64,000 nucleotides of DNA from Sphingosinicella microcystinivorans. Lineage in GTDB: Bacteria > Pseudomonadota > Alphaproteobacteria > Sphingomonadales > Sphingomonadaceae. The position numbers were made by a program, and so were the translations under genes. The stretch is from NCBI RefSeq assembly GCF_003634215.1, contig NZ_RBWX01000009.1:124001-188000 (forward strand), written 5' to 3'. The notes under the pieces were generated by a model. It was not told the DNA's origin. It did no database searches and was given only the letters and a program-made list of their open reading frames with translations. The stretch's first letter is position 1. Every line of letters begins with the position of its first letter. Shown here piece by piece: positions 1-64,000 of the stretch.

Positions 1-258
<258 letters not shown>

Positions 259-259
<1 letters not shown>

Positions 260-2082
260 TGTGCGGCATCATCGGAATTCTCGGTAAAGGCGACGTCACC
301 GATCAGCTCGTGGCGGGCCTCCGCCGGCTTGAGTATCGCGGCTATGATTCGGCGGGTGTCTGCACGATCGTGGACGGGCATTTCGATCGCCGCCGCGCCG
401 AAGGCAAGCTCGACAACCTCGCGAAGAAGCTCGCGATCGATCCCCTGCCCGGCCACATCGGCATCGCGCACACACGCTGGGCGACGCACGGTGCGCCCAC
501 CGAAGACAACGCGCATCCGCACATCGTGGGCGACGTGACACTCGTTCACAACGGCATCATCGAGAACTTCAAGGAACTGCGCGACGAGCTTTCGGCCGAG
601 GGTCGCAGCTTCGCGAGCCAGACCGATACGGAGGTCGTCGCCCACCTCGTTGCGCGCGAGCTTGAGCGCGGCAAGGGCCCGATCGAAGCGGTGAAGGCCG
701 TATTGCCGCGCCTCCACGGCGCGTTCGCGCTCGCGATGATGTTCAAGGGCCACGACAATCTGCTGGTCGGCGCCCGCCTCGGCGCACCGCTCGTCGTCGG
801 GCTCGGCGAGGGCGAGAATTATCTCGGCTCCGACGCGTTGGCGCTCGCGCCGATGACGCAGAAGATCGCCTACCTCGAGGAAGGCGACTGGGCCGTGCTC
901 AGCCGCGAGAAGATCGAGATCTTTGACCGCGACAACAAGCCGGTAACGCGCGAAGTGACGCTTTCCGGCGTCTCCGGCGCCATGATCGACAAGGGCAACC
1001 ACCGCCATTTCATGCAGAAGGAGATCTTCGAGCAGCCGGTGGTCGTGGCGCAGACGCTACAGGCCTATCTGAAGCCGCTCGACGGCAAGGTGGCCCTCCC
1101 CATCCCCGAGTTCGACCTCGCCGAGGTAAAGCGCGTCACCATCGTCGCCTGCGGCACCAGCTACTACGCCGGTCTCGTCGCCAAATACTGGTTCGAAAAG
1201 TTCGCGCGCGTGCCGGTGGACATCGATGTCGCCTCCGAGTTCCGCTACCGCGAACCGGTTCTGGAGCCCGGCGGACTCGCGCTTTTCATCAGCCAGTCGG
1301 GCGAGACGGCGGACACGCTCGCCGCGCTCCGTCACTGCCGGGCGGAGGGCCAGAAAATCGCCGTCGTCGTCAACGTGCCGACCAGCTCGATGGCGCGCGA
1401 AGCCGACCTTCTGCTCCCCACCAACGCGGGCCCGGAGATCGGGGTTGCCTCGACGAAGGCGTTCACCTGCCAGCTGGCCGTGCTTGCCGCTTTCGCGGCC
1501 AACCTCGCACGCGCCAAAGGCAAGATGCCCGCCGACGAAGAACGCGAGATCGTGAAGCACCTCGCCGAAGCGCCCGCCGCGCTCAATGCCGCGCTAGCCC
1601 ATGATGAGGAGATCGAGAAGATGGCGCCGCTCGTCGCCGCGGCGCGCGACGTGCTCTACCTGGGGCGCGGCCCGGACTATCCGATGGCACTCGAAGGTGC
1701 ACTGAAGCTGAAGGAGATCAGCTACATCCACGCCGAAGGCTATGCAGCGGGCGAGATGAAGCACGGGCCGATCGCGCTCATCGACGACAGCGTTCCCGTC
1801 ATCGTCATCGCGCCCTCAGGCCCGCTCTTTGAAAAGACCGTCAGCAACATGCAGGAGGTTGCTGCGCGCGGCGGCCGCATCGTGCTGATTTCCGACGCAG
1901 CAGGTATCGCCAAGGCGGGAGAGGGCGCGGTCGCGACGATCGAGATGCCGGACTGCCACCCGCTCATCCAGCCGCTCGTCTACGCCGTGCCCGTGCAGCT
2001 CCTAGCCTACCACGTCGCCGTGGCGAAGGGCACGGACGTCGATCAGCCGCGCAACCTCGCGAAATCCGTCACCGTCGAATGA
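259..2082 (+). CDS. glmS: Glutamine--fructose-6-phosphate aminotransferase (isomerizing)
   Basis: This 607-residue protein converts fructose-6-phosphate and glutamine to glucosamine-6-phosphate, the committed step to UDP-GlcNAc. It begins MCGIIGILG, so Cys2 is the N-terminal nucleophile of the class II glutamine amidotransferase domain (about residues 1-220). Two SIS sugar isomerase domains follow (about 285-420 and 455-590), with the CGTSYYAGL and SQSGETADT phosphate-binding loops visible, and a C-terminal AKSVTVE. Length is normal for the family. It lies directly after glmU with a 1-nt overlap and is followed by an ATGA overlap with a GFA-family gene. I saw no glmS ribozyme, as expected outside Firmicutes. 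Confidence 0.97.
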
Positions 2083-2453
2083 AGACGCTCTCAGGCGGCT
2101 GCCATTGCAAGGCGGTGCGTTTCGAGGTGGGCGTTGAAGACGGGCCCATCCCGCTGCTCGACTGCAATTGCTCGATGTGTTCGGCGACGGGGTTTCTGCA
2201 CCTCATCGCCACAAAAGATACGTTCCGGTTGCTTTCCGGCAGCGATAATCTTGGCGAATACCGTTTCGGCGAGGGGATTGCGCGCCACCTCTTCTGCAAG
2301 ACCTGCGGCGTCAAGAGCTTCTATGTGCCGCGCTCGCACCCGGACGGTTACAGCGTCAATGCACGCTGTCTCGACGACTACGCATCGCTGACCTTCGCCG
2401 TCGAAGCCTTCGACGGCCGTAACTGGGAAGCCGCCCGGGAACGTCTCGGCTAA
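2079..2453 (+). CDS. GFA (CENP-V/glutathione-dependent formaldehyde-activating) family protein
   Basis: A 124-residue protein with the zinc-binding cysteine pattern of the GFA/CENP-V fold: GCHCKAVRF at residues 7-15, CNCSMC near residues 29-34 and CKTCG near residue 71. The family was named for glutathione-dependent formaldehyde-activating enzyme, but most members have no proven activity, so no reaction is assigned. Its start overlaps the glmS stop (ATGA), suggesting translational coupling, and its stop overlaps the convergent response regulator gene by 4 nt. Family membership is clear and the function is unknown. Confidence 0.85.
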   Translation: MKTLSGGCHCKAVRFEVGVEDGPIPLLDCNCSMCSATGFLHLIATKDTFRLLSGSDNLGEYRFGEGIARHLFCKTCGVKSFYVPRSHPDGYSVNARCLDDYASLTFAVEAFDGRNWEAARERLG

Positions 2454-2845
2454 AGCTCTTCGCCGACCATCTCGCGCAGCAAGTCTTCAAGCTCCGTGAT
2501 TTGGAACGGCTTGCTTACGAGCCGCGCATCGCTGTGAGCTTCCGGCAGCATTGATGCGCCGTCGTATCCGGTTGCGAACACGAAGGGCACGCCGCGGGCC
2601 TTGAGCACATCCGCTACCGCCCAGCTCATTTCCCCATCGAGGTTTACATCGAGGAGCGCGATATCGGCATCCGTCGTTTCGGCAAGCGCGAGCGCCTCCT
2701 CGAGCCGGGTGGCCGGGCCTTGCATTTCCCAGTCCATGTCTTCGAACAGCGTTTCGAGCGACATGGCAACAAGCGGTGAATCTTCCACCAGCAGAACCTT
2801 GCGCCTGGCAGGTATGTCCTGGGGCGCCATTGCGACCGTTGTCAT
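2450..2845 (-). CDS. Single-domain response regulator of the FAT GUY type
   Basis: A 131-residue stand-alone receiver domain without an output domain. The acidic pair E21-D22, phosphoacceptor D66 (ALLDVNLDG) and conserved K112 (SKPF) are all present. Residues 87-94 read PFVFATGY, matching the PFxFATG signature of the FAT GUY single-domain regulators, which act in alphaproteobacterial phosphorelays; Sphingomonas SdrG of the general stress response is one. The start is preceded by a strong GGGGGAGG Shine-Dalgarno about 10 nt upstream. It is divergent from gor (91 bp gap) and convergent with the GFA gene. No histidine kinase is adjacent, so its partner is elsewhere. The stress-response role is inferred from the motif. 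Confidence 0.85.
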   Translation of the reverse strand: MTTVAMAPQDIPARRKVLLVEDSPLVAMSLETLFEDMDWEMQGPATRLEEALALAETTDADIALLDVNLDGEMSWAVADVLKARGVPFVFATGYDGASMLPEAHSDARLVSKPFQITELEDLLREMVGEEL

Positions 2846-2936
2846 CTAACCCTACCTCCCCCGTAAGCGTTGCCGGATACGCCCGCCAACCGCTACACAT
2901 CCGTAATCTACCGCCACAAAGGGCCGGATCGCAAAT

Positions 2937-4280
2937 ATGAACGCATACGACTACGACCTCTTTGTCATCGGCGCCGGTTCGGGCGGTGTGCGCGCGGCAC
3001 GGATTTCCGCGGGTTATGGCGCGCGTGTCGCCATCGCAGAGGAGTACCGCGTCGGCGGAACGTGTGTGATTCGCGGCTGCGTGCCGAAGAAGCTGCTCGT
3101 GTATGGCGCCCACTTCGCCGAAGACCTTGAAGACGCCCGCAACTTCGGCTGGACCGTGGAAAGCAAGCACTTCGACTGGGCGACGCTGCGCGACAACGTA
3201 CTTTCGGAGGTCGACCGGCTCAACAAGGCCTATATTTCGACACTTGAAAGCCAGAAGGTGACGATCCTCCACGGCCGTGCCGTGCTGGAAGACGCCCACA
3301 CGGTGCGGATCGGCGACAAGACTGTCAGCGCCGACAAGATTCTGATCGCAACCGGTGCGCGCCCAGGCTTCCCGGACTGCGAAGGTGCAGAGCACGGCAT
3401 CACGTCGAACGAGGTGTTCCATCTCGAAACGCTGCCGAAACGCGTGGTCATCGCAGGCGGCGGTTATATCGCGAATGAATTCGCGGGTATTTTCAATGCA
3501 CTGGGGGTGAAGGTGACGCTGCTGCTGCGCGGCGACCGCCTGCTCCGCGAATACGACCAGCAGCTTGCAGAGCGTCTTCAGGCGATCAGTACTGCGAAAG
3601 GCATCGATTTCCGCTTCAACGCGCCGTTCCAAAAGGTCGAGAAGCAGGCAGGCGGCAGCCTCCTCGTCCACGCCGGGAAAGATGCGCCCATTGAAACGGA
3701 CCTCCTTGTCTACGCGATCGGACGGCCGCCAAACAGCGCCGAGCTGGGCCTTGAGGCGGCTGGCGTTGAACTGGCGGAGAACGGCGCGATCAAGGTTGAT
3801 GCAGACAGCCGCACCAACGTTGAGAACATCTATGCTGTCGGCGACGTCACCGACCGCGTGCAACTGACACCGGTTGCGATCCGAGAGGGGCACGCATTTG
3901 CCGACACGGTGTTCGGCGACAAGCCGTGGCGCGTCGACCATAGCTGCATCCCATCCGCCGTGTTCAGCCACCCGCCGATCGCGGCGGTCGGCCTCACCGA
4001 ATCACAGGCGCGCAACGCCTATGGCTCGGTTCGGGTGTATGCATCGGACTTCCGGCCGATGAAGAACGTGCTGGCGGGCCGCAGCGAGCGTTCGCTTTAC
4101 AAGCTTGTTGTCGACGAGGCTTCGGACCGCATCCTCGGCGCCCACATCATCGGACCGGAAGCGGCCGAGATCATGCAGCCGCTCGCCATTGCGGTGAAGG
4201 CGGGACTTACCAAGGCACAGCTCGACGAAACCGTGGCTGTCCACCCGACGATGGCGGAAGAACTCGTTCTGATGCGTTAG
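2937..4280 (+). CDS. gor: Glutathione-disulfide reductase
   Basis: A 447-residue FAD/NADPH pyridine nucleotide-disulfide oxidoreductase that reduces GSSG to GSH in the cytoplasm. It has an N-terminal FAD-binding GxGxxG (VIGAGSGGVRA, residues 10-20), the redox-active pair C43/C48 in GGTCVIRGCVPKK, a second nucleotide-binding GGGYIANEFA, the FAD motif YAVGDVT and a C-terminal dimerisation domain ending with the catalytic-base region VHPTMAEEL. The spacing CVIRGC is that of glutathione reductases, unlike dihydrolipoamide dehydrogenase (CLNVGC). It converges with the tetR gene with a 4-nt overlap. Confidence 0.95.
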   Translation: MNAYDYDLFVIGAGSGGVRAARISAGYGARVAIAEEYRVGGTCVIRGCVPKKLLVYGAHFAEDLEDARNFGWTVESKHFDWATLRDNVLSEVDRLNKAYISTLESQKVTILHGRAVLEDAHTVRIGDKTVSADKILIATGARPGFPDCEGAEHGITSNEVFHLETLPKRVVIAGGGYIANEFAGIFNALGVKVTLLLRGDRLLREYDQQLAERLQAISTAKGIDFRFNAPFQKVEKQAGGSLLVHAGKDAPIETDLLVYAIGRPPNSAELGLEAAGVELAENGAIKVDADSRTNVENIYAVGDVTDRVQLTPVAIREGHAFADTVFGDKPWRVDHSCIPSAVFSHPPIAAVGLTESQARNAYGSVRVYASDFRPMKNVLAGRSERSLYKLVVDEASDRILGAHIIGPEAAEIMQPLAIAVKAGLTKAQLDETVAVHPTMAEELVLMR

Positions 4281-4894
4281 ATGGCGAGCGCGTGATTGGG
4301 GTCGACGACGGCCTCGATCATGCGGTCGATCTCGCTGTGCGCGATGCGCAGCTGGCCATCGATGAGCAGCATGGACAGTCCGTGCACAAGCGACCATGCG
4401 CGGAGCGCCGCCTTGCGCCGCATCGCGGACGAGAAGCGCGGCCCCGCGAGACGGGCGACGGCATCCTCTATGTTGGCGGTGAGGGGTTCGATCGCGAACA
4501 TCAGCGCGGCATCGCGGCTGGAATCGATCTGGTCGCTGAACATCAGGCGGAACAGTGCGGGATTGCGGACCGCGAAGCGAACATAGGCGCGACCCATGTC
4601 GGCAAAGCGCACCGGCGTCACCACGGCATTCGAAACCGGCTCGATCTGCACGGCCGTGAGGCGCTTGAAGCCCTCAATGGCCATCGCGGTGAGCAGCGCC
4701 TCTTTCGAGGTATAGTGACGGTAGACGGCAGCGGGGCTCACCCCGACCTCGCGGGCGACTTCGCGCAGCGCAAGCTCTGCGCAGCCTCTCCGTTCCAGAA
4801 GCTCCAATCCGGCGTTCAGCAGCGCCTCCTGAAGATTGCCGTGATGGTAGCTGCTTGGAGCCTTGCGTTCAAAAACCGGCGACTGTTTCAGCAT
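4277..4894 (-). CDS. TetR/AcrR family transcriptional regulator
   Basis: A 205-residue regulator. The N-terminal helix-turn-helix (ELALREVAREVGVSPAAVYRHYTSKEALL) is a classic TetR DNA-binding domain, followed by a ligand-binding region whose FRLMFSDQ stretch resembles the TetR_C WHG-type domain. I chose the ATG at 4894 because AGGGG lies about 8 nt upstream; an in-frame ATG at 4939 has no ribosome binding site. The gene is divergent from the DAHP synthase gene and converges with gor. The intergenic inverted repeat at 4927-4968 is a candidate autoregulatory operator. Ligand and regulon cannot be read from the sequence. Confidence 0.9.
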   Translation of the reverse strand: MLKQSPVFERKAPSSYHHGNLQEALLNAGLELLERRGCAELALREVAREVGVSPAAVYRHYTSKEALLTAMAIEGFKRLTAVQIEPVSNAVVTPVRFADMGRAYVRFAVRNPALFRLMFSDQIDSSRDAALMFAIEPLTANIEDAVARLAGPRFSSAMRRKAALRAWSLVHGLSMLLIDGQLRIAHSEIDRMIEAVVDPNHALAI

Positions 4895-4926
4895 CGGAGT
4901 TTCCCCTGTCCCCCCGGAATATGTGA

Positions 4927-4968
4927 ACAATGTACGCATAAATGATTAATATCAAGCGCATTCATTGT
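4927..4968. promoter_or_regulatory. Imperfect inverted repeat, candidate TetR operator
   Basis: ACAATG at 4927-4932 is mirrored by CATTGT at 4963-4968, and the outer 13-nt arms match at 9 of 13 positions around a centre near 4947. The repeat sits in the AT-rich part of the tetR/aro divergent intergenic region, where both promoters would be expected. TetR proteins commonly bind such dyads and repress their own gene. The spacer is long for a single TetR dimer, so this may be two half-operators or chance. Confidence 0.35.
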
Positions 4969-5112
4969 CTTAGCCCATTTTTTTGCGATGAATTGTTACG
5001 ATGGTGTTAACCATGATGTAAAAATCTCTGCCGCAAATGGCTTGGCGGAAGCATCAGATCCCCAAGAAAGCATTGCTTGCGCTCCTTCAAGTGACACGCC
5101 AAAAGGCGCGCG

Positions 5113-6498
5113 ATGAAGACGTCCGACCGATCCTGGGCCCCGGCCAGCTGGCGCAATTCCGAAGCGCGGCAGCTTCCCACCTATCCGGATGCGGCAGCAC
5201 TTGCGGCCGTGGAAGGCGAGCTTTCGAGCTATCCGCCGCTCGTTTTCGCGGGCGAGGCACGCGTGCTCGAAGCGCAGCTTGCCGACGTTGCGGCGGGCAA
5301 GGCTTTCCTGCTCCAGGGCGGCGACTGTGCGGAGAGCTTCGCCGAGTTCCACCCGAACCACATCCGCGACACGTTCCGCGTGCTCCTGCAGATGGCGGTG
5401 GTGCTGACCTTCGCGAGCCGGATGCCGGTGGTGAAGGTGGGGCGCCTCGCCGGCCAGTTCGCCAAGCCTCGCTCGACGGACATGGAAGAGCTGAACGGTG
5501 TCTCGCTGCCGAGTTATCGCGGCGATATCATCAACGACATCACCTTCGAAAGTGCGGCGCGGGAACCGAACCCGCAGCGTATGCTCCGCGCCTACATGCA
5601 ATCGGCCGCGACCCTCAACCTTCTGCGCGCCTTCGCGCAGGGCGGCTTTGCGAACCTGCATCAGGTTCACAAGTGGAACCTCGATTTCGTGGGCCGTTCG
5701 CCCTGGGCTGAAAAATACAAGGACGTCGCCGACCGCATCGGCGACGCGCTTGCCTTCATGGAAGCGTGCGGCATCAGCCCGGAAACGGTTCCGCAGCTGA
5801 AGGGCACGGACTTCTACACCAGCCACGAGGCGCTGCTGCTTGGCTACGAGCAGGCGATGACGCGGCAGGATTCGCTCACCGGCCGCTGGTACGACACCAG
5901 CGCGCACATGTTGTGGGTGGGCGACCGCACGCGTTTCGAAGGCTCGGCGCACATCGAGTTCCTGCGCGGCGTCGGCAACCCGCTTGGCCTGAAGGCCGGC
6001 CCGAGCCTGCAGCCGGACACGCTGATCCGCCTGATCGACACGCTGAACCCGGATAACGTGCCGGGGCGCATCACGATCATCAGCCGCTTCGGGCACGACA
6101 AGGTGGAAGCCGGCCTGCCGCCGCTCGTCCGCGCCGTGAAGCGTGAAGGGCGCCATGTCGTCTGGTCGTGTGACCCGATGCACGGCAACACGATCAAGTC
6201 GGGCAGCGGCTACAAGACGCGTCCGTTCGACCGCATCCTTGCCGAAGTGCGCGGCTTCTTCGCGGTGCACCGCGCCGAGGGCACGCACGCGGGCGGCATC
6301 CACGCCGAGATGACCGGGCAGAACGTGACCGAATGCACCGGCGGCGCGATGGCGATCACCGACGAGGCGCTTGCAGACCGCTACCATACGCACTGCGACC
6401 CGCGCCTCAACGCCGGCCAGAGCCTTGAACTCGCCTTCCTGCTTGCCGAATGCATCAAGGCCGAGGTCGACCTCGCCGCACGGAACCAGGCGGCCTGA
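5113..6498 (+). CDS. 3-deoxy-7-phosphoheptulonate synthase, class II (DAHP synthase)
   Basis: A 461-residue enzyme that condenses phosphoenolpyruvate and erythrose-4-phosphate, the first step of the shikimate pathway. The plant/actinobacterial class II signature is clear: WAPASWR and LPTYPD near the N-terminus, GGDCAESF with metal-ligand C72, [20 protein letters not shown], a DPMHGNT motif and [18 protein letters not shown] near the C-terminus. It stands alone after a 218-bp divergent intergenic region that also contains the dyad ATGGT-GTTA-ACCAT near 4999-5012. A degenerate repeat follows the stop codon. Confidence 0.95.
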
Positions 6499-6575
6499 AC
6501 CCCTCACCTTTCCGCCCGCTTGCGAAGCGGCGCTGAATAAGGGATCGTCTGCCCCTTCCAAGGGGGAGGGATCAC
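6499..6575 (+). repeat. Degenerate copy of a dispersed intergenic repeat
   Basis: The sequence after the DAHP synthase stop has the order CCCTCACC, a CCGC-rich block containing CCCGCTTGCG, a short spacer and an inverted repeat CCCCTTCCAAGGGG. The same order occurs at 18797-18871 after lepB. I recall similar elements scattered between genes in sphingomonad genomes. The GGGGGAGGG that closes this copy also serves as the ribosome binding site of the MAPEG gene, 6 nt before its ATG. Confidence 0.5.
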
Positions 6576-6576
6576 C

Positions 6577-6972
6577 ATGCCGATCGAACTTTATCTGCTG
6601 GGTGCAGCCGTGGTGCTGGGCCTTGTCCACATCCTGTGGGCCGTGAACGTGAAGACCGCGCAGTACGGCATCGAATGGAACATGGGTGCGCGCGATGCCG
6701 AAATGCCGCCCTTGAAGCCGCTTGCCGGACGGCTGGCGCGGGCGCAGGCGAACTTCTTCGAGACCTTCCCACTGTTCGCGGCGGTGCTGCTGGCGGCGGT
6801 CGCGGCGGACCGGCTCGGCTGGAAGACCGAGCTTGGCGCCCACCTCTATTTCTGGGCGCGGCTGATCTACCTGCCGCTCTATGCCGCGGGCATTCCCAAG
6901 CTGCGGACGCTGGTGTGGCTCACCTCTCTGGCCGGTGTGGTGCTGGTGCTCTCCGCGCTGCTGATGGGCTGA
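6577..6972 (+). CDS. MAPEG family integral membrane protein
   Basis: A 131-residue hydrophobic protein with about four predicted membrane helices (residues about 5-25, 62-82, 88-103 and 110-130). The RLARAQANFFETFPLFAAVLL segment matches the MAPEG (eicosanoid/glutathione metabolism membrane protein) core, and the RLIYLPLYAAGI element is also typical. Bacterial MAPEG proteins of this type are mostly uncharacterised, so no substrate is assigned. A strong GGGGGAGGG lies 6 nt upstream of the ATG. It stands alone between the DAHP synthase gene and the convergent small cytochrome-like gene. Confidence 0.85.
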   Translation: MPIELYLLGAAVVLGLVHILWAVNVKTAQYGIEWNMGARDAEMPPLKPLAGRLARAQANFFETFPLFAAVLLAAVAADRLGWKTELGAHLYFWARLIYLPLYAAGIPKLRTLVWLTSLAGVVLVLSALLMG

Positions 6973-7124
6973 ACGGCCTGTCCCGAAACGGTACGAAGTT
7001 GAGGAAGTTGAGGCAAAGACGCGGAAATTCAATTCCGCGGCGGGTGCGCGCGTCTGCGATATTGGAAGCACTTGAGCAGGCACCGCCCCTGGCTGGCACA
7101 GGTTTTCCTATTTCGGAAGCGTCC

Positions 7125-7406
7125 CTATTTCCGCTGCGGCCAGCACTTCTCGCAGCGGCGCCAGCATTTGATGTTCGGCATCACATCGGCGGGCTTCACG
7201 CCTGGCGGCGGATTGAGGCCGACGAGGATTTCGGGGGCGACACCTTCGGGCGCAGCGCTCTTGTGGCAGAACAGGCAGCGTTGGCGGTAAATCTGCGGCG
7301 TGAGCGTTTGCGCGCCTTGATGCGGCATCGCGAACACCGGGGACGCGGTCACCGCGATCCCTGCGAGCATGGCAAGCGCGCAGAGCAGGACGCTGTATCT
7401 CGGCAT
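7125..7406 (-). CDS. Small secreted CXXCH protein (putative c-type haem protein)
   Basis: From the ATG at 7406 the product is 93 residues with a signal peptide (MPRYSVLLCALAMLAGIA..., cleavage expected near SPVFA-MP) and one haem-binding motif CLFCH at residues 44-48, so it is predicted to be exported and to attach haem c. A methionine in VMPNIKC could be the distal ligand. The C-terminus carries three more cysteines (KCWRRCEKCW), unusual for a monohaem cytochrome. The chosen start follows GAGGG at a suitable distance; an upstream in-frame start at 7460 would put 18 residues before the signal peptide. It lies just downstream of lepA in the same direction. No named family was recognised. Confidence 0.65.
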   Translation of the reverse strand: MPRYSVLLCALAMLAGIAVTASPVFAMPHQGAQTLTPQIYRQRCLFCHKSAAPEGVAPEILVGLNPPPGVKPADVMPNIKCWRRCEKCWPQRK

Positions 7407-7478
7407 CAGGAAGCCCTCTTCGGAGAGCGCCCACTCTGAACCCGATGAAAAACTTGTCAACTGTCCTAAATTGACAGC

Positions 7479-9284
7479 CTACCCCTCGTCGCCCATGCGG
7501 AGCGCGGCGATGAAGGCTTCCTGCGGGATACTGACCGAGCCGTACTCGCGCATCCGCTTCTTGCCTTCCTTCTGCTTGTCGAGGAGCTTGCGCTTGCGGC
7601 TGATGTCGCCGCCGTAGCACTTGGCGGTGACGTCCTTGCGGAGCGCTGCGATCGTTTCGCGCGCAATGACCTTGCCGCCGATCGCCGCCTGGATCGGGAT
7701 CTTGAACAGGTGGCGAGGGATCAAGTCCTTCAGCCGCTCGCACATGTGGCGGCCGCGCGCTTCCGCCGCGCCGCGGTGGACGATCATGCTGAGCGCGTCG
7801 ACAGGCTCGTTGTTGACGAGGATCGACATCTTGACGAGGTCGCCCTCGCGGTAGCCGATCTGGTGATAATCGAAGCTGGCGTAACCGCGGCTGATCGACT
7901 TCAGGCGGTCGTAGAAATCGAACACGACCTCGTTCAAGGGCAGTTCGTACGTGATCTGCGCGCGCCCACCCACGTAGGTGAGGTTCTTCTGGATGCCGCG
8001 GCGATCCTGACACAGCTTCAGGAGCGAGCCGAGATACTCGTCCGGCACGTAGATCACCGCCTCGATCCACGGCTCCTCGACGAAATCGATCTTCACGACG
8101 TCAGGATAGTCGGCGGGGTTGTGCAGTTCCTGCACCGTCCCATCCGTCATGTGCATCCGGTAGACGACCGAGGGCGCGGTGGTGATGAGATCGAGATCAT
8201 ATTCGCGCGTCAGCCGCTCCTGAATGATCTCCAGGTGCAGGAGGCCGAGGAAGCCGCAGCGGAAGCCAAAACCGAGCGCAGCGGATGTTTCCATCTCGAA
8301 GCTGAACGAGGCATCGTTGAGGCGCAGCTTCGAAATGCTGTCGCGCAGCTTTTCAAAATCCGCCGCATCGACCGGGAACAGCCCACAGAACACGACCGGC
8401 TGCACTTCCTTGAAGCCGGGGAGCGCGGCCTTCGCAGGGTTCTTCACCGTGGTGATCGTGTCGCCGACGCGGGTTTCGGAGATGTCCTTGATCTGCGCGG
8501 TGATGAAGCCGATCTCGCCGGCCGCGATCTCGTCGAGCGTTTCGATCTTGGGACGCATGCAGCCGACGCGGTCGATCAGATGCTCGGTGCCACCGGCCAT
8601 GAACTTGATGTTCAGCCCCTTGCGGATCACGCCATTGACGACGCGCACGAGGATGACGACGCCGAGGTACGGATCGTACCAGCTGTCCACCAGCATCGCT
8701 TCGAGGGGTGCGGTGCGGTCGCCCTTGGGGGGCGGGATCTTGTTCACAACGGCTTCGAGCACATCATCGATGCCGATGCCGGACTTGGCGCTGGCAAGCA
8801 CGGCCTCCGACGCATCGAGTCCGATGATGTCCTCGATCTCCGCCTTCACCTTATCCGGGTCGGCGGCGGGCAGATCAATCTTGTTGATGACGGGGACGAT
8901 CTCGTGATCGTGCTCGATCGACTGGTAGACGTTCGCCAGCGTCTGCGCCTCGACACCCTGCGCCGCGTCCACCACGAGGAGCGCGCCTTCACACGCAGCG
9001 AGACTGCGGGAAACTTCGTAGGCGAAATCGACATGGCCCGGCGTGTCCATGAGGTTCAGCGTGTATGTCTCGCCGTTCTTCGCCTTGTATTCGAGACGAA
9101 CGGTCTGCGCCTTGATGGTGATGCCGCGCTCACGCTCGATATCCATGTTGTCGAGCACCTGCTCCGACATCTCGCGGTCGGTGAGCCCGCCCGTCCGCTG
9201 GATGAGGCGATCGGCCAGCGTCGACTTGCCGTGGTCGATGTGGGCGATGATCGAGAAATTACGGATATGCGCGAGATCGGTCAT
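7479..9284 (-). CDS. lepA: Elongation factor 4 (LepA), back-translocating GTPase
   Basis: A 601-residue translational GTPase. It opens with [20 protein letters not shown] (G1), has switch elements ERERGITI and DTPGHVDF and NKIDLP (G4), then the EF-G-like domains and the LepA-specific C-terminal domain ([32 protein letters not shown]). LepA acts on stalled or mis-translocated ribosomes, especially under ionic or cold stress, and in initiation. Length and all motifs are standard. The small CXXCH gene lies 72 nt downstream; the PEP-CTERM gene is divergent. Confidence 0.97.
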
Positions 9285-9338
9285 GAGACGGCCACTTAGG
9301 GGGCCTGAACGTCTTCGGCAAGCGCGCGGCCCCGCCAG

Positions 9339-9432
9339 TGTCGCCGTTTTTTACAAACTGGCTTCAGCCAGCACCACTCGTGTCGCTTGCAAAACGAAAA
9401 ATCACGGCCTGAATCCGCCACTTGCGACAAGT
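9339..9432 (+). promoter_or_regulatory. Candidate upstream activator sites for the PEP-CTERM gene promoter
   Basis: Between lepA and the sigma-54-type promoter there are three TGTCGC hexamers: 9339-9344 and 9381-9386 on the plus strand, and an inverted copy at 9424-9429. The last lies inside a perfect dyad ACTTG-CGA-CAAGT at 9420-9432, 10 bp before the -24 box. Repeats at about 10-105 bp upstream suit an enhancer-binding activator of sigma-54. The activator is unknown; PrsR-type regulators control PEP-CTERM genes in some bacteria. Confidence 0.45.
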
Positions 9433-9442
9433 AAAGGCGATT

Positions 9443-9458
9443 TGGCACGCATTATGCT
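9443..9458 (+). promoter_or_regulatory. Sigma-54-type (-24/-12) promoter
   Basis: TGGCAC at 9443-9448 and ATGC at 9454-9457 give the GG-N10-GC spacing diagnostic of RpoN promoters (consensus TGGCAC-N5-TTGC, one mismatch in the -12 box). The expected start of transcription is near 9469, leaving a leader of about 67 nt before the PEP-CTERM start codon at 9536. Sigma-54 control of PEP-CTERM genes together with a PrsK/PrsR two-component system is established in other bacteria, which supports the call. Confidence 0.65.
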
Positions 9459-9535
9459 TTCCTTTGTTTTCGACGTTTGTGTCCGCCCAGCGGTGTTTGG
9501 CTTGGCGTGCGTAGAAACACAGAGGGGATAAGATT

Positions 9536-10441
9536 ATGCGTTACACGACCTCAATTCTGGCGGCCTGCGCCTCGCTCGCGATTGCGGGCGCCGCCCAGGC
9601 GACCACCATCACCAACGGCGATCTCAGCATGGGCCTGTTCGACAACGGCGGCCTCGGCAAGGACGGCGTCGGCCTGGCCCTCGCCGGTGCCGGCGATGCA
9701 ATCACGCCCGGCTGCCTTTGCGAAGGTTGGGGTGTCGCAGCCAACGGCACCGGCAACAAGTACGTCTACGGCGGCGGCTCGACCGGTTTCACATCGGCCA
9801 CGCTGAGCGACGTGACGGCTTCGAGCGCGAAGTCGGTCGTGACCACGAACGACGGCCTCACCATCACGCACACCTACACGCCGGTGGCGGGTGAGACGCT
9901 GTTCAAGATCGATGTCGTCATCAAGAACGACTCCGGCGCCGCCCGCACCGACGTGCGCTATGCGCGTACGCTCGACTGGGACGTGACCCCTGGCTACTTC
10001 GGCGACAACTACACGTCGGTCTATGTTCCGGGCGTCGCGCCGGAAGGCAAGGTTCTGCACACGTCGACCAACCCGTTCGCCGTGCCGGATCCCATGGTGC
10101 AGCGCGCGCAGGACGCCAACACGAACGTGTCGGGCGCCGTCGGCGACCTCGGCAGCTACTTCATCTTCAGCTTCGGCGACCTCGCCGATGGTGACGAGTT
10201 GAGCTTCACGACGTTCATCGGTGCGTACACGACCGAATCCGCCCTGCTTGCGGCCTTCGCGGCGGCCGGCGTTGAAGCCTACTCGTTCACCTCGGGTAGC
10301 CGTCACGTCAACGCATTCGGCTACGGCTTCGCGGGTCTCGACCTGCCGCCGATCGGCGAAGTGCCGGAACCGGCTGCGCTGGCGCTGTTCGGTCTCGGTG
10401 TCCTCGGGCTGGGGGCAGCCCGTCGTCGCCGCAAGGCCTAA
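9536..10441 (+). CDS. PEP-CTERM sorting domain-containing exported protein
   Basis: A 301-residue protein with a signal peptide (MRYTTSILAACASLAIAGAAQA, cleavage about residue 22) and a canonical C-terminal sorting signal in the last 26 residues: VPEPAALALFGLG, a hydrophobic stretch and the basic RRRRKA tail. Such proteins are cleaved at Pro-Glu-Pro by exosortase (EpsH/XrtA) and delivered to the cell surface or matrix. The body is rich in Thr, Ser, Gly and Asp and has beta-rich stretches (LTITHTYTPVAGETLFKIDV); I recognise no enzymatic domain. GAGGGG precedes the ATG by about 9 nt. No exosortase or exopolysaccharide gene is in the window. It is monocistronic, between a sigma-54-type promoter and a terminator. 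Confidence 0.88.
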   Translation: MRYTTSILAACASLAIAGAAQATTITNGDLSMGLFDNGGLGKDGVGLALAGAGDAITPGCLCEGWGVAANGTGNKYVYGGGSTGFTSATLSDVTASSAKSVVTTNDGLTITHTYTPVAGETLFKIDVVIKNDSGAARTDVRYARTLDWDVTPGYFGDNYTSVYVPGVAPEGKVLHTSTNPFAVPDPMVQRAQDANTNVSGAVGDLGSYFIFSFGDLADGDELSFTTFIGAYTTESALLAAFAAAGVEAYSFTSGSRHVNAFGYGFAGLDLPPIGEVPEPAALALFGLGVLGLGAARRRRKA

Positions 10442-10455
10442 GACTTACAGTCTCG

Positions 10456-11142
10456 TCACGCGGAAGGGGTCGCCCGAAAGGGCGGCCCCTTCTCATTTGC
10501 TGCCTCCCGCACCCAGAGCGGCCAATCCGCCGGCAGCGGCGCGCTGGCGGAGACGGGCGCTTCCTCCCGATAAGGAATGACGAGACCCGCCGAATGCAAT
10601 CGCATCGGGCCGTTGCCAACGCCATAAACCGGATCGCCCGCGATCGGCGCGAGCGCGTGTGCGGCGTGGACGCGGATCTGGTGTGTGCGGCCGGTTTCGG
10701 GGAAGAAGGCGATGAGCGCCTGCCCCTCATGCGCGGCGAGCCGCTGCCAGCGTGTGGCGGCGAGCTTTCCGGCGGGGTCCACGATCATACGCCAGCCCGC
10801 CTCCGCGCTCGAAACCTTAGCGAGCGGCGCCGCGATGCGGCCTTCGCCCTGCTCCGGCACCCCATCCAGAAGCGCGAGATAGGTCTTGGTGATGCGCCCG
10901 TCGGTGAAAAGCTGGCCAAGGCGCTTCGTAGCCTTTGGATGCCGCGCGAGCACGAGGCAGCCGGAGGTGTCGCGATCCAGCCGGTGCGCGGGCTGCGGCA
11001 GGCGATGAAAGCCGAAGGCGAGTTCGCCGAGGCGTTCCTCCAGGCTGTGCGGGGTCTTCGGCCCCGGATGCACGGCAAGACCGGCCGGCTTGTCGATCAC
11101 CAGCAAGTGCGCATCGATGTGGAGAACAGGCAGCGCCGTCAT
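10456..11142 (-). CDS. RluA-family RNA pseudouridine synthase
   Basis: A 228-residue protein isomerising uridine to pseudouridine in structured RNA. The family motifs are present: LVIDKPAGLAVHPG near the N-terminus, the catalytic-Asp motif PAHRLDRDTSGCLVLAR, RITKTYLAL and PETGRTHQIRVHAA, with no S4 domain. I start at the ATG at 11142, overlapping the stop of the NadR-like kinase gene (ATGA), since residues before it in the longer frame are low-complexity Arg/Gly. The RNA target is unknown; RluA or TruC-like specificity cannot be separated by eye. Its 3' end encodes the PEP-CTERM terminator in antisense. Confidence 0.88.
   Translation of the reverse strand: MTALPVLHIDAHLLVIDKPAGLAVHPGPKTPHSLEERLGELAFGFHRLPQPAHRLDRDTSGCLVLARHPKATKRLGQLFTDGRITKTYLALLDGVPEQGEGRIAAPLAKVSSAEAGWRMIVDPAGKLAATRWQRLAAHEGQALIAFFPETGRTHQIRVHAAHALAPIAGDPVYGVGNGPMRLHSAGLVIPYREEAPVSASAPLPADWPLWVREAANEKGPPFRATPSA
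10464..10491 (+). terminator. Hairpin terminator of the PEP-CTERM gene
   Basis: A 12-bp stem, AAGGGGTCGCCC with GGGCGGCCCCTT (one G-T wobble), closes on a GAAA tetraloop and is followed by a T-rich stretch TCTCATTT. It lies 22 nt after the stop codon and inside the last codons of the convergent pseudouridine synthase gene. Confidence 0.7.
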
Positions 11143-11675
11143 GCGATCCCGGCGGAAGCGATCGCGGCGACCGCCGCGGCGAACCGCTGTTCCGCATCGC
11201 CCGCGATCAGGACCCACGGCACCGCGCGGCGCTCCAGTTCCGCCCGCGATAGCGCCATGAAACGCGCCCGCGCCTCCGGCGTGCGGTGCAGACGGATGCC
11301 GTCATCCACCCACGGGATATCGTCCGCCATCAGCAAATAGAGATCGCCGACATCGGTGAAGGCATCGAGCGCGGGGAGCCGCTGCCCGAGCCCCATCATC
11401 GCCCATGCCGCCGTCATCAGCGGGTCGGTATCGGAGATGATGAGGCGCGCGCCGCGCTCCGCCGCCTGTTCCCGCGCCGCTTCGGTAAGCGCGACATGGC
11501 CGTGCATGATGGAAACGAGATCGTCGGCATCGGTCTCGCTGCCGCGCACCTCGCAGTAGAGGCGCCCGTATTCGGGCACCAGCCGTGTGCCGTAGTGCGC
11601 CGCGAGCCGGGCTCCGAGCGTCGACTTTCCTGTGCTTTCGGGCCCGTGCAGCACGACGTTCGCCGGCCGCTTCAT
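11139..11675 (-). CDS. NadR-like AAA-family ribosylnicotinamide kinase
   Basis: A 178-residue P-loop protein beginning [19 protein letters not shown], with Walker A GPESTGKST at residues 11-19 and a Walker B-like LIISDTDPL near residue 80. It resembles the C-terminal kinase domain of NadR; the adenylyltransferase and DNA-binding domains of enteric NadR are absent. It lies between pnuC (ATGA overlap) and a pseudouridine synthase gene (ATGA overlap). Next to a nicotinamide riboside transporter, its likely role is phosphorylating imported nicotinamide riboside to NMN and trapping it. Confidence 0.85.
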   Translation of the reverse strand: MKRPANVVLHGPESTGKSTLGARLAAHYGTRLVPEYGRLYCEVRGSETDADDLVSIMHGHVALTEAAREQAAERGARLIISDTDPLMTAAWAMMGLGQRLPALDAFTDVGDLYLLMADDIPWVDDGIRLHRTPEARARFMALSRAELERRAVPWVLIAGDAEQRFAAAVAAIASAGIA

Positions 11676-12232
11676 GCCGCCACCGCCGCGGCGCGGCGCC
11701 ACTGGAAGAGCCCGGCGAAGGCGAGGCCGAGGAACACGGTGTAGAGCGCCGACGTGACCGGAAGATCGCGCCACCAGAACAGCCCGATCGCGAGCAGGTT
11801 GACCACGATCCAGTAGATCCAGTTCTCCACGAAACGCCGCACCATCAGGATCTGGCCGGCCACGCTGAGACAGGCGACGGCGCCATCCACATAGGGCGCG
11901 GCGGCATCCGTGAAACGGTGCATCAGGCTCGACCAAAGGAACCACAGCACTGCCGTGACCGCGATCACCAAGGCGTTGCCGCGAAGCCCCATCCAGCGCA
12001 CGGGAACGGTATCGCGCTGCTGCACGCGCCGCCAGCTGACCCAGCCGTAAACATTGAGAACAAGGAAGAAAATCTGCAGCAGCGCGTCGCTGTAGAGCTG
12101 CGCCTCGTAGAACACGACCGCGTACAGGCTGACCATCGCGATGCCGAACGGATAGTTCCAAACGCTGCGCCGAACGACGAGCGTGACATTGGCGAGGCCG
12201 AGGAGAGCGGCGATGATTTCGAGGGCGGACAT
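11672..12232 (-). CDS. pnuC: Nicotinamide riboside transporter PnuC
   Basis: A 186-residue inner-membrane protein with about seven predicted helices and PnuC landmarks: [31 protein letters not shown], and the [16 protein letters not shown] segment near residues 138-153. PnuC transports nicotinamide riboside by facilitated diffusion and depends on an intracellular kinase, here the overlapping NadR-like gene. The ATG at 12232 gives the normal family N-terminus ([16 protein letters not shown]); a longer frame upstream runs through rpoZ sequence and is not coding. It is divergent from rpoZ. No riboswitch was recognised upstream. Confidence 0.93.
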
Positions 12233-12299
12233 GCCTTCCCCGCATAGCATCCGCCCTGCCCCGTGCAATGTGCCGAAACGTCGGGATCGGGGCTTTTCC

Positions 12300-12328
12300 T
12301 TGACTCCTGTTGCGCGCACGCCTACATC
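12300..12328 (+). promoter_or_regulatory. Sigma-70-type promoter of rpoZ
   Basis: TTGACT at 12300-12305 and TACATC at 12323-12328 are separated by 17 bp, the optimal spacing. Transcription would begin near 12335 and give a leader of about 37 nt to the rpoZ start at 12372. The -10 box is a weak match, so the call is moderate. Confidence 0.45.
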
Positions 12329-12371
12329 GCGACCCTTACGAATTTCCCGATTTTTTGCTGGAGTTTGCCCG

Positions 12372-12713
12372 ATGGCGCGCGTCACCGTCGAAGATTGCGT
12401 AGACAAGATTCCCAACCGCTTCGAACTCGTGTTGCTCGCAGGCCAGCGCGCGCGCCAGATTTCGAGCGGCGCCGAACTGACCCTCGACCGCGACCGCGAC
12501 AAGAATCCGGTCGTCGCGCTGCGCGAAATCGCCGAGCAAACCGTGAAGCCCGCACAGCTGAACGAAGCACTGGTTTCGGGTATGCAGCGCGTGATCGTGG
12601 ACGACGAAGACACGGTGGACGAGATCGGCAGCCTCGCCGAGAGCGCGGAGGCCCTGCGTCTCACCGCGGCCGCGCCGCCCAAGCCGACGCCGATCGTTCC
12701 CGACTACGACTGA
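12372..12713 (+). CDS. rpoZ: DNA-directed RNA polymerase subunit omega
   Basis: A 113-residue protein starting [28 protein letters not shown], the canonical omega N-terminus, with a conserved [10 protein letters not shown] segment and an acidic/Pro-rich tail typical of alphaproteobacteria. Omega assists folding of the beta' subunit and core assembly, and is part of the (p)ppGpp binding site of RNA polymerase; the synthetase/hydrolase gene rsh lies 1.4 kb downstream, a common alphaproteobacterial neighbourhood. A strong terminator follows. Confidence 0.96.
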
Positions 12714-12734
12714 TCGGGACGAAGTAGCGAATTG

Positions 12735-12762
12735 AAACGGCGGGGGCTTTCCCCGCCGTTTT
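12735..12762 (+). terminator. Intrinsic terminator after rpoZ
   Basis: ACGGCGGGG at 12737-12745 pairs perfectly with CCCCGCCGT at 12751-12759 around a GCTTT loop, extended by flanking A/T pairs and followed by TTTC. It lies 22 nt after the rpoZ stop. Confidence 0.85.
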
Positions 12763-12849
12763 CATTTGAGCAGGGCGTTGCCGACCGCGTAACCCCGGTT
12801 TGCGGAACCAACGCTTTGCAAAGCCGCGCCTGCGCGCCACATCGTATCC

Positions 12850-13644
12850 ATGCAAAACAGCAAGCAACCCGCATTGTTCATCCCGCACGGCGGCGGCCCG
12901 TGCTTCTTCATGGACGACCCGCGCGGCATCTGGCGCGGCATGGAGGCGTATCTTCGCAGCATCGCGGCAACCCTGCCCGCAACGCCCCGCGCCATCCTTG
13001 TCGTTTCCGGTCACTGGGAGACGGAAGGGTTCGCCTTCACCGGCGCGGAACGCCCGACGCTCGTGTACGACTATTACAACTTCCCGCCGCACACCTACGA
13101 CCTGCGCTATGATGCCCCCGGCGACCCCGCGCTCGCGGCGCGCGGCGCGGAGCTGCTTCGCAGCGCCGGACTTCCGGCGACGGTCGATGCGGCGCGCGGG
13201 CTCGACCACGGCGTCTTCGTTCCCCTGAAGGTCGCTTTCCCAGAGGCGGCGATCCCGGTCGTTGAAATGTCGGTCGATCTCAACCTCGATCCCGCACTCC
13301 ACCTCGCGGCGGGCCGCGCACTGGCGCCGCTGCGCGATGAAGCCGTCCTCATTGTCGGCTCGGGCATGAGCTTTCACAACATGCACGGCTACGGCGATCC
13401 GCGCTTCACCGCGCCCTCGAACGCCTTCGACGCCTGGCTGACCAAGGCCGTGGAAGCGGATGCGGAAAGCCGGAGTTCAGATCTCGCACGCTGGGAATCC
13501 GCGCCAGCCGCGCGTGCCAGCCATCCGCGCGAGGAGCACCTGATCCCGCTGATGGTCGCGTCCGGCGCCTCGGACGCGCCGGGCCGGCGCGACTACCACG
13601 AACATGTTCTCGAAACGGCGATCTCGGGCTTTCGCTTCCCGTGA
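12850..13644 (+). CDS. DODA-type (LigB-fold) extradiol ring-opening dioxygenase
   Basis: A 264-residue class III extradiol dioxygenase-like protein of the 4,5-DOPA dioxygenase (YgiD) subgroup. Putative metal and catalytic histidines are visible in LFIPHGGG (H13), VVSGHWE, RGLDHGVFVPL and SFHNMHG, and the C-terminal SHPREEHLIPLMVA is typical. The family opens catechol-type rings with Fe(II) or Zn(II); the natural substrate of such stand-alone bacterial proteins is generally unknown. Nothing nearby suggests an aromatic degradation operon. It is flanked by rpoZ and an S9-peptidase remnant. Confidence 0.88.
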   Translation: MQNSKQPALFIPHGGGPCFFMDDPRGIWRGMEAYLRSIAATLPATPRAILVVSGHWETEGFAFTGAERPTLVYDYYNFPPHTYDLRYDAPGDPALAARGAELLRSAGLPATVDAARGLDHGVFVPLKVAFPEAAIPVVEMSVDLNLDPALHLAAGRALAPLRDEAVLIVGSGMSFHNMHGYGDPRFTAPSNAFDAWLTKAVEADAESRSSDLARWESAPAARASHPREEHLIPLMVASGASDAPGRRDYHEHVLETAISGFRFP

Positions 13645-13659
13645 TGCTTTCCAGGTGCT

Positions 13660-13923
13660 TCAGGGCGCAGGAGGGTTGTGCTTCTCGACGAAGGCGAGCG
13701 CGGGCTCGTTGTTCTTATCGACAACAATCAGTCTGCGCGCTTCGGCGATAACGCCCACGACAGCAATGCGCTCGCCTGACGGCGAAATCGCCGCCATCTC
13801 GAAACCAGGCAGTTGCCCGTAGACATCAAGAGGCGGAGGTGCGGCCCGGACCGACGCAGTAACTATACAGGAGAGGAAGAATGCCGGGACTAGTCTTGAG
13901 AAACGAAACCGCACGCCCCGCAT
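13660..13923 (-). pseudogene. N-terminal remnant of an S9 prolyl-oligopeptidase-like hydrolase
   Basis: The 87-codon frame encodes a signal peptide (FRFSRLVPAFFLSCIVTASVRA) and then PLDVYGQLPGFEMAAISPSGERIAVV, the first propeller blade seen at the N-terminus of secreted S9/alpha-beta hydrolase family peptidases in sphingomonads. Those proteins run to about 600-700 residues. Here the frame ends after only about 65 mature residues and the dioxygenase gene follows immediately, so the catalytic domain is lost. It looks like a deletion remnant; a genuine short secreted protein is less likely. The next 213 bp up to rsh are comparatively AT-rich and hold only a 7-bp hairpin (13949-13970). Confidence 0.55.
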
Positions 13924-14136
13924 CGTTCTGCCCTTCGCAAAAGATTACTGCCCCTATGCACAAAGGGGCAGGACCGATCACAAACTCAAGAGCAAAATCT
14001 CAAGACAATAATTTGAAACTAAAGAATAACGTTTTCGCCTTTATCGCCGCGGCTGCTTTGAAAACATCAACTCCCCCCTTGCCCCGCACGGCCCCATGCC
14101 CCCAAATAGCGTAGGGAGGATGGTGGAAAGGCTCGT

Positions 14137-16242
14137 GTGCTCAGGCAGTTCGAACTTGTCGAGAAGGTAAAGGCCTACGATCCCAGCGCGGACGAGGATT
14201 TGCTGAACCGCGCCTATGTGTTTTCGGTGAAGGCGCACGGCAGCCAGCTGCGCGCCAGCGGCGACCCGTATTTCTCGCATCCGATCGAGGTGGCCGGCAT
14301 CCTGACCGACCTGAAGCTCGACGACGAGACGATCGCGACGGCCATTCTGCACGATACGCTGGAAGATACGGTCGCGACCCCCGAGGAGGTCGAGGCGCTG
14401 TTCGGGAAGAACGTCGCGCGGCTGGTGGACGGCGTGACCAAGCTGTCGCGCATCGAAGCGCAGACGGAGAGCGAGCGGGCGGCCGAGAATTTCCGCAAGT
14501 TCCTGCTCGCGATGTCGGACGACATTCGCGTGCTGCTCGTGAAGCTCGCCGACCGGCTGCACAACATGCGCACGCTGCACTTCATCAAGGACCCGGAGAA
14601 GCGCAAGCGCATCGCCCGCGAGACGATGGACATCTACGCGCCGCTCGCCGAGCGGATCGGCATGTACGAGTTCATGGACGAGATGAAGCAGGTGTCGTTC
14701 CGCGAGCTTGAACCCGAGGCCTATCAGTCGATCACGACACGGCTCGAGCGGCTGCGCGCGGCCGGCGGCGACCAGCTCACCCGGATCAGCACAGAGATCA
14801 AGGACGTTCTCGGCAGCCACGGTGTCGATGCCGATGTCGCGGGCCGCGAAAAGCGCCCCTTCTCGATCTGGCGCAAGATGCAGGAACGGCACATCCCGTT
14901 CGAACAGCTTTCGGACGTGATCGCATTCCGCGTGATCGTGGACAAACCCGACGACTGCTACCGCGCGCTCGGCGTCATCCACCAGCGCTGGCCGATGGTT
15001 CCGGGACGCTTCAAGGACTTCATCTCGACGCCCAAGCGCAACGGATATCGTTCGCTCCACACAACGATCATCCACGGCGATCACATGCGCGTGGAAATCC
15101 AGATCCGTACACGCGGGATGCACGAACAGGCCGAAATGGGCCTTGCCGCCCACTGGGCCTACAAGCAGGACGAGAACGCGCGCGCTTCCGAGCGTTACCC
15201 CTGGCTTTCCGACCTTCTCGAAATCCTCGATCAGGCGGGAAGCCCCGAAGAGCTGATGGAGAACGCCAAACTCGGCCTCTATCAGGATCAGGTGTTCTGC
15301 TTCACCCCCAAGGGCGAGCTGATCCAGCTGCCGCGCGGCGCGACGCCCGTGGACTTCGCCTACGCGGTGCATTCCAAGATCGGCGAGACCACCGTGGGCG
15401 CCAAGGTGAACGGGCGCGTCGTGCCTCTGCGCACCGCGCTTGCGAACGGCGACCAGGTGGAAATCCTGCGCTCCGCCCGGCAGCAGCCGGATGCGACATG
15501 GGAGAGCTTCGTGGTGACGGCGAAGGCGCGCGCCGCGATCCGCCGCTTCATCCGCCACAAGGAGCACGAGGAACAGTCCGCGCTCGGCGAACGCCTGCTC
15601 GCCGACATCATCAAGCGGCTCGATGTGAAACTCGGCGAAAGCGCCATCGACGATGCCTTGAAGCGCCTCGGTTTGCACGATCGTCAGGATCTCGTGCTGG
15701 GACTCGCCGCACACCGTATCGAGGACGACGCCGTGATCGATGCGCTGCTGCCGGGCCGCATCCTCAATGCGCGCGCCAAGCGACGCGCGAAGCGCAACCC
15801 CAAGGCGAAGCTCTCGATCAAGGGGCTGACGCCGGGCGTTTCCGTGCATCTCGCGCAGTGCTGCAGCCCGATCCCCGGCGACCGCATCATCGGCATCCGC
15901 CGTCAGAGCGGCAGCATCGACGTCCACACGATCGACTGTTCGACGCTCGCCGACGCGGACGGGCGCGAATGGCTCGATCTCGGCTGGGGCGACGACAATG
16001 ACGGCGCGGTCGTGCGGCTTTCCGCCGTACTGCGCAACGAGACGGGTAGCCTTGCCACGATGACGGGCGTGCTCGCGAAACAGGGCGCCAACATCGTGAA
16101 CATGCGCACGCACCACCGCGACCGCGATTTCCACACCTTCGTGGTCGATGTCGAGGTGGACAATCTGGCGCATCTCACGAATATCATCGGTGCGTTAAGG
16201 GCGACCGACGCCGTGACATCCGTGGAGCGCATGAAGGCATGA
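14137..16242 (+). CDS. rsh: Bifunctional (p)ppGpp synthetase/hydrolase (Rel/SpoT homologue)
   Basis: A 701-residue long RSH protein. The N-terminal HD hydrolase domain carries HDTLEDT (H72-D73) and [13 protein letters not shown]; the synthetase domain has the RFKD motif in [21 protein letters not shown], the RxKD form of bifunctional enzymes; a TGS domain ([24 protein letters not shown]) and a C-terminal ACT domain (about residues 630-700) follow. It sets the alarmone level for the stringent response. The start is GTG, 5 nt after GGAAAGG. Its stop overlaps pyrE (ATGA), beginning a five-gene operon. Confidence 0.96.
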
Positions 16243-16823
16243 CAGACGAAGAGGTTCTTGGGGAATTCCGCGCCGCCGAAGCGCTGCTTGAAGGACATTT
16301 CATCCTGTCCTCGGGGCTGCGCTCGCCGAAGTACCTGCAGTGCGCGCGCGTCCTGATGGACCCGGCGCGTGCCGAGCGGCTGGCGAAGGGGCTCGCGGAA
16401 AAGATACCGGCGGACCTGCGCGGGCAGATCGAGGCGGTGGTGGCGCCCGCGATGGGCGGGCTCATCATCGGCTACGAAGTCGCGCGCGCGCTCGGTGTGG
16501 ATTCGATGTTCGTGGAGCGGCCCCAGGGAACATTCGAACTCCGGCGCGGTTTCCGGCTGGAACCCGGGACGAAGGTGCTGATGATGGAAGACGTGGTGAC
16601 GACCGGGCTCTCCTCGCGCGAGGCGATCGCCGCGATCGAGGCGGCGGGCGGCAAGGTGATCGCGGGCGGCTGCCTCGTCGACCGTTCGAACGGCACCGCC
16701 GACATCGGCGTGCCGCTCTATTCGCTGATCCGGCTCAACGTTCCCACCTACAGCGCCGACAAGCTGCCGCAGGACCTTGCCGCGCTGCCCGCGGTGAAAC
16801 CGGGATCGAGGGCCGCCGCGTGA
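16239..16823 (+). CDS. pyrE: Orotate phosphoribosyltransferase
   Basis: A 194-residue type I phosphoribosyltransferase that joins orotate and PRPP to give OMP in pyrimidine synthesis. It has [41 protein letters not shown] and the PRPP-binding loop [17 protein letters not shown]. Its ends overlap rsh (ATGA) and pdxJ (GTGA), so translation is coupled. Linking pyrimidine and pyridoxal synthesis to rsh in one transcript is common in sphingomonads. Confidence 0.95.
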
Positions 16824-17569
16824 GCCTGGTTCGCCTTGGCGTGAACATCGATCACGTCGCCACGATCCGCAACGCGCGCGGCGGCGTGCATCCCGATCCC
16901 GTTAAGGCGGCGCTGATCGCCGCCGCCGCGGGCGCGGACGGCATCACCGCGCACCTGCGCGAAGACCGTCGCCACATCAGCGACGATGACATCGCGCGGC
17001 TTGCAAACGAGATCGACCTGCCGCTGAACCTCGAAATGGCGGCCACCGAGGAAATGCTGGACATCGCGCTGCGCCATGCACCGCACGCGGTGTGCATCGT
17101 GCCCGAACGGCGCGAGGAGCGGACGACGGAGGGCGGACTCGACGTTGTCGGCAACCAGCCGAACCTGCGGACATTCGTGGAGCGGCTTTCCGCGCGCGGC
17201 TGCCGGGTCAGCCTGTTCATCGAGCCGGACCCCGAGCAGATCGAGGCCTCCGCGGCGATCGGCGCGGCTGTCGTCGAACTCCACACCGGCCGCTATGCGC
17301 TGACCGAAGGCATGTCGCGCGGTGAGGAACTGGAGCGGCTGACCGCAGGCGCCGCGCTTGCGGCAAAACGCGGCCTGGAGGTTCATGCCGGGCACGGGCT
17401 TCGTTTCGACAACGTGGCGCAGATAGCGATGATCCCCGAAGTCGTCGAACTCAACATCGGACATTTCCTTGTCGGCGAGGCGGTGTTCATCGGTCTCGAT
17501 GCCGCGATTCGCGAAATGCGGCGGCTGATGAACGAAGCGCGCAACGCACCCACTCCCGCGGGAGCCTGA
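16820..17569 (+). CDS. pdxJ: Pyridoxine 5'-phosphate synthase
   Basis: A 249-residue TIM-barrel enzyme forming pyridoxine 5'-phosphate from 1-deoxy-xylulose-5-phosphate and 3-amino-1-hydroxyacetone phosphate. The N-terminus [19 protein letters not shown] is diagnostic, with [38 protein letters not shown] and VHAGHGL following. The start is GTG at 16820, overlapping the pyrE stop (GTGA). Its last bases and stop codon (17567-17569) abut the unusual acpS start region. Confidence 0.95.
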
Positions 17570-17571
17570 TC

Positions 17572-17979
17572 CTGCCCCACGTCGTCGGCCTCGGCTCTGA
17601 CCTCTGCAATATCGAGCGTATCCAATCGAGCCTCGACCGTTTCGGTGTGCGCTTCATCAACCGCGTGTTCACGGAGATCGAGATCGCGCGGTCTGAACGC
17701 CGCGTGCTGACGCGCGCCGCCTCCTACGCCAAGCGCTTCGCGGCGAAGGAAGCCTGCTCCAAGGCGCTCGGCACGGGCTTCCGGCGCGGCGTTTTCATGC
17801 GCGACATGGGCGTCATCAACCTCCCCTCCGGCCAGCCGACGCTGGCGCTGACGGGCGGCGCGGCGGCGCGGCTCGCCGAGATCACACCCGACGGCCATAC
17901 GCTCGACATCCACTTGACCCTGACCGACGATCACCCGTGGGCGCAGGCGATGGTACTCATCACGGCGCGGCCGCTGTGA
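17572..17979 (+). CDS. acpS: Holo-[acyl-carrier-protein] synthase, apparently with a non-canonical start
   Basis: AcpS transfers 4'-phosphopantetheine from CoA to the conserved Ser of ACP. The frame shows [14 protein letters not shown] with the Mg-binding Asp, [10 protein letters not shown], and the catalytic [16 protein letters not shown]. No ATG, GTG or TTG precedes the essential GSDLC segment in frame; the first canonical start, GTG 17647, would delete it. Candidates are CTG 17572 (7 nt after GGAG at 17561-17564, chosen here, 135 residues), ATC 17569, or CTG 17566, which would overlap the pdxJ stop as CTGA. The stop overlaps lepB (GTGA). Function is secure but the start is uncertain. Confidence 0.85.
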
Positions 17980-18785
17980 GCGACAAGAAGCCCGGCATCG
18001 ACTGGAAAAAGGAGCTGCGCTACGCGGCGCTGCTCGGCATCGCGGTGATGGGCATCTGGTCGTTCGTTGCCAAGCCTTTCTATATTCCTTCGGAATCGAT
18101 GGTGCCGACGCTGCTCGTCGGGGACCGGCTCGTCGTCAGCAAGTATCCCTACGGCTTTTCGTACCTGTCCCCGTTCCTGCCCGTGCTGCCGAAGATGGAA
18201 GGCCGCGCGTTCGGCAAGCTCCCCGAACGCGGCGACATCGTGGTCGTGAAGTCGCCGAGCGATCACAAGGACTGGATCAAGCGCGTGATCGGCCTCCCCG
18301 GCGACACCGTGCAGATGCAGGGGGGCGTGCTCTATCTGAACAACACCGCTGTGCCGAAGCGGGCCGCATCCCCGACGATGATCCCGGAAACCGACAACAT
18401 GCACTGCGCGCGACCGGAGTTCCGCGTAGTCGAAGCCGACGGGACACGTTTCTGCCGCTATCCGCGTTTCATCGAGACGCTGCCCGGCGGGCGCAGCTAT
18501 GCGGTGCTCGATCTTCTGTTCAGCTACGCGGACGACACGCCTCCGGTGCTGGTACCGCAGGGCCATGTGTTCCTGATGGGAGACAATCGCGATCGTTCTG
18601 CGGACAGCCGCTTCTCACCCGAAGAAGGCGGGCTCGGGCTGTTGCCGATCGAAAACGTTGTCGGACGCGCCGAGTTCACAACCTTCTCGCTCGACGGCAG
18701 CCAGCGCTTCTGGAACCCCGTGAGCTGGTTCACCGCGCTGCGGGGAGATAGAGCGTGGATGTCGCTGCGGGGCGAAGACGAGTAG
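17976..18785 (+). CDS. lepB: Signal peptidase I
   Basis: A 269-residue inner-membrane serine protease removing signal peptides from exported proteins. One N-terminal membrane helix (about residues 15-32) is followed by the nucleophile S41 in PSESMVPTL and the general-base lysine K102 in [12 protein letters not shown], then the [12 protein letters not shown] box. The GTG start at 17976 overlaps the acpS stop (GTGA). It closes the rsh-pyrE-pdxJ-acpS-lepB operon and is followed by a hairpin terminator. Confidence 0.95.
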
Positions 18786-18796
18786 GGCGGCGCAGG

Positions 18797-18871
18797 CCAC
18801 CCTCACCGACCGCGACTAGCCCGCTTTGCGGACAAGTCTCGTTTCCTCTCCCATCGAGGGAGAGGAATTTT
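18797..18871 (+). repeat. Second copy of the dispersed intergenic repeat, ending in a terminator hairpin
   Basis: CCCTCACC, then CCCGCTTTGCGG, then a hairpin TTCCTCTCCC-ATCGA-GGGAGAGGAA (18843-18867) and TTTT. The block order matches 6499-6575. The perfect 10-bp stem plus T-run makes it a plausible terminator for lepB, placed at the 3' end of the convergent FKBP gene. Confidence 0.6.
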
Positions 18872-19361
18872 ACTGCGGGGGCATACCCTGTTCGAGGACT
18901 TCGCGCGGCGCGATTTCGAGGAGTTCCACGTCGAACTCCAGCGTCGCGTTCGGCGGGATGACGCCGCCTGCGCCTTCCGCGCCATAGGCGAGCTGCGGCG
19001 GGATGCGGAAACGGTACTTGGAGCCCTTCGACATCAGCTGGAGGCCTTCCTGCCAGCCGGGGATCACGGCGTTTACCGGGAAGGCTGCGGGCTGACCGCG
19101 ATCGTAGCTCGAATCGAACTTGGTGCCGTCGAGCAGGCGCCCCTCATAATGGACGAGCACCACGTCCTCGGCGGTCGGCTTCTGGCCGGCGGCGTCGCGG
19201 ACCACTTCGTACATCAGGCCTGAAGCTGTCGTCTGCATATTGCTGGGCACCGCGAATTTCTGTGTTCCAGCCCATGCGAGCACGCCCATGCCGACGAGAA
19301 GAACCGCGATGAGCAGAACCCAACGGCCAAGGCCGCTACCGCGCGTCGCAACAGTCGCCAT
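18870..19361 (-). CDS. FKBP-type peptidyl-prolyl cis-trans isomerase, membrane-anchored
   Basis: A 163-residue protein with an N-terminal hydrophobic helix (WVLLIAVLLVGMGVLAWAG, about residues 14-32), probably a signal anchor placing the enzyme in the periplasm. The FKBP fold follows: VLVHYEGRLLDGTKFDSSYDRGQP, VIPGWQEGLQLM, YRFRIPPQLAYGAEGAGGVIPPNATLEFDVELL. These contain the conserved FD, VIPGW, PPxLAYG and IPPN active-site elements. It may help fold envelope proteins. It stands alone on the minus strand, 64 nt downstream of rpsU. Confidence 0.9.
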   Translation of the reverse strand: MATVATRGSGLGRWVLLIAVLLVGMGVLAWAGTQKFAVPSNMQTTASGLMYEVVRDAAGQKPTAEDVVLVHYEGRLLDGTKFDSSYDRGQPAAFPVNAVIPGWQEGLQLMSKGSKYRFRIPPQLAYGAEGAGGVIPPNATLEFDVELLEIAPREVLEQGMPPQ

Positions 19362-19425
19362 CAGCGCACACTCCAGACCTGAAACATTAAACGAGATCCG
19401 GCCCTATCGCGAGCCAGAGACCGGC

Positions 19426-19632
19426 TTAACGAACGCCGTCGCGCTCGGCGCGCTTGCGCTCCAGCTTGCGGGCGCGGCGGACGGCGGCAGCCTTCTCGCG
19501 GGCACGCTTTTCGGAGGGCTTCTCGTAGTGACGACGCAGCTTCATCTCGCGGTAGACGCCTTCACGCTGCAGCTTCTTCTTGAGTGCACGAAGGGCCTGA
19601 TCGACGTTGTTGTCGCGAACGATGATTTGCAT
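19426..19632 (-). CDS. rpsU: Small ribosomal subunit protein bS21
   Basis: A 68-residue, strongly basic protein beginning [25 protein letters not shown], the canonical bS21 N-terminus, followed by [19 protein letters not shown] and an Arg/Lys-rich tail. bS21 sits near the anti-Shine-Dalgarno region of 16S rRNA and affects initiation. It is probably monocistronic or co-transcribed with the FKBP gene. Confidence 0.96.
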
Positions 19633-19806
19633 TGCGGCCGTCTACTCCATTCCAGTTTTGCCGTCTGTCCGGCACAATAAAACAAGCCGCCGGAGGCAAG
19701 CCTCGGCGGAAAGAGCGCGCGATCTAGCAGATTCGCGCCAGTGCGGCAAGGGTCTGCGGGCGGCGCCCGAAGCAGGGCTGACGCCCCGGCACGGCTCGTG
19801 TATCAC

Positions 19807-20481
19807 ATGATCATGACCGAGACCATCGCGCCCACTGACATGACTCTCGACGAGCTTCGCCCCTTGCTGGTGGAAGCCCTGCTGCCCAATGTGGCGTTCG
19901 ACGGCTGGAGCGCGGCGGCGCTGGATGCCGCTGCCGCTGCGGTCGGCATCCCGGCAGACCGCGCGCGGCTGGTGTTCCCCGGCGGCGCGACCGAGATGAT
20001 CGACGCCTGGATCCTGAAAACCGATCGCGACATGGCCGCCGAAATGGAACGGCGCGGCGCGGCCGCGATGAAGATTCGCGACCGCATCACCACGGCGATT
20101 CGAATCCGCATCGAACAGGCGCGCCCGCACAAGGAAGCCGTGCGCCGCGCATTCGCCGTCCTGGCGCAGCCACAGAACGCCGCGCTTTCGGCACGTACGC
20201 TGTGGCGCAGTGCCGATGCCATGTGGCGCGCCGCGGGCGACACGGCGACCGACTTCAACCATTATACCAAGCGCCTGTCGCTTGGCGGCGTCTACGGCGC
20301 GACACTGCTCTACTGGCTGCAGGACGAGAGCGAGGACGATGCGGATACGTTCGCGTTCCTCGGTCGTCGCATCGACACGATCATGCAGGTGGAAAAGGCC
20401 AAGATGCGGTTCCGCGAACAGGCCGCAAACCGCCCCCGCCTCTCCCGATTCCTTGGTCGCCTGCGCTATCCTGCCGCGTAG
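19807..20481 (+). CDS. COQ9 family protein (ubiquinone biosynthesis accessory)
   Basis: A 224-residue all-alpha protein. The C-terminal half (ALSARTLWRSADAMWRAAGDTATDFNHYTKRLSLGGVYGATLLYWLQD) is the conserved COQ9 lipid-binding core; the N-terminal half is a TetR-like fold (AAAAVGIPADRARLVFPGGATEMIDAWI). COQ9 binds quinone intermediates and supports COQ7 hydroxylation in mitochondria and alphaproteobacteria. The start may be 19807 or the ATG two codons later at 19813; neither has a strong ribosome binding site. It is followed by feoAB in the same direction with a 73-bp gap. Confidence 0.9.
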   Translation: MIMTETIAPTDMTLDELRPLLVEALLPNVAFDGWSAAALDAAAAAVGIPADRARLVFPGGATEMIDAWILKTDRDMAAEMERRGAAAMKIRDRITTAIRIRIEQARPHKEAVRRAFAVLAQPQNAALSARTLWRSADAMWRAAGDTATDFNHYTKRLSLGGVYGATLLYWLQDESEDDADTFAFLGRRIDTIMQVEKAKMRFREQAANRPRLSRFLGRLRYPAA

Positions 20482-20513
20482 GGCACGCGCGCCCTAGTCA
20501 TGCCACATTGAAC

Positions 20514-20530
20514 ATGATAATCGCTCGCAA
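20514..20530 (+). promoter_or_regulatory. Possible Fur box upstream of feoAB
   Basis: ATGATAATCGCTCGCAA lies 25 nt before the feoA start. Its complement, TTGCGAGCGATTATCAT, resembles iron-responsive boxes of alphaproteobacteria built on TGCGAATGATTATCA. Its position ahead of a ferrous iron transporter fits Fur repression, but symmetry is imperfect. Confidence 0.35.
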
Positions 20531-20554
20531 CAACACGAACAGATCAGAGTGTTC

Positions 20555-20821
20555 ATGCGGATCGAGGACCTCAAGACCGGGCAAACCGCCAGCGTCGTAA
20601 AGATCATGGAAACCGGCACGCATGCGCCCGAGGCGCTGCGTTTGCGGGAAATGGGCTTCGACGAGGGTGTCGAGATCGAGGTGTTGCACCGCGGTCTGAT
20701 CGGCGGCTGTCCCATCGCGCTGCGCGTGGGCAACAATGTGATCGCGCTGCGCAAGACGGCAACGCGGTTGTTGGAGGTCAGCACGATTCCCGCCGGGATA
20801 CAGGCCGAGGCCGCCGAATGA
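20555..20821 (+). CDS. feoA: Ferrous iron transport protein A
   Basis: An 88-residue SH3-like protein: MRIEDLKTGQTASVV, then PEALRLREMGFDEGVEIEVLHRGLIGGCPIALRVGNNVIALRKTATR, the complete FeoA core. FeoA is a small cytosolic partner needed for FeoB-dependent Fe(II) uptake. I prefer the ATG at 20555 to the GTG two codons upstream. The stop overlaps feoB (ATGA). No feoC follows. Confidence 0.93.
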   Translation: MRIEDLKTGQTASVVKIMETGTHAPEALRLREMGFDEGVEIEVLHRGLIGGCPIALRVGNNVIALRKTATRLLEVSTIPAGIQAEAAE

Positions 20822-22671
20822 ACGCAGTGACCGCCGCGCCGATGGTGGCGCTGGTCGGCAATCCCAACGCCGGCAAGACATCCCTGTTCAACGCGCTGAC
20901 CGGTGCGCGGCAAAAGGTCGGCAACTATCCGGGCGTCACCGTGGAACGGAAGGTCGGCTCCATGCTGCTTCCCGACGGCTCGCACGTCGAGATCGTCGAT
21001 CTGCCGGGCACCTACAGCCTCAGCCCCCATTCACCCGACGAGCAGGTGACGCGCGACGTGCTGATGGGCGAGCACGGCATCGAGCGCGCGCCCGACGCCA
21101 TCATCTGCGTGGTGGACGCCACGAATCTGCGCAACCACCTGCGATTCGTTCTGGAACTGGCGCGGCTCGGACGGCCGATGGTCGTTGCGCTCAACATGAT
21201 CGACCTGGCCGACCGCGACGGCACAAAGATCGATACCGCGCGGCTTTCGCAGCTTCTCGGCCTACCTGTGGTGTCGACGGTCGCGGTGCGGCGGCGGGGC
21301 CTTGCCGATCTTGGGCAGGAAGCGCTTTCGATGCTGACGCGCGAAGCCGTTGCGCCCGGACCGGGCGCAGACATTCGCGCGCTGCAGCACGAGGCGCAGC
21401 GCATTGCCGACTCGGTGACGACGCTCTCCGGTGGTGCCGGGGCGACGACGCGGCGCATCGACACGATCGCGCTCCACCCCGTATTCGGCCCCGTGATCCT
21501 CGCCGTGCTGCTGTTCATCATGTTCCAGGCCGTGTTCGCGTGGGCCGAAGCGCCGATGGCATGGATCGAAGAGGGCATCGCCGCGCTTCAGGGCGTCGCT
21601 GCCGGCGCACTTCCCGACGGCTGGTTCCGATCGATGATCGTGGACGGCGTTCTTGCCGGCGTCGGCGGGGTTGTCGTGTTCCTGCCGCAGATCCTGATCC
21701 TGTTCGCGTTCATCCTCGTCCTCGAACAATCGGGCTACATGACGCGCGCGGCGTTCCTGATGGACCGGCTGATGGCGTATGTCGGCCTGAACGGCCGTGC
21801 CTTCATCCCCCTGCTCTCCTCCTTCGCCTGCGCCATTCCGGGCATTATGGCGACACGCAGCATCGACGACCCCAAGGACCGGCTGACGACGATCCTCATC
21901 GCGCCGCTGATGACCTGCTCGGCGCGGCTTCCCGTCTATGCGGTGATGATCGCGGCGTTCATTCCCGATCGGCAGGTAGGCTTTGCGAATCTGCAGGGCC
22001 TCGTACTGCTCGGCCTCTACGTCTTCGGCATCGTGGGTGCGATGGTCGCGGCGCTGGTGCTGCGTCGCACGGTGACGCGCGGCGCTGCCAGCGGCTTCAT
22101 GATGGAGATGCCGAAATACCAATGGCCCATCCTGCGCGATCTCCTCATCGGCCTGTGGCAGCGCGGCGTCGTGTTCATGAAGCGTGCGGGCGGCATCATC
22201 CTTGCCTCCACGGTGCTGCTGTGGGCGTTCGCAAGCTACCCTGTGCCGCCGGAAGGCTCCGACGAATCGCCGATCGAATATTCGATCGCCGGACGCATCG
22301 GCAGCGCGCTCGAAGTCGTGTTCTCGCCGATCGGCTTCAACCACGAAATCAGCATGACCATGCTGCCGACGCTCGCCGCGCGCGAAGTGTCCGTCGCTGC
22401 GCTCGGCACGATCTACAGCCTGCAAACCGATGACGAAGACGTCTTGCAGCAGGGCCTTGTCGAACGGCTGCGCACTGCATGGCCGCTGCCGACCGCGCTC
22501 GCCTTCCTTGTGTGGGTGGTGTTTGCCCCGCAGTGCATCTCGACGCTGGCCGTGGTGAAGCGTGAAACGAACGGGTGGAAGTGGCCGCTTTTCATGTTTA
22601 CGTACCTGTTCGCTCTTGCCTATGTCATGGCAGGACTCACTTACTGGATCAGCCGGGCACTCATCGGCTGA
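20818..22671 (+). CDS. feoB: Ferrous iron transporter FeoB
   Basis: A 617-residue inner-membrane Fe(II) transporter with an N-terminal G-protein domain: G1 GNPNAGKTSLFN at residues 14-25, VGNYPGVTVERK (G2 region), DLPGTYSL (G3) and NMIDLAD (G4). A helical GDI-like segment and a polytopic membrane region follow, with two Gate motifs including SFACAIPGIMATRSI. It is at the short end of the family because the C-terminal cytosolic part is small. It is translationally coupled to feoA. Confidence 0.95.
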   Translation: MNAVTAAPMVALVGNPNAGKTSLFNALTGARQKVGNYPGVTVERKVGSMLLPDGSHVEIVDLPGTYSLSPHSPDEQVTRDVLMGEHGIERAPDAIICVVDATNLRNHLRFVLELARLGRPMVVALNMIDLADRDGTKIDTARLSQLLGLPVVSTVAVRRRGLADLGQEALSMLTREAVAPGPGADIRALQHEAQRIADSVTTLSGGAGATTRRIDTIALHPVFGPVILAVLLFIMFQAVFAWAEAPMAWIEEGIAALQGVAAGALPDGWFRSMIVDGVLAGVGGVVVFLPQILILFAFILVLEQSGYMTRAAFLMDRLMAYVGLNGRAFIPLLSSFACAIPGIMATRSIDDPKDRLTTILIAPLMTCSARLPVYAVMIAAFIPDRQVGFANLQGLVLLGLYVFGIVGAMVAALVLRRTVTRGAASGFMMEMPKYQWPILRDLLIGLWQRGVVFMKRAGGIILASTVLLWAFASYPVPPEGSDESPIEYSIAGRIGSALEVVFSPIGFNHEISMTMLPTLAAREVSVAALGTIYSLQTDDEDVLQQGLVERLRTAWPLPTALAFLVWVVFAPQCISTLAVVKRETNGWKWPLFMFTYLFALAYVMAGLTYWISRALIG

Positions 22672-22695
22672 TCCCCACGCGAACAAGGGAAAAGC

Positions 22696-23202
22696 ATGGC
22701 GGGCAGCGTCAACAAGGTCATTCTGATCGGCAATCTCGGCGCAGACCCGGAAACGCGCACGATGGGCAGCGGCGGCAAGGTCGTTAACATGCGTATCGCC
22801 ACCTCCGAGAACTGGACGGACAAGGCGAGCGGCGAGCGCCGCGAGAAGACCGAGTGGCACAATGTCGTGATCTTCAACGAAAACCTCGCGCGCATTGCAG
22901 AGCAGTATCTGCGCAAAGGCAGCAAGGTTTACGTCGAAGGCCAGCTCCAGACCCGCAAGTGGCAGGACCAGTCCGGGCAGGACCGCTACACGACTGAGGT
23001 GGTGCTGCAGCGCTTCCGCGGTGAACTGACTCTCCTCGACGGTCGCGGCGAAGGCGGCGGTGGCGGCGGTGGCGGCAATTATGGCGGCGGCGGATCCGGT
23101 GGCGGATCGGGCGGCGGCTTCGGTGGTGGCGGCGGCGGCGGATCACGCCAGGGCAGCCGGCCGAGCTTCGATGATGATCTCGACGACGACGTGCCGTTCT
23201 GA
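22696..23202 (+). CDS. ssb: Single-stranded DNA-binding protein
   Basis: A 168-residue protein with an N-terminal OB fold ([51 protein letters not shown]), a long Gly-rich linker (about residues 118-155) and the acidic C-terminal tip DDDVPF that recruits replication and repair partners. It protects ssDNA in replication, recombination and repair. An 11-bp terminator hairpin follows. Confidence 0.96.
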
Positions 23203-23233
23203 TCGCTGAGCTGTCGGCACCGTTTACAGTTTG

Positions 23234-23260
23234 AAAGGGCGTCCATTCGGGCGCCCTTTT
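23234..23260 (+). terminator. Intrinsic terminator after ssb
   Basis: AAAGGGCGTCC pairs with GGGCGCCCTTT (one G-T pair) across an ATTC loop and runs into TTTTC. It lies about 30 nt after the ssb stop and separates ssb from the downstream sigma-54-type promoter. Confidence 0.8.
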
Positions 23261-23314
23261 CATTAACTATACAAGGGGTTGGCGCCGTTTGATGAAAGGG
23301 TGGACGGCCCTTGC

Positions 23315-23330
23315 TGGCACGCGGCTTGCA
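23315..23330 (+). promoter_or_regulatory. Perfect-consensus sigma-54-type (-24/-12) promoter
   Basis: TGGCACGCGGCTTGCA matches TGGCACG-N4-TTGCA at every conserved position, with GG at 23316-23317 and GC at 23328-23329 (N10). Transcription should begin about 23341. No protein gene lies downstream on this strand before bamE, more than 1.2 kb away; the transcript would enter the structured segment annotated as a candidate small RNA. A TGTCG...TTTACA element lies 104 bp upstream, as at the PEP-CTERM promoter. Confidence 0.65.
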
Positions 23331-23340
23331 ATGAAGGCGT

Positions 23341-23435
23341 TGTGGGCAACGGCTCTCGCCCACACCAGAGTTCCCAGTCTCTGATCTCAAGCAAGGCCGG
23401 GCAGCCAAAACTTCCCGGCCTTGCACTCCCTTTTC
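23341..23435 (+). ncRNA. Candidate sigma-54-dependent small RNA, three stem-loops
   Basis: Starting where the -24/-12 promoter predicts, three inverted repeats follow in 84 nt: TGTGGGC/GCCCACA (23341-23364), CAGAG/CTCTG (23366-23383), and a perfect 11-bp stem GCAAGGCCGGG/CCCGGCCTTGC (23391-23424) followed by ACTCCCTTTTC, a terminator-like end. No credible reading frame with a ribosome binding site lies inside. The segment ends exactly at the 3' end of the convergent DUF177 gene. I know no Rfam family to which it belongs. Alternatively the last hairpin serves only the convergent operon. Expression is inferred. Confidence 0.5.
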
Positions 23436-23964
23436 AGCTGTTGCGTTTCAACGCCGCAAACGGGTTTGCCTGCGCCTTTTCCGCAGCCTCGCGTGCCGCC
23501 GCTTCCTCCTCGCTGAGCAGACGCCGCCGCGCGGCGGCAAGCACTTCGGGAGCCGCGTGCGGATAGGGATCGAGTGCGAGGCCGAAGGTCTGCGCCGCTA
23601 CCTCGCCGAGATCTATGCTTCGCCCCTCGAGGGGCAGCACGTCGCAGTCCCCTTCGTGAAGCTCGATCTCTTCGCCGTCCGGCCCGAGGTTCTGGAGGAA
23701 CAACAGCTCGACAGGCTCATCGATCCGCGCCGGAACGTCCTCGCCCGAGGTGACGCAGGCCTGCACGGCATCGCCCTCGACCCGGCCCGTCACCCGCACG
23801 CCGCCGGGCGCTGGCGCAGCGGTCAACACCGCCTCCAGCCGATCCAGTGCACGAACGTCGAACCGCGCGGCGAGCGCCGCCCTTTCTTCGGGGTTCGCCG
23901 CGATACGGCGTTCAATGCCCCCTCCGATCTCATCAAGCCCGAGCGGCCTCATGAATTCGCTCAT
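23434..23964 (-). CDS. YceD/DUF177 family protein
   Basis: A 176-residue protein with the DUF177 core: a charged N-terminal region, then RVTGRVEGDAVQACVTSGEDVPARIDEPVELLF and a C-terminal IDLGEVAAQTFGLALDPYPHAPE-like segment (IDLGEVAAQ, LALDPYPHAP). In bacteria and chloroplasts such proteins are linked to 23S rRNA accumulation and are often beside rpmF, which is absent here. The ATG at 23964 overlaps the stop of the upstream chaperone gene (ATGA). Pairing with the cytochrome bc1 chaperone gene is usual in alphaproteobacteria. Confidence 0.85.
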   Translation of the reverse strand: MSEFMRPLGLDEIGGGIERRIAANPEERAALAARFDVRALDRLEAVLTAAPAPGGVRVTGRVEGDAVQACVTSGEDVPARIDEPVELLFLQNLGPDGEEIELHEGDCDVLPLEGRSIDLGEVAAQTFGLALDPYPHAAPEVLAAARRRLLSEEEAAAREAAEKAQANPFAALKRNS

Positions 23965-24476
23965 CCCAAAATCTCCGAAAGCGGTCGGGCCGTGCAGCGC
24001 GCCCATTCCTCGCGCACGCGCGCGGTGAGCCAGTCCGGCGCGGCATCCTCGACGCGCATCACGTTGCGGGCGAGCGCCGCACCCAGCAAGGCGGGATCGG
24101 CATCCGCCGCAAGCGCCTCACGGTAGCTGCCAAGCCGACCGCCGAGCGCCTGCATCGCGCGGCCCATGTGCTTGCCGATTACCATGTCGCCGATGCCGAT
24201 CTCGCGGAAGCTGCCGTCCATGTCCGCCGCGAAGCGCTCGACAAGCAGGCTGGAGAGCGCCCGCGCGCGCGCATCCTCCGCATCCTGCTCAAGCCGGAAG
24301 AGCAGCAGCGACAGCGACAGCACGACCATGTCGAAACGGCCATCGATGCTGTCAGGCACGCCGCCTTCGACGTACCAGTCCGGCCGGCGCGCCACGGCGA
24401 CGATCTCGTCATAAAGTTCAGCCGCGCGGGCCTCTCCATCGGTCCCGGCATTTCGCCTTTGCAGCCATTTCAACAT
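23961..24476 (-). CDS. Ubiquinol-cytochrome c chaperone family protein (Cbp3-like)
   Basis: A 171-residue helical protein. WYVEGGVPDSIDGRFDMVVLSLSLLLFRLE and DMDGSFREIGIGDMVIGKHMGRAMQALGGRLGSYREAL match the Ubiq_cyt_C_chap domain of yeast Cbp3/UQCC1, which assists cytochrome b and complex III biogenesis. It is probably cytoplasmic and membrane-associated. It overlaps DUF177 (ATGA) and is divergent from bamE (136-bp gap). Confidence 0.88.
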   Translation of the reverse strand: MLKWLQRRNAGTDGEARAAELYDEIVAVARRPDWYVEGGVPDSIDGRFDMVVLSLSLLLFRLEQDAEDARARALSSLLVERFAADMDGSFREIGIGDMVIGKHMGRAMQALGGRLGSYREALAADADPALLGAALARNVMRVEDAAPDWLTARVREEWARCTARPLSEILG

Positions 24477-24612
24477 GGTTCAGTTCCGTTTCATCCCGTG
24501 CGCGCTACTGAAAGAGGCGCGGCTCCGCCTTGCGGGGCCGCGGCAACATGCATATTGAGTGGCGGGGCCGCGAGGTCAATGCGCGAGGCCTCAGCCAAGG
24601 TCAGGAGTGTTC

Positions 24613-25071
24613 ATGTCGGTGAAACGGGTTGTCGGAACGCTTGCGATCGTTGTCGCGCTCGGTGCGTGCACGCGGATCACCGATCGGCAGGGCTTCCTCG
24701 CCGATCAGGAACTGATCGCCGCGATCTCGCCGGGCGTGGACAATCGCGCGTCCGTTGAAAAGACGCTGGGCCGACCGACCTTTATTTCCAAGTGGGACGA
24801 GAACAGCTGGTACTATCTCGCCCGCACGACGAGCCAGCTCGCTTTCCTGCCGTCGAAGCCGACGTCGCAGGACATGCTGAAGATCACCTTCGATGGCGCG
24901 GGGAACGTTGCCGCTGTCACGCGCGACCAGACGCTCGACCAGATCGTTCAAGTGGCGCCGTCGGGTGACAAGACCCCGGTGTATGGCCGCGACTCGGGCT
25001 TCTTCGCGGACATTTTCGGCAATATCGGCGCCGTGGGCGCCGTCGCCCCCGGCCCGAGCCGGGACCAGTAG
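24613..25071 (+). CDS. bamE: Outer membrane protein assembly factor BamE (SmpA/OmlA lipoprotein)
   Basis: A 152-residue lipoprotein with signal peptide and lipobox LGAC (Cys19). The mature SmpA/OmlA fold includes LIAAISPGVDNRASVEKTLGRPTF and SWYYLARTTSQLAF, and the beta-hairpin LKITFDGAGNVAAV. BamE is an accessory lipoprotein of the BAM complex inserting outer-membrane beta-barrels. AGGAG lies 5 nt before the ATG at 24613. The C-terminal 25 residues are Gly/Ala/Pro-rich and probably disordered. A strong bidirectional terminator follows. Confidence 0.92.
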   Translation: MSVKRVVGTLAIVVALGACTRITDRQGFLADQELIAAISPGVDNRASVEKTLGRPTFISKWDENSWYYLARTTSQLAFLPSKPTSQDMLKITFDGAGNVAAVTRDQTLDQIVQVAPSGDKTPVYGRDSGFFADIFGNIGAVGAVAPGPSRDQ

Positions 25072-25103
25072 AGCCACCCTTCCCGTCCAAGGGCAAAAAA
25101 GAA

Positions 25104-25133
25104 CCCCGCCGGAGCGATCCGGCGGGGCTTTTT
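25104..25133. terminator. Bidirectional intrinsic terminator between bamE and hppA
   Basis: CCCCGCCGGA-GCGA-TCCGGCGGGG is a perfect 10-bp stem with a GNRA-type loop (25104-25127), followed by TTTTT on the plus strand and preceded by AAAAAAG, giving a U-tract for the minus strand too. It serves both convergent genes. Confidence 0.9.
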
Positions 25134-25152
25134 GTTCGCGCCGACGCGCGGA

Positions 25153-27240
25153 TCAGTGTGCGGCGAGGCTCGCGAGGAGGAGCAGCGCCACGATGTTGGT
25201 GATCTTGATCATCGGGTTCACCGCCGGGCCCGCCGTATCCTTGTACGGATCGCCCACGGTGTCGCCGGTGACGGCAGCCTTGTGAGCTTCCGAGCCCTTG
25301 CCGCCGTGATGACCATCCTCGATGTACTTCTTGGCGTTGTCCCACGCGCCGCCGCCCGAGGTCATCGAGAGCGCCACGAAGAGACCCGACACGATCACAC
25401 CGAGGAGCAGCGCGCCGAGGGCCGCGAAGCCCTGGGCCTGACCCGCGATCGCGGTGATGACGAAATAGACGACGATCGGCGCCAGCACCGGCAGCAGCGA
25501 GGGGATGATCATCTCCTTGATCGCCGCCTTGGTGACGAGGTCCACCGTGCGGGCATAGTCCGGACGGCTGGTGCCCTCCATGATGCCCTTGTTGGTGGCG
25601 AACTGGTCGCGCACGTCCTTCACCACGTCGCCCGCCGCACGGCCGACTGCGGTCATGCCCATCGCACCGAACAGATACGGGAGCAAAGCGCCGAGCAGCA
25701 GACCCACCACGACGTAGGGGTTCGAGAGGGCGAAATCGACCTGCACATCGCCGAAGAAGGTGTTGAGGTCCGCCGTGTAGGCGCCGAAGAGCACCAGCGC
25801 GGCGAGACCTGCCGAACCGATGGCGTAGCCTTTGGTGACCGCCTTGGTGGTGTTGCCGACGGCATCGAGCGCATCCGTGCGCTGGCGCACGTCCTTGTCG
25901 AGACCCGCCATTTCGGCAATGCCGCCCGCGTTGTCCGTGACAGGACCGTATGCGTCGAGCGCCACGACCATGCCCGCGAGCGCCAGCATCGCCGTCGCCG
26001 CGAAGGCGATGCCGATGTAGCCGGCGAGCGCGAAGCTGCCGAGCATGCCCGCGCAGATGACGAGCGTGGGCATGGCCGTCGCTTCAAGGCTGATGGCGAG
26101 GCCCTGGATGACGTTCGTGCCGTGACCGGTTTCGGACGCCTTCGCGATGGACTGCACCGGGCGGTAGTTGGTGCCCGTGTAATACTCGGTGATCCAGACG
26201 ATGAGGCCGGTGACGGCAAGGCCGATCAGCATGCAGTAGAAGAGCGCACGGCCGGTGAGGCCGCCGATCTCCGTCTCCATGCCGCCAAGCGCCATGCCGG
26301 TGACGTACCAGAGGGCGGGGATGGCGAGGATCGCGGAGACCGCGAACCCCTTGTACATCGCGCCCATGATGTTCTGCGAACTGCCGAGGCGAACGAAGAA
26401 CGTGCCGATGATCGAGGTGATGATGCACACGCCGCCGATGATGAGCGGCAGGGCCATGAGACCGTAGAGCGCATCGCCCGCAGCCGCGCCGACGAGCAGC
26501 GCGGTCAGCACCATCGTGGCACCGACGGTTACGACATAGGTTTCGAAAAGGTCGGCAGCCATGCCGGCACAGTCGCCGACGTTGTCGCCAACGTTGTCCG
26601 CGATCACGGCAGGGTTGCGGGGATCGTCTTCAGGGATGCCCGCCTCGACCTTGCCGACAAGGTCAGCGCCGACGTCTGCGGCCTTGGTGAAGATACCGCC
26701 GCCGAGACGCGCGAAGATCGAGATCAGCGAGGCCCCGAACGCGAGCGCGACGAGCGCATCAATGACGAGGCGGCTGTCGGGCGCGTGCCCCGCCATGTTG
26801 ACGAGATAATAGAAGAAACCCGCGATCGCGAGCAGCGCGAGGCCGGCCACGAGCAGACCCGTCACCGCACCGGCGCGGAACGCCATGGTGAGGCCCTGCT
26901 GGAGCCCCGCACGCGCAGCTTCCGCCGTACGCACGTTGGCGCGGACCGAAATGTTCATGCCGATGAACCCGGTGAGCCCTGAAAGCACGGCGCCGAGTAC
27001 GAAGCCGATGGCCGAGGTGAGCCCCAGAAAATAGCCGACGAGCGCCGCAACAACGACACCGACGATAGCGATAGTGCGATACTGGCGGCCAAGATAAGCA
27101 GCCGCACCTTCCTGAATGGCGCCCGCGATTTCCTGCATCTTGGCATTGCCCGGTGAGGCGCTTGTTACGCTCTTCGTGGTGACAATGCCGTAGAGCACGG
27201 CCGCGAGGCCGCACAATATGGCGACAACAACAACGTCCAT
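25153..27240 (-). CDS. hppA: Membrane-bound proton-pumping pyrophosphatase, K+-independent type
   Basis: A 695-residue membrane protein with about 16 helices that couples pyrophosphate hydrolysis to H+ pumping. Catalytic segments are intact: [20 protein letters not shown] (about residues 180-199), [19 protein letters not shown] (205-223) and the C-terminal [21 protein letters not shown]. The segment GNTTKA at residues 462-467 has Lys at the position where K+-dependent enzymes have Ala, which marks K+-independent H+-pumping enzymes. It is monocistronic and ends at a shared terminator. Confidence 0.95.
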
Positions 27241-27362
27241 GGACGAACCCCTGCTGCTCGCCTTACCCGCCCTTGCCAGGCAGGCAGGCGCGTTTCCCCA
27301 AGTTTGACTTTATGTCGGGGCGGAGCATTGCAAATGGAATGGCAACAGGCAAGCTGCGGATT

Positions 27363-27803
27363 TCAGACAGGAACCGCCGTTAGAATGCGGACCTGCCGAA
27401 CGTTTGACGCGCCAAGAGCAGCGCGTGACGCAACAAGCAGTGCCGCGCGCATCGCTTCGATGTCGAGCCGGTCGGCGCTTTCGGCAACGAGACCGGACTG
27501 CCACGCCGCTGCGTTTACCGCGTGGCGCACCTCCGGCACCCGATCGCGAACCCAGGCGCGGCGGGTGCGCGGCACCTCCAGCGTGAAGGCGACGACGACG
27601 TAGCTCTGCGGACCGGACGCGCCCATCACCGGCAGCGTCATGCGCTCGACGGGAACATAAGCGACGTCCGAGGCTTCGGCTGTCTGCCGACGAAAACTCT
27701 CGCCGCCAAGCACGCTCGCGGTAACAAGCACGCCGAGCAGCGCACCGGCGAGACCCGCCAGCAGTGTCCACCCTCCCTGCCGTGCTTCACGCACCATGCT
27801 CAT
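27363..27803 (-). CDS. FliL-like single-pass membrane protein
   Basis: A 146-residue protein with one N-terminal membrane helix (about residues 12-34, WTLLAGLAGALLGVLVTASVL), a short linker and a domain with the FliL pattern: YVPVERMTLPV, SYVVVAFTLEVP, then helices with VRHAVNAAAW and LDIEAMRAALL and a final VRQVRILTAVPV. No flagellar genes are nearby; the gene is the last of the riboflavin/nusB/thiL operon and overlaps thiL by 17 nt, so a flagellar role is doubtful. The ATG at 27803 follows GGGG closely; ATG 27797 is the alternative. Confidence 0.65.
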   Translation of the reverse strand: MSMVREARQGGWTLLAGLAGALLGVLVTASVLGGESFRRQTAEASDVAYVPVERMTLPVMGASGPQSYVVVAFTLEVPRTRRAWVRDRVPEVRHAVNAAAWQSGLVAESADRLDIEAMRAALLVASRAALGASNVRQVRILTAVPV

Positions 27804-28743
27804 ACCCCAAACGCGACACCGGCACAGGCGCACCGCCCTCGCCGATTACCGAAAACCCTTCGCCAGCCTCCACGTGGCCGACACGCGTGAGCCTAAGCCG
27901 CGCGGCTTCTGAAAGCGTTAAGAGTGCGGCGCGGCTTTCCGGCGGCGCTGCGATCAGCAGTTCATAGTCGTCGCCTGCGCTCGCCGCGGCGAGGCGTCCC
28001 GCGTCGCCCGACGCCAGCCGCGCAGCGGCGGCTTCCGAGAGCGGCACGTCGGCGAGCGTGATTTCGATGCGTACGCCCGATACCTTCGCCATGCGCGCGG
28101 CATCGATGAGGAGGCCGTCCGACACATCCATCGCCGCGTGTGCGCCCGCGCCCGCGAGGCCCTGCCCCATTGCAAGACGCGGGACAGGCAGGCGGTAGCG
28201 GCGGAGCAGCGCAGCGTCGTGCGGCGCTTCGCCGAGCGCGATCGCAAGACCGAGCCCGGCATCCCCGATCGTGCCTGTGACATACAGATCATCGCCCGCT
28301 CGCGCGCCCGTGCGCGACAGCGATTGCCCGCGCGGCACGTGACCGATCGCCGTGCAGCCGAGAACGGCAGACGCCGCGCCTGTGGTCGTGTCGCCGCCAA
28401 AGAGCGCGGTGCCGTGTTCGACAAGCACGCGCGCGAGACCCGAGGCGAAACGTTCGAGCCAGGCATCATCCGGCCGTGCAAGACCGAGACCGATGAGAAC
28501 GCCTGCGGGCTCGGCGCCCTTGGCGGCGAGATCGGAGAGGTTCACGGCCACGAGTTTCCACGCGATATCGGAAGGATCATCCGTGCCGAGATAGTGGACG
28601 CCCTCGACGATCACATCGTGCGTCAGCACGAGTTCACGGCCCATGGGCGGGGACCACACTGCTGCATCATCGGCAAGTCCGCGCGCGGCGGGGTGCGTCG
28701 CGATCGGACGCAGCAGCCGTTCGATGATTTCGCCTTCGCGCAT
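27787..28743 (-). CDS. thiL: Thiamine-monophosphate kinase
   Basis: A 318-residue PurM-like enzyme phosphorylating thiamine monophosphate to the active cofactor. Signature elements: GLADDAAVW, VLTHDVIVEGVHYL, DIAWKLVAVNLSDLAAKGAEP, LFGGDTTTG, VTGTIGDAGLGL, AMDVSDGLLIDAARMA and SAGDDYELL. It follows nusB with a 23-nt gap and overlaps the FliL-like gene, a standard alphaproteobacterial order. Confidence 0.95.
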   Translation of the reverse strand: MREGEIIERLLRPIATHPAARGLADDAAVWSPPMGRELVLTHDVIVEGVHYLGTDDPSDIAWKLVAVNLSDLAAKGAEPAGVLIGLGLARPDDAWLERFASGLARVLVEHGTALFGGDTTTGAASAVLGCTAIGHVPRGQSLSRTGARAGDDLYVTGTIGDAGLGLAIALGEAPHDAALLRRYRLPVPRLAMGQGLAGAGAHAAMDVSDGLLIDAARMAKVSGVRIEITLADVPLSEAAAARLASGDAGRLAAASAGDDYELLIAAPPESRAALLTLSEAARLRLTRVGHVEAGEGFSVIGEGGAPVPVSRLGYEHGA

Positions 28744-28766
28744 TTCGCCTTGGTAGCGCGGGCGCG

Positions 28767-29240
28767 CTATTCGCGCACGTCCTTCGCGATGCGGTCCAGC
28801 AGGCCGTTCACGAACCCGGCTTCGCGCGCTTCGTAAAACGCCTTCGCGACATCGACATATTCGCTGATCGCGGCTGCACGCGGCACATCGAGACGGGCAA
28901 CGAGTTCATAGACGCCGCAGCGCAGAATCTGCCGCATCGGCCGGTCCAGCCGATCGAGCGTCCAGCCTTCGGCCAGCGCGCCGGCGATGCGTTCATCGAT
29001 CTCCGCCTCGCGCGCGGCGACGCCGGAAACGAGATCGTCGAAGAAGTCGGCGTCGGCAGGGGCAAACGCCGTATCCTCGATGGTGCGGCCGAGACGGTGT
29101 TCATGGAATTCCCGCAGCAGCTTCGGGATCGGGTCGCCCGACATCTCACGCTGATAAAGCGCCTGAACAGCGGCGAGACGCGCTGTCGCGCGGGACGGTC
29201 TTTGGGTTTTCGCTTTGGGGGAGGAGGTCTTGGAGGACAT
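28767..29240 (-). CDS. nusB: Transcription antitermination factor NusB
   Basis: A 157-residue all-helical protein: ARLAAVQALYQREMSG, DDLVSGVAAREAEIDERIAGALAEGWTLDRLDRPMRQILRCGVYEL and AISEYVDVAKAFYEAREAGFVNGLLDRIA are the NusB family core. It binds boxA RNA with NusE/S10 in rRNA antitermination. The first 17 residues are basic and probably disordered. It follows ribH, as in many proteobacteria. Confidence 0.96.
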   Translation of the reverse strand: MSSKTSSPKAKTQRPSRATARLAAVQALYQREMSGDPIPKLLREFHEHRLGRTIEDTAFAPADADFFDDLVSGVAAREAEIDERIAGALAEGWTLDRLDRPMRQILRCGVYELVARLDVPRAAAISEYVDVAKAFYEAREAGFVNGLLDRIAKDVRE

Positions 29241-29290
29241 GGCGCGCTATGTAGAGCCGCCGCCCCCGAAACCCAAGCACCAAAGATGCC

Positions 29291-29710
29291 TCAGTCGAAA
29301 CGGCCTTTGAGTTCGAGGAGCGTGAGCGCCGCCTTGGCGGCCTCACCGCCCTTGTCCTTCTGCTTCGGATCAGCGCGGACGAGCGCCTGCGCCTCGTTCT
29401 CGACGGTGAGGATTCCATTCCCCACGGGGAGCCCATCCATGGTGAGCGCCATCAAGCCGCGCGCGCTTTCGCCCGCCACGATCTCGAAGTGATACGTTTC
29501 GCCGCGAATGACGACGCCGATGCCGACGAACGCATCATAGCGACCGGATTCGGCCGCGAGCGCGATGGCGCCCGGGATTTCGAGCGCACCGGGAACGGTG
29601 ATCGTTTCGTGGCTGTGCCCCGCATCCTCGATCGCGGCACGCGTGCCCGCGAGCAGCATGTCGTTGAGGTGCGCATAGAAACGGGCTTCGACGATGAGGA
29701 CACGTGCCAT
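29291..29710 (-). CDS. ribH: 6,7-dimethyl-8-ribityllumazine synthase
   Basis: A 139-residue subunit of the lumazine synthase shell, condensing ribitylaminouracil and dihydroxybutanone phosphate. It has [60 protein letters not shown] and the late [13 protein letters not shown]. The active-site His usual in the GxTxH segment appears in GETYHFE. The ATG at 29710 was chosen as the family start; a longer frame upstream runs into ribBX. It lies between ribBX and nusB. Confidence 0.95.
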
Positions 29711-29729
29711 GAACGGCCTTTCGGTAATC

Positions 29730-31001
29730 TCAGTTGGAGGGAATGGGCCGTTCGCCGACGACGTTGATACCATAACCTTCGATCGCGACGATATTGCGAT
29801 GGGCATTGGTGAGCAGGATCATGTCGTGGATACCGAGATCGGCGAGGATCTGCGCACCGATGCCGTAGGAGCGCAGGTCCATGTCGCCGCCGCGTTCGCC
29901 CGAGATTTCGCGGGTCAGGCTATCCGCCCCGGAGCCGGTGAGCAGGACGATGACACCTGAACCGACACGCCCGATCTCTTCCATCGAACGCTGCAGGATG
30001 CGCTTGCGCGGGCCGGGCTGGCCGAGGACGTCCGAGAAGATCGAAAGCCCGTGCATACGCACCAGCGTCGGCTCATCCGCGCTGATCTTGCCCTTCTGGA
30101 GAACGACGTTGACCGAGCCGTCGATCTTGTTGCGATAGGAAAGCACCCGCCAGTCCCCGCCGTAGTCCGACGTGAACGGCGCCTGCGCGACACATTCGAC
30201 GAGGTGATCGTGGCGGCGGCGATAGGCGATCAGATCGCGGATCGTGCCCATCTTGAGACCGTGAAGGCGCGCGAAGGGGACAAGATCGTCCATACGCGCC
30301 ATCGTGCCGTCGTCCTTCATGATCTCGCAGATCACGCCGGAAGGATTGAGCCCGGCGAGACGGGCGACATCGACAGCGGCCTCTGTGTGGCCGGTGCGCA
30401 CGAGCACGCCGCCGTCGCGCGCGACGAGGGGAAAGACGTGGCCGGGCGTCACAATGTCGTCGGAACCCCGCGCGGAATCGATGGCGACCGCGACCGTTCT
30501 TGCACGATCAGCCGCTGAAATGCCGGTGGTGACGCCCTGCCGCGCCTCGATCGAGACGGTGAAGGCGGTTTCGTGCCGCGTACCGTTCTGGCGGCTCATC
30601 AGGCCGAGGCCGAGCTGGTCGACACGCGCCTTCGTCATCGCGAGACAAATGAGACCGCGACCGTGTGTTGCCATGAAGTTGATCGCATCCGGCGTCGCCA
30701 TCTGCGCCGGGATGATGAGGTCGCCCTCGTTCTCGCGATCCTCGTCGTCGACAAGGATGAACATGCGACCGTTGCGCGCCTCCTCGATGATCTCCTCGAT
30801 CGGGACGAGCGCCGGGCGATCACTGTTCGAGGCCATGTACAGCTCCAGCTTGCGGAGCGTTTCGGCAGTTGGGTTCCAATCCGGCGAATCCATATCGCGA
30901 AGCGTATTGGCGTGAAGGCCCGCCGCTCGGGCGAGACCGGAGCGCGACACGTCCCCCTTGGAGACAAGGCCGCGAATCGTTTCGATTAGAATTTGGCTCA
31001 T
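29730..31001 (-). CDS. ribB: 3,4-dihydroxy-2-butanone-4-phosphate synthase with N-terminal HTH and degenerate GTP cyclohydrolase II domain (RibBX type)
   Basis: A 423-residue three-part protein. Residues about 1-58 contain a helix-turn-helix-like segment ([22 protein letters not shown]). Residues about 65-270 are the DHBP synthase domain, with acidic metal-binding [49 protein letters not shown] and [16 protein letters not shown], and it should be active. The last 150 residues resemble GTP cyclohydrolase II but lack the Zn-binding cysteine cluster (C-x10-CDC), reading [14 protein letters not shown] there, so that activity is predicted absent. Start 31001 was preferred over 31043. It sits between ribE and ribH. 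Confidence 0.9.
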
Positions 31002-31060
31002 GTCGATATGCGTATCACACTCCGATGTGATCACAATCATCATTTATCACAGGGACATGT

Positions 31061-31663
31061 TCAGCTTGCGACGTCACGCATCCTGCCGATATAACGGGCG
31101 AGTACGTCGATTTCTATGTTCACCGCGTCTCCCGCACCCGCACCGCCGAACGTGGTGTGCGCGGCACTGTGCGGAATCAGGTTGAACGAAAGCACGACGC
31201 CTTCCGCCGTATCCTCGACCGTGTTGACGGTCAACGACACACCGTCGAGCGCAACGGAGCCCTTGGGTGCGATGAACGCGGCGACGTTCTTCGGTGCGGC
31301 GATGCGGAACGTGTGGCTGTCGCCCACCGCCGCGATCGATTCGATGCGGCCGACGGCATCGACATGGCCGGTGACGATATGGCCGCCGAGTTCGTCGCCA
31401 ACCTTCAGCGCCCGCTCGAGATTGAGCCGCGCACCCTGCTGCCAGCGCGCGCCAGCCGTCTTGGAGAGGGTTTCGGCTGACACATCGACTGCGAACCAGT
31501 CCGCGCCTTTGTCCACCACGGTAAGGCACACGCCCGCGCAGGCAATGGAAGCGCCCATGTCGACGCCCGTCATGTCGTAGCCGCAGGCGATGGTGAGCCG
31601 CGTGTCGCCCCGCGCTTCGACTTTTGTGACGGTACCGATGTCGGTGATGATGCCGGTGAACAT
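31061..31663 (-). CDS. ribE: Riboflavin synthase, alpha subunit
   Basis: A 200-residue protein with two tandem lumazine-binding repeats: MFTGIITDIGTVTKVE...SIACAGVCLTVVDKG, then GHIVTGHVDAVGRIESI...SVALDGVSLTVNTVE. It dismutates two lumazines into riboflavin. The MFTGI start at 31663 is diagnostic. It follows ribD by 10 nt and precedes ribBX, completing the riboflavin pathway except a true GTP cyclohydrolase II. Confidence 0.95.
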   Translation of the reverse strand: MFTGIITDIGTVTKVEARGDTRLTIACGYDMTGVDMGASIACAGVCLTVVDKGADWFAVDVSAETLSKTAGARWQQGARLNLERALKVGDELGGHIVTGHVDAVGRIESIAAVGDSHTFRIAAPKNVAAFIAPKGSVALDGVSLTVNTVEDTAEGVVLSFNLIPHSAAHTTFGGAGAGDAVNIEIDVLARYIGRMRDVAS

Positions 31664-31673
31664 GGCGCCCCCT

Positions 31674-32666
31674 CTAGCGCGTCCGCGCGTAGACTTCGAG
31701 TCGGTCGTTGCCGAACGTGCGTGTTTCGGCAAGCCGCCAGCGCCCGTGCGCGTCGGCCAGCCGTTCGAGGCCGAGGCGTCCAACGCCGGGCGCGCCGTCG
31801 CCGAGCACGATGGGGGCGCGGTAAACAAGCATTCGATCAACGAGATCGGCGGCCAGCAGCGTACTCGCCGTGGCCGGCCCACCCTCCACAAACACATCGT
31901 TCACGGCCAGCCCGCACAGATCGTCGACCGACGCCAGCAACAGCGGATCGCGCGCCGCGAACTTCGCGGCCCCCGGAATGGCATCAAGGGTCGCGCTGAG
32001 CACGGCGGGACGCGGGCTGCGATCTTCAAGCCCCGGCAAGCGCACGTCGAGCGAAGGATCGTCAGCTTCGAGCGTGCCCCGCCCGACGACGATCACGTCT
32101 GCAAGCGCCCGCTCCAGATGAACATGGGCACGCGCCTCCGGCCCCGTTATCCATTGGCTTTCGCCACCCGGCATCGACACGCGTCCGTCGATCGACGTGG
32201 CGAGCTTCAGCGTGATGCGCGGACGGCCGCGTTCCATGCGGGAGAAGAACCCCGCCATCGCCGCGCGCGCCGCAGCCTCCCCCTCGCTGACAGACACCGA
32301 GACCCCGGCATCCCTGAGGCGCGCGGCACCCTGACCCGCCGTTCGCGGATCGGGATCGAGCACGGCGATGTGAACGGCCGAAACACCCGATGCGATGATG
32401 AGATCGGCACAGGCCGGCCCCCGCGCACTGACATGGGCACAAGGCTCCAGGCTGACATAAAGTTCAGCGCCCCGCGCGGCTTCGTCCGCAGCTTCCAGAG
32501 CGACGGCTTCGGCATGAGGGCGTCCGCCGGGCTGCGTCCAGCCGCGCGCGATCACGATGCCGTCCTTCACGACAAGGCAGCCGACATTGGGATTGGGCGC
32601 GGTGCGACCGAGGCCGCGCCGCGAGAGGCGAATGGCGGCCTCCATCAGCCGCGCCGCCTCACTCAT
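31674..32666 (-). CDS. ribD: Bifunctional riboflavin biosynthesis deaminase/reductase
   Basis: A 330-residue two-domain enzyme. The N-terminal deaminase has the Zn ligands in PGGRPHAEAVAL and EPCAHVSARGPACADLI; the C-terminal reductase starts at ITLKLATSIDGRVSMPGGESQWITGPEAR and includes VIVVGRGTLEADDPSL and FVEGGPATASTLL. It performs the second and third steps of riboflavin synthesis. Somewhat shorter than the usual 360-380 residues, chiefly in the reductase domain. Its start overlaps the upstream membrane protein gene (ATGA); no FMN riboswitch can be fitted there. Confidence 0.94.
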   Translation of the reverse strand: MSEAARLMEAAIRLSRRGLGRTAPNPNVGCLVVKDGIVIARGWTQPGGRPHAEAVALEAADEAARGAELYVSLEPCAHVSARGPACADLIIASGVSAVHIAVLDPDPRTAGQGAARLRDAGVSVSVSEGEAAARAAMAGFFSRMERGRPRITLKLATSIDGRVSMPGGESQWITGPEARAHVHLERALADVIVVGRGTLEADDPSLDVRLPGLEDRSPRPAVLSATLDAIPGAAKFAARDPLLLASVDDLCGLAVNDVFVEGGPATASTLLAADLVDRMLVYRAPIVLGDGAPGVGRLGLERLADAHGRWRLAETRTFGNDRLEVYARTR

Positions 32667-33019
32667 TCGCTTGCCGGCTCTTTGGTTTCGGGCTGGGCTG
32701 CAGGCTGGGCAGCAGGGTCAGCAGCAGCCTTGTCGGCATTGATATCGAGCTGCGCGGCAATTGCGTCCGCCTGTTCCTGCATCAGCCGCTCTTCTTCCTC
32801 CTGCTCTGCGAGCGCCTCGGCACGCGAGCGTCCGTCCTCCCAGTTCTTGAAATAGGCGATGATCGGATCGGGCGGGAGGTAGCCGAAGCGGTTCTCGATC
32901 AAGAACGTGAACATGATGATGAAGGTCATCAGCACCGAAAGGCTGCCGATGACCCACTGCCGCCGTTCGACAGCGGCGATGCGAGCGCGGATGCGTCCGA
33001 AAATTGTGGCGGTGCTCAT
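32663..33019 (-). CDS. Hypothetical single-pass membrane protein
   Basis: A 118-residue protein I do not recognise by name. A basic N-terminal segment (FGRIRARIAAVERRQ) leads into one membrane helix (about residues 23-42, VIGSLSVLMTFIIMFTFLI), then a conserved-looking FGYLPPDPIIAYFKNWEDGRS, an acidic coiled-coil-like Glu/Gln stretch and an Ala/Pro/Glu-rich tail. It overlaps ribD (ATGA) and follows a TonB gene by 55 nt. Its role in this operon is unknown. Confidence 0.7.
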   Translation of the reverse strand: MSTATIFGRIRARIAAVERRQWVIGSLSVLMTFIIMFTFLIENRFGYLPPDPIIAYFKNWEDGRSRAEALAEQEEEERLMQEQADAIAAQLDINADKAAADPAAQPAAQPETKEPASE

Positions 33020-33074
33020 GCGGGGCCACAGATAGGGTTTCGAACGCACCCGCGCCAGTGCCTGCGTTATACCT

Positions 33075-33716
33075 TTATGGGTTCAGCACGAATGTCACCG
33101 TGATCTGGTGACGACTTTCTACCGCCACCCCGTCGCGGGTCGCCGGGCGGAAGCGCCACGCCGAGAGCGCCTGACGGACCGCCGCGCTATCAAGCCGCGC
33201 ATAACCGCTCGACCGCGCCACGTCGGCATCGGCGACCCGGCCGTCCGCACCCACGAGCACGCTCACCACGACGCTTCCCGCTTCGCCCGCCCGGCGCGAG
33301 GCCGGCGGATAAGCGGGCTGGAAACGATCACGGAAACGCGGATCGATGCTGGCCGCGACGAGCACAGGCTCAGGCACCTGCGTTTGCCCCACCGAACCGG
33401 TCATGTCTGGAACGCGGGGCAGAATCGGGGTCGGGTCGCTCCGCACGATCGGCGCCTGCGGCGTGTCCACGACAAACACGGGTTCGACAACCGTGATGTC
33501 CACCGGGTCTTTCACTGCGGGCGGCGGCGGCGTTTCGGGCTTTGCGGGTTCGACTTGCTCGATCCAGAGCGGCGCCTCCGGGCGAACGATGTTCGGAACC
33601 TTGACGATACCCGTGGCGGTGAGCGCCACATAACCAAGGACGAGGTGAACGGCTGCGGTGATGAGAACGCCGCTGCTGTCTCGCAGGGCACGGGAGGTCG
33701 GGAACACTGACTTCAT
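33075..33716 (-). CDS. TonB family energy transducer
   Basis: A 213-residue protein with an N-terminal signal-anchor helix (about residues 15-35, VLITAAVHLVLGYVALTATGIV), a Pro-rich periplasmic spacer (KPETPPPPAVKDP) and a C-terminal TonB domain: PAYPPASRRAGEAGSVVVSVLVGADGRVADADVARSSGYARLDSAAVRQALSAWRFRP. It would transmit proton-motive force to outer-membrane receptors, but no exbB or exbD is adjacent. I chose ATG 33716 with GGAG upstream. A Zur-like palindrome lies about 92 bp upstream, so zinc control is possible. Confidence 0.88.
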   Translation of the reverse strand: MKSVFPTSRALRDSSGVLITAAVHLVLGYVALTATGIVKVPNIVRPEAPLWIEQVEPAKPETPPPPAVKDPVDITVVEPVFVVDTPQAPIVRSDPTPILPRVPDMTGSVGQTQVPEPVLVAASIDPRFRDRFQPAYPPASRRAGEAGSVVVSVLVGADGRVADADVARSSGYARLDSAAVRQALSAWRFRPATRDGVAVESRHQITVTFVLNP

Positions 33717-33800
33717 CGAACGGCTCCATCCCAAGGGAGGGCGCCCCATGCGTTGCCGAACGGCAGCGCCGCTCCACCACCGACAACATGCCGGCCCGCG

Positions 33801-33815
33801 TGTTATACTATAACA
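33801..33815. promoter_or_regulatory. Perfect palindrome matching the Zur box core
   Basis: TGTTATACTATAACA has two perfect 7-nt arms around one central base. It matches the core TGTTATAnTATAACA known for Zur operators in proteobacteria. It lies between the tonB start (33716) and the 3' end of gltX, in a short AT-rich island, and also contains TATAAC-like -10 sequences for the minus strand, so binding could occlude a tonB promoter. Confidence 0.6.
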
Positions 33816-33851
33816 AGCCCGTCTCGGCCGAACGAATCATTCGCGCGGCGC

Positions 33852-35180
33852 TCAGTTGGTACGGGCGCGTAACCTCTCGAGCGCACCGTCACGACCGATC
33901 AGGAGCACAAGCCCCGCCATTTCCGGACCATGATCGCGGCCCGTGAGCGCGCGGCGGAGCGGCAGGAACAGGTCCTTGCCCTTGCGACCGGTAGACGCCT
34001 TGAGCGCCGCGGTGAGCGCAGACCAGACGCCAGGCTCCCACGGCAGCGATTCGAGCGTGTCGGCGGCAAGGGCGAGGTAGTCTTCCTCACCGGCAAGCGG
34101 TTCCACCGGCCCTTCGATCACCTGCCACCAGTCGGCGGCATCTGCGACGGTTTCGAGATTCGGACGCAGGACCGCCCATGCAGCGGCATCCATGCCCTGC
34201 GGCAGACGATCGGCGACGTCATCGTAATCGAGTTGATGCAGGATGCGCGCATTGAGCTGGCGCAGCTCCGCCTCGTCGAAGCGCGCAGCGGAGCGGCCGA
34301 AGTGCGCGAAATCGAAATGTTCAACGAGCGGATCGAGGCTGGTGACCGGCTCAACGGCATCGGAGGTGCCGAGCCGTGCGAGCAGCGCCGCGATGGCGAC
34401 CGGTTCGATGCCCGCCTCGCGGAAGTGCGCCATGCCCGCCGAACCGAGCCGCTTGGAAAGCGCTCCTTCCGTACCGGTGATGAGCGCCTCGTGCGCGAAG
34501 GCCGGCGGCTTTGCGCCCAGCGCTTCGAACATCTGAATCTGCACGCCCGAATTGGTGACGTGATCCTCGCCGCGGACGACGTGCGTGACCCCCATGTCGA
34601 TATCGTCGATCACCGAGGGCAGCATGTAGAGATAGGAGCCGTCAGCGCGGCGCACGACGGGGTCGCTGAGCGAGGCTGGATCGATGTGCGAATCGCCGCG
34701 AATGAGGTCCTGCCAGTACACGTGCGCGGCGGTATTGAGCCGGAAGCGCCAATGCGGACGCTCTCCTGCTGCCTGCTTAGCCGCAATCTCCTCCGCCGTG
34801 AGCTTCAGCGCGGCACGGTCGTAAACGGGCGGCAGACCGCGCGAGAGCTGGATCTTGCGGCGGACATCAAGGTCTTCGGCGGTTTCGAAGCAGGGGTAGA
34901 CGCGCTCGGCCGCGACCAGCGTTTCGAACTGCTCATCGTAGCGCGCGAGCCGATCGGACTGACGGTATTCGGCATCGGGCACGAGGCCGAGCCAGGTGAG
35001 ATCGGCGCGGATGGCATCGGCGTATTCGGCGCGCGAACGCTCCGTATCCGTATCGTCGAGGCGCAGCAGAAAGCGGCCGCCGTGCTTCCGCGCGAACAGC
35101 CAGTTGTGAAGCGCGGTGCGGACGTTGCCGACGTGAAGATAGCCCGTTGGAGACGGGGCGAAACGTGTGGTGAGGGTCAT
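33852..35180 (-). CDS. gltX: Glutamate--tRNA ligase
   Basis: A 442-residue class I synthetase charging tRNA with glutamate. The HIGH-type motif is SPTGYLHVGN near residue 10; the KMSKS-type motif is GALSKRLGS near residue 240. DDTDTERSR and VVRGEDHVTNS are also conserved. It is slightly shorter than the usual 470 residues and could be one of two GltX paralogues, as is common in alphaproteobacteria. Its start overlaps the stop of nadE (ATGA). Confidence 0.94.
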   Translation of the reverse strand: MTLTTRFAPSPTGYLHVGNVRTALHNWLFARKHGGRFLLRLDDTDTERSRAEYADAIRADLTWLGLVPDAEYRQSDRLARYDEQFETLVAAERVYPCFETAEDLDVRRKIQLSRGLPPVYDRAALKLTAEEIAAKQAAGERPHWRFRLNTAAHVYWQDLIRGDSHIDPASLSDPVVRRADGSYLYMLPSVIDDIDMGVTHVVRGEDHVTNSGVQIQMFEALGAKPPAFAHEALITGTEGALSKRLGSAGMAHFREAGIEPVAIAALLARLGTSDAVEPVTSLDPLVEHFDFAHFGRSAARFDEAELRQLNARILHQLDYDDVADRLPQGMDAAAWAVLRPNLETVADAADWWQVIEGPVEPLAGEEDYLALAADTLESLPWEPGVWSALTAALKASTGRKGKDLFLPLRRALTGRDHGPEMAGLVLLIGRDGALERLRARTN

Positions 35181-36829
35181 GAGGTCCGGAAAGCGTTGGT
35201 GATCGGATAGCGGCGATCGCGCCCGAAGTTGCGGATGCCGATCTTGACGCCCGGCGGTGACTGGCGGCGCTTGTATTCGGCAACGTAGAGCAGGCGCTCG
35301 ATGCGGACGACGGTGTCGCGGTCAAAACCACGCGCAACGATGTCGGCAACCGACAGCTCTTCCTCCACAAGGCCGTGCAGGATCGGGTCGAGGATTTCGT
35401 ATGGCGGGAGCGAATCCTGGTCCTTCTGGTTTTCGCGCAGCTCGGCGGTCGGCGGCTTGGTGATGACGCGTTCGGGCATCACGGGTCCGTCAGGCCCGAG
35501 CGCCAATTTGGGCCGGTTCGCATTGCGCCAGCGGGAAAGCGCGAAAACGGTCGTCTTGTACGCGTCTTTCAGCACCGAATAGCCGCCTGCCATATCGCCG
35601 TAGATCGTGGCGTAGCCGACCGACATTTCCGACTTGTTGCCGGTGGTGAGCAGCATGTGGCCGTATTTGTTGGAGAGCGCCATCAGCGTGACGCCCCGAA
35701 TGCGCGACTGGATATTCTCCTCCGTGATGTCGCGCGCCTTGCCTTCGAACACCGGCGCGAGCATCGCGTCGAACGCTTCCACGGCAGGCTCGATCGGGAT
35801 TGTGTCGAGGCGGCAACCGAGCATCCGCGCGCACTCAGCCGCGTCGTCGAGACTGTCCTGCGAGGTGAAGCGCGACGGCATCATCACGCACCACACACGG
35901 TCAGCGCCGAGCGCATCCACCGCGACCGCTGCCGACAGCGCCGAATCGATGCCGCCCGAAAGGCCGAGCACGACACCGGGGAAGCGGTTGCGGTTCACGT
36001 AATCGGCAAGGCCGATCTGCATCGCGTGGTAGATGTCCTCCGGGTAGGGATCGAGGCGGTGCTTGTGCCCCTCCTCGCACACCCAACCCTTAGCGGTGCG
36101 GAACCACGTGGTGAGCGTGGTGCGCTCCTCCCAGTCCGGAAGCTGCACGGCGATGCGGCGGTCCGCGTTCATAACGAAACTGGCGCCGTCGAAAACGATC
36201 TCGTCCTGTCCGCCGACGCGATTGAGATACGCAAGCGGGAGGCCGGTTTCAGCGACGCGCATGGCGGCGAGCGCGAGCCGCTTGTCGTCTTTGTCCAGCT
36301 CGTAGGGACTGCCGTTCGGCACGAGCAGGATTTCGGCGCCCGTCTCGACGAGGCATTCGCAAACGTCCGGGAACCAGATGTCCTCGCAGATCGGCACGCC
36401 GAGGCGCACGCCGCGGAACGCCAACGGGCCGGGCAGCGGGCCGGGTGCGAACACGCGCTTCTCGTCGAACACGCCGTAGTTCGGCAGTTCGTGCTTGCGC
36501 GTCCATGCTGCGATCTTTCCGCCTTCGAGCAGCGCCATCGCATTATAAAGCTTGCCGTCTTCCAGGAGCACGCTGCCGACGAGCATGGCGGGGCCGCCGT
36601 CCGCCGTGGCTTCCGCCATGCGCTGCAGTTCGGCATCCGCCGCGCGCACCAGAGAGGGCTTCAGCACGAGATCTTCGGGCGGATAGCCGATGAGCGAAAG
36701 TTCGCAGGTGAATATGAGGTCCGCTTCCGGCTGCCGTGCCCGCGCGGCAAGCATCGCGTCGGCGTTGCCGCGAAGGTCGCCCATTGTCTGGTTGAGCTGC
36801 ACGAAAGCGATCTGGAGACGGTCGGTCAT
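35177..36829 (-). CDS. nadE: Glutamine-dependent NAD+ synthetase
   Basis: A 550-residue fusion of an N-terminal nitrilase-type glutaminase domain (about residues 1-260; Glu in CELSLIGYPPEDL, Lys in WTRKHELPNYGVFDE, Cys in GVPICEDIWFP) and a C-terminal NH3-dependent NAD synthetase domain with the P-loop LGLSGGIDSALSAAVAVDALG and NIQSRIRG. It converts nicotinate adenine dinucleotide to NAD+. It is coupled to gltX. The window also has the pnuC/NadR-like salvage pair. Confidence 0.95.
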   Translation of the reverse strand: MTDRLQIAFVQLNQTMGDLRGNADAMLAARARQPEADLIFTCELSLIGYPPEDLVLKPSLVRAADAELQRMAEATADGGPAMLVGSVLLEDGKLYNAMALLEGGKIAAWTRKHELPNYGVFDEKRVFAPGPLPGPLAFRGVRLGVPICEDIWFPDVCECLVETGAEILLVPNGSPYELDKDDKRLALAAMRVAETGLPLAYLNRVGGQDEIVFDGASFVMNADRRIAVQLPDWEERTTLTTWFRTAKGWVCEEGHKHRLDPYPEDIYHAMQIGLADYVNRNRFPGVVLGLSGGIDSALSAAVAVDALGADRVWCVMMPSRFTSQDSLDDAAECARMLGCRLDTIPIEPAVEAFDAMLAPVFEGKARDITEENIQSRIRGVTLMALSNKYGHMLLTTGNKSEMSVGYATIYGDMAGGYSVLKDAYKTTVFALSRWRNANRPKLALGPDGPVMPERVITKPPTAELRENQKDQDSLPPYEILDPILHGLVEEELSVADIVARGFDRDTVVRIERLLYVAEYKRRQSPPGVKIGIRNFGRDRRYPITNAFRTS

Positions 36830-36929
36830 GGGGGCCTTCTAGGACGTCGAAGCGCCTTTGGCGATGGGTCTGAAGATGCCGTACAATGGGGCTTTCGAAC
36901 ACCGCGGCTTCGGTCTAGGTTCCGCGCCG

Positions 36930-37556
36930 ATGTTCACCGACACGCCCTTTCTGGCCAACCCATGGACCTGGTTCGCCGTCGGCTATCTGCTGGGTGCGAT
37001 TCCCTTCGGCCTTATCGTCACGCGACTTGCGGGCATGGGCGATATCCGCCGCATGGGATCGGGCAATATCGGCACGACCAACGTGCTGCGCACGGGTGGC
37101 AAGGGCCTCGCCGCGCTGACGCTTCTGCTCGATGCAGGCAAGGGCGCGCTTGCGGTGTGGCTCGGCCACACGTTCGCGTATGGCGGCGACATTCTAGGCG
37201 GCATGGGCGCGTTCATCGGCCACCTGTTCCCGGCATGGCTGCTGTTTCGCGGCGGAAAGGGCGTTGCGACGATGCTCGGCATCGCGCTTGCCGTTTATCC
37301 GCCCGCTGGCCTCGTCTTTGCGGCCGTATGGCTGCTGGTTGCTGCGGTAACGCGCTATTCCTCGCTCGCCGGGCTGATGGCCGCGACGCTCACCCCGCTT
37401 GCACCGGCACTTACGGGGCATTGGGACGCCGCGCTCCTGTTCGCGGGCATGGCCGTGCTCGTGATCGCGAAACACGACGAAAACATCGCGCGGCTGCGCG
37501 CGGGCACCGAAGGAAAGATCGGCGGACGCAAAGGCGCGGCCGACCCGCATGGCTGA
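36930..37556 (+). CDS. plsY: Glycerol-3-phosphate acyltransferase PlsY
   Basis: A 208-residue polytopic enzyme that acylates glycerol-3-phosphate from acyl-phosphate, the first step of phospholipid synthesis. Conserved motifs: GYLLGAIPFGLIVTRL, GSGNIGTTNVLRTGGKGLAALTLLLDAGKGALAV, GHLFPAWLLFRGGKGVATMLG and the terminal KHDENIARLRAGTE. The ATG at 36930 was chosen over a longer frame lacking homology. It overlaps dprA by 8 nt. Confidence 0.94.
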   Translation: MFTDTPFLANPWTWFAVGYLLGAIPFGLIVTRLAGMGDIRRMGSGNIGTTNVLRTGGKGLAALTLLLDAGKGALAVWLGHTFAYGGDILGGMGAFIGHLFPAWLLFRGGKGVATMLGIALAVYPPAGLVFAAVWLLVAAVTRYSSLAGLMAATLTPLAPALTGHWDAALLFAGMAVLVIAKHDENIARLRAGTEGKIGGRKGAADPHG

Positions 37557-38646
37557 TCGGCCGGGCAGCGAGGTCGAACGCATCGCAAAGCTGCGGCTGA
37601 TTCGCAGCGAGAACGTTGGACCGATCAGCTACCGCCAGCTCACCGCCCGTTACGGGAGCGCCTCGGCCGCACTTGAAGCCCTGCCCGAACTCGCACAGCG
37701 CGGCGGTCGCCGTGACTTCCGGCTCGCGAACCCGACCACCGTTCAGCGCGAAATGGAAGCGGTGGAAGCAGCCGGTGCGCGCTTCGTGTTTCTCGGCGAA
37801 GCGCATTACCCGCCGCTCCTCGCCGAGATTGAGGATGCACCGCCCGCGCTCGCCGTGCGCGGCGATATCAAGCACGCGCACCGCCGCACGATCGGCATTG
37901 TCGGCGCGCGCAATGCATCGGCGGCTGCGATCCGGTTTGCGCGCGGACTCGCCGCCGATCTTGCCACCGCCGACATCGTGGTCGTCTCGGGGCTCGCGCG
38001 CGGGATCGACGCGGCGGCGCACGCAGGCGCGCTTTCCGGCGGCACGATCGGCGTAATCGCGGGCGGCATCGACAATATCTACCCGCCGGAAAACGCCGAG
38101 CTTTATACCGCGCTCTACGAACGCGGCCTCGTGATCGCCGAGCAGCCCTTTGGCACCGAACCGCAGGCGCGCCACTTCCCGCGCCGCAATCGTCTGATCT
38201 CGGGGCTTTCCGCCGGCATCGTCGTCGTGGAGGCCGCGCCGCGTTCGGGCTCGCTCATCACCGCGCGCTTTGCGGGCGAACAGGGCCGCGAGGTGATGGC
38301 CGTGCCCGGCTTCCCGCTCGATCCGCGCGCGCAGGGCTGCAACCAGTTGATCCGCGACGGCGCGACCCTCGTTCAATCCGCCGCCGACATCGCCGAAACG
38401 ATCTCACCGTTCGGGGCCGCGCGACTTGCAGCAAGCGGCAGCCGCTTCTTGGCCCCTCCCCCGACAGACGCCGACGACAGTGCGCGCGATGCCGTGACAG
38501 CGCTGCTCAGCCTCACACCGGTCGCCATCGATGAACTCGTCCGCCTGTCGGGCGAACCGCCCGCCGTCGTACAGACCGTGCTTCTCGAACTGGAGCTTGC
38601 CGGGCGGCTGGTGCGCCACGCAGGCGCACGCGTAGCGCTCGCATGA
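37549..38646 (+). CDS. dprA: DNA-processing protein DprA
   Basis: A 365-residue Rossmann-like protein that binds incoming ssDNA and loads RecA in natural transformation. Key segments: GIVGARNASAAAIRFARGLAADL, VVSGLARGIDAAAHAGALSGGTIGVIAGGIDNIYPPEN and FPRRNRLISGLSAGIVVVEAAPRSGSLITARFAGEQGREVMAVPG, plus a C-terminal winged-helix (TPVAIDELVRLSGEPPAVVQTVLLELELAGRL). It overlaps plsY and aat, a usual order in sphingomonads. DprA alone does not prove competence. Confidence 0.94.
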   Translation: MADRPGSEVERIAKLRLIRSENVGPISYRQLTARYGSASAALEALPELAQRGGRRDFRLANPTTVQREMEAVEAAGARFVFLGEAHYPPLLAEIEDAPPALAVRGDIKHAHRRTIGIVGARNASAAAIRFARGLAADLATADIVVVSGLARGIDAAAHAGALSGGTIGVIAGGIDNIYPPENAELYTALYERGLVIAEQPFGTEPQARHFPRRNRLISGLSAGIVVVEAAPRSGSLITARFAGEQGREVMAVPGFPLDPRAQGCNQLIRDGATLVQSAADIAETISPFGAARLAASGSRFLAPPPTDADDSARDAVTALLSLTPVAIDELVRLSGEPPAVVQTVLLELELAGRLVRHAGARVALA

Positions 38647-39353
38647 GCTCCCGGCAGACGCGCGGCACAGCGCTCGACCCCGAGCTGCTGCTCCGCGCCT
38701 ATTCAATCGGCATCTTCCCGATGGCCGAAAGCCGCGATGCCGAGGACGTGTTCTGGGTGGAACCGCGCGAGCGCGCCATCCTGCCGCTCGATGGTTTCCA
38801 CGTCTCGCGGAGCCTCGCCAAAACGCTGAGGCAGGAGCGCTTCACGCACAGCGTCGACCGCGCCTTCGATGCTGTGATCGATGCCTGCGCCGAGCCCGCG
38901 CCGGACCGGGCAGACACGTGGATCAACCAGCAGATCCGCGACGCATACACGTTCCTTCACCGCATCGGCCACGCGCACAGCGTAGAATGCTGGGAGGGGG
39001 AAACGCTCGTCGGCGGCCTTTACGGCGTCAGGATCGGCGGCGCGTTCTTCGGCGAAAGCATGTTCAGCCGCCGGACGAATGCTTCAAAGGCCGCGCTTGC
39101 ACACCTCGTCGCGCGGCTGCGCGTCGGCGGCTTCCGGTTGCTCGACTGCCAGTTCATGACCGGACACCTCGCCAGCCTCGGCGCGGTGGAGATCAAACGC
39201 GAAACCTATCTTCAGTTGCTGGGCGGCGCGACCGGCGTTTCAGATGCGGATTTCGGCGCGCTCGATGCTCTGCCTGACGATTTGCCGACCACGATGGTGC
39301 GCGGGCCGGTTTCCGGGAAGCGCATCGCGCAGCTTTTGACCCAGACGTCGTAA
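38643..39353 (+). CDS. aat: Leucyl/phenylalanyl-tRNA--protein transferase
   Basis: A 236-residue enzyme that adds Leu or Phe to N-terminal Arg/Lys, creating N-degrons for ClpS/ClpAP. The family core is clear: YSIGIFPMAESRDAEDVFWVEPRERAILPLDGFHVSRSL, HSVECWEGETLVGGLYGVRIGGAFFGESMFSRRTNASKAALAHLV and DCQFMTGHLASLGA. It overlaps dprA (ATGA). Its last 142 nt are antisense to the 3' end of the DUF2155 gene. Confidence 0.94.
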   Translation: MSSRQTRGTALDPELLLRAYSIGIFPMAESRDAEDVFWVEPRERAILPLDGFHVSRSLAKTLRQERFTHSVDRAFDAVIDACAEPAPDRADTWINQQIRDAYTFLHRIGHAHSVECWEGETLVGGLYGVRIGGAFFGESMFSRRTNASKAALAHLVARLRVGGFRLLDCQFMTGHLASLGAVEIKRETYLQLLGGATGVSDADFGALDALPDDLPTTMVRGPVSGKRIAQLLTQTS

Positions 39354-39757
39354 CGCTCGTTATCGAAGCTGTTGAGCGAGGGGCTTTCGGCGAAGAGCCA
39401 GCCTGAAAACAGGCGCTTCATCGTATTGTCGCGCACGGGCCCGTCGATTTGAAGGAAAGCCCCGGTGTGCGGGCGCTGCCAGGGCGGCGACGCTTCGCAG
39501 GTGCGCGCGGTTATGCGGAGCTTGCCGAAACGCACGGTTTCCCCAGGCTTCAGGGTAAGCTCGCCCGTTTCGCTGCTCACCTTGTCGAGCAGGCCGATCA
39601 CGAGCACGCGCTCCGCGTTCGGCGCAGGGCTTTTGACAGGCTCTGCCTTTGACGCAGCCGGGGCCGGCGTTTTTGCGGGTTCAGGCGCGGGCTGCGCCGC
39701 CGCCGGCGAGGCAAGCAGCACCATGCCGAGCGCGACGCGGGCCGCCGGGCGGATCAC
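39212..39757 (-). CDS. DUF2155 domain-containing exported protein
   Basis: A 181-residue protein with a signal peptide (MIRPAARVALGMVLLASPAAAQ, cleavage about residue 22), a low-complexity Pro/Ala linker and the DUF2155 domain: GLLDKVSSETGELTLKPGETVRFGKLRITARTCEASPPWQRPHTGAFLQI and FSGWLFAESPSLNSFDNERYDVWVKSCAM. Function unknown; it clusters with mlaD and NDUFA12 across alphaproteobacteria. The last 46 codons overlap the convergent aat gene, and the tail there (GRASSAPKSASETPVAPPSN) is low complexity, so the overlap probably arose by loss of an earlier stop codon. Confidence 0.85.
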   Translation of the reverse strand: MIRPAARVALGMVLLASPAAAQPAPEPAKTPAPAASKAEPVKSPAPNAERVLVIGLLDKVSSETGELTLKPGETVRFGKLRITARTCEASPPWQRPHTGAFLQIDGPVRDNTMKRLFSGWLFAESPSLNSFDNERYDVWVKSCAMRFPETGPRTIVVGKSSGRASSAPKSASETPVAPPSN

Positions 39758-40260
39758 GGCGCGGCGGGTTCCGCAGGCGCGGAATCGCCGGCCTTGTCTT
39801 CGGATTTTCCGGTCTGGTTGATGAAGCCGCCGATGAGCGTCATCAGATCGACCGAACCCTGCGTGTCGAGAATTTCGTCGCCCTCGCGCATCGTTTCGCT
39901 GTCGCCGCCCGGCGTGAGCGAGATGTAGCTGCCGCCAAGGATACCCTCTGACGTGATCGCTGCGCTGCTATCGAGCGGCAGCTTGATTCGCTGATCGATC
40001 GAAAGGCCGAGCCGCGCCTGGAACGTATCCGGGTCGAGCGACTGGTCGACGACCGATCCGACCTTGATGCCCGAGACGCGCACATCGGTGCCAACCGCAA
40101 CGCCGGTCGCATTCGGAAACAGCGCCGAGACGCGATAGCGATCCGCACCGACATTGCCGGCCGTGCGCTGATAGGAAAACAGCACGAACACGACCGCGAT
40201 GCCGACGACGAGCGCACCGACAATCGCTTCGATCAGGTTCTGCCGGAACAGCGCCGTCAT
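39754..40260 (-). CDS. mlaD: MlaD-type MCE domain lipid-binding protein
   Basis: A 168-residue protein with one N-terminal helix (about residues 9-28, AIVGALVVGIAVVFVLFSYQ) and an MCE domain: YRVSALFPNATGVAVGTDVRVSGIKVGSVVDQSLDP, LDSSAAITSEGILGGSYISLTPGG. MlaD forms the hexameric periplasmic ring of the retrograde phospholipid transporter. No mlaE/F/B/C is adjacent. It overlaps both neighbours by ATGA. Confidence 0.9.
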   Translation of the reverse strand: MTALFRQNLIEAIVGALVVGIAVVFVLFSYQRTAGNVGADRYRVSALFPNATGVAVGTDVRVSGIKVGSVVDQSLDPDTFQARLGLSIDQRIKLPLDSSAAITSEGILGGSYISLTPGGDSETMREGDEILDTQGSVDLMTLIGGFINQTGKSEDKAGDSAPAEPAAP

Positions 40261-40649
40261 GCCTCTTCAGGGCTCCACGCTTCATAGTCTCCGGTCGCGC
40301 GGGCACGCGGTGTCACACTGGCGAGCGTTCCCGGCCGATGCCACGCTGCGGTAGTGCCGGTGGGATTCGCATTGTGCGGCTTTTCCCATGTCTTGCGCGG
40401 CAGTTTCGATTCGCCCGGCAGGACGTCGGTCGATTTGTGCAGCCAACCGTGCCACTCGGGCGGCACGCGGCTTGCTTCGTTGAGACCGTTGTAGATGACC
40501 CAGCGGCGCTCGGCGCGCTTGCCCGCCTTGCGGAAATAGCGATTGCCATCCGCGTCCTGACCGACCTCCTCGCCATGGAAACGCGTCATGTAGCGCGTGC
40601 CCCACGTCGGACCGTCCCACCAGGTGAAAATCGACTTGAACAGACCCAT
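40257..40649 (-). CDS. NDUFA12 family NADH:ubiquinone oxidoreductase accessory subunit
   Basis: A 130-residue protein beginning MGLFKSIFTWWDGPTWGTRY, then GNRYFRKAGKRAERRWVIYNGLNEASRVPPEWHGWLHKSTDVLP, the conserved NDUFA12/B17.2 core of alphaproteobacterial and mitochondrial complex I. It sits at the complex I membrane/peripheral arm interface. It is the first gene of the NDUFA12-mlaD-DUF2155 operon, 37 nt downstream of the DUF192 gene. Confidence 0.93.
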   Translation of the reverse strand: MGLFKSIFTWWDGPTWGTRYMTRFHGEEVGQDADGNRYFRKAGKRAERRWVIYNGLNEASRVPPEWHGWLHKSTDVLPGESKLPRKTWEKPHNANPTGTTAAWHRPGTLASVTPRARATGDYEAWSPEEA

Positions 40650-40686
40650 TGTCGGCTCCGCTGAATCCAGTTGGCGCCTTAGAGCC

Positions 40687-41226
40687 TTATTCCGCGCCGC
40701 CTTGCAAGTCCCGAAGGTCGTATTCGACGAGATCGCCGGGTGTGGCGCCGATCCGTGCGGCCTCTCCGGCATTGAGTTCAAGCACCGCGGCGACGGGACC
40801 GAGCGAGCTGCGCTGCGCCTCGTTGAGAGGCGGAACATCGGCGAGGATGCTCTCGATACGCCCGTCGGCGAGCAGGAACACCATGTCGAGCGGGATATAG
40901 GTGTTGTGCATCCAGAATGTTGCCGGGCGCGGCGCGGCAAAGGGAAAGATCATGCCCGCGTCCTTCGGCATCGATCGGCGGTACATGAGCCCCTGCGCCT
41001 GCTCGTCCGACGTTCGCGCGACCTCCACCGTGTAGCCGTGACGCTTGCCGTCGTTGGTGACGATGGTGAGCGGAATGGTGCGAAGCTGCTGGACCGGGGC
41101 TTGCTGCTCGGCAGCCGTTTTGGCGGCGGGTTCCTGCGTGGCTGCGGAGGGCGTGCTGCCACACCCGGAAACAGCGGCGACGAGCATGAGGGCCGCAACA
41201 AGCGACCGATGACGAACGGAATACAT
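40687..41226 (-). CDS. DUF192 family lipoprotein
   Basis: A 179-residue protein with a signal peptide and lipobox (AAVSGC, Cys22), then an Ala/Gln-rich linker and the DUF192 domain: TVEVARTSDEQAQGLMYRRSMPKDAGMIFPFAAPRPATFWMHNTYIPLDMVFLLADGRI and VLELNAGEAARIGATPGD. The family has a small beta-barrel fold and unknown function; it is often exported. It lies 11 nt downstream of the double cold-shock gene and 37 nt upstream of the NDUFA12 gene, probably one transcript. Confidence 0.87.
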   Translation of the reverse strand: MYSVRHRSLVAALMLVAAVSGCGSTPSAATQEPAAKTAAEQQAPVQQLRTIPLTIVTNDGKRHGYTVEVARTSDEQAQGLMYRRSMPKDAGMIFPFAAPRPATFWMHNTYIPLDMVFLLADGRIESILADVPPLNEAQRSSLGPVAAVLELNAGEAARIGATPGDLVEYDLRDLQGGAE

Positions 41227-41237
41227 GAAAAGGCGCT

Positions 41238-41813
41238 CTATGCCTCTCCGGTCCCGATGGCAACGGCCAGCGGTCCCTTGTCGCCTTCGGCGATGCGCGC
41301 CATCACGTATTGGCCCGGCGTGAGTTCGATAAGGCCCGCACGGCGCACGGTTTCCATGTGCACGAAAATGTCGTGCGAGCCTTCGCCGCGCGTCAGAAAA
41401 CCGTATCCTTTCAAGCGGTTGAACCACTTGACTTCAAGCCGTTCGTAATCCCCGGCATCGTCGATGAGTTGCATCGGATCGACACGCGACGCAGCGCGCT
41501 GAACGACGAGTTCGGGATCGGGTCCGATCGCCGTTGTCAGATCGAGTTCAATAATACGCCGCGCTTGCCGACCGCGTTCCCGCGCAACCGCCATGCAGAC
41601 GACTGTCGCGCCTTCAGGAAGCGTGCGGCGACCAACCTCGCGCAACGTGGAAAAGTGTACCAACACATCGCCGCTCCCATCACTGGGAACGATGAAGCCA
41701 TATCCCCGTACCGCATCAAACCACTTTACAGTGCCATCAACGCGGAATTCCTCGGCGACTTCGGCAAGGTCGGACACGTGCTCACCCTCTGGCAGCAACG
41801 CGTGCTCGGCCAT
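41238..41813 (-). CDS. Double cold-shock domain protein
   Basis: A 191-residue protein with two cold-shock domains. Domain 1 (about residues 24-95) has [32 protein letters not shown]; domain 2 (about 122-190) has [31 protein letters not shown]. Both keep RNP1-like GYGF and RNP2-like VFVHF-type nucleic-acid-binding elements. Tandem-CSD proteins are characteristic of alphaproteobacteria and act as RNA chaperones in cold or stationary phase. The start at 41813 matches the family length. It is divergent from coxG. Confidence 0.9.
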
Positions 41814-41877
41814 TACCCCCTCCGACGCACATTTAATTATCCGAGAAAGAACGCTACCACAAAACCCCGTAATCACG

Positions 41878-41889
41878 AACTATATAGTT
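41878..41889. promoter_or_regulatory. Perfect 12-bp AT-rich palindrome in the csd/coxG divergent region
   Basis: AACTATATAGTT is a perfect palindrome 34 bp before the coxG start and 65 bp before the cold-shock gene start. It could act as overlapping -10 regions for the two divergent promoters or as an operator. No regulator is suggested. Confidence 0.35.
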
Positions 41890-41923
41890 AATTTTCAAAG
41901 CGACAAGCCAAAGGATTGCGCCA

Positions 41924-42508
41924 ATGGAATTGAACGGTGAGACCCTGATCGCAGCCCCGCGCGAACGGGTCTGGGCGGCGCTCAACGATCCCGATGTCCT
42001 TGCCGCCTGCATCGAAGGCGTGGAACGGCTTGAGCGTGCAGGAGAAAACCGCTTCGAGGGCACGATGAACGCCAAGGTCGGGCCGGTGCGCGCGAAGTTC
42101 ACAGGGGCGGTCGAACTGTCGGAGATCGATGCGCCAAACGCCTATGTGATTTCAGGCGAGGGCAAGGGCGGCGTCGCCGGTTTTGCGAAGGGCAAGGCCT
42201 CTGTGAGGCTTGAAGACGCCCCCGACGGCACGCGACTCGCCTGGCAGGCGAGCTCAACAGTGGGCGGCAAGCTTGCACAACTGGGCGCGCGGCTGATCGA
42301 AGGCACGGCAAAGGCTTACGCGGAATCCTTCTTCGCCGCCTTCAAGTCACGCGTGGAAAGCGATGACGCGGTGGAGGTCGCGCCGGTCGTGCTTCCTGAA
42401 ACCGATCTCGGCGAAGGCACGGACGAGCCCCCCGGCCTCTCACCTGCCATATGGGGCGGCATCGTCATCGCGCTCGTTGCAGCGCTGGTGCTCTGGCTGG
42501 TGCTGTGA
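41924..42508 (+). CDS. coxG: CoxG-like SRPBCC protein (CO dehydrogenase subunit G family)
   Basis: A 194-residue protein: an SRPBCC fold typical of CoxG (MELNGETLIAAPRERVWAALNDPDVLAACIEGVERLE, KFTGAVELSEIDAPNAYVISGEGKGGVAGFAKGKASVRLE, GTRLAWQASSTVGGKLAQLGARLIEGTAKAYAESFFAAF) followed by a C-terminal membrane helix (about residues 173-193). CoxG anchors CO dehydrogenase to the membrane in Oligotropha; many CoxG homologues serve other molybdenum hydroxylases. The coxLMS structural genes are not in this window. It overlaps xdhC (GTGA). Confidence 0.88.
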   Translation: MELNGETLIAAPRERVWAALNDPDVLAACIEGVERLERAGENRFEGTMNAKVGPVRAKFTGAVELSEIDAPNAYVISGEGKGGVAGFAKGKASVRLEDAPDGTRLAWQASSTVGGKLAQLGARLIEGTAKAYAESFFAAFKSRVESDDAVEVAPVVLPETDLGEGTDEPPGLSPAIWGGIVIALVAALVLWLVL

Positions 42509-43425
42509 ACGGAGACGACACCGCCGCGCTGATCGCCACGCTTCGCGGCTGGATCGCCGCCGGGCACAAGGTCGCGATCGCCACGGTGATCGAAACGTGG
42601 GGTTCTGCGCCGCGCCGCAGGGGCGCACACCTTGTGATTCGCGACGACGGCTTGTTTGAAGGCTCGGTAAGCGGCGGCTGCGTCGAGGGCGACGTGATCG
42701 CCGCGGCAGCGGACGTGATCGCCGACAATGCGCCCAGGCGCCTCGAATACGGCGTCGCCGACGCCCGCGCCTGGGAGGTCGGCCTTGCCTGCGGCGGCCG
42801 GATCGCGGTTCTGGTGCAGCCGGTCTCCGAAGCGGGCTTCGCCCCTGCCCTCGCCGAACGCCTCGGCACAGCGCTTGCTGCGGGCGAAACCGTGCGTGTC
42901 ACCACCGATGCGGGTGGGATTTCCAGCGAGGGTGAAGGCGAAGGTTTCGCGCGTCTCTACGAACCGGCTGGACGCCTGATGATCGTCGGCGCGGTCCATA
43001 TCGCGCAGGCACTCGTTCCGATGGCCGAGCTGCTGGGCTACGTGCCGCTCATCGTCGATCCGCGCGGCAGCTTTGCCGCTGCTGAGCGCTTCGCACATGT
43101 CGCAGTCGATCCGCGCTGGCCCGACGAGGCTCTTGCCGACTGGAAGCCTGACGGCGCGAGCGCGATCGTCGCGCTGACGCATGACCCCAAGCTGGACGAT
43201 CCGGCATTGATCGCAGCGCTCAACTCGCCCGCGTTTTACATCGCCGCGCTTGGGTCGCGGAAGAACCAGGCACTCCGGCGCGAGCGCCTCGCCGCCGCCG
43301 GCTTCGACGACGTGGCGCTGGCGCGCGTCCACGGCCCTGCCGGACTTGCCATCGGCGCGGCGAATCCCGCCGAGATCGCCCTGTCGATCGCGGCCCAGAT
43401 GATCGCGGTGCGGCGCGGCGCATGA
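42505..43425 (+). CDS. XdhC family molybdenum hydroxylase maturation factor
   Basis: A 306-residue protein with an N-terminal XdhC/CoxI domain (VAIATVIETWGSAPRRRGAHLVIRDDGLFEGSVSGGCVEGDVIAAA) and a C-terminal Rossmann domain (RLMIVGAVHIAQALVPMAELLGY, ALTHDPKLDDPALIAAL, YIAALGSRKNQALRRERLAAAG). XdhC-type proteins bind and sulfurate molybdenum cofactor before insertion into xanthine dehydrogenase or CO dehydrogenase type enzymes. The start is GTG, overlapping the coxG stop; the stop overlaps the next gene (ATGA). Confidence 0.92.
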   Translation: MNGDDTAALIATLRGWIAAGHKVAIATVIETWGSAPRRRGAHLVIRDDGLFEGSVSGGCVEGDVIAAAADVIADNAPRRLEYGVADARAWEVGLACGGRIAVLVQPVSEAGFAPALAERLGTALAAGETVRVTTDAGGISSEGEGEGFARLYEPAGRLMIVGAVHIAQALVPMAELLGYVPLIVDPRGSFAAAERFAHVAVDPRWPDEALADWKPDGASAIVALTHDPKLDDPALIAALNSPAFYIAALGSRKNQALRRERLAAAGFDDVALARVHGPAGLAIGAANPAEIALSIAAQMIAVRRGA

Positions 43426-44999
43426 AGTTCGGCCCCGTCCCTCTCGACCGCGCGGAAGGCGCCTATCTCGCCCACACGGTCCATGTCGGCGCGCGGCGGA
43501 TCGCCAAGGGCAAGCGCCTTGATGCTGCGGACATCGCCGATGCCCGCGCGGCGGGCCTTGCCGAACTCGTCGTGGCGGCGCTCGAACGCAATGATCTGCA
43601 TGAGGACGCCGCCGCCGCCCTGCTCGCGTCCGCCGCCGCGGGGTCCGGTCTCACCGCCCAGCCATCCGCGCATGGCCGCGCCAACATCGTTGCCGACGCG
43701 GACGGGCTGCTGCTCGTGGAATCGGCCGCAATCGATGCCGTGAACGCCCATGACGAGGCGGTGACGCTGGGAACGCTCGCCCCGTTCGCACCCGTCGCAA
43801 AGGGCGAGATTGTGGCGACAGTGAAGATCATCCCCTTTGCCGCGCCCAAGGCTTTGACGCTGAACGCCGCCAGTTCCGCGAAAGGCGTGCTGCGGCTGGC
43901 ACCCTTCGGCGGGCGCCGCGTCTCCTTCATCCAGACGACACTTCCCGGCACGTCCGCCAAGCTGCTTGCGAAAACCGCTGAGGTGACGGAGGCACGCTGC
44001 GCCGCGCTGGGGCTCTCCGCATGGCGCGAAATGCGCTGTGCGCACACCGAAGAGGCTCTCATAGCCGCGCTTGCCGAAACCGCGGAAGCCGACATCGTTC
44101 TCATCAGCGGCGCTTCGGCGATCAGCGATCGGCGCGACGTGATTCCCGCCGCGATCGAACAAGGAGGCGGGACGGTGCTGCGGCTGGGGATGCCGGTCGA
44201 TCCCGGCAATCTCCTGTGCCTTGCGCGCATCGGCACCCGGCCCGTGATCGGCCTTCCGGGCTGCGCGCGGAGCCCGCGCCGCAACGGCTTCGATTGGGTT
44301 CTGGAACGTCTGTGGGCAGGCCTCGACGTGACCGGCGCAGACATCGCGCGCATGGGCGCGGGCGGATTGCTGGCAGACGTCCCTCGCCCGGAACCGCGGC
44401 CGAAACCGACGGCGGGCAGCACCGTCGGCGCCGTTGTGCTCGCGGCAGGGCGATCCGTACGCATGGGCGCCAACAAGCTGCTCGCGGACCTCGGCGGCAA
44501 ACCCGTGCTCGCGCACGTGCTTGAGGCGGTGAAAGCGGCCGGACTTCCAGCCATCGTGGTCACCGGCAATGCAGAAGCCGAGATCGCCGAGATCGCGGAT
44601 CGATTCGGCTTTCGGAGCATCCATGCCGCGCGCTACGCGGAGGGGCTGAGCCAATCGCTCGCGGCGGGAATCGCCGGCGTCCCCCATGACTGGTCGACAG
44701 CGCTGGTGCTGCTTGGCGACATGCCGGGCGTGCGGGCGGCGCATATCGAAAGCCTTGCCGCCGCCGCGGACGCGAACCGCATCGCCGTACCCGTGCACAA
44801 CGACAAGCGCGGCAACCCCGTGGCCTGGGGCCGGCGCTATTTCGCGCGGTTGCGCGGTCTTGAGGGCGACATTGGCGGAAAGGCACTGCTCGCCGAGTTC
44901 GCCGACGACATCGTCGAAGTGCCGGTGGAAAGCGATGCGATCTTCATGGACGTCGATACGCCGGAGGCGTTGGCTGCGGCGCGGGCGCGCTACTCGTAG
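43422..44999 (+). CDS. Fused MoeA/MogA-like molybdopterin-binding and MocA-like nucleotidyltransferase protein
   Basis: A 525-residue fusion. Residues about 1-330 resemble a molybdopterin-binding domain (KFGPVPLDRAEGAYLAHTV, ADIVLISGASAISDRRDVIPAAIEQGGGTVLRLGMPVDPGNLLCLARIGTRPVIGLPGCARSPRRNGFD). Residues about 335-525 are an NTP transferase: VGAVVLAAGRSVRMGANKLLADLGGKPVL, ALVLLGDMPGVRAAHIE, NPVAWGRRYFARLRGLEGDIGGKALL. The second half resembles MocA, which makes molybdopterin cytosine dinucleotide. With xdhC and coxG it suggests cofactor tailoring for a molybdenum hydroxylase. It converges with recX with a 10-nt overlap. Confidence 0.85.
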   Translation: MKFGPVPLDRAEGAYLAHTVHVGARRIAKGKRLDAADIADARAAGLAELVVAALERNDLHEDAAAALLASAAAGSGLTAQPSAHGRANIVADADGLLLVESAAIDAVNAHDEAVTLGTLAPFAPVAKGEIVATVKIIPFAAPKALTLNAASSAKGVLRLAPFGGRRVSFIQTTLPGTSAKLLAKTAEVTEARCAALGLSAWREMRCAHTEEALIAALAETAEADIVLISGASAISDRRDVIPAAIEQGGGTVLRLGMPVDPGNLLCLARIGTRPVIGLPGCARSPRRNGFDWVLERLWAGLDVTGADIARMGAGGLLADVPRPEPRPKPTAGSTVGAVVLAAGRSVRMGANKLLADLGGKPVLAHVLEAVKAAGLPAIVVTGNAEAEIAEIADRFGFRSIHAARYAEGLSQSLAAGIAGVPHDWSTALVLLGDMPGVRAAHIESLAAAADANRIAVPVHNDKRGNPVAWGRRYFARLRGLEGDIGGKALLAEFADDIVEVPVESDAIFMDVDTPEALAAARARYS

Positions 45000-45511
45000 T
45001 CGAGTTCCACATCGCGCATGTCGAGAATCTCGGCGGCGGTCCGCGCGTCGTGCCCCGCGCGCAGCATCGCGGCGAACTGTTTCTGCCGCACCGCCCGATC
45101 CGGCGCTTCCCGCGCGAACGGACCGAAGCGCTTGCGCCGCGCATAGGCCATGGCCGCGCCGCGCGTATCGACCGCGTCCGTGATCTCGGCGCGAAGGTCT
45201 TCGGCAAGGCCGGCCGCGCGCAGATCCTGCCCAATGCGCCGCGCCCCATAGCCGCGCCGCTCCAGCCCCCGCGCCCGCGCCTCTCCGAACGTGCGATCAT
45301 CGACGTAATGCAGCTCCGCGAAACGCTGAATGATCGCTTCCACATCTGCGGGGCGTTCCCCGGCCCAGCCGCGCTCGCGCAGCTTCCGGGCGAGATAGGC
45401 CGCAAGCTTGCCTTCAGAGGTCGCGTAGCGCTCCACATAGCGAAGCACGAGCGCACGAAGCGTCTCCTCATCGAGCGGTCGTGGCGGTTTTCGGCTTTTT
45501 TCGGTGCGCAC
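44990..45511 (-). CDS. recX: RecX family regulatory protein
   Basis: From GTG 45511 the protein has 173 residues with RecX repeats: LRALVLRYVERYATSEGKLAAYLARKLRERGW, ELHYVDDRTFGEARARGLERRGYGARRIGQDLRAAGL and KRFGPFAREAPDRAVRQKQFAAMLRAGHDARTAAEIL. RecX modulates RecA filaments. AGGA lies at a suitable distance before the GTG; a TTG or ATG upstream would add a region without family resemblance. No recA is adjacent. It is divergent from the acyl-AMP ligase gene. Confidence 0.85.
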   Translation of the reverse strand: MRTEKSRKPPRPLDEETLRALVLRYVERYATSEGKLAAYLARKLRERGWAGERPADVEAIIQRFAELHYVDDRTFGEARARGLERRGYGARRIGQDLRAAGLAEDLRAEITDAVDTRGAAMAYARRKRFGPFAREAPDRAVRQKQFAAMLRAGHDARTAAEILDMRDVELDYE

Positions 45512-45675
45512 GCCATGTTCCTGCCATAGTCGGACCCAATTTTGAACGTCACATTCCGGCAAAGGCTGACGCTGGCCTGTTTTGCAAGTGGCCAAGGAGT
45601 CGTGTATTTGGCGAGGTTTATGAGCGGCACGAAAAGCCGCCGCCGCGCCGAGAAGAGCTGAGGAGGTTCGGGGAC

Positions 45676-47466
45676 TTGCTGAATCGCACTTCGGATTCGA
45701 GCGCGCTAGCGCTGTCCGGCGCCGATGAAACGGCGTTGGCGCCTACGCCGACGCTCGACGATTTGCCGCGCCGTTTGGCGGATTTCAACACGCTTGGCGA
45801 AGCGCTGGACTATGCAGCGCACGGCAAGCGCGGCCTTAACTTTTTCGACGCTCGGGCACGGCTCGCGCGCGTGCTCACCTTTGCCGATCTCAAGGCGGAT
45901 GCGACCGCGAACGCCTATCGGCTGATCGCGGCGGGCATCAAGCCGGGCGACCGCGTGGCGCTGATCGCCGAGACGAGCGCTGATTTCGTGAGCCTGTTCT
46001 TCGGCGCCATATATGCCGGCGCCCTCCCCGTTCCCCTGCCGCTGCCGACATCGTTCGGCGGGCGCGAGGGCTATGTGGAGCAGATTCGCAGCCAGCTCAC
46101 GTCGTGCGATCCCGAGATCGCGCTTGCCCCATCGGGCCTCGCTGCGATCGCCGCGGAAGCCGCGCACGGCCTGCGCTGCCGCACCGCGCACGATTGGCTC
46201 GATTTCATGGCGCGCGAGGCAAAACCCGCCGCGCTGCCGTCCGCCCGCAAGAGCGACATCGCCTACCTTCAGTATTCGAGCGGTTCGACTCGCTTCCCGC
46301 ACGGCGTGGAAATCACGCATGAGGCGCTGCTCGCCAACCTGAACGGCCATGCCGTTGGCGTGAAGCTGCAGCGCGACGACCGCGTCATTTCGTGGCTGCC
46401 TTACTATCACGACATGGGCCTCGTCGGCTGCCTGATGGCGCCGATCGCGAACCAGGTTTCCGCCGACTACCTCGCCACCGAGGATTTCGCGCGGCGGCCG
46501 CTCTCGTGGCTTGCGCTCATTACGCGCAACGAAGGCCACAGCCTCTCTTATTCGCCGACCTTCGGCTACGACATCTGCGCGCGCCGCGTTTCGAGCCAGA
46601 CCGATGTCGCCGAGCGCTTCGACCTGTCGCGCTGGCGCGTTGCGGGCAACGGCGCCGACATGATCCGTCCGGACGTGATGAGCGCCTTCGTCGAAGCCTT
46701 CGCACCCGCGGGCTTCTCGGGCGGCGCTTTCCTGCCGAGCTACGGGCTTGCCGAAGCGACGCTCGCCGTCACCATCTCGCCGCCGGGCACCGGCATCGTC
46801 ACCGATCTCGTCGACGAACGCCTGCTTTCGGGCGAGCGCGAAGATAATGGCACCGGCACCGACACGGGCCGGATGCGCGCCATCGTGAACTGCGGCGTTG
46901 CGCTGCCGGGCATGGAAATCGAAATCCGCGACGAATCCGGCCGCCGCCTCGGCGACCGCCAGATCGGCAAGGTATTCGTGGCTGGCCCCAGCATCATGAC
47001 CGGCTATTTCCGCGACGAGATTTCGACCCGCGCCGCGCTTCAGGGCGAATGGCTCGATACGGGCGACATGGGCTACATGCTGGAGAGCGCGCTCTATATC
47101 GTCGGCCGCGCCAAAGACATGATCATCATCAACGGCAAGAACCACTGGCCGCAGGACATCGAGTGGGCGATCGAGCAGCTTCCGGGCTTCAAGGCAGGCG
47201 ACATCGCCGCCTTCTCGATCACCACGGAAGGCGGCGAAGAATCTCCCGCCGTGCTCGTGCAGTGCCGTACCAGCGACGCTGCCGAACGCGCCGACCTCCG
47301 CGAGACGATCAGGGCCAAGGTGCGCGCCATCACCGGCATGAACTGCATCGTCGAACTGGTCCCGCCGCGTACGCTGCCACGCACCAGCTCGGGCAAGCTC
47401 AGCCGCTCGAAGGCCCGCTCGCTCTACCTCTCCGGCCAGATCCAGCCGTTCGATATCGCGGCCTGA
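45676..47466 (+). CDS. Fatty acyl-AMP ligase / acyl-ACP synthetase of the sphingolipid locus
   Basis: A 596-residue adenylate-forming enzyme. The AMP-binding core reads YLQYSSGSTRFPHGVEITHEAL, then SWLPYYHDMGLVGCLMAPI, FLPSYGLAEATLAV and WLDTGDMGYMLESALYIVGRAKDMIIINGKNHWPQDIEW, the FAAL-like pattern. It probably activates a fatty acid and loads it on the ACP encoded at 48459. The start is TTG 45676, 9 nt after a perfect AGGAGG at 45661-45666; no ATG or GTG fits. It is the first of four co-directional genes ending in spt. In Caulobacter an acyl-ACP synthetase occupies the same place. Confidence 0.88.
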   Translation: MLNRTSDSSALALSGADETALAPTPTLDDLPRRLADFNTLGEALDYAAHGKRGLNFFDARARLARVLTFADLKADATANAYRLIAAGIKPGDRVALIAETSADFVSLFFGAIYAGALPVPLPLPTSFGGREGYVEQIRSQLTSCDPEIALAPSGLAAIAAEAAHGLRCRTAHDWLDFMAREAKPAALPSARKSDIAYLQYSSGSTRFPHGVEITHEALLANLNGHAVGVKLQRDDRVISWLPYYHDMGLVGCLMAPIANQVSADYLATEDFARRPLSWLALITRNEGHSLSYSPTFGYDICARRVSSQTDVAERFDLSRWRVAGNGADMIRPDVMSAFVEAFAPAGFSGGAFLPSYGLAEATLAVTISPPGTGIVTDLVDERLLSGEREDNGTGTDTGRMRAIVNCGVALPGMEIEIRDESGRRLGDRQIGKVFVAGPSIMTGYFRDEISTRAALQGEWLDTGDMGYMLESALYIVGRAKDMIIINGKNHWPQDIEWAIEQLPGFKAGDIAAFSITTEGGEESPAVLVQCRTSDAAERADLRETIRAKVRAITGMNCIVELVPPRTLPRTSSGKLSRSKARSLYLSGQIQPFDIAA

Positions 47467-47479
47467 CGCCGCTTCGCCC

Positions 47480-48388
47480 ATGACGATGCTCGCCATCACC
47501 GGCGGAACCGGCTTCGTCGGCACGACGCTGATCGATCTCGCGCTTGAGAAGGGCCACAAGGTACGCGGCCTCGCCCGCCGCGCGCAGCCCGCGCGCGCTG
47601 GTCTCGAATGGGTTGCGGGCGATCTCGCGAACGGCGAGGCGCTTGCCCGTCTTACCGAAAACGCGGATGCGGTGATCCATGTCGCGGGCGTCATCAACGC
47701 CCGCACGCCGCTGGAATTTGCCGCCGGAAACGTCGAAGGCACGCGCGCGATGCTGGAGGCGAGCCGCGACGTACCGCGCTTCGTGCAAGTCTCCTCGCTC
47801 GCGGCGCGCGAACCGGCGCTTTCGATTTACGGCAACACCAAGGCGGCTGCCGACGCGCTCGTCGAAACCGCGCGGCCGGACGCGGCGATCGTGCGTCCGC
47901 CCGCCGTCTATGGGCCGGGCGACCGAGAGACGGCAAACGTCTACAAGCTCGTTGCGCGCGGCTGGGCACTGCTGCCGGGCGCCGGGCGCTTTTCCATCGT
48001 CGAGGTTTCCGACCTCGCGCGCGCGCTGCTGGCACTTGCCGAACATCCTGCGCCAAGCGGCATTTTCGAAATCGACGACGGAACGCCGGGCGGACTCAGC
48101 CACCGCGACATGGCCGCGCACATCGCCGCGGCGCTCGGCAAGACGCCGACGTATGTTCCGCTTCCCCTCGCTGCGCTGAAGCTCGGCGCCGCGATCGACA
48201 CGCTGGGCGCGAAGCTCGCTGGGCGCCTGCCGGCGCTCAGCTTCGACCGTGCGCGCTATCTCGCGCATCCGGACTGGGTGGCGGACAGCACCGCCTTGCG
48301 CGCGCTCGGTGTCTGGGCGCCAGAGGTGCCTGCGGCCGAAGGCATCGCACGCACAGCCGAATGGTACAGAAACGCGGGCTGGATTTAG
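47480..48388 (+). CDS. NAD-dependent epimerase/dehydratase, CerR-like (oxidised ceramide reductase candidate)
   Basis: A 302-residue extended short-chain dehydrogenase. The N-terminal Rossmann motif is GGTGFVG (about residues 7-13), and the catalytic Tyr-x3-Lys lies in SIYGNTKAAADALV near residue 115. Between an acyl-ACP synthetase and ACP/spt genes it corresponds to CerR of Caulobacter, which reduces the 3-keto group of the oxidised ceramide intermediate. The 13-nt spacing to the ligase gene supports one transcript. The reductase role is inferred from context; the fold is certain. Confidence 0.82.
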   Translation: MTMLAITGGTGFVGTTLIDLALEKGHKVRGLARRAQPARAGLEWVAGDLANGEALARLTENADAVIHVAGVINARTPLEFAAGNVEGTRAMLEASRDVPRFVQVSSLAAREPALSIYGNTKAAADALVETARPDAAIVRPPAVYGPGDRETANVYKLVARGWALLPGAGRFSIVEVSDLARALLALAEHPAPSGIFEIDDGTPGGLSHRDMAAHIAAALGKTPTYVPLPLAALKLGAAIDTLGAKLAGRLPALSFDRARYLAHPDWVADSTALRALGVWAPEVPAAEGIARTAEWYRNAGWI

Positions 48389-48458
48389 GCCGCGCGCCTG
48401 CCTATCCCCTGCCACAATCTGTTGGCATCGAACCGCAACGACATTTCAGGACACACGC

Positions 48459-48707
48459 ATGGCGCACACCCGCGACACCATCCTTCCGAAGCTGATGGAA
48501 CTGATCGAGCCCGTGAACCGCAAGGGCATCCCGCTCGAAGCGGACACGAGCTTCGCAATCGACCTCGAGCTGGACTCGCTGACCGTGATGGACCTCGTCG
48601 CCAACATCGAGGATGAATACGATATCATCCTGCCGATGAACCTGCTGCCCGAACTGGAAACGATCGGCCAGCTTGCCGACGCCGTCACCAAGATCGTGAA
48701 CGGCTGA
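48459..48707 (+). CDS. Acyl carrier protein dedicated to sphingolipid synthesis
   Basis: An 82-residue acidic protein with phosphopantetheine attachment at S40 in DLELDSLTVMDLV. It differs from housekeeping AcpP, which has a DSLDTVE motif, and lies 9 nt before spt. It probably delivers the acyl chain to serine palmitoyltransferase, as shown for the linked ACP in Caulobacter. The ATG at 48459 follows AGGA. Activation needs a 4'-phosphopantetheinyl transferase such as the acpS product. Confidence 0.9.
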   Translation: MAHTRDTILPKLMELIEPVNRKGIPLEADTSFAIDLELDSLTVMDLVANIEDEYDIILPMNLLPELETIGQLADAVTKIVNG

Positions 48708-48716
48708 GGGCGGACG

Positions 48717-49925
48717 ATGGGCGACCTTTTCGACAAATTCGATTCCGTAATCGCGGAGAAGGCGGCGCTGCTGGCGACGGGCGTGAACGACCCGTTCAAC
48801 CTCGTGATGGAGAAGGTCCACTCGCCGACCGAAGCCACGGTGAACGGGCGCGAGACAATCCTGGTCGGCACCTACAACTACATGGGCATGACCTTCGACC
48901 CCGACGTGATCGCGGCGGGCAAGGAAGCACTCGACGAGTACGGCGCGGGGACGACGGGCAGCCGGGTGCTGAACGGGACCTATCAGGGCCACCGCGAGGT
49001 CGAAGAGGCGCTGAAGGATTTCTACGGCACCAGCCATGCCATGGTGTTTTCGACCGGCTATCAGGCGAACCTCGGCCTGATGGCGACGATGGCGGCGCGC
49101 GGGGAGTACATCATCCTCGACGCCGACAGCCACGCCTCGATCTACGACGGCTGCGCGATGGGGAACGCCGACATCGTGCGCTTCCGCCATAACAGTGTCG
49201 AAGACCTCGACAAGCGTCTCGGGCGTCTGCCGGCGGAGGCAGGCAAGCTCGTCGTTCTCGAAGGCGTCTACTCGATGCTCGGCGATATCGCGCCGCTCAA
49301 GGAAATGGTCGCGGTCGCCAAGAAGCACGGCGCGATGATCGTCGTCGACGAAGCGCACGGGATGGGCTTCTTCGGCCCGAACGGCCGCGGTGTCTATGAA
49401 GCCGCAGGCGTCGAGGCGGATGTCGATTTCGTCGTCGGCACCTTCTCGAAATCGGTGGGCACGGTCGGCGGGTTCGTCGTCTCCAACCACCCGAAGTTCG
49501 AGGTTCTGCGCCTCGTCTGCCGCCCTTACGTGTTCACCGCCTCGCTTCCGCCGAGCGTCGTCGCCACGGCCGCGACCTCTATCCGCAAGCTGAAGCACGC
49601 ACACAACAAGCGCCAGCATCTGTGGGAAAACAGCCGCAAGCTGCATTCCGGCCTCAAGGCCAAAGGCTTCAAGATCGCGACCGAGACCGCGGAAAGCGCG
49701 ATCATCGCGGTGCTGATGCCGGGCCAGGAAGCCTGCGCACGCATGTGGAGTGCGCTCATCGAGCTTGGCGTCTATGTCAACATGGCACGCCCGCCCGCGA
49801 CGCCCGCCGGCATGTTCCTGCTGCGCTGCTCGCTTTGCGCCGAACACCGCGCCGAACAGGTGGACATCATCATCGACCGCTTCGTGCAGGCGGCGGAAAT
49901 TGCCGGAATCCCGCTCGACGCCTGA
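48717..49925 (+). CDS. spt: Serine palmitoyltransferase
   Basis: A 402-residue PLP-dependent alpha-oxoamine synthase that condenses L-serine with an acyl thioester to 3-ketosphinganine, the first committed step of sphingolipid synthesis. Residues stacking on or holding PLP are visible: H139 in DSHAS, D211/H214 in VVDEAHGMG, and Lys245 in GTFSKSVG. GTYNYMGM, GTTGSRVLNGTYQGHREVE and STGYQANLG match soluble bacterial SPT. Close homologues are AONS and KBL, but the linked ACP, CerR-like and ceramide synthase-like genes make SPT by far the best call. It converges with the nucleotidyltransferase-fold gene with 1 nt between. Confidence 0.93.
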   Translation: MGDLFDKFDSVIAEKAALLATGVNDPFNLVMEKVHSPTEATVNGRETILVGTYNYMGMTFDPDVIAAGKEALDEYGAGTTGSRVLNGTYQGHREVEEALKDFYGTSHAMVFSTGYQANLGLMATMAARGEYIILDADSHASIYDGCAMGNADIVRFRHNSVEDLDKRLGRLPAEAGKLVVLEGVYSMLGDIAPLKEMVAVAKKHGAMIVVDEAHGMGFFGPNGRGVYEAAGVEADVDFVVGTFSKSVGTVGGFVVSNHPKFEVLRLVCRPYVFTASLPPSVVATAATSIRKLKHAHNKRQHLWENSRKLHSGLKAKGFKIATETAESAIIAVLMPGQEACARMWSALIELGVYVNMARPPATPAGMFLLRCSLCAEHRAEQVDIIIDRFVQAAEIAGIPLDA

Positions 49926-49926
49926 G

Positions 49927-50844
49927 CTAGCGCACTGCGCCCTTGCGGATCAGCCGGGGCAGCAGCACCAGCCCGGCAAGGATCGGGAAGCGGCGGTGCC
50001 ACGGCTTCACGACGATGTCCGCGCCCGAATGCCGGTTCACCTTCCACGCGATATAATCGACGCCGCCCTTGAAGGTGAAACTGGCTTTCGCGAGCCTTAG
50101 CACCGAGAGCAGCTTGCCGCGTCGGCGCAGCCTCGCCCAGACACGTTCACCCACCGCGCGGTCGGCAGCCGCGCGGAAGTGGACGATGCCACCGCGCACC
50201 TCCGCCGCAAGATCGCTGTCCGCAATCGCAGGCGCGGTGAAGGCGGCATAGCGCGTAGGATCGGTTTCGAAGATCGACTGGCCGCGTCCAGCACGCTCCG
50301 AGCGAAGTTCGGCAGCGTAGGTGAGTGCAAAGGCGCCGGTCCACAGCGCCTCGACACTGAGATCGTCATCCAGCATCGGCCGCGCGGTCTTGAGCAGTGT
50401 CGGCGCGGCAGCCGCGACAGCACGGATGACGCGCGCGCGCGCCGCATCGCCGCGCACCCAGACAAGCCGCGAAGGCTGCGCGAAACGGGCCCACACCGAG
50501 ACATTGTCGCAATCCGGCGAGCAGGCGTGCGCGAAATCTTCAACAGTCATCACCGCGAACTTGGCGCGCAGGCCTTCGTGTTCAGCGTAAAAGACGTTGG
50601 GCGGGATCAGGCGGTTTGCCGTCGCCATCCAGCGGCGCGTGTAGGCGCGGTCGTAGGAATCGACGAGCAGGTAGAAATCGAGCAGCGAATCGCCGAGGTC
50701 TTCGCTCCTGAGGCACGAGCCGTAGAACAGCACGGCCTGCGCGGCGCCCCCGCATTTCTCGGCGATCGCTTTCGCGAAATCGGAGACTTCGGGCGCGGCG
50801 GGCGTTTCCAGCTCGGCCGCAACGAGCGGCACGAGTGCCGTCAT
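49927..50844 (-). CDS. Nucleotidyltransferase-fold protein of the sphingolipid locus
   Basis: A 305-residue protein with an atypical nucleotidyltransferase signature near residues 37-57: VLFYGSCLRSEDLGDSLLDFYLLVD (a GSxxR loop followed by an acidic D-F-Y in place of D-x-D). This layout recalls Tam41-type CDP-diacylglycerol synthases. Its ATGA overlap with the ceramide-kinase-like gene suggests a shared substrate. A nucleotidyltransferase (CpgD) and the cpgABC genes are needed for anionic ceramide phosphoglycerate in Caulobacter. A cytidylyl transfer to ceramide phosphate is my inference; the C-terminal half has no recognised domain. Confidence 0.6.
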   Translation of the reverse strand: MTALVPLVAAELETPAAPEVSDFAKAIAEKCGGAAQAVLFYGSCLRSEDLGDSLLDFYLLVDSYDRAYTRRWMATANRLIPPNVFYAEHEGLRAKFAVMTVEDFAHACSPDCDNVSVWARFAQPSRLVWVRGDAARARVIRAVAAAAPTLLKTARPMLDDDLSVEALWTGAFALTYAAELRSERAGRGQSIFETDPTRYAAFTAPAIADSDLAAEVRGGIVHFRAAADRAVGERVWARLRRRGKLLSVLRLAKASFTFKGGVDYIAWKVNRHSGADIVVKPWHRRFPILAGLVLLPRLIRKGAVR

Positions 50845-51812
50845 GCTGCGAGGCTGAGGAACGACACCGGCGCGGTGGGCGTCAGCACGATCGAACGCCC
50901 CTCGCCTGCTTCGTAAAGCTCACCATCAAGGATGACGCTGGCGCGCTTGCCCTCGATACGGATCTCGTCGCCGCGCCGCAGATGCAGCCCGTTGAAGCGT
51001 GCGCTGCCGAGACGGCCGGCGAGCGCGGAGACCAGCGCCTTCAACACCGTTGTCCGGCGTTGCTCGATCGCCATCAGCTTCAGGGGACCGGCCCGGTCGC
51101 TGAACGGCGTGGCGAAATTGAGCAGCAGGCGCTCAAGCGTTGTCACCATCAGCACGAGGAAACTGCCTTCGACCGGCACGCCATCTCGCTGCAGCGATAC
51201 GCGCATCGGGCTCGGTCGCACCGGATTCCAGCGCGCTCCCGCGCCCACGAGCACACTCGCGATCACAACGAACGTTGCGATCAGGTGGCTGACCCAGTTC
51301 GGCAGGCCCAGGGGATAAATCTTGTTGCGGCAGAACAGGATCGCCTCGGCAAGGCCGGCCCCTCCAAGGAACATGCCGAAAACGGGGCGCGCCGCGATGC
51401 CGTCGCTGAGCGCGATAAGCTGGCGCGCGACGACGTGCGGATCGACGCCTGTTTCGACGATCTTCAGGATGTTCGACAACGCCTCCACCGGGCTACTACC
51501 GGCGCCGAGATCGAGCGCGATGAGATTGGTCTTGCCATTCGGCAGCACCGCGAGCGGCGGCACTGCGCCCTTGAAGTGGTGGCCGTTGTAGATTTCCGTG
51601 AGCGCCGCCTGCACGGTGCCGTCGCCGCCGTTGATGACGAGTACGGCCGGCTTCACGCGCGCAATCATGGCGAGCGCATCCGGCACTTCGGAGATATCCC
51701 CCACCTCGTAGTGGAAGATGTTCGGATGCTGCGCCACGAACTCCCGAATGCGCGGCAATACCGACTTGTTACCGGTCGAGCGCGGATTGGAGAGGAGCGC
51801 GACGCAGGCCAT
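50841..51812 (-). CDS. Diacylglycerol/ceramide kinase-like lipid kinase
   Basis: A 323-residue protein of the DAGK/sphingosine kinase family. The nucleotide-binding NPRSTGNK near residue 8 and GGDGTVQAALTEI near residues 59-71 are diagnostic; PLAVLPNGKTNLIALDLG corresponds to the conserved PxGTxN loop, with K replacing the usual T. Caulobacter CpgB, encoded beside spt, is a member of this family with ceramide kinase activity, so the likely substrate is ceramide. It overlaps the nucleotidyltransferase-fold gene and follows the DUF2141 gene by 2 nt. Confidence 0.82.
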   Translation of the reverse strand: MACVALLSNPRSTGNKSVLPRIREFVAQHPNIFHYEVGDISEVPDALAMIARVKPAVLVINGGDGTVQAALTEIYNGHHFKGAVPPLAVLPNGKTNLIALDLGAGSSPVEALSNILKIVETGVDPHVVARQLIALSDGIAARPVFGMFLGGAGLAEAILFCRNKIYPLGLPNWVSHLIATFVVIASVLVGAGARWNPVRPSPMRVSLQRDGVPVEGSFLVLMVTTLERLLLNFATPFSDRAGPLKLMAIEQRRTTVLKALVSALAGRLGSARFNGLHLRRGDEIRIEGKRASVILDGELYEAGEGRSIVLTPTAPVSFLSLAA

Positions 51813-51814
51813 GG

Positions 51815-52363
51815 TCAGTCGCGCCTTGCCACGAGAGGTTTCACGGAAAGCAGGCCCTGCCGATAGTTCAGGATGACATCCACGACGGTGACGCCGTCAC
51901 GCGCGACGAACATCGCATCTTCATAATCGGGCTTCGAAAGGCCGAGCTTCGGATTGCCCGAAAAGCCGACGCCATCCTTCGAGATGGAGAGCTTGCCGTT
52001 CGTGTCGCGATCGTGAAGCACCGCCATCGAGAATTCACCATGGCGCGGCAGCGCCATGCAGACATTCATGTCGCCCGACCCCGTCATCGGCAGTTCGATG
52101 CGCTTCAGCTTCTTGCCCTTTTCAAGGAACTCGTCGGGGTTGTCGCTGTAGAGCTGAACCCGGAGATTACCGCCGCGATCCTTGAAGCCGTACACGCGCA
52201 CCAGCGCAGCGGGACCCCGCGCGCCCGGCGCGCAGGCGGATGCTTCAGGGCCGATAATCGTCTGGGCGGCAGACGGCGCTGAAAATGCGCCAAGAGCCAC
52301 CGTTGTCGCAACGAGCGAACGGACAAACCCCCGGAAAACCGCATTTGTTTGCTTCAGCACCAT
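51815..52363 (-). CDS. DUF2141 domain-containing exported protein
   Basis: A 182-residue protein with a signal peptide (about residues 1-34, cleavage near SAAQ-T) and the DUF2141 domain: LVRVYGFKDRGGNLRVQLYSDNPDEFLEKGK, CMALPRHGEFSMAVLHDRDTNGKLSISKDGVGFSGNPKLGLSKPDYEDAMF. The family is periplasmic and of unknown function. It is the first gene of the minus-strand head-group cluster and diverges from lptF, so it might carry or bind a lipid intermediate; that is conjecture. Confidence 0.8.
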   Translation of the reverse strand: MVLKQTNAVFRGFVRSLVATTVALGAFSAPSAAQTIIGPEASACAPGARGPAALVRVYGFKDRGGNLRVQLYSDNPDEFLEKGKKLKRIELPMTGSGDMNVCMALPRHGEFSMAVLHDRDTNGKLSISKDGVGFSGNPKLGLSKPDYEDAMFVARDGVTVVDVILNYRQGLLSVKPLVARRD

Positions 52364-52482
52364 GAACCTCCTCGATCGCCCCCCTTTTTTCGAATCACCA
52401 AATTATTGATGCATCCCTCTCTCACCGTGGTATCGGGTCCGCTTGCGGCCAAAATTTGACCAAGGATCGACAAAACCAAGAG

Positions 52483-53706
52483 ATGCTGGCCCAATTCGAC
52501 AGGTACATGGCGCGGCTGATCGCGGTGCCGCTGTTCGCGACACTGATGATCGCGGCCATGCTGCTATTGCTGGAGAAGATGCTGAAATTGTTCGACTTCG
52601 TGGTAAACGAAGGTGGGCCGGCATCGGTCGTCTGGCGTATGCTCGGCAACCTCATTCCGCAGTATCTCGGCCTTGGAATCCCGGTCGGCCTTCTTCTGGG
52701 CATATTGCTCGCTTTCCGGAATCTGGCGCTTTCGAGCGAACTCGACGCGATGCGCGCCGTGGGAATCAGCTACATGCGGATGCTGCGCGTGCCTTATATG
52801 TACGCGCTGCTCCTCGGCCTTTTGACGCTGCTCATCGTTGGGTTCATCCAGCCGATCAGCCGTTATGCCTATGAGGGGCTGGAGTTCGAGCTGCGCTCGG
52901 GCGCGCTCGGCGCCACGATCGATGTGGGCGAGTTCGTGCAGGTGGCACGCAACACGACGATCCGTGTCGAGGAAAGCCGCGACCACGGCCGCGACCTGCG
53001 CGGCATCTTCGTCAGCGGCCAGAGCGTCGACGGCAAGACGGTTTCCGTCACCGCCGCGCGGGGCACGTTCCTTGCGACCGACGACCCGGATGTCATCCTC
53101 CTGCGGCTCACCGACGGCACGCTCGTGCACGACGCGCCCGGCTACAAGCAGCCGCGTGTGCTGACCTTCCGTATGCACGACCTGCCGATCGACTTGCCGC
53201 AGATCGAGCTGTTCCGCATTCGCGGCGCCGAAGCCGACGACAACGAGCTGACGCTTCCCGAGCTCTACCGCGTCGGCTATCTCGGCCAGGGCACCACCAC
53301 CGAGGCAAACCGGGAAGCGGTGCGCGCAAACCTCCACCGGCGACTGGTGCAGGTGTTCGCGGTCATGGTGATCCCACTGCTCGCGGTGGCGCTCGCGGTA
53401 CCGCCGAAGCGATCGACCTCCGCGGTCGGCGTGTTCGCGGCGCTCACCATCCTTATCGTCTACAACGAGATTTCAGAGGCCGCAGAGCGCTCCGGCGCCG
53501 CGGGGAAAGCCGATATCGTGCTCAGCCAGTGGGGCAGTTTCATTGCCTTCAGCCTGCTCTGCGCGTGGTTCTTCCACGTACTCGCGAACGTGCCGGGCGG
53601 TCAGCCCATCGCGATGATCGAGCGCGGCGCGGGCATCGTCACCAAGTGGATCGTCAGCCTGTGGCGCCTGATCCGCCGCCGTTTCGCGCGGGCGAAAACC
53701 GCATGA
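52483..53706 (+). CDS. lptF: LptF-type permease (YjgP/YjgQ family)
   Basis: A 407-residue protein with the LptF/LptG layout: an N-terminal trio of membrane helices (IAVPLFATLMIAAMLLLLEKM, YLGLGIPVGLLLGILLAFRNLALSSELDAMRAVGISYMRML), a periplasmic beta-jellyroll of about 170 residues, and C-terminal helices (VFAVMVIPLLAVALAVPP). With LptB2 it extracts lipid from the inner membrane. I use ATG 52483, though TTG 52456 is possible and neither has a strong ribosome binding site. It overlaps lptG (ATGA). The location in a sphingolipid locus raises the question of its cargo. Confidence 0.88.
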   Translation: MLAQFDRYMARLIAVPLFATLMIAAMLLLLEKMLKLFDFVVNEGGPASVVWRMLGNLIPQYLGLGIPVGLLLGILLAFRNLALSSELDAMRAVGISYMRMLRVPYMYALLLGLLTLLIVGFIQPISRYAYEGLEFELRSGALGATIDVGEFVQVARNTTIRVEESRDHGRDLRGIFVSGQSVDGKTVSVTAARGTFLATDDPDVILLRLTDGTLVHDAPGYKQPRVLTFRMHDLPIDLPQIELFRIRGAEADDNELTLPELYRVGYLGQGTTTEANREAVRANLHRRLVQVFAVMVIPLLAVALAVPPKRSTSAVGVFAALTILIVYNEISEAAERSGAAGKADIVLSQWGSFIAFSLLCAWFFHVLANVPGGQPIAMIERGAGIVTKWIVSLWRLIRRRFARAKTA

Positions 53707-54806
53707 GCAGCGCGCTTTCGCTCTGGCCCTCGCCGACCATCGCGACCTATACGGCGCGCTTGTTCATGATGCGCACGCTCGCGTTCGCGATCGGCCTCGT
53801 CGCCATATTGCAGACGCTCGACCTGCTGACGGAATCGAACAAGATCCTGGCCATCGACGGCAACGGCAACGCCGAGTTGCTGCGCTATGTGCAACTTCGC
53901 GTTCCGCAGCTGATTTCGCAATTCCTGCCCTTCTCCGTGCTGCTCGGCGCGCTCGTGACGATGGCGACGCTGAGCCAGAACAGCGAAGTGACGATCTTCC
54001 GCGCCGCCGGGCTTTCCGCGCACCAGATCCTCTACCCGATGATGGCGGCAGCGCTGGGGCTTTCGCTGTTTCACTTCACCTTCAACGAGTTGGTTCTGGT
54101 ACGGACGAATGCCGAACTCATCGCGTGGGAAAAGGCTGAATACCGGCGCGATGCGGAAATCGACACGAATCCGCTCACCGACGTGTGGGTGCGCGAGGGG
54201 CGCGAGATCATCCATGCCGACAGCGTGACCGGAAGCGGCAAGGAAACCGTTCTGCACGATGTGCGCGTGGACCGCCGCGACGGCAGCCGCCTGCGTCAGA
54301 TCATCAACGCGAAAAGCGGCCGCCCGGACGGCAACGCCTGGCTGTTGAACGACGTCCGCATCTTCACGGTACGCACCGGCGCGCTCTCCCGCGCACCGGA
54401 AATCCGGCTGGGCACGGGCATAGAGCCCGACCGCTTCACGATGCGCGCACCCGATCCGGACCGGACCAACATCGCCGATCTCTGGAAGCAGACACGCCTT
54501 CTGGAATCGGTGGGACGCGGCACGGATTCGCTGCGCGTTGCGCTCTATCACAAAGTGTCGCTGCCGCTTTCGGCCGTGCTGATGCCGTTGCTCGGCGCCG
54601 TCACGGCGTTCGGTCTCGCCCGTTCGGGCAGGCTCTTCGCCCGCGCGGTCGTCGGAATGGCACTCGGCTTTGCCTATTTCGTCGCCGACAATTTCATGGT
54701 GGCAATGGGCGAGTTCGGAACAGTGCCACCATGGGCCGCGGGCTGGGCGCCGTTCCTGCTGTTCTTCCTCGTCGGGGAGGCGGTTCTCTTCAGGACCGAA
54801 GAATGA
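53703..54806 (+). CDS. lptG: LptG-type permease (YjgP/YjgQ family)
   Basis: A 367-residue partner of the preceding protein. N-terminal helices (FAIGLVAILQTLDLLTESNKIL, LISQFLPFSVLLGALVTMATLSQNSEVTIFRAAGLSAHQIL) are followed by a jellyroll domain and three C-terminal helices (VSLPLSAVLMPLLGAVTAFGLARSGRLFARAVVGMALGFAYFVADNFMV). It is coupled both to lptF and to the flippase gene (ATGA each). lptB, lptC and lptA are not in the window. Confidence 0.88.
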   Translation: MSSALSLWPSPTIATYTARLFMMRTLAFAIGLVAILQTLDLLTESNKILAIDGNGNAELLRYVQLRVPQLISQFLPFSVLLGALVTMATLSQNSEVTIFRAAGLSAHQILYPMMAAALGLSLFHFTFNELVLVRTNAELIAWEKAEYRRDAEIDTNPLTDVWVREGREIIHADSVTGSGKETVLHDVRVDRRDGSRLRQIINAKSGRPDGNAWLLNDVRIFTVRTGALSRAPEIRLGTGIEPDRFTMRAPDPDRTNIADLWKQTRLLESVGRGTDSLRVALYHKVSLPLSAVLMPLLGAVTAFGLARSGRLFARAVVGMALGFAYFVADNFMVAMGEFGTVPPWAAGWAPFLLFFLVGEAVLFRTEE

Positions 54807-56344
54807 CCGACGCCGACCGTTCCGGCGGAACAGGCATCAACAAGAAAACAGTTGTGAGAAGCGCAGGCGTGGTGGCGATGGCCCGGCTCGGCGCATTGAT
54901 CGAAGCGGTTGCGCAGCCGGCCTTCGTCTGGATGTTCGGCCTCGCCACATACGGCATCTACATGGCGCTCTGGGCGGCGGTGAACATCGTGTCCAACGTC
55001 GCCGATCTCGCGATGACCAGCGCCATGCAGCGCACCATTCCGCAGGCGGCAACCGACGAGCGCGCGCACAGCGCACTGAAGACCGCGCTCATTCTCGGCA
55101 TGGTGCCGAGCGTCCTGATCGCGATCGGTGTCAGCGTATTCGCAGCCCCGGTCGCCGCGCAGTTCAATGCCGCGCCAAAGGACAAGGACAGTCTGGTGCT
55201 TGCCGTCGCCGTGTTCGCGTGGGCACTGCCGCTTTGGACCTTCGTGGAGCTGGCGACATCCGCCGCGCGGGCGCGCAAGGCCTTCGGCCCCGAAGTCCGC
55301 CTTCGAATTTTCTGGGAACAGGTGGTCCGGCTTGCGATGGCCGGCGCTGCCTGGCTCGCCGGGTGGATGACAATGGGGCTTATCGTTGCGCACCTGGCCT
55401 CCCTTACGATCACTGCTCTGCTCGGCTGGAGGCTGCTCAGCCGCTATTACGACACACGATTGCTCGTCCGGGCCCCCTTCGACGGGGAGGTGGTGAGAGA
55501 CCTGCTTGGCACGGGGTTTGGAATCCTTCCCGCCAATATCGCAGCGCGCGCCTTTTCCGACGTGCCCCCGCTGCTCCTCAACTGGCTGCTTCCAGGCGCC
55601 GCTGGGGCCAGCGCCTCAGGGCTTTTCGGAATCGCGCGCAAGATCGCTTCAATTCCACTCATCGTGCGGCACAGCCTGCATTATGTCATCCAGCCCCTCG
55701 CCGCCGAGCAGGCCATGCACGACAAGGGCCGCATCAACCCCATCTATGGGTTCGCATCGCGGCTTTCGATGATCCTGCTCTTGCCGATGGCGCTGCTCCT
55801 GGCGCTGCTCGCAGGCCCGATTCTTCTGCTGTTCCCGCCGGAAGCAGCCGCCGCCGCGCCGCTCATCATCGTGCTGACGCTGGCGCGCGGCATCAATTCC
55901 ATCGCAGGACCCGCAAACGGCATCCTCCAGATGCTGCAACCGCGAATCCTCCCGACTTTGAACGCCGTTCTCGGCAGCGCCGTATGGCTGCTCGTCACAT
56001 GGTTTTTGTGGGAAAGCGATGCGGCGATGGCCATGGCGTGGGGCGTGGCCTGTGGCGTGTTCATCATGGAATGGCTGGCGCTTGCCGAACTCTGGTACAC
56101 GGATCGTATCCATCCGTTTGCAGCACCTTTTTTCAGGGGAGCAGCAATCATCGGAGGTTCGTCGCTGCTGACCTGGGCTCTGCTTGGCCATCATCAGCCA
56201 TTGCCCTTGTTGCTCGACATTCTCCTGCCTATCTTCGCGGCGTTCGTTCTCATTTGGCTTGGGCTGCGGTTCGTGCTTACGGAGCGCGAACGGCAAAGCC
56301 TTGGACGGATCGGAAGAACGCTGGGGCTATCCAGCCCTCAATAG
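54803..56344 (+). CDS. MOP-superfamily flippase (Wzx/MurJ-like)
   Basis: A 513-residue polytopic protein with 12-14 predicted helices and the polysaccharide-biosynthesis/flippase pattern: RSAGVVAMARLGALIEAVAQPAFVWMFGLATYGIYMALWA at the start, then AFSDVPPLLLNWLLPGAAGASASGLFGIARKIASIPLIV in the middle. Such proteins flip lipid-linked saccharides or related lipids. Being translationally coupled to lptG and 8 nt before a glycerophosphotransferase-like gene, it may flip a sphingolipid or glycolipid made by this locus. Confidence 0.75.
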   Translation: MTDADRSGGTGINKKTVVRSAGVVAMARLGALIEAVAQPAFVWMFGLATYGIYMALWAAVNIVSNVADLAMTSAMQRTIPQAATDERAHSALKTALILGMVPSVLIAIGVSVFAAPVAAQFNAAPKDKDSLVLAVAVFAWALPLWTFVELATSAARARKAFGPEVRLRIFWEQVVRLAMAGAAWLAGWMTMGLIVAHLASLTITALLGWRLLSRYYDTRLLVRAPFDGEVVRDLLGTGFGILPANIAARAFSDVPPLLLNWLLPGAAGASASGLFGIARKIASIPLIVRHSLHYVIQPLAAEQAMHDKGRINPIYGFASRLSMILLLPMALLLALLAGPILLLFPPEAAAAAPLIIVLTLARGINSIAGPANGILQMLQPRILPTLNAVLGSAVWLLVTWFLWESDAAMAMAWGVACGVFIMEWLALAELWYTDRIHPFAAPFFRGAAIIGGSSLLTWALLGHHQPLPLLLDILLPIFAAFVLIWLGLRFVLTERERQSLGRIGRTLGLSSPQ

Positions 56345-56352
56345 GACGTATC

Positions 56353-57519
56353 ATGGCCCCAAAGCGTGTCGCTTTCCTGTTCGTCGGCGGCGCGCACCAA
56401 GTGCTACACAGCGCCTCCGTCGCGGCGGAGCTTGGAAGCGATCCGCGCTTTGAAGTCACCTGCTTCGTTACCCAGGACGACGAGCGCCGCATGCTTGAAG
56501 AGGTCGCGCGTGCATGGCCCGATTCGCGGCTCTCGATTACCGACTTTCCTGCGCCGCGCTGGTCCATCCTGATGGGCAGGATCATCCCCGGGCTGCGCGC
56601 AATGAAACTGCCTCGCCTTCTGGCGAACAGGAGACAGCTTTCCGGTTTCGATGCGGTCGTTCTCACCGAGCGGACATCGACGATCCTGAAGAAGCTGCCG
56701 GGATGCCCCGTACTTATCCACATTCCGCATGGTGCAGGGGATCGCGCACGCGGTTTCGAACCCCGGCTGCGGCTGTTCGATTTCATCATCGTATCGGGCG
56801 AGAAGGACGCCCGCCGCATGACGGACGAAGGCCTCGTCGCGAAATCGCGTATCGCGGTGTCCGGCTCGACGAAACTCGATGCGCTCGAACGTCTCGGCGC
56901 GGGCCGTCCAAAGTTGTTCGAAAACGACAGGCCCACCGTGCTGTACAATCCTCATTTCGATGGGAGGCTCGGCTCCTGGCCGCGCTGGGGGGTGCAGGTT
57001 ATCGACGCTTTCGCGGCGCAATCCGACTTCAACCTGATTGTCGCGCCGCATATTCGGCTGTTCGAGGGCGCATCAGCGGCGGAGCGCGCGGCGTTCGAGG
57101 CGCGTGCCATTCCCGGCAGGATCATCGTCGACGCAGGGTCGGCGCGCTCGTGTGACATGACCTATACCAACGCCGCCGACATCTATCTTGGCGATGTCAG
57201 CAGCCAGGTTTACGAGTTCCTTGCCCGCCCCCGTCCCTGCGTGTTCCTCGACAGCACGGGCGCGGACTGGAAGGACGATCCGAACTACGCCTTCTGGCAT
57301 CTGGGCGATGTGGTGACGGACCTGTCCGACGTTCTCCCAACCATCACGCGCGCGGGCGCGGCGCACGCCGCCTACATCGCGCGACAGAACGCCGCGGTGT
57401 GTGCTGCCGTTGGCGGCGATTGGCGCGGCGCATCGGCGCGTGCTGCGGCGGCGATCGCGGGGTTTCTCACTGGCGGTTCCGCGCCTCATACGCTGGCATC
57501 GACCACAGTGCGGTCCTAA
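56353..57519 (+). CDS. CDP-glycerol glycerophosphotransferase-like protein
   Basis: A 388-residue GT-B-fold-like protein. The C-terminal segment YTNAADIYLGDVSSQVYEFLARPRPCVFLD matches the DxSS...EF motif of CDP-glycerol:glycerophosphotransferases (TagB/TagF family), and TVLYNPHFDGRLGSWPRWG contains a conserved HF/W region. VLIHIPHGAGDRARG carries the family's HG motif. Classical members add glycerol phosphate to wall teichoic acid; in this Gram-negative sphingolipid locus an anionic head group on ceramide or glycolipid is a reasonable alternative. A glycosyltransferase role is also possible. Confidence 0.68.
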   Translation: MAPKRVAFLFVGGAHQVLHSASVAAELGSDPRFEVTCFVTQDDERRMLEEVARAWPDSRLSITDFPAPRWSILMGRIIPGLRAMKLPRLLANRRQLSGFDAVVLTERTSTILKKLPGCPVLIHIPHGAGDRARGFEPRLRLFDFIIVSGEKDARRMTDEGLVAKSRIAVSGSTKLDALERLGAGRPKLFENDRPTVLYNPHFDGRLGSWPRWGVQVIDAFAAQSDFNLIVAPHIRLFEGASAAERAAFEARAIPGRIIVDAGSARSCDMTYTNAADIYLGDVSSQVYEFLARPRPCVFLDSTGADWKDDPNYAFWHLGDVVTDLSDVLPTITRAGAAHAAYIARQNAAVCAAVGGDWRGASARAAAAIAGFLTGGSAPHTLASTTVRS

Positions 57520-57593
57520 ATATGCCGTATTGCGACGAAATACAGGCGGTATCAGGCTGCGGCCAAGGCCGCGAAGTGCACAGGATCAAAGGT

Positions 57594-58367
57594 ATGCAGC
57601 TTCTCAAGGGCTATCGGCTCGGCATGTGGAGCAAGAGCCACAATCTGTCGAAGATGACGTTCCGCGAGCTCGTCGTCGCGTATTTCCAGTATTACGCCAT
57701 TCAGGCGTATCTGCTGCTGACGGTGGCATCGCTCTACGTTGCGTGGGCCTATCCGACGACACTGCTGCGCGGCGCCGCATCGGCCGCGATCGCCATCGCG
57801 GCCTATCCGCTCGCGTGGTTCCTGCTGCATCGTTACGTGCTTCACAGCCGCTGGATGTTCAAATCGCCGCTGACGGCGCGAACGTGGAAGCGCATCCACT
57901 ACGATCACCACCAGGACCCCAACCACCTCGAAGTGCTGTTCGGCGCGCTCTACACGACGCTGCCGACCATCGCGATCGTCACGATCCCGGTCGGGTATGC
58001 GATCGGCGGCATCGGCGGTGCGGCGTGGGGCTTCGCAGCCGGCCTGCTCACCACGTGCTTCTACGAATTCTGCCACTGCATCCAGCATCTCTCCTACAAG
58101 CCCCGCTCGCCGTGGCTGGTGGAAATGAAGACGCGTCACATGGAACATCATTTCCACGACGAGGACGGCAACTTCGGCATCACCAGCTTCGTGTGGGACA
58201 AGCTGTTCGGCACCTATTATCAGCGCGGCGAACGCCCGGAGAAGAGCGAGACGGTATTCAACCTCGGCTACACGACCGAGGCCGCCGCGAAATGGCCGTG
58301 GGTCGCGAACATGTCCGGCGGCGTCGCCGAGGGCCATCCGCGCCAGCGCATGAAAAAAGCGGCCTGA
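57594..58367 (+). CDS. Fatty acid hydroxylase / sterol desaturase superfamily protein
   Basis: A 257-residue membrane di-iron enzyme. Histidine clusters are in the expected order: LLHRYVLHS (HX4H), RIHYDHHQDPNH (HX2HH), FCHCIQHLSY (HX3H) and TRHMEHHFHDE (HX2HH), between predicted helix pairs (about residues 30-50, 55-75, 120-160). The family hydroxylates or desaturates lipids with O2. Within a ceramide locus it is a candidate for the 2-hydroxylation of the ceramide acyl chain or C4-hydroxylation of the base, both reported in sphingomonad sphingolipids. I chose ATG 57594 after AAAGG; ATG 57522 is the alternative. It precedes the ceramide synthase-like gene by 8 nt. Confidence 0.85.
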   Translation: MQLLKGYRLGMWSKSHNLSKMTFRELVVAYFQYYAIQAYLLLTVASLYVAWAYPTTLLRGAASAAIAIAAYPLAWFLLHRYVLHSRWMFKSPLTARTWKRIHYDHHQDPNHLEVLFGALYTTLPTIAIVTIPVGYAIGGIGGAAWGFAAGLLTTCFYEFCHCIQHLSYKPRSPWLVEMKTRHMEHHFHDEDGNFGITSFVWDKLFGTYYQRGERPEKSETVFNLGYTTEAAAKWPWVANMSGGVAEGHPRQRMKKAA

Positions 58368-58375
58368 TTCCGGCG

Positions 58376-59521
58376 ATGGGGGGCGAAATCGAAATCCGGT
58401 CGGTCGCGAGCGCGGCCGACCGCAAAACGTTCATTGATCTGCCGTGGACACTCTACGCGAACGACCCGAACTGGGTTCCGCCGCTGAAATCAGAGGTCGC
58501 AGGCCTCATCGGCGGCGCAAAGAGCAATCCGTGGTTCGAGCACGCCGAAGCCGCCTTCTGGCTCGCGTACAAGGACGGTAAGCCTGTCGGTCGCATTTCC
58601 GCGCAGGTCGACCAGCTCGTTCTGAAGCACATGGGCGCGGGCACGGGACAATTCGGCATGTTCGAGTGCATCGACGATGCCGATGTCGCGAACGCGCTTC
58701 TGGACACGGCGGAAGCTTGGCTGAAGGCAAAAGGCATGACGCGGTCGCTCGGACCGATCAGCCTGTCGATCTGGGACGAACCCGGCCTACTCGTCGATGG
58801 TTTCGATCTGCCGCCGACCGTGATGATGGGCCATCACCTGCCCCATTATGCGCCGCTTATCGAGGCGCGCGGCTACGTTGGCGTGAAAGACCTTCACACC
58901 TACGAGCTTCCCATCGAAGCGGGCTTCCCGCCCGCCGTGGGCCGCATCGTCGCGGCGGCCGAGAAATCGAGCCGTATCCGCATGAGGAACGTCGACAAGT
59001 CGCGCTTCAACGAGGAAGCGGCGCTTATCCTCGATATCCTGAACGACGCGTGGTCAGACAATTGGGGCTTCGTCCCGCTCACGCCGAGCGAAGTCGCCTA
59101 CGTGGGCAAGAAGCTGAAGCCCATCGTGTTCGAGGATCTGATCCGCATCTGCGAGGTCGACGGCGAGCCGGTGGCCTTCATGATCACCCTGCCCGACGTG
59201 AACGAGCTGACCGCCGATCTCGATGGCAAATTGCTGCCGTTCGGCTGGGCGAAGCTGCTTTGGCGGCTGCGTGCACCGAAGGTCCGCCGCATGCGCGTGC
59301 CGCTGATGGGCGTACGCAAGACCCTGCAGGGCAGCCGTCTCGCCAGTTTCATGGCCTTCCTGATGATCGAGCATATCCGCCGCGCCGCCGTTACCCACTA
59401 TGACGCGAAGCAGGGCGAGATCGGCTGGATTCTGGACGACAACGGTCCGATGAAATCGATCGCCGACGTGATCCAATCGAAGATCACGAAGACCTACCGC
59501 GTCTTCGAAAAGACGCTTTAG
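58376..59521 (+). CDS. GNAT-like acyltransferase resembling bacterial ceramide synthase
   Basis: A 381-residue protein starting with EIRSVASAADRKTFIDLPWTLYANDPNWVPPL, then AYKDGKPVGRISAQVDQLV and FGMFECIDDADVANALLDTAEAWLKAKGMTRSLGPISLSIWDEPGLLVDGF. It resembles the large GNAT-fold proteins to which bCerS of Caulobacter belongs; bCerS N-acylates 3-ketosphinganine or a related base. Its location closing the locus opened by spt strengthens the assignment. It converges with xthA with a 4-nt overlap. The exact acyl donor is not visible from sequence. Confidence 0.75.
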   Translation: MGGEIEIRSVASAADRKTFIDLPWTLYANDPNWVPPLKSEVAGLIGGAKSNPWFEHAEAAFWLAYKDGKPVGRISAQVDQLVLKHMGAGTGQFGMFECIDDADVANALLDTAEAWLKAKGMTRSLGPISLSIWDEPGLLVDGFDLPPTVMMGHHLPHYAPLIEARGYVGVKDLHTYELPIEAGFPPAVGRIVAAAEKSSRIRMRNVDKSRFNEEAALILDILNDAWSDNWGFVPLTPSEVAYVGKKLKPIVFEDLIRICEVDGEPVAFMITLPDVNELTADLDGKLLPFGWAKLLWRLRAPKVRRMRVPLMGVRKTLQGSRLASFMAFLMIEHIRRAAVTHYDAKQGEIGWILDDNGPMKSIADVIQSKITKTYRVFEKTL

Positions 59522-60288
59522 CGTATATCGATCCAGACGGGCGCGTGATCGGAGGCTTTCTCCGCGCCGCGCGCCTCCCGGTCCACGGTAGCGTTCGTCA
59601 GCCGGTCTGCGACGCGCGGGCAGAGCAGGAAATGATCGATCCGCAGGCCTGCATTCCGCGGCCAGCAGCCTGCCTGATAATCCCAGAACGTATAGAGATG
59701 ATCGTCCGCCGGATGCACGGCGCGCAGCGCCTCCGTCCAGCCCTGATGGACGATCCGACGCAGCGCGGCGCGGGATTCGGGCTGTACGAGCGCGTCGTTC
59801 GCCATTGCCTTCATACTGAATACGTCGCGGTCTTCGGGGGCCACGTTGTAATCGCCGGCAAGCACCGTGGGCGTTTCGGACGCGAACAGCGTCGCCGCGC
59901 GGGCTTCCAATCGTTTCATCCACGCGAGCTTGTAGTCGAATTTCGGCCCCGGCTGCGGATTGCCGTTCGGCAGGTAGATGGACGCGATGCGAACACCGTT
60001 TACATCGGCCTCAAGATAGCGCGCCTGCTCGTCGGAGTCGTCCCCCGGGAGCCCGCGCTGAACCTCCGTCGCCGGCTCGCGGCTGAGGATCGCGACTCCG
60101 TTGAAGCTCTTCTGACCATGGACGAGCACATGATAGCCGAGCGCCTCGATATCCGCTGCCGGGAAGCGCTCGTCGATGCACTTCACCTCCTGCAGACAGG
60201 CGACGTCGGGCTTTCGGCTGTCCAGCCATTCGAGAAGGCGCGGCAGCCGCGCGGCGATTCCGTTGACGTTGAAGGTGGCGATGCGCAT
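59518..60288 (-). CDS. xthA: Exodeoxyribonuclease III
   Basis: A 256-residue EEP-family enzyme for base excision repair (AP endonuclease and 3'-5' exonuclease). The catalytic landmarks are MRIATFNVNGIAARLPRLLEWL, CLQEVKCIDERFP, VASIYLPNGNPQPG, VLAGDYNVAPEDRDV, YTFWDYQAGCWPRNAGLRIDH and KASDHAPVWIDI. Length is standard. It is co-directional with the A-type carrier gene 31 nt upstream. Confidence 0.95.
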   Translation of the reverse strand: MRIATFNVNGIAARLPRLLEWLDSRKPDVACLQEVKCIDERFPAADIEALGYHVLVHGQKSFNGVAILSREPATEVQRGLPGDDSDEQARYLEADVNGVRIASIYLPNGNPQPGPKFDYKLAWMKRLEARAATLFASETPTVLAGDYNVAPEDRDVFSMKAMANDALVQPESRAALRRIVHQGWTEALRAVHPADDHLYTFWDYQAGCWPRNAGLRIDHFLLCPRVADRLTNATVDREARGAEKASDHAPVWIDIR

Positions 60289-60319
60289 GGCGCAGGGCTA
60301 ACGCCCCGCAGGCGTGCGG

Positions 60320-60649
60320 TCAAACCGAGAAGGAGGTCCCGCAGCCGCAGCCCGAAGCCGCGTTGGGATTGCGCACCTGAAAGGACGCGCCGCCGAGGCT
60401 TTCGACGAAATCCACCTCAGAACCTTCCAGAAGATCGAGGCTGACCGGATCGACGACGAGCTTCACGCCCGAGGTTTCGGTCGTGAGGTCTTCGGGCGCG
60501 ATGTCGGTTTCCAGGCCGAAGCGGTACTGAAAGCCCGCGCAGCCGCCGCCCTCGACGGAGAGCCGCAGGATCGCGGGCACGCCGCCCTGCCGGGTGGCGA
60601 TAACGGCAACACGCGCCGCAGCGGCTTCGGTGAGATGGATTGCGCTCAT
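60320..60649 (-). CDS. A-type iron-sulfur cluster carrier (ErpA/IscA family)
   Basis: A 109-residue protein: HLTEAAAARVAVIATRQGG, RLSVEGGGCAGFQYRFGLE and the C-terminal SGCGCGTSFSV, giving the three Fe-S ligands C...CxC. The family receives clusters from the assembly scaffold and passes them to apo-proteins. ATG 60649 was chosen. No isc or suf genes adjoin. Whether it is ErpA or IscA proper cannot be settled here. Confidence 0.93.
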   Translation of the reverse strand: MSAIHLTEAAAARVAVIATRQGGVPAILRLSVEGGGCAGFQYRFGLETDIAPEDLTTETSGVKLVVDPVSLDLLEGSEVDFVESLGGASFQVRNPNAASGCGCGTSFSV

Positions 60650-60712
60650 GACGCAGAGATAGGGCTTTGCGGTGGGTGGTTCAATGACGCGCACCGCAGA
60701 TGAGCAGAACGA

Positions 60713-61855
60713 TCAGTTTCCGGTCGGCTCCGCCGGACCACCGACCGCGATCGTGCCTGCGCTCTGCTGCGCGGCAAGCACCCGGTCGCCGGCTTCGAGG
60801 AACGGCATCGGGTTCACCTGGCGCCCGTCGATCAGCACCTCGTAATGAAGGTGGCTGCCCGTGGAACGACCCGTGGAGCCCATGCCGCCGATCTGCTCGC
60901 CGCGAGCGATGCGATCGCCCTTCTTCACGTCGATACGCGACATGTGGCCATAGCGCGTGACGATGCCGGCGCCGTGATCGATCTCGACATACTTGCCGTA
61001 ACCGCCCGGATGATAACGCGCGTCGATGACGACACCGTCTGCCGCCGCGTGGATCGGCTCACCGACCGGCCCCGCGAGGTCGACGCCCTTGTGCATCGCC
61101 GTGTCGCCGGTGAAGGGGTCGTAGCGAACGCCGTAGCCCGACGTGTAGGTGTAGGCTTTCACCGGTTTCAGCGACGGAATGGCGCTCATGCCCTTTTCGA
61201 GCAGATCGAGCTTCTGCCAGCTGACGAAAAGCGCCTTGAACTGCGGCTCTGCGCCCGCGAGCGGCGAATCCGCCTTCTCTTCGGGGCCGCCCATGCCAAA
61301 GGTCGACTGCTTGAGAAAACGCGCCGGCTGAAGTCCGAGACGGCGGATGAGGGCGCTCGATTTCTCGAAGCGGGCCTCTGCAGCCGTGCGGGCATGATCA
61401 GCAAGCGCAAGCTGTGCGCGGTCCAGCTCGGCGAGCGGCTTCAGAACCGCTGAACCGCCGACGCCTGCGGCAGGCGCGAGCGCGGGCATCAGCGCCGCAA
61501 GCTGCGACGGATCGGCCTTGCCGGAAACGAGCTGGGCGAGGAACTGCTGGCGCTGCTCGACGCGCGCCGTCGTCTTCTCGACACCTTGGCGCAGCGCCGC
61601 AAGCTCGGCGCGCATGGCGGAGACTTCGTTTTCTGCCGACGCTTCGACCGTGCTGCTGCCGATCATCGCGCTCGTCGCCACCGCCGTGTAGGTGAGCAGC
61701 GCGGCAAGACCGGAGAGACCGATGACCTGCGCGCGCGTCGTCAGGCGAAACACCTGCATACCGACATCGCGCTTGTAATGAAGGAATTCCCGCTCGGGCA
61801 GCCGCTTTGCGACCTTGTCCCGGAGTTCGGATGCGACCTTGTTAATATCCAGCAC
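60713..61855 (-). CDS. M23 family metallopeptidase (LytM/peptidoglycan endopeptidase)
   Basis: About 380 residues: a cytoplasmic basic N-terminus, one membrane helix (VIGLSGLAALLTYTAVATSAMIG, about residues 45-67), a coiled-coil-prone region (AENEVSAMRAELAALRQGVEKTTARVEQRQQ), and a C-terminal M23 domain with Zn ligands in TAMHKGVDLAG and TGSHLHYEVLIDGRQVNP. It either cleaves peptidoglycan cross-links or activates amidases. Start is uncertain: GTG 61855 (after GGGGG) is preferred; TTG 61858 or TTG 61897 are alternatives. Confidence 0.87.
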   Translation of the reverse strand: MLDINKVASELRDKVAKRLPEREFLHYKRDVGMQVFRLTTRAQVIGLSGLAALLTYTAVATSAMIGSSTVEASAENEVSAMRAELAALRQGVEKTTARVEQRQQFLAQLVSGKADPSQLAALMPALAPAAGVGGSAVLKPLAELDRAQLALADHARTAAEARFEKSSALIRRLGLQPARFLKQSTFGMGGPEEKADSPLAGAEPQFKALFVSWQKLDLLEKGMSAIPSLKPVKAYTYTSGYGVRYDPFTGDTAMHKGVDLAGPVGEPIHAAADGVVIDARYHPGGYGKYVEIDHGAGIVTRYGHMSRIDVKKGDRIARGEQIGGMGSTGRSTGSHLHYEVLIDGRQVNPMPFLEAGDRVLAAQQSAGTIAVGGPAEPTGN

Positions 61856-61965
61856 CAAATAAGACCCCCGCACTGCGCAAACGCGATGTTCGCGCAATAG
61901 ATTCGTCTAACTCGTGTTTTTGGACCCCATGCCCTCCGAGCCCGGAGCGTTAGGTGACAAGCGGC

Positions 61966-62763
61966 CTAAGCGCTTGCAAGTGAATCATAAAATGCCGGCG
62001 TCAGACCGGCCTCGATTCGCGCCGAGTCGTTGAACGGGCGTTTGAGCGCACCTTTGAATCGGGAACCGACCAGCGATTGAAACGTTTGGACCGGTTCGAT
62101 TCGCAGTTCGTCGCAAACGTGCCTGAACCAGCGATTTCCGATCGAAACATGAACGATTTCATCGTGATAGATTACGTTTAGAATATCGGCACTGAGATCG
62201 TCGCCCGCCGCGCGCAGTCGCGATTCGGTCGCGGGCGTCACATCGAGCCCGCGCGCTTCGAGCACTTGAGGCACCACGGCGAGCCTAGCGAGCAGGTCGT
62301 CGGCGGTCGCCATCGCGGCCTCCCACAGCCCATCGTGGGCGGGGAGATCACCATAGCCCGCGCCCAGTTCCGAGAGCCGATCCGCGAGCAGTCCGAAGTG
62401 CCGCGCCTCATCGTCCGCCACCGCCACCCAGTCGTCGGTGAAGGCGCGCGGCATGGCGCCGCCGAAGCGACCGGCCGCGTCCCAGGCGAGATCGATGGCG
62501 TTGAACTCGATATGCGCGAGCGCGTGCAGCAGGGCGATGCGGCTGCGCTCCGAACCCGCCCGCCCCCGCTTCGGCATCCGCGAGGGCGGCAGCAATTCGG
62601 GATGCGGCGGGCGCGCCGGGCGATCCGGCATCGCCGCATCATAAACCGCAGCGAGTTCGCCCGCACACCAGCGCGCCGCGTTGTGCCGTGATAGCCGGGC
62701 CTTTTCCGCCGGGTCGGCCGTCAGCAGAACCTCGACCGCAGCCGCGCCGATCGTGTCAGCCAA
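61966..62763 (-). CDS. DUF455 family ferritin-like protein
   Basis: A 265-residue protein with a ferritin-like four-helix pattern: AHIEFNAIDLAWDAAGRF, DDEARHFGLLADRLSELGAGYGDLPAHDGLWEAA and NVIYHDEIVHVSIGNRWFRHVCDEL. The Glu and His residues could bind a di-iron centre as in rubrerythrin-like proteins. DUF455 is uncharacterised; no reaction is claimed. Its 5' end overlaps the bcp gene by 8 nt. Confidence 0.87.
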   Translation of the reverse strand: MADTIGAAAVEVLLTADPAEKARLSRHNAARWCAGELAAVYDAAMPDRPARPPHPELLPPSRMPKRGRAGSERSRIALLHALAHIEFNAIDLAWDAAGRFGGAMPRAFTDDWVAVADDEARHFGLLADRLSELGAGYGDLPAHDGLWEAAMATADDLLARLAVVPQVLEARGLDVTPATESRLRAAGDDLSADILNVIYHDEIVHVSIGNRWFRHVCDELRIEPVQTFQSLVGSRFKGALKRPFNDSARIEAGLTPAFYDSLASA

Positions 62764-63220
62764 GCGCCTGCGCCGCCTTCAACACCGCCTCGGCATGGCC
62801 GGGCACCTTCACCTTGTGCCACACTTCGGCGATCTTGCCGTCGCGGTCGATCAGGAAGGTGGCGCGCTCGATACCCATGTATTTGCGGCCGTAGAGCGTT
62901 TTTTCGACCCAGACGCCGTAAGCCTCGATCACCTTCGCGTCGGGATCGGAACCGAGCTTCACGCCGAGATCGTGCTTCGCACGAAACTTCCCATGCTTGG
63001 CGACCGTATCCTTTGAAACGCCGAGCACGACGGTATCGGCCTTGTCGAATTGCGGCAGGAGCCCGGTGAAGTCGATCGCCTCGCGCGTGCAGCCGGACGT
63101 ATCGTCCTTCGGGTAGAAATAGAGCACGAGCTTCTTGCCCGCGAAATCCTTGAGGGCCAGAGCGCCATCTTCGCTGTCCAGCGTGAAGGCGGGCGCTTTC
63201 GAACCGGGCTTCGTCATCAT
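62756..63220 (-). CDS. bcp: BCP-type peroxiredoxin, one-Cys form
   Basis: A 154-residue thioredoxin-fold peroxidase. The peroxidatic Cys44 is in YPKDDTSGCTREAIDFTGL; the second Cys found five residues later in two-Cys BCPs is Ala49 here, and no other Cys remains, so this is a one-Cys enzyme. VLGVSKDTVAKHGKFRAKHDLG and YMGIERATFLIDRDGKIAEVWHKVKVPGH are conserved. It reduces peroxides with thiol donors. It overlaps glnE by 4 nt (ATGA). Confidence 0.93.
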   Translation of the reverse strand: MMTKPGSKAPAFTLDSEDGALALKDFAGKKLVLYFYPKDDTSGCTREAIDFTGLLPQFDKADTVVLGVSKDTVAKHGKFRAKHDLGVKLGSDPDAKVIEAYGVWVEKTLYGRKYMGIERATFLIDRDGKIAEVWHKVKVPGHAEAVLKAAQALG

Positions 63221-64000
63221 CGTGCCTTTCGTTTGACCTCGAACACCGCCTCCCAGGCGGAAAGAACGGCCCTTTTGGCGTCCTCCAGCGCGGCTTTCAA
63301 TGCGTCGAAATCAGCCATGCCAGTCGCCGCTGCCATCATCGCCTTTGCCGCCGCGGGTTGCTTCGGCGGTTCGTCGCCCTCGATCAACCGGAGAACGACG
63401 AGCAGGCGCGTCATCAGGTCATGGGCGCCGAGCACGTCTTCGGAAAACGCACCTGCCTTCACGAAATGCGCCGTCGCCGCCCCGAGATCGGGATCAAGAC
63501 CTTCCCGGCGCGAAAGCTGGAGGAAATGCACGATGAATTCGAGATCGATGAGCCCGCCCGGCGCGTGTTTCACATCCCACAGGCCGCCATCGCGGCGGGC
63601 CTTTGCCATGTCGCCGCGCATCTCCAGCACTTCGGCCTTGAAGCGCTCTGTATCGCGGGGCTTCGTCAGCGCCGCCTTGATGCCTGCCGAAACCGCGGCG
63701 CGGTCTTCCTCTGTCCCGTAGACAACGCGCGCGCGGGTGAGCGCCATGTGCTCCCAGCTCCACGCTTCCTCCAACTGATAGCGCGCGAACGTGTCGATAT
63801 TCACCGCGAGCAGACCCTGCTGGCCGGAGGGGCGCAGGCGCGTATCCACCTCGAACAGCGGCCCCGCGGCGGTGCTGACGGTGAGTGCACCAGTGAGGCG
63901 CTGGCCGAGCCGGTTGAACCACGTCGTCGCGGGCAGCGCTTTTGCGCCGTCCGACATCGCCTCGTGATGACCGCTGAACAGGAACACGAGATCGAGATCG
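63217..64000 (-). CDS. glnE: Bifunctional glutamine synthetase adenylyltransferase/deadenylase, C-terminal part
   Basis: The last 261 codons of a gene running off the right edge. The frame shows DLDLVFLFSGHHEAM, LTVSTAAGPLFEVDTRLRPSGQQGLLAVNIDTFARYQLEEAWSWEHMALTRARVV, and GGLIDLEFIVHFLQL, the C-terminal adenylyltransferase domain that modifies glutamine synthetase in response to nitrogen status. Full-length proteins are about 900-950 residues. The apparent GTG start at 63987 is an internal valine. Confidence 0.94.
   Translation of the reverse strand, partial: DLDLVFLFSGHHEAMSDGAKALPATTWFNRLGQRLTGALTVSTAAGPLFEVDTRLRPSGQQGLLAVNIDTFARYQLEEAWSWEHMALTRARVVYGTEEDRAAVSAGIKAALTKPRDTERFKAEVLEMRGDMAKARRDGGLWDVKHAPGGLIDLEFIVHFLQLSRREGLDPDLGAATAHFVKAGAFSEDVLGAHDLMTRLLVVLRLIEGDEPPKQPAAAKAMMAAATGMADFDALKAALEDAKRAVLSAWEAVFEVKRKAR

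Follow-up and report, generated by a model that had tools for sequence, protein, structure and literature searches.

The window analysed here, a stretch of 64,000 nucleotides from Sphingosinicella microcystinivorans, carries a kinase-nucleotidyltransferase gene pair that, judging from gene order, gene set and published descriptions, we infer to be the cpgB-cpgC pair of the ceramide-(di)phosphoglycerate (CPG/CPG2) pathway known from Caulobacter. The closest fold of the nucleotidyltransferase is Tam41 bound to CTP-Mg and Tam41 is also its top profile match in the PDB, and the best reading of the protein is therefore a lipid-phosphate cytidylyltransferase that probably makes CDP-ceramide. Taken as a whole, a CPG pathway pair with a Tam41-type CpgC leading to CDP-ceramide, CpgA and CpgD encoded elsewhere in the genome, an added TagF-like transferase and export of the product is a proposal that we regard as probable on balance. 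The pathway itself is a known one, found here in a new host and a new arrangement; the analysis adds structural support for a published step and a new, TagF-like component.

The cpgB-cpgC-like pair and its gene cluster

The first-pass annotation had described a ceramide-kinase-like enzyme translationally coupled to a protein with a Tam41-like loop. Both reading frames are present (Table 1), with the DAGK_cat domain and the GGDG ATP motif in the 323-aa kinase and, in the 305-aa protein, the motifs YGSCLR at residues 41-46 and LLDFY at 54-58; the ATGA overlap between the two frames makes translational coupling plausible. The CxxxCxxC motif of eukaryotic ceramide kinases is missing from the translated kinase, and its absence is a trait that sets the bacterial ceramide kinase CpgB apart from the eukaryotic enzymes (PMC10331486). 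The 323-aa protein is thus predicted to be a CpgB-type bacterial ceramide kinase, its ceramide phosphorylation being carried over from the Caulobacter enzyme, a proven ceramide kinase (PMC10331486). At most related loci the kinase gene has cpgC and spt as neighbours, and as the arrangement is kept across several alphaproteobacterial families, the pattern at the locus is not due to chance.

Table 1. Features of the sphingolipid gene cluster, in positions of the window
Feature	Position	Strand	Basis
Fatty acyl-AMP/CoA ligase (aasR-like), true start within ORF uncertain	45481..47466	+	ORF; synteny
NAD-dependent reductase (cerR-like)	47480..48388	+	Gene call; synteny
Specialised acyl carrier protein (acpR-like)	48459..48707	+	Gene call; synteny with PMC11324152
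Serine palmitoyltransferase (spt), convergent with cpgC	48717..49925	+	Aminotransferase class I/II; conserved acp-spt order
cpgC-like Tam41-fold nucleotidyltransferase, 305 aa	49927..50844	-	Model, fold match, PDB profile match
ATGA overlap, cpgB stop / cpgC start	50841..50844	-	Sequence read (gcATGAcgg)
cpgB-like ceramide kinase, 323 aa	50841..51812	-	DAGK_cat (PF00781) E 7e-13; GGDG at residue 62
DUF2141 protein gene, before cpgB	51815..52363	-	PF09912 E 7e-20
lptF2-like permease	52456..53706	+	PF03739 E 2e-56
lptG2-like permease	53706..54806	+	PF03739 E 7e-73
Polysaccharide-type flippase	54803..56344	+	PF01943 E 8e-8; flippase adjoins TagF-like genes in other genomes
TagB/F-like GT-B transferase, 388 aa	56353..57519	+	PF04464 in relatives; model; TagF fold match
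Fatty acid hydroxylase-superfamily protein	57594..58367	+	PF04116 E 2e-20
Bacterial ceramide synthase (bcerS-like, GNAT-type)	58376..59521	+	Conserved position; Acetyltransf_1 weak, E 0.002, under curated cut-off

The minus-strand pair converges with a ceramide operon of acyl ligase, reductase, ACP and SPT genes, in which the name spt derives from synteny with Caulobacter CC_1162. As in Caulobacter crescentus (CC_1152-CC_1168; CpgA-CpgD), the order is acyl ligase-reductase-ACP-spt, convergent cpgC-cpgB, then lptF2-lptG2 and the ceramide synthase gene, and homologues of CpgA, CpgD and CC_1153 are encoded in the genome. Unlike in Caulobacter, however, these last three lie on another contig (C1), outside the window cluster, which has the DUF2141 gene and the TagF-like gene instead. 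The first-pass annotation, while naming CpgD, had missed the identity of the CPG locus, where CpgC was already known. In the nearest named contigs, which are Sphingosinicella MAGs, the cluster genes are mostly 84-99% identical, with the flippase at 49% in one. A single scan across named genomes gave matches in Dongia, Kordiimonas, Sphingobium, Sphingosinicella and Nitrospirales, and none in Caulobacter.

A DUF2141 gene precedes cpgB in 41 of the 80 named cpgC loci, many of them from Sphingomonadales and Kordiimonadales, and this is the place that CpgA takes in Rhodospirillales; its product is possibly an unrecognised part of the pathway or of transport. Several Sphingobium loci (L126, L139, L144-L146, L154, L162, L164) have cpgC near spt and no cpgB-like kinase within 10 kb, so that in these the kinase must be encoded elsewhere or be of a different kind.

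Tam41-like fold and predicted reaction of CpgC

For the 305-aa family, an alignment of 51 sequences (that of the window and 50 relatives) and an AlphaFold model (pLDDT 95.3, pTM 0.91) were obtained, and the model was ranked against known folds by Foldseek and VIA-align. The best match was 7ecd, a Firmicutes Tam41 with CTP-Mg (Z 19.1, 230 residues aligned, rmsd 3.1 A), with mitochondrial Tam41 at Z 16; the first fold other than Tam41, that of aminoglycoside nucleotidyltransferases, scored Z 7.2. When the family profile was searched against the sequences of the whole PDB, Tam41 again came first (E 0.004 and 0.0042), and the sole other match was an unrelated chain (E 0.13).

The likeness to Tam41, the CDP-diacylglycerol synthase of mitochondria and Firmicutes (6ig2, 6ig4, 7ecd), extends to a nucleotidyltransferase domain followed by a second domain, the GS loop, a single conserved Asp, and K and RF.xP motifs in the profile alignment. 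Y41, G42, S43 and D56 are invariant in the 51 sequences, and D56 is the only invariant acidic residue of the nucleotidyltransferase part, before residue 179, which fits the trait that Tam41 retains one of the three usual nucleotidyltransferase acids (PMC11646218). The differences are an identity of 12-17%, a C-terminal region of its own (residues 259-305, the last ~45, with invariant Y264, K268, H272, G274 and P287) that falls outside the Tam41 alignment, and surrounding genes that belong to ceramide and not to diacylglycerol. The Pfam Tam41 model is matched by one of the 51 members (E 1e-6), whereas the window copy has no match to Tam41_Mmp37 over the cut-off; because the model misses this copy, we describe the protein as probably working like Tam41, rather than as being a Tam41. 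A PF09139 search of the host genome gave nothing, and since the control, Caulobacter vibrioides, was also without a match, the search speaks neither for nor against the domain hint published for CC_1161.

That hint, of a CDP-diacylglycerol-synthase domain in CC_1161, had led the authors of the 2024 study to consider that the protein might make NDP-activated ceramide, and the same authors regarded the joining of glycerate to a phosphomonoester without activation as unfavourable (PMC11324152). The CDP-ceramide idea of the first-pass annotation, which is still a prediction, rediscovers this suggestion, while our literature search found no paper using the term CDP-ceramide. With a kinase coupled to a Tam41-like cytidylyltransferase, the formation of CDP-ceramide from ceramide phosphate and CTP would be the most economical reading of the pair.

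Which lipid the protein uses is not readable from the fold. It is improbable, in our judgement, that the 305-aa protein is no more than a bacterial Tam41 making CDP-diacylglycerol with ceramide genes as incidental neighbours: a Firmicutes Tam41 does make CDP-diacylglycerol (PMC11646218) and Caulobacter CpgB also phosphorylates diacylglycerol in vitro (PMC10331486), however, the linkage of cpgC to spt or cpgB is kept across families and the kinase is coupled to the 305-aa gene by ATGA. Genetics in Caulobacter points the same way, as CPG formation requires CC_1161/CpgC, and CC_1161 mutants are viable, make neither CPG nor CPG2 and build up some ceramide (PMC11324152).

On the favoured reading, in which CpgC is a proposed CTP:ceramide-1-phosphate cytidylyltransferase, CpgB would first convert ceramide to ceramide-1-phosphate, as shown for the Caulobacter enzyme. 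CpgC would then bind CTP-Mg and move CMP onto ceramide-1-phosphate, yielding CDP-ceramide and pyrophosphate, a step suggested by the fold, the conserved residues and the genetics. The release of CMP would drive the attachment of glycerate to CDP-ceramide by a further enzyme, giving CPG. CpgD, which produces CDP-glycerate in Caulobacter (PMC12275187) and has a like gene elsewhere in this genome, would supply the donor, from which CpgA, a CDP-alcohol phosphotransferase also encoded elsewhere, would add a second phosphoglycerate to give CPG2. The TagF-like transferase of the cluster may carry out an additional, optional head-group transfer, and the flippase and LptF2/G2 would export the finished lipid.

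Core genes and optional modules

In Caulobacter, CPG2 formation requires CpgA, CC_1153 and CpgD (PMC11324152). The CpgA-like CDP-alcohol phosphotransferase of the present genome (369 aa, PF01066; L084:9095-10201, contig C1) matches cluster CpgAs at 42-57% over its full length. A CC_1153-like nucleotidyltransferase gene lies on the same contig, and directly after it stands a gene for a LicC-type nucleotidyltransferase, the CpgD candidate, which is assigned by this position and by co-occurrence with CpgA; a sequence search of the PDB did not find CpgD. In Rhodospirillales-type loci, the CpgA, CC_1153-like and CpgD-like genes occur together with cpgB-cpgC. Another cluster on C1 (L047, 1542-1546 kb), with a myo-inositol-1-phosphate synthase, an NTP transferase and two CDP-alcohol phosphotransferases, had been considered as the CpgA/CpgD locus and was ruled out by the synthase; it is a separate inositol-phosphate module, the true candidates being in L084 and L083.

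A HIT-domain gene (L084:8664-9095, at about 1150.7 kb of C1) abuts CpgA, and such genes turn up again in the CPG clusters of further families, at 12 of 80 named loci; the product could process a nucleotide by-product. Two CDP-alcohol phosphotransferases are found in some clusters, namely those of Dongia, Reyranella, Vineibacter and Nitrospirales, where such a pair would suit one transfer each. On three Nitrospirales MAG contigs (L116, L142, L156) the order is CpgA-cpgB-cpgC, followed by another CpgA-like gene, and the pathway therefore extends beyond Proteobacteria.

A phylogenetic profile of five genes was drawn over 147 genomes of the host's order, which are related by ancestry. CpgC is present in 94 of these, and the CC_1153-like nucleotidyltransferase in 95: every genome with CpgC, plus a further one of 64% completeness. 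CpgA occurs in 20 genomes and CpgD in 21, and every one of the 20 CpgA genomes has both CpgD and CpgC. The TagF-like gene is found in 40 genomes, a count that leaves out one weak match (E 8e-4); all 40 carriers have CpgC, while none of the 53 genomes lacking CpgC has it. CpgA is present in 13 of these 40 and absent from 27, and both CpgA and the TagF-like gene are missing from 47 of the 94 genomes with CpgC. The profile thus divides the pathway into a core, CpgC with the CC_1153-like nucleotidyltransferase, and two optional modules, CpgA with CpgD and the TagF-like gene; this distribution over 147 genomes is new here. Since the genomes share ancestry and the profile covers these five genes and not SPT, the nesting of the gene sets may stem from the overall capacity to make sphingolipids.

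The constant company of CpgC and the CC_1153-like nucleotidyltransferase also bears on the chemistry, as the two enzymes might together carry out a single step that uses nucleotide-activated glycerate. CpgC would then join glycerate to ceramide-1-phosphate by some other chemistry and without free CDP-ceramide, the nucleotide being perhaps on the side of glycerate; an earlier scheme had CpgC simply turning ceramide-1-phosphate into CPG, and published schemes leave the mechanism open. We hold this to be unlikely, though less so than a role in diacylglycerol metabolism, since CpgC has the fold and the conserved residues of a CTP:lipid-phosphate cytidylyltransferase, the unactivated joining is unfavourable as noted above, and the Caulobacter CC_1153 mutant still makes CPG (PMC11324152). 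The CDP-ceramide mechanism has its weak point in the 47 CpgC genomes without CpgA or the TagF-like gene, where an enzyme to consume CDP-ceramide is missing.

The TagF-like gene and head-group chemistry

The TagB/F-like enzyme, which the first-pass annotation had placed about 5 kb away, was recovered 4.5 kb from the pair; its frame ends at 57519 and its likely start is the ATG at 56353, not the TTG at 54670 of the mechanical ORF. PF04464 gave no match for the protein at E 0.1, nor any in its own genome at E 0.01, and matched 30 of 36 relatives (best E 5e-7). The model (pLDDT 92) has a GT-B fold, in which TagF (Z 23.6) is tied with UDP-GlcNAc 2-epimerases (Z 24.7), so that the fold alone does not separate the two; the family profile, searched against the PDB, matched only the TagF-like polymerase Cps3D (E about 0.001-0.01). 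With the TagF/TarL teichoic acid polymerases and Cps3D the protein therefore shares the GT-B fold, PF04464 in most relatives and the profile match, but unlike TagF/TarL it comes from a Gram-negative organism, has a single GT-B domain of 388 aa and is linked to sphingolipid genes.

In seven genomes of two families (G035, G056, G080 and G097; G020, G026 and G031) the TagF-like gene is separated from CpgA, which has the same orientation, by 20-85 bases, and elsewhere it adjoins a CC_1153-like nucleotidyltransferase, a HAD phosphatase or a flippase, which it directly follows in the window. The HAD-family phosphatase gene is seen just upstream of it at L182:836-1504, with equivalents in six further loci (L168, L170, L179, L183, L184, L186). 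From its neighbours and distribution, the TagF-like gene looks like a second head-group module that varies between lineages. Our literature search found no paper linking it to the CPG pathway, of which it is a previously unlinked component.

The first-pass annotation had offered this enzyme as an alternative to CDP-ceramide, attaching glycerol phosphate from CDP-glycerol. The opposition is probably mistaken, as the TagF-like gene and the CpgB/CpgC pair seem to belong to a single system. A search for the CDP-glycerol synthase proposed there returned none over the TagD (TIGR01518) cut-off in the genome (best 17.6 bits against 165), while CpgA-like and CpgD-like genes, and with them CDP-glycerate, are represented. 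That the enzyme makes glycerophospho-ceramide from CDP-glycerol is accordingly very improbable, the least likely of the readings weighed here: its TagF fold and family and its confinement to CpgC genomes agree with the idea, and CDP-glycerol could yet come from a cytidylyltransferase outside the TIGR01518 family, however, the gene has CC_1153-like or CpgD-like nucleotidyltransferases for neighbours. The likelier donor would be CDP-glycerate or something else made by these nucleotidyltransferases.

A wider reading, which we offer tentatively and think doubtful, is that CDP-ceramide is a dedicated lipid-nucleotide intermediate made by a Tam41-type enzyme in bacteria of the order, and that in many of these the TagF-like enzyme extends ceramide phosphate by further units of phosphoglycerate or a related polyol phosphate; if true, this would be teichoic-acid-like chemistry on an outer-membrane sphingolipid. 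The suggestion of the first-pass annotation that an anionic sphingolipid pathway could replace the charges of LPS is consistent with its Caulobacter counterpart, which stands in for LPS charge (PMC12275187, PMC11324152); CPG lipids allow Caulobacter to live without LPS and are also its polymyxin target. A Tam41 fold for CpgC narrows the unsolved conversion of ceramide-1-phosphate to CPG down to one direct assay, while the division into core and modules points to the head groups to be sought in sphingomonads.
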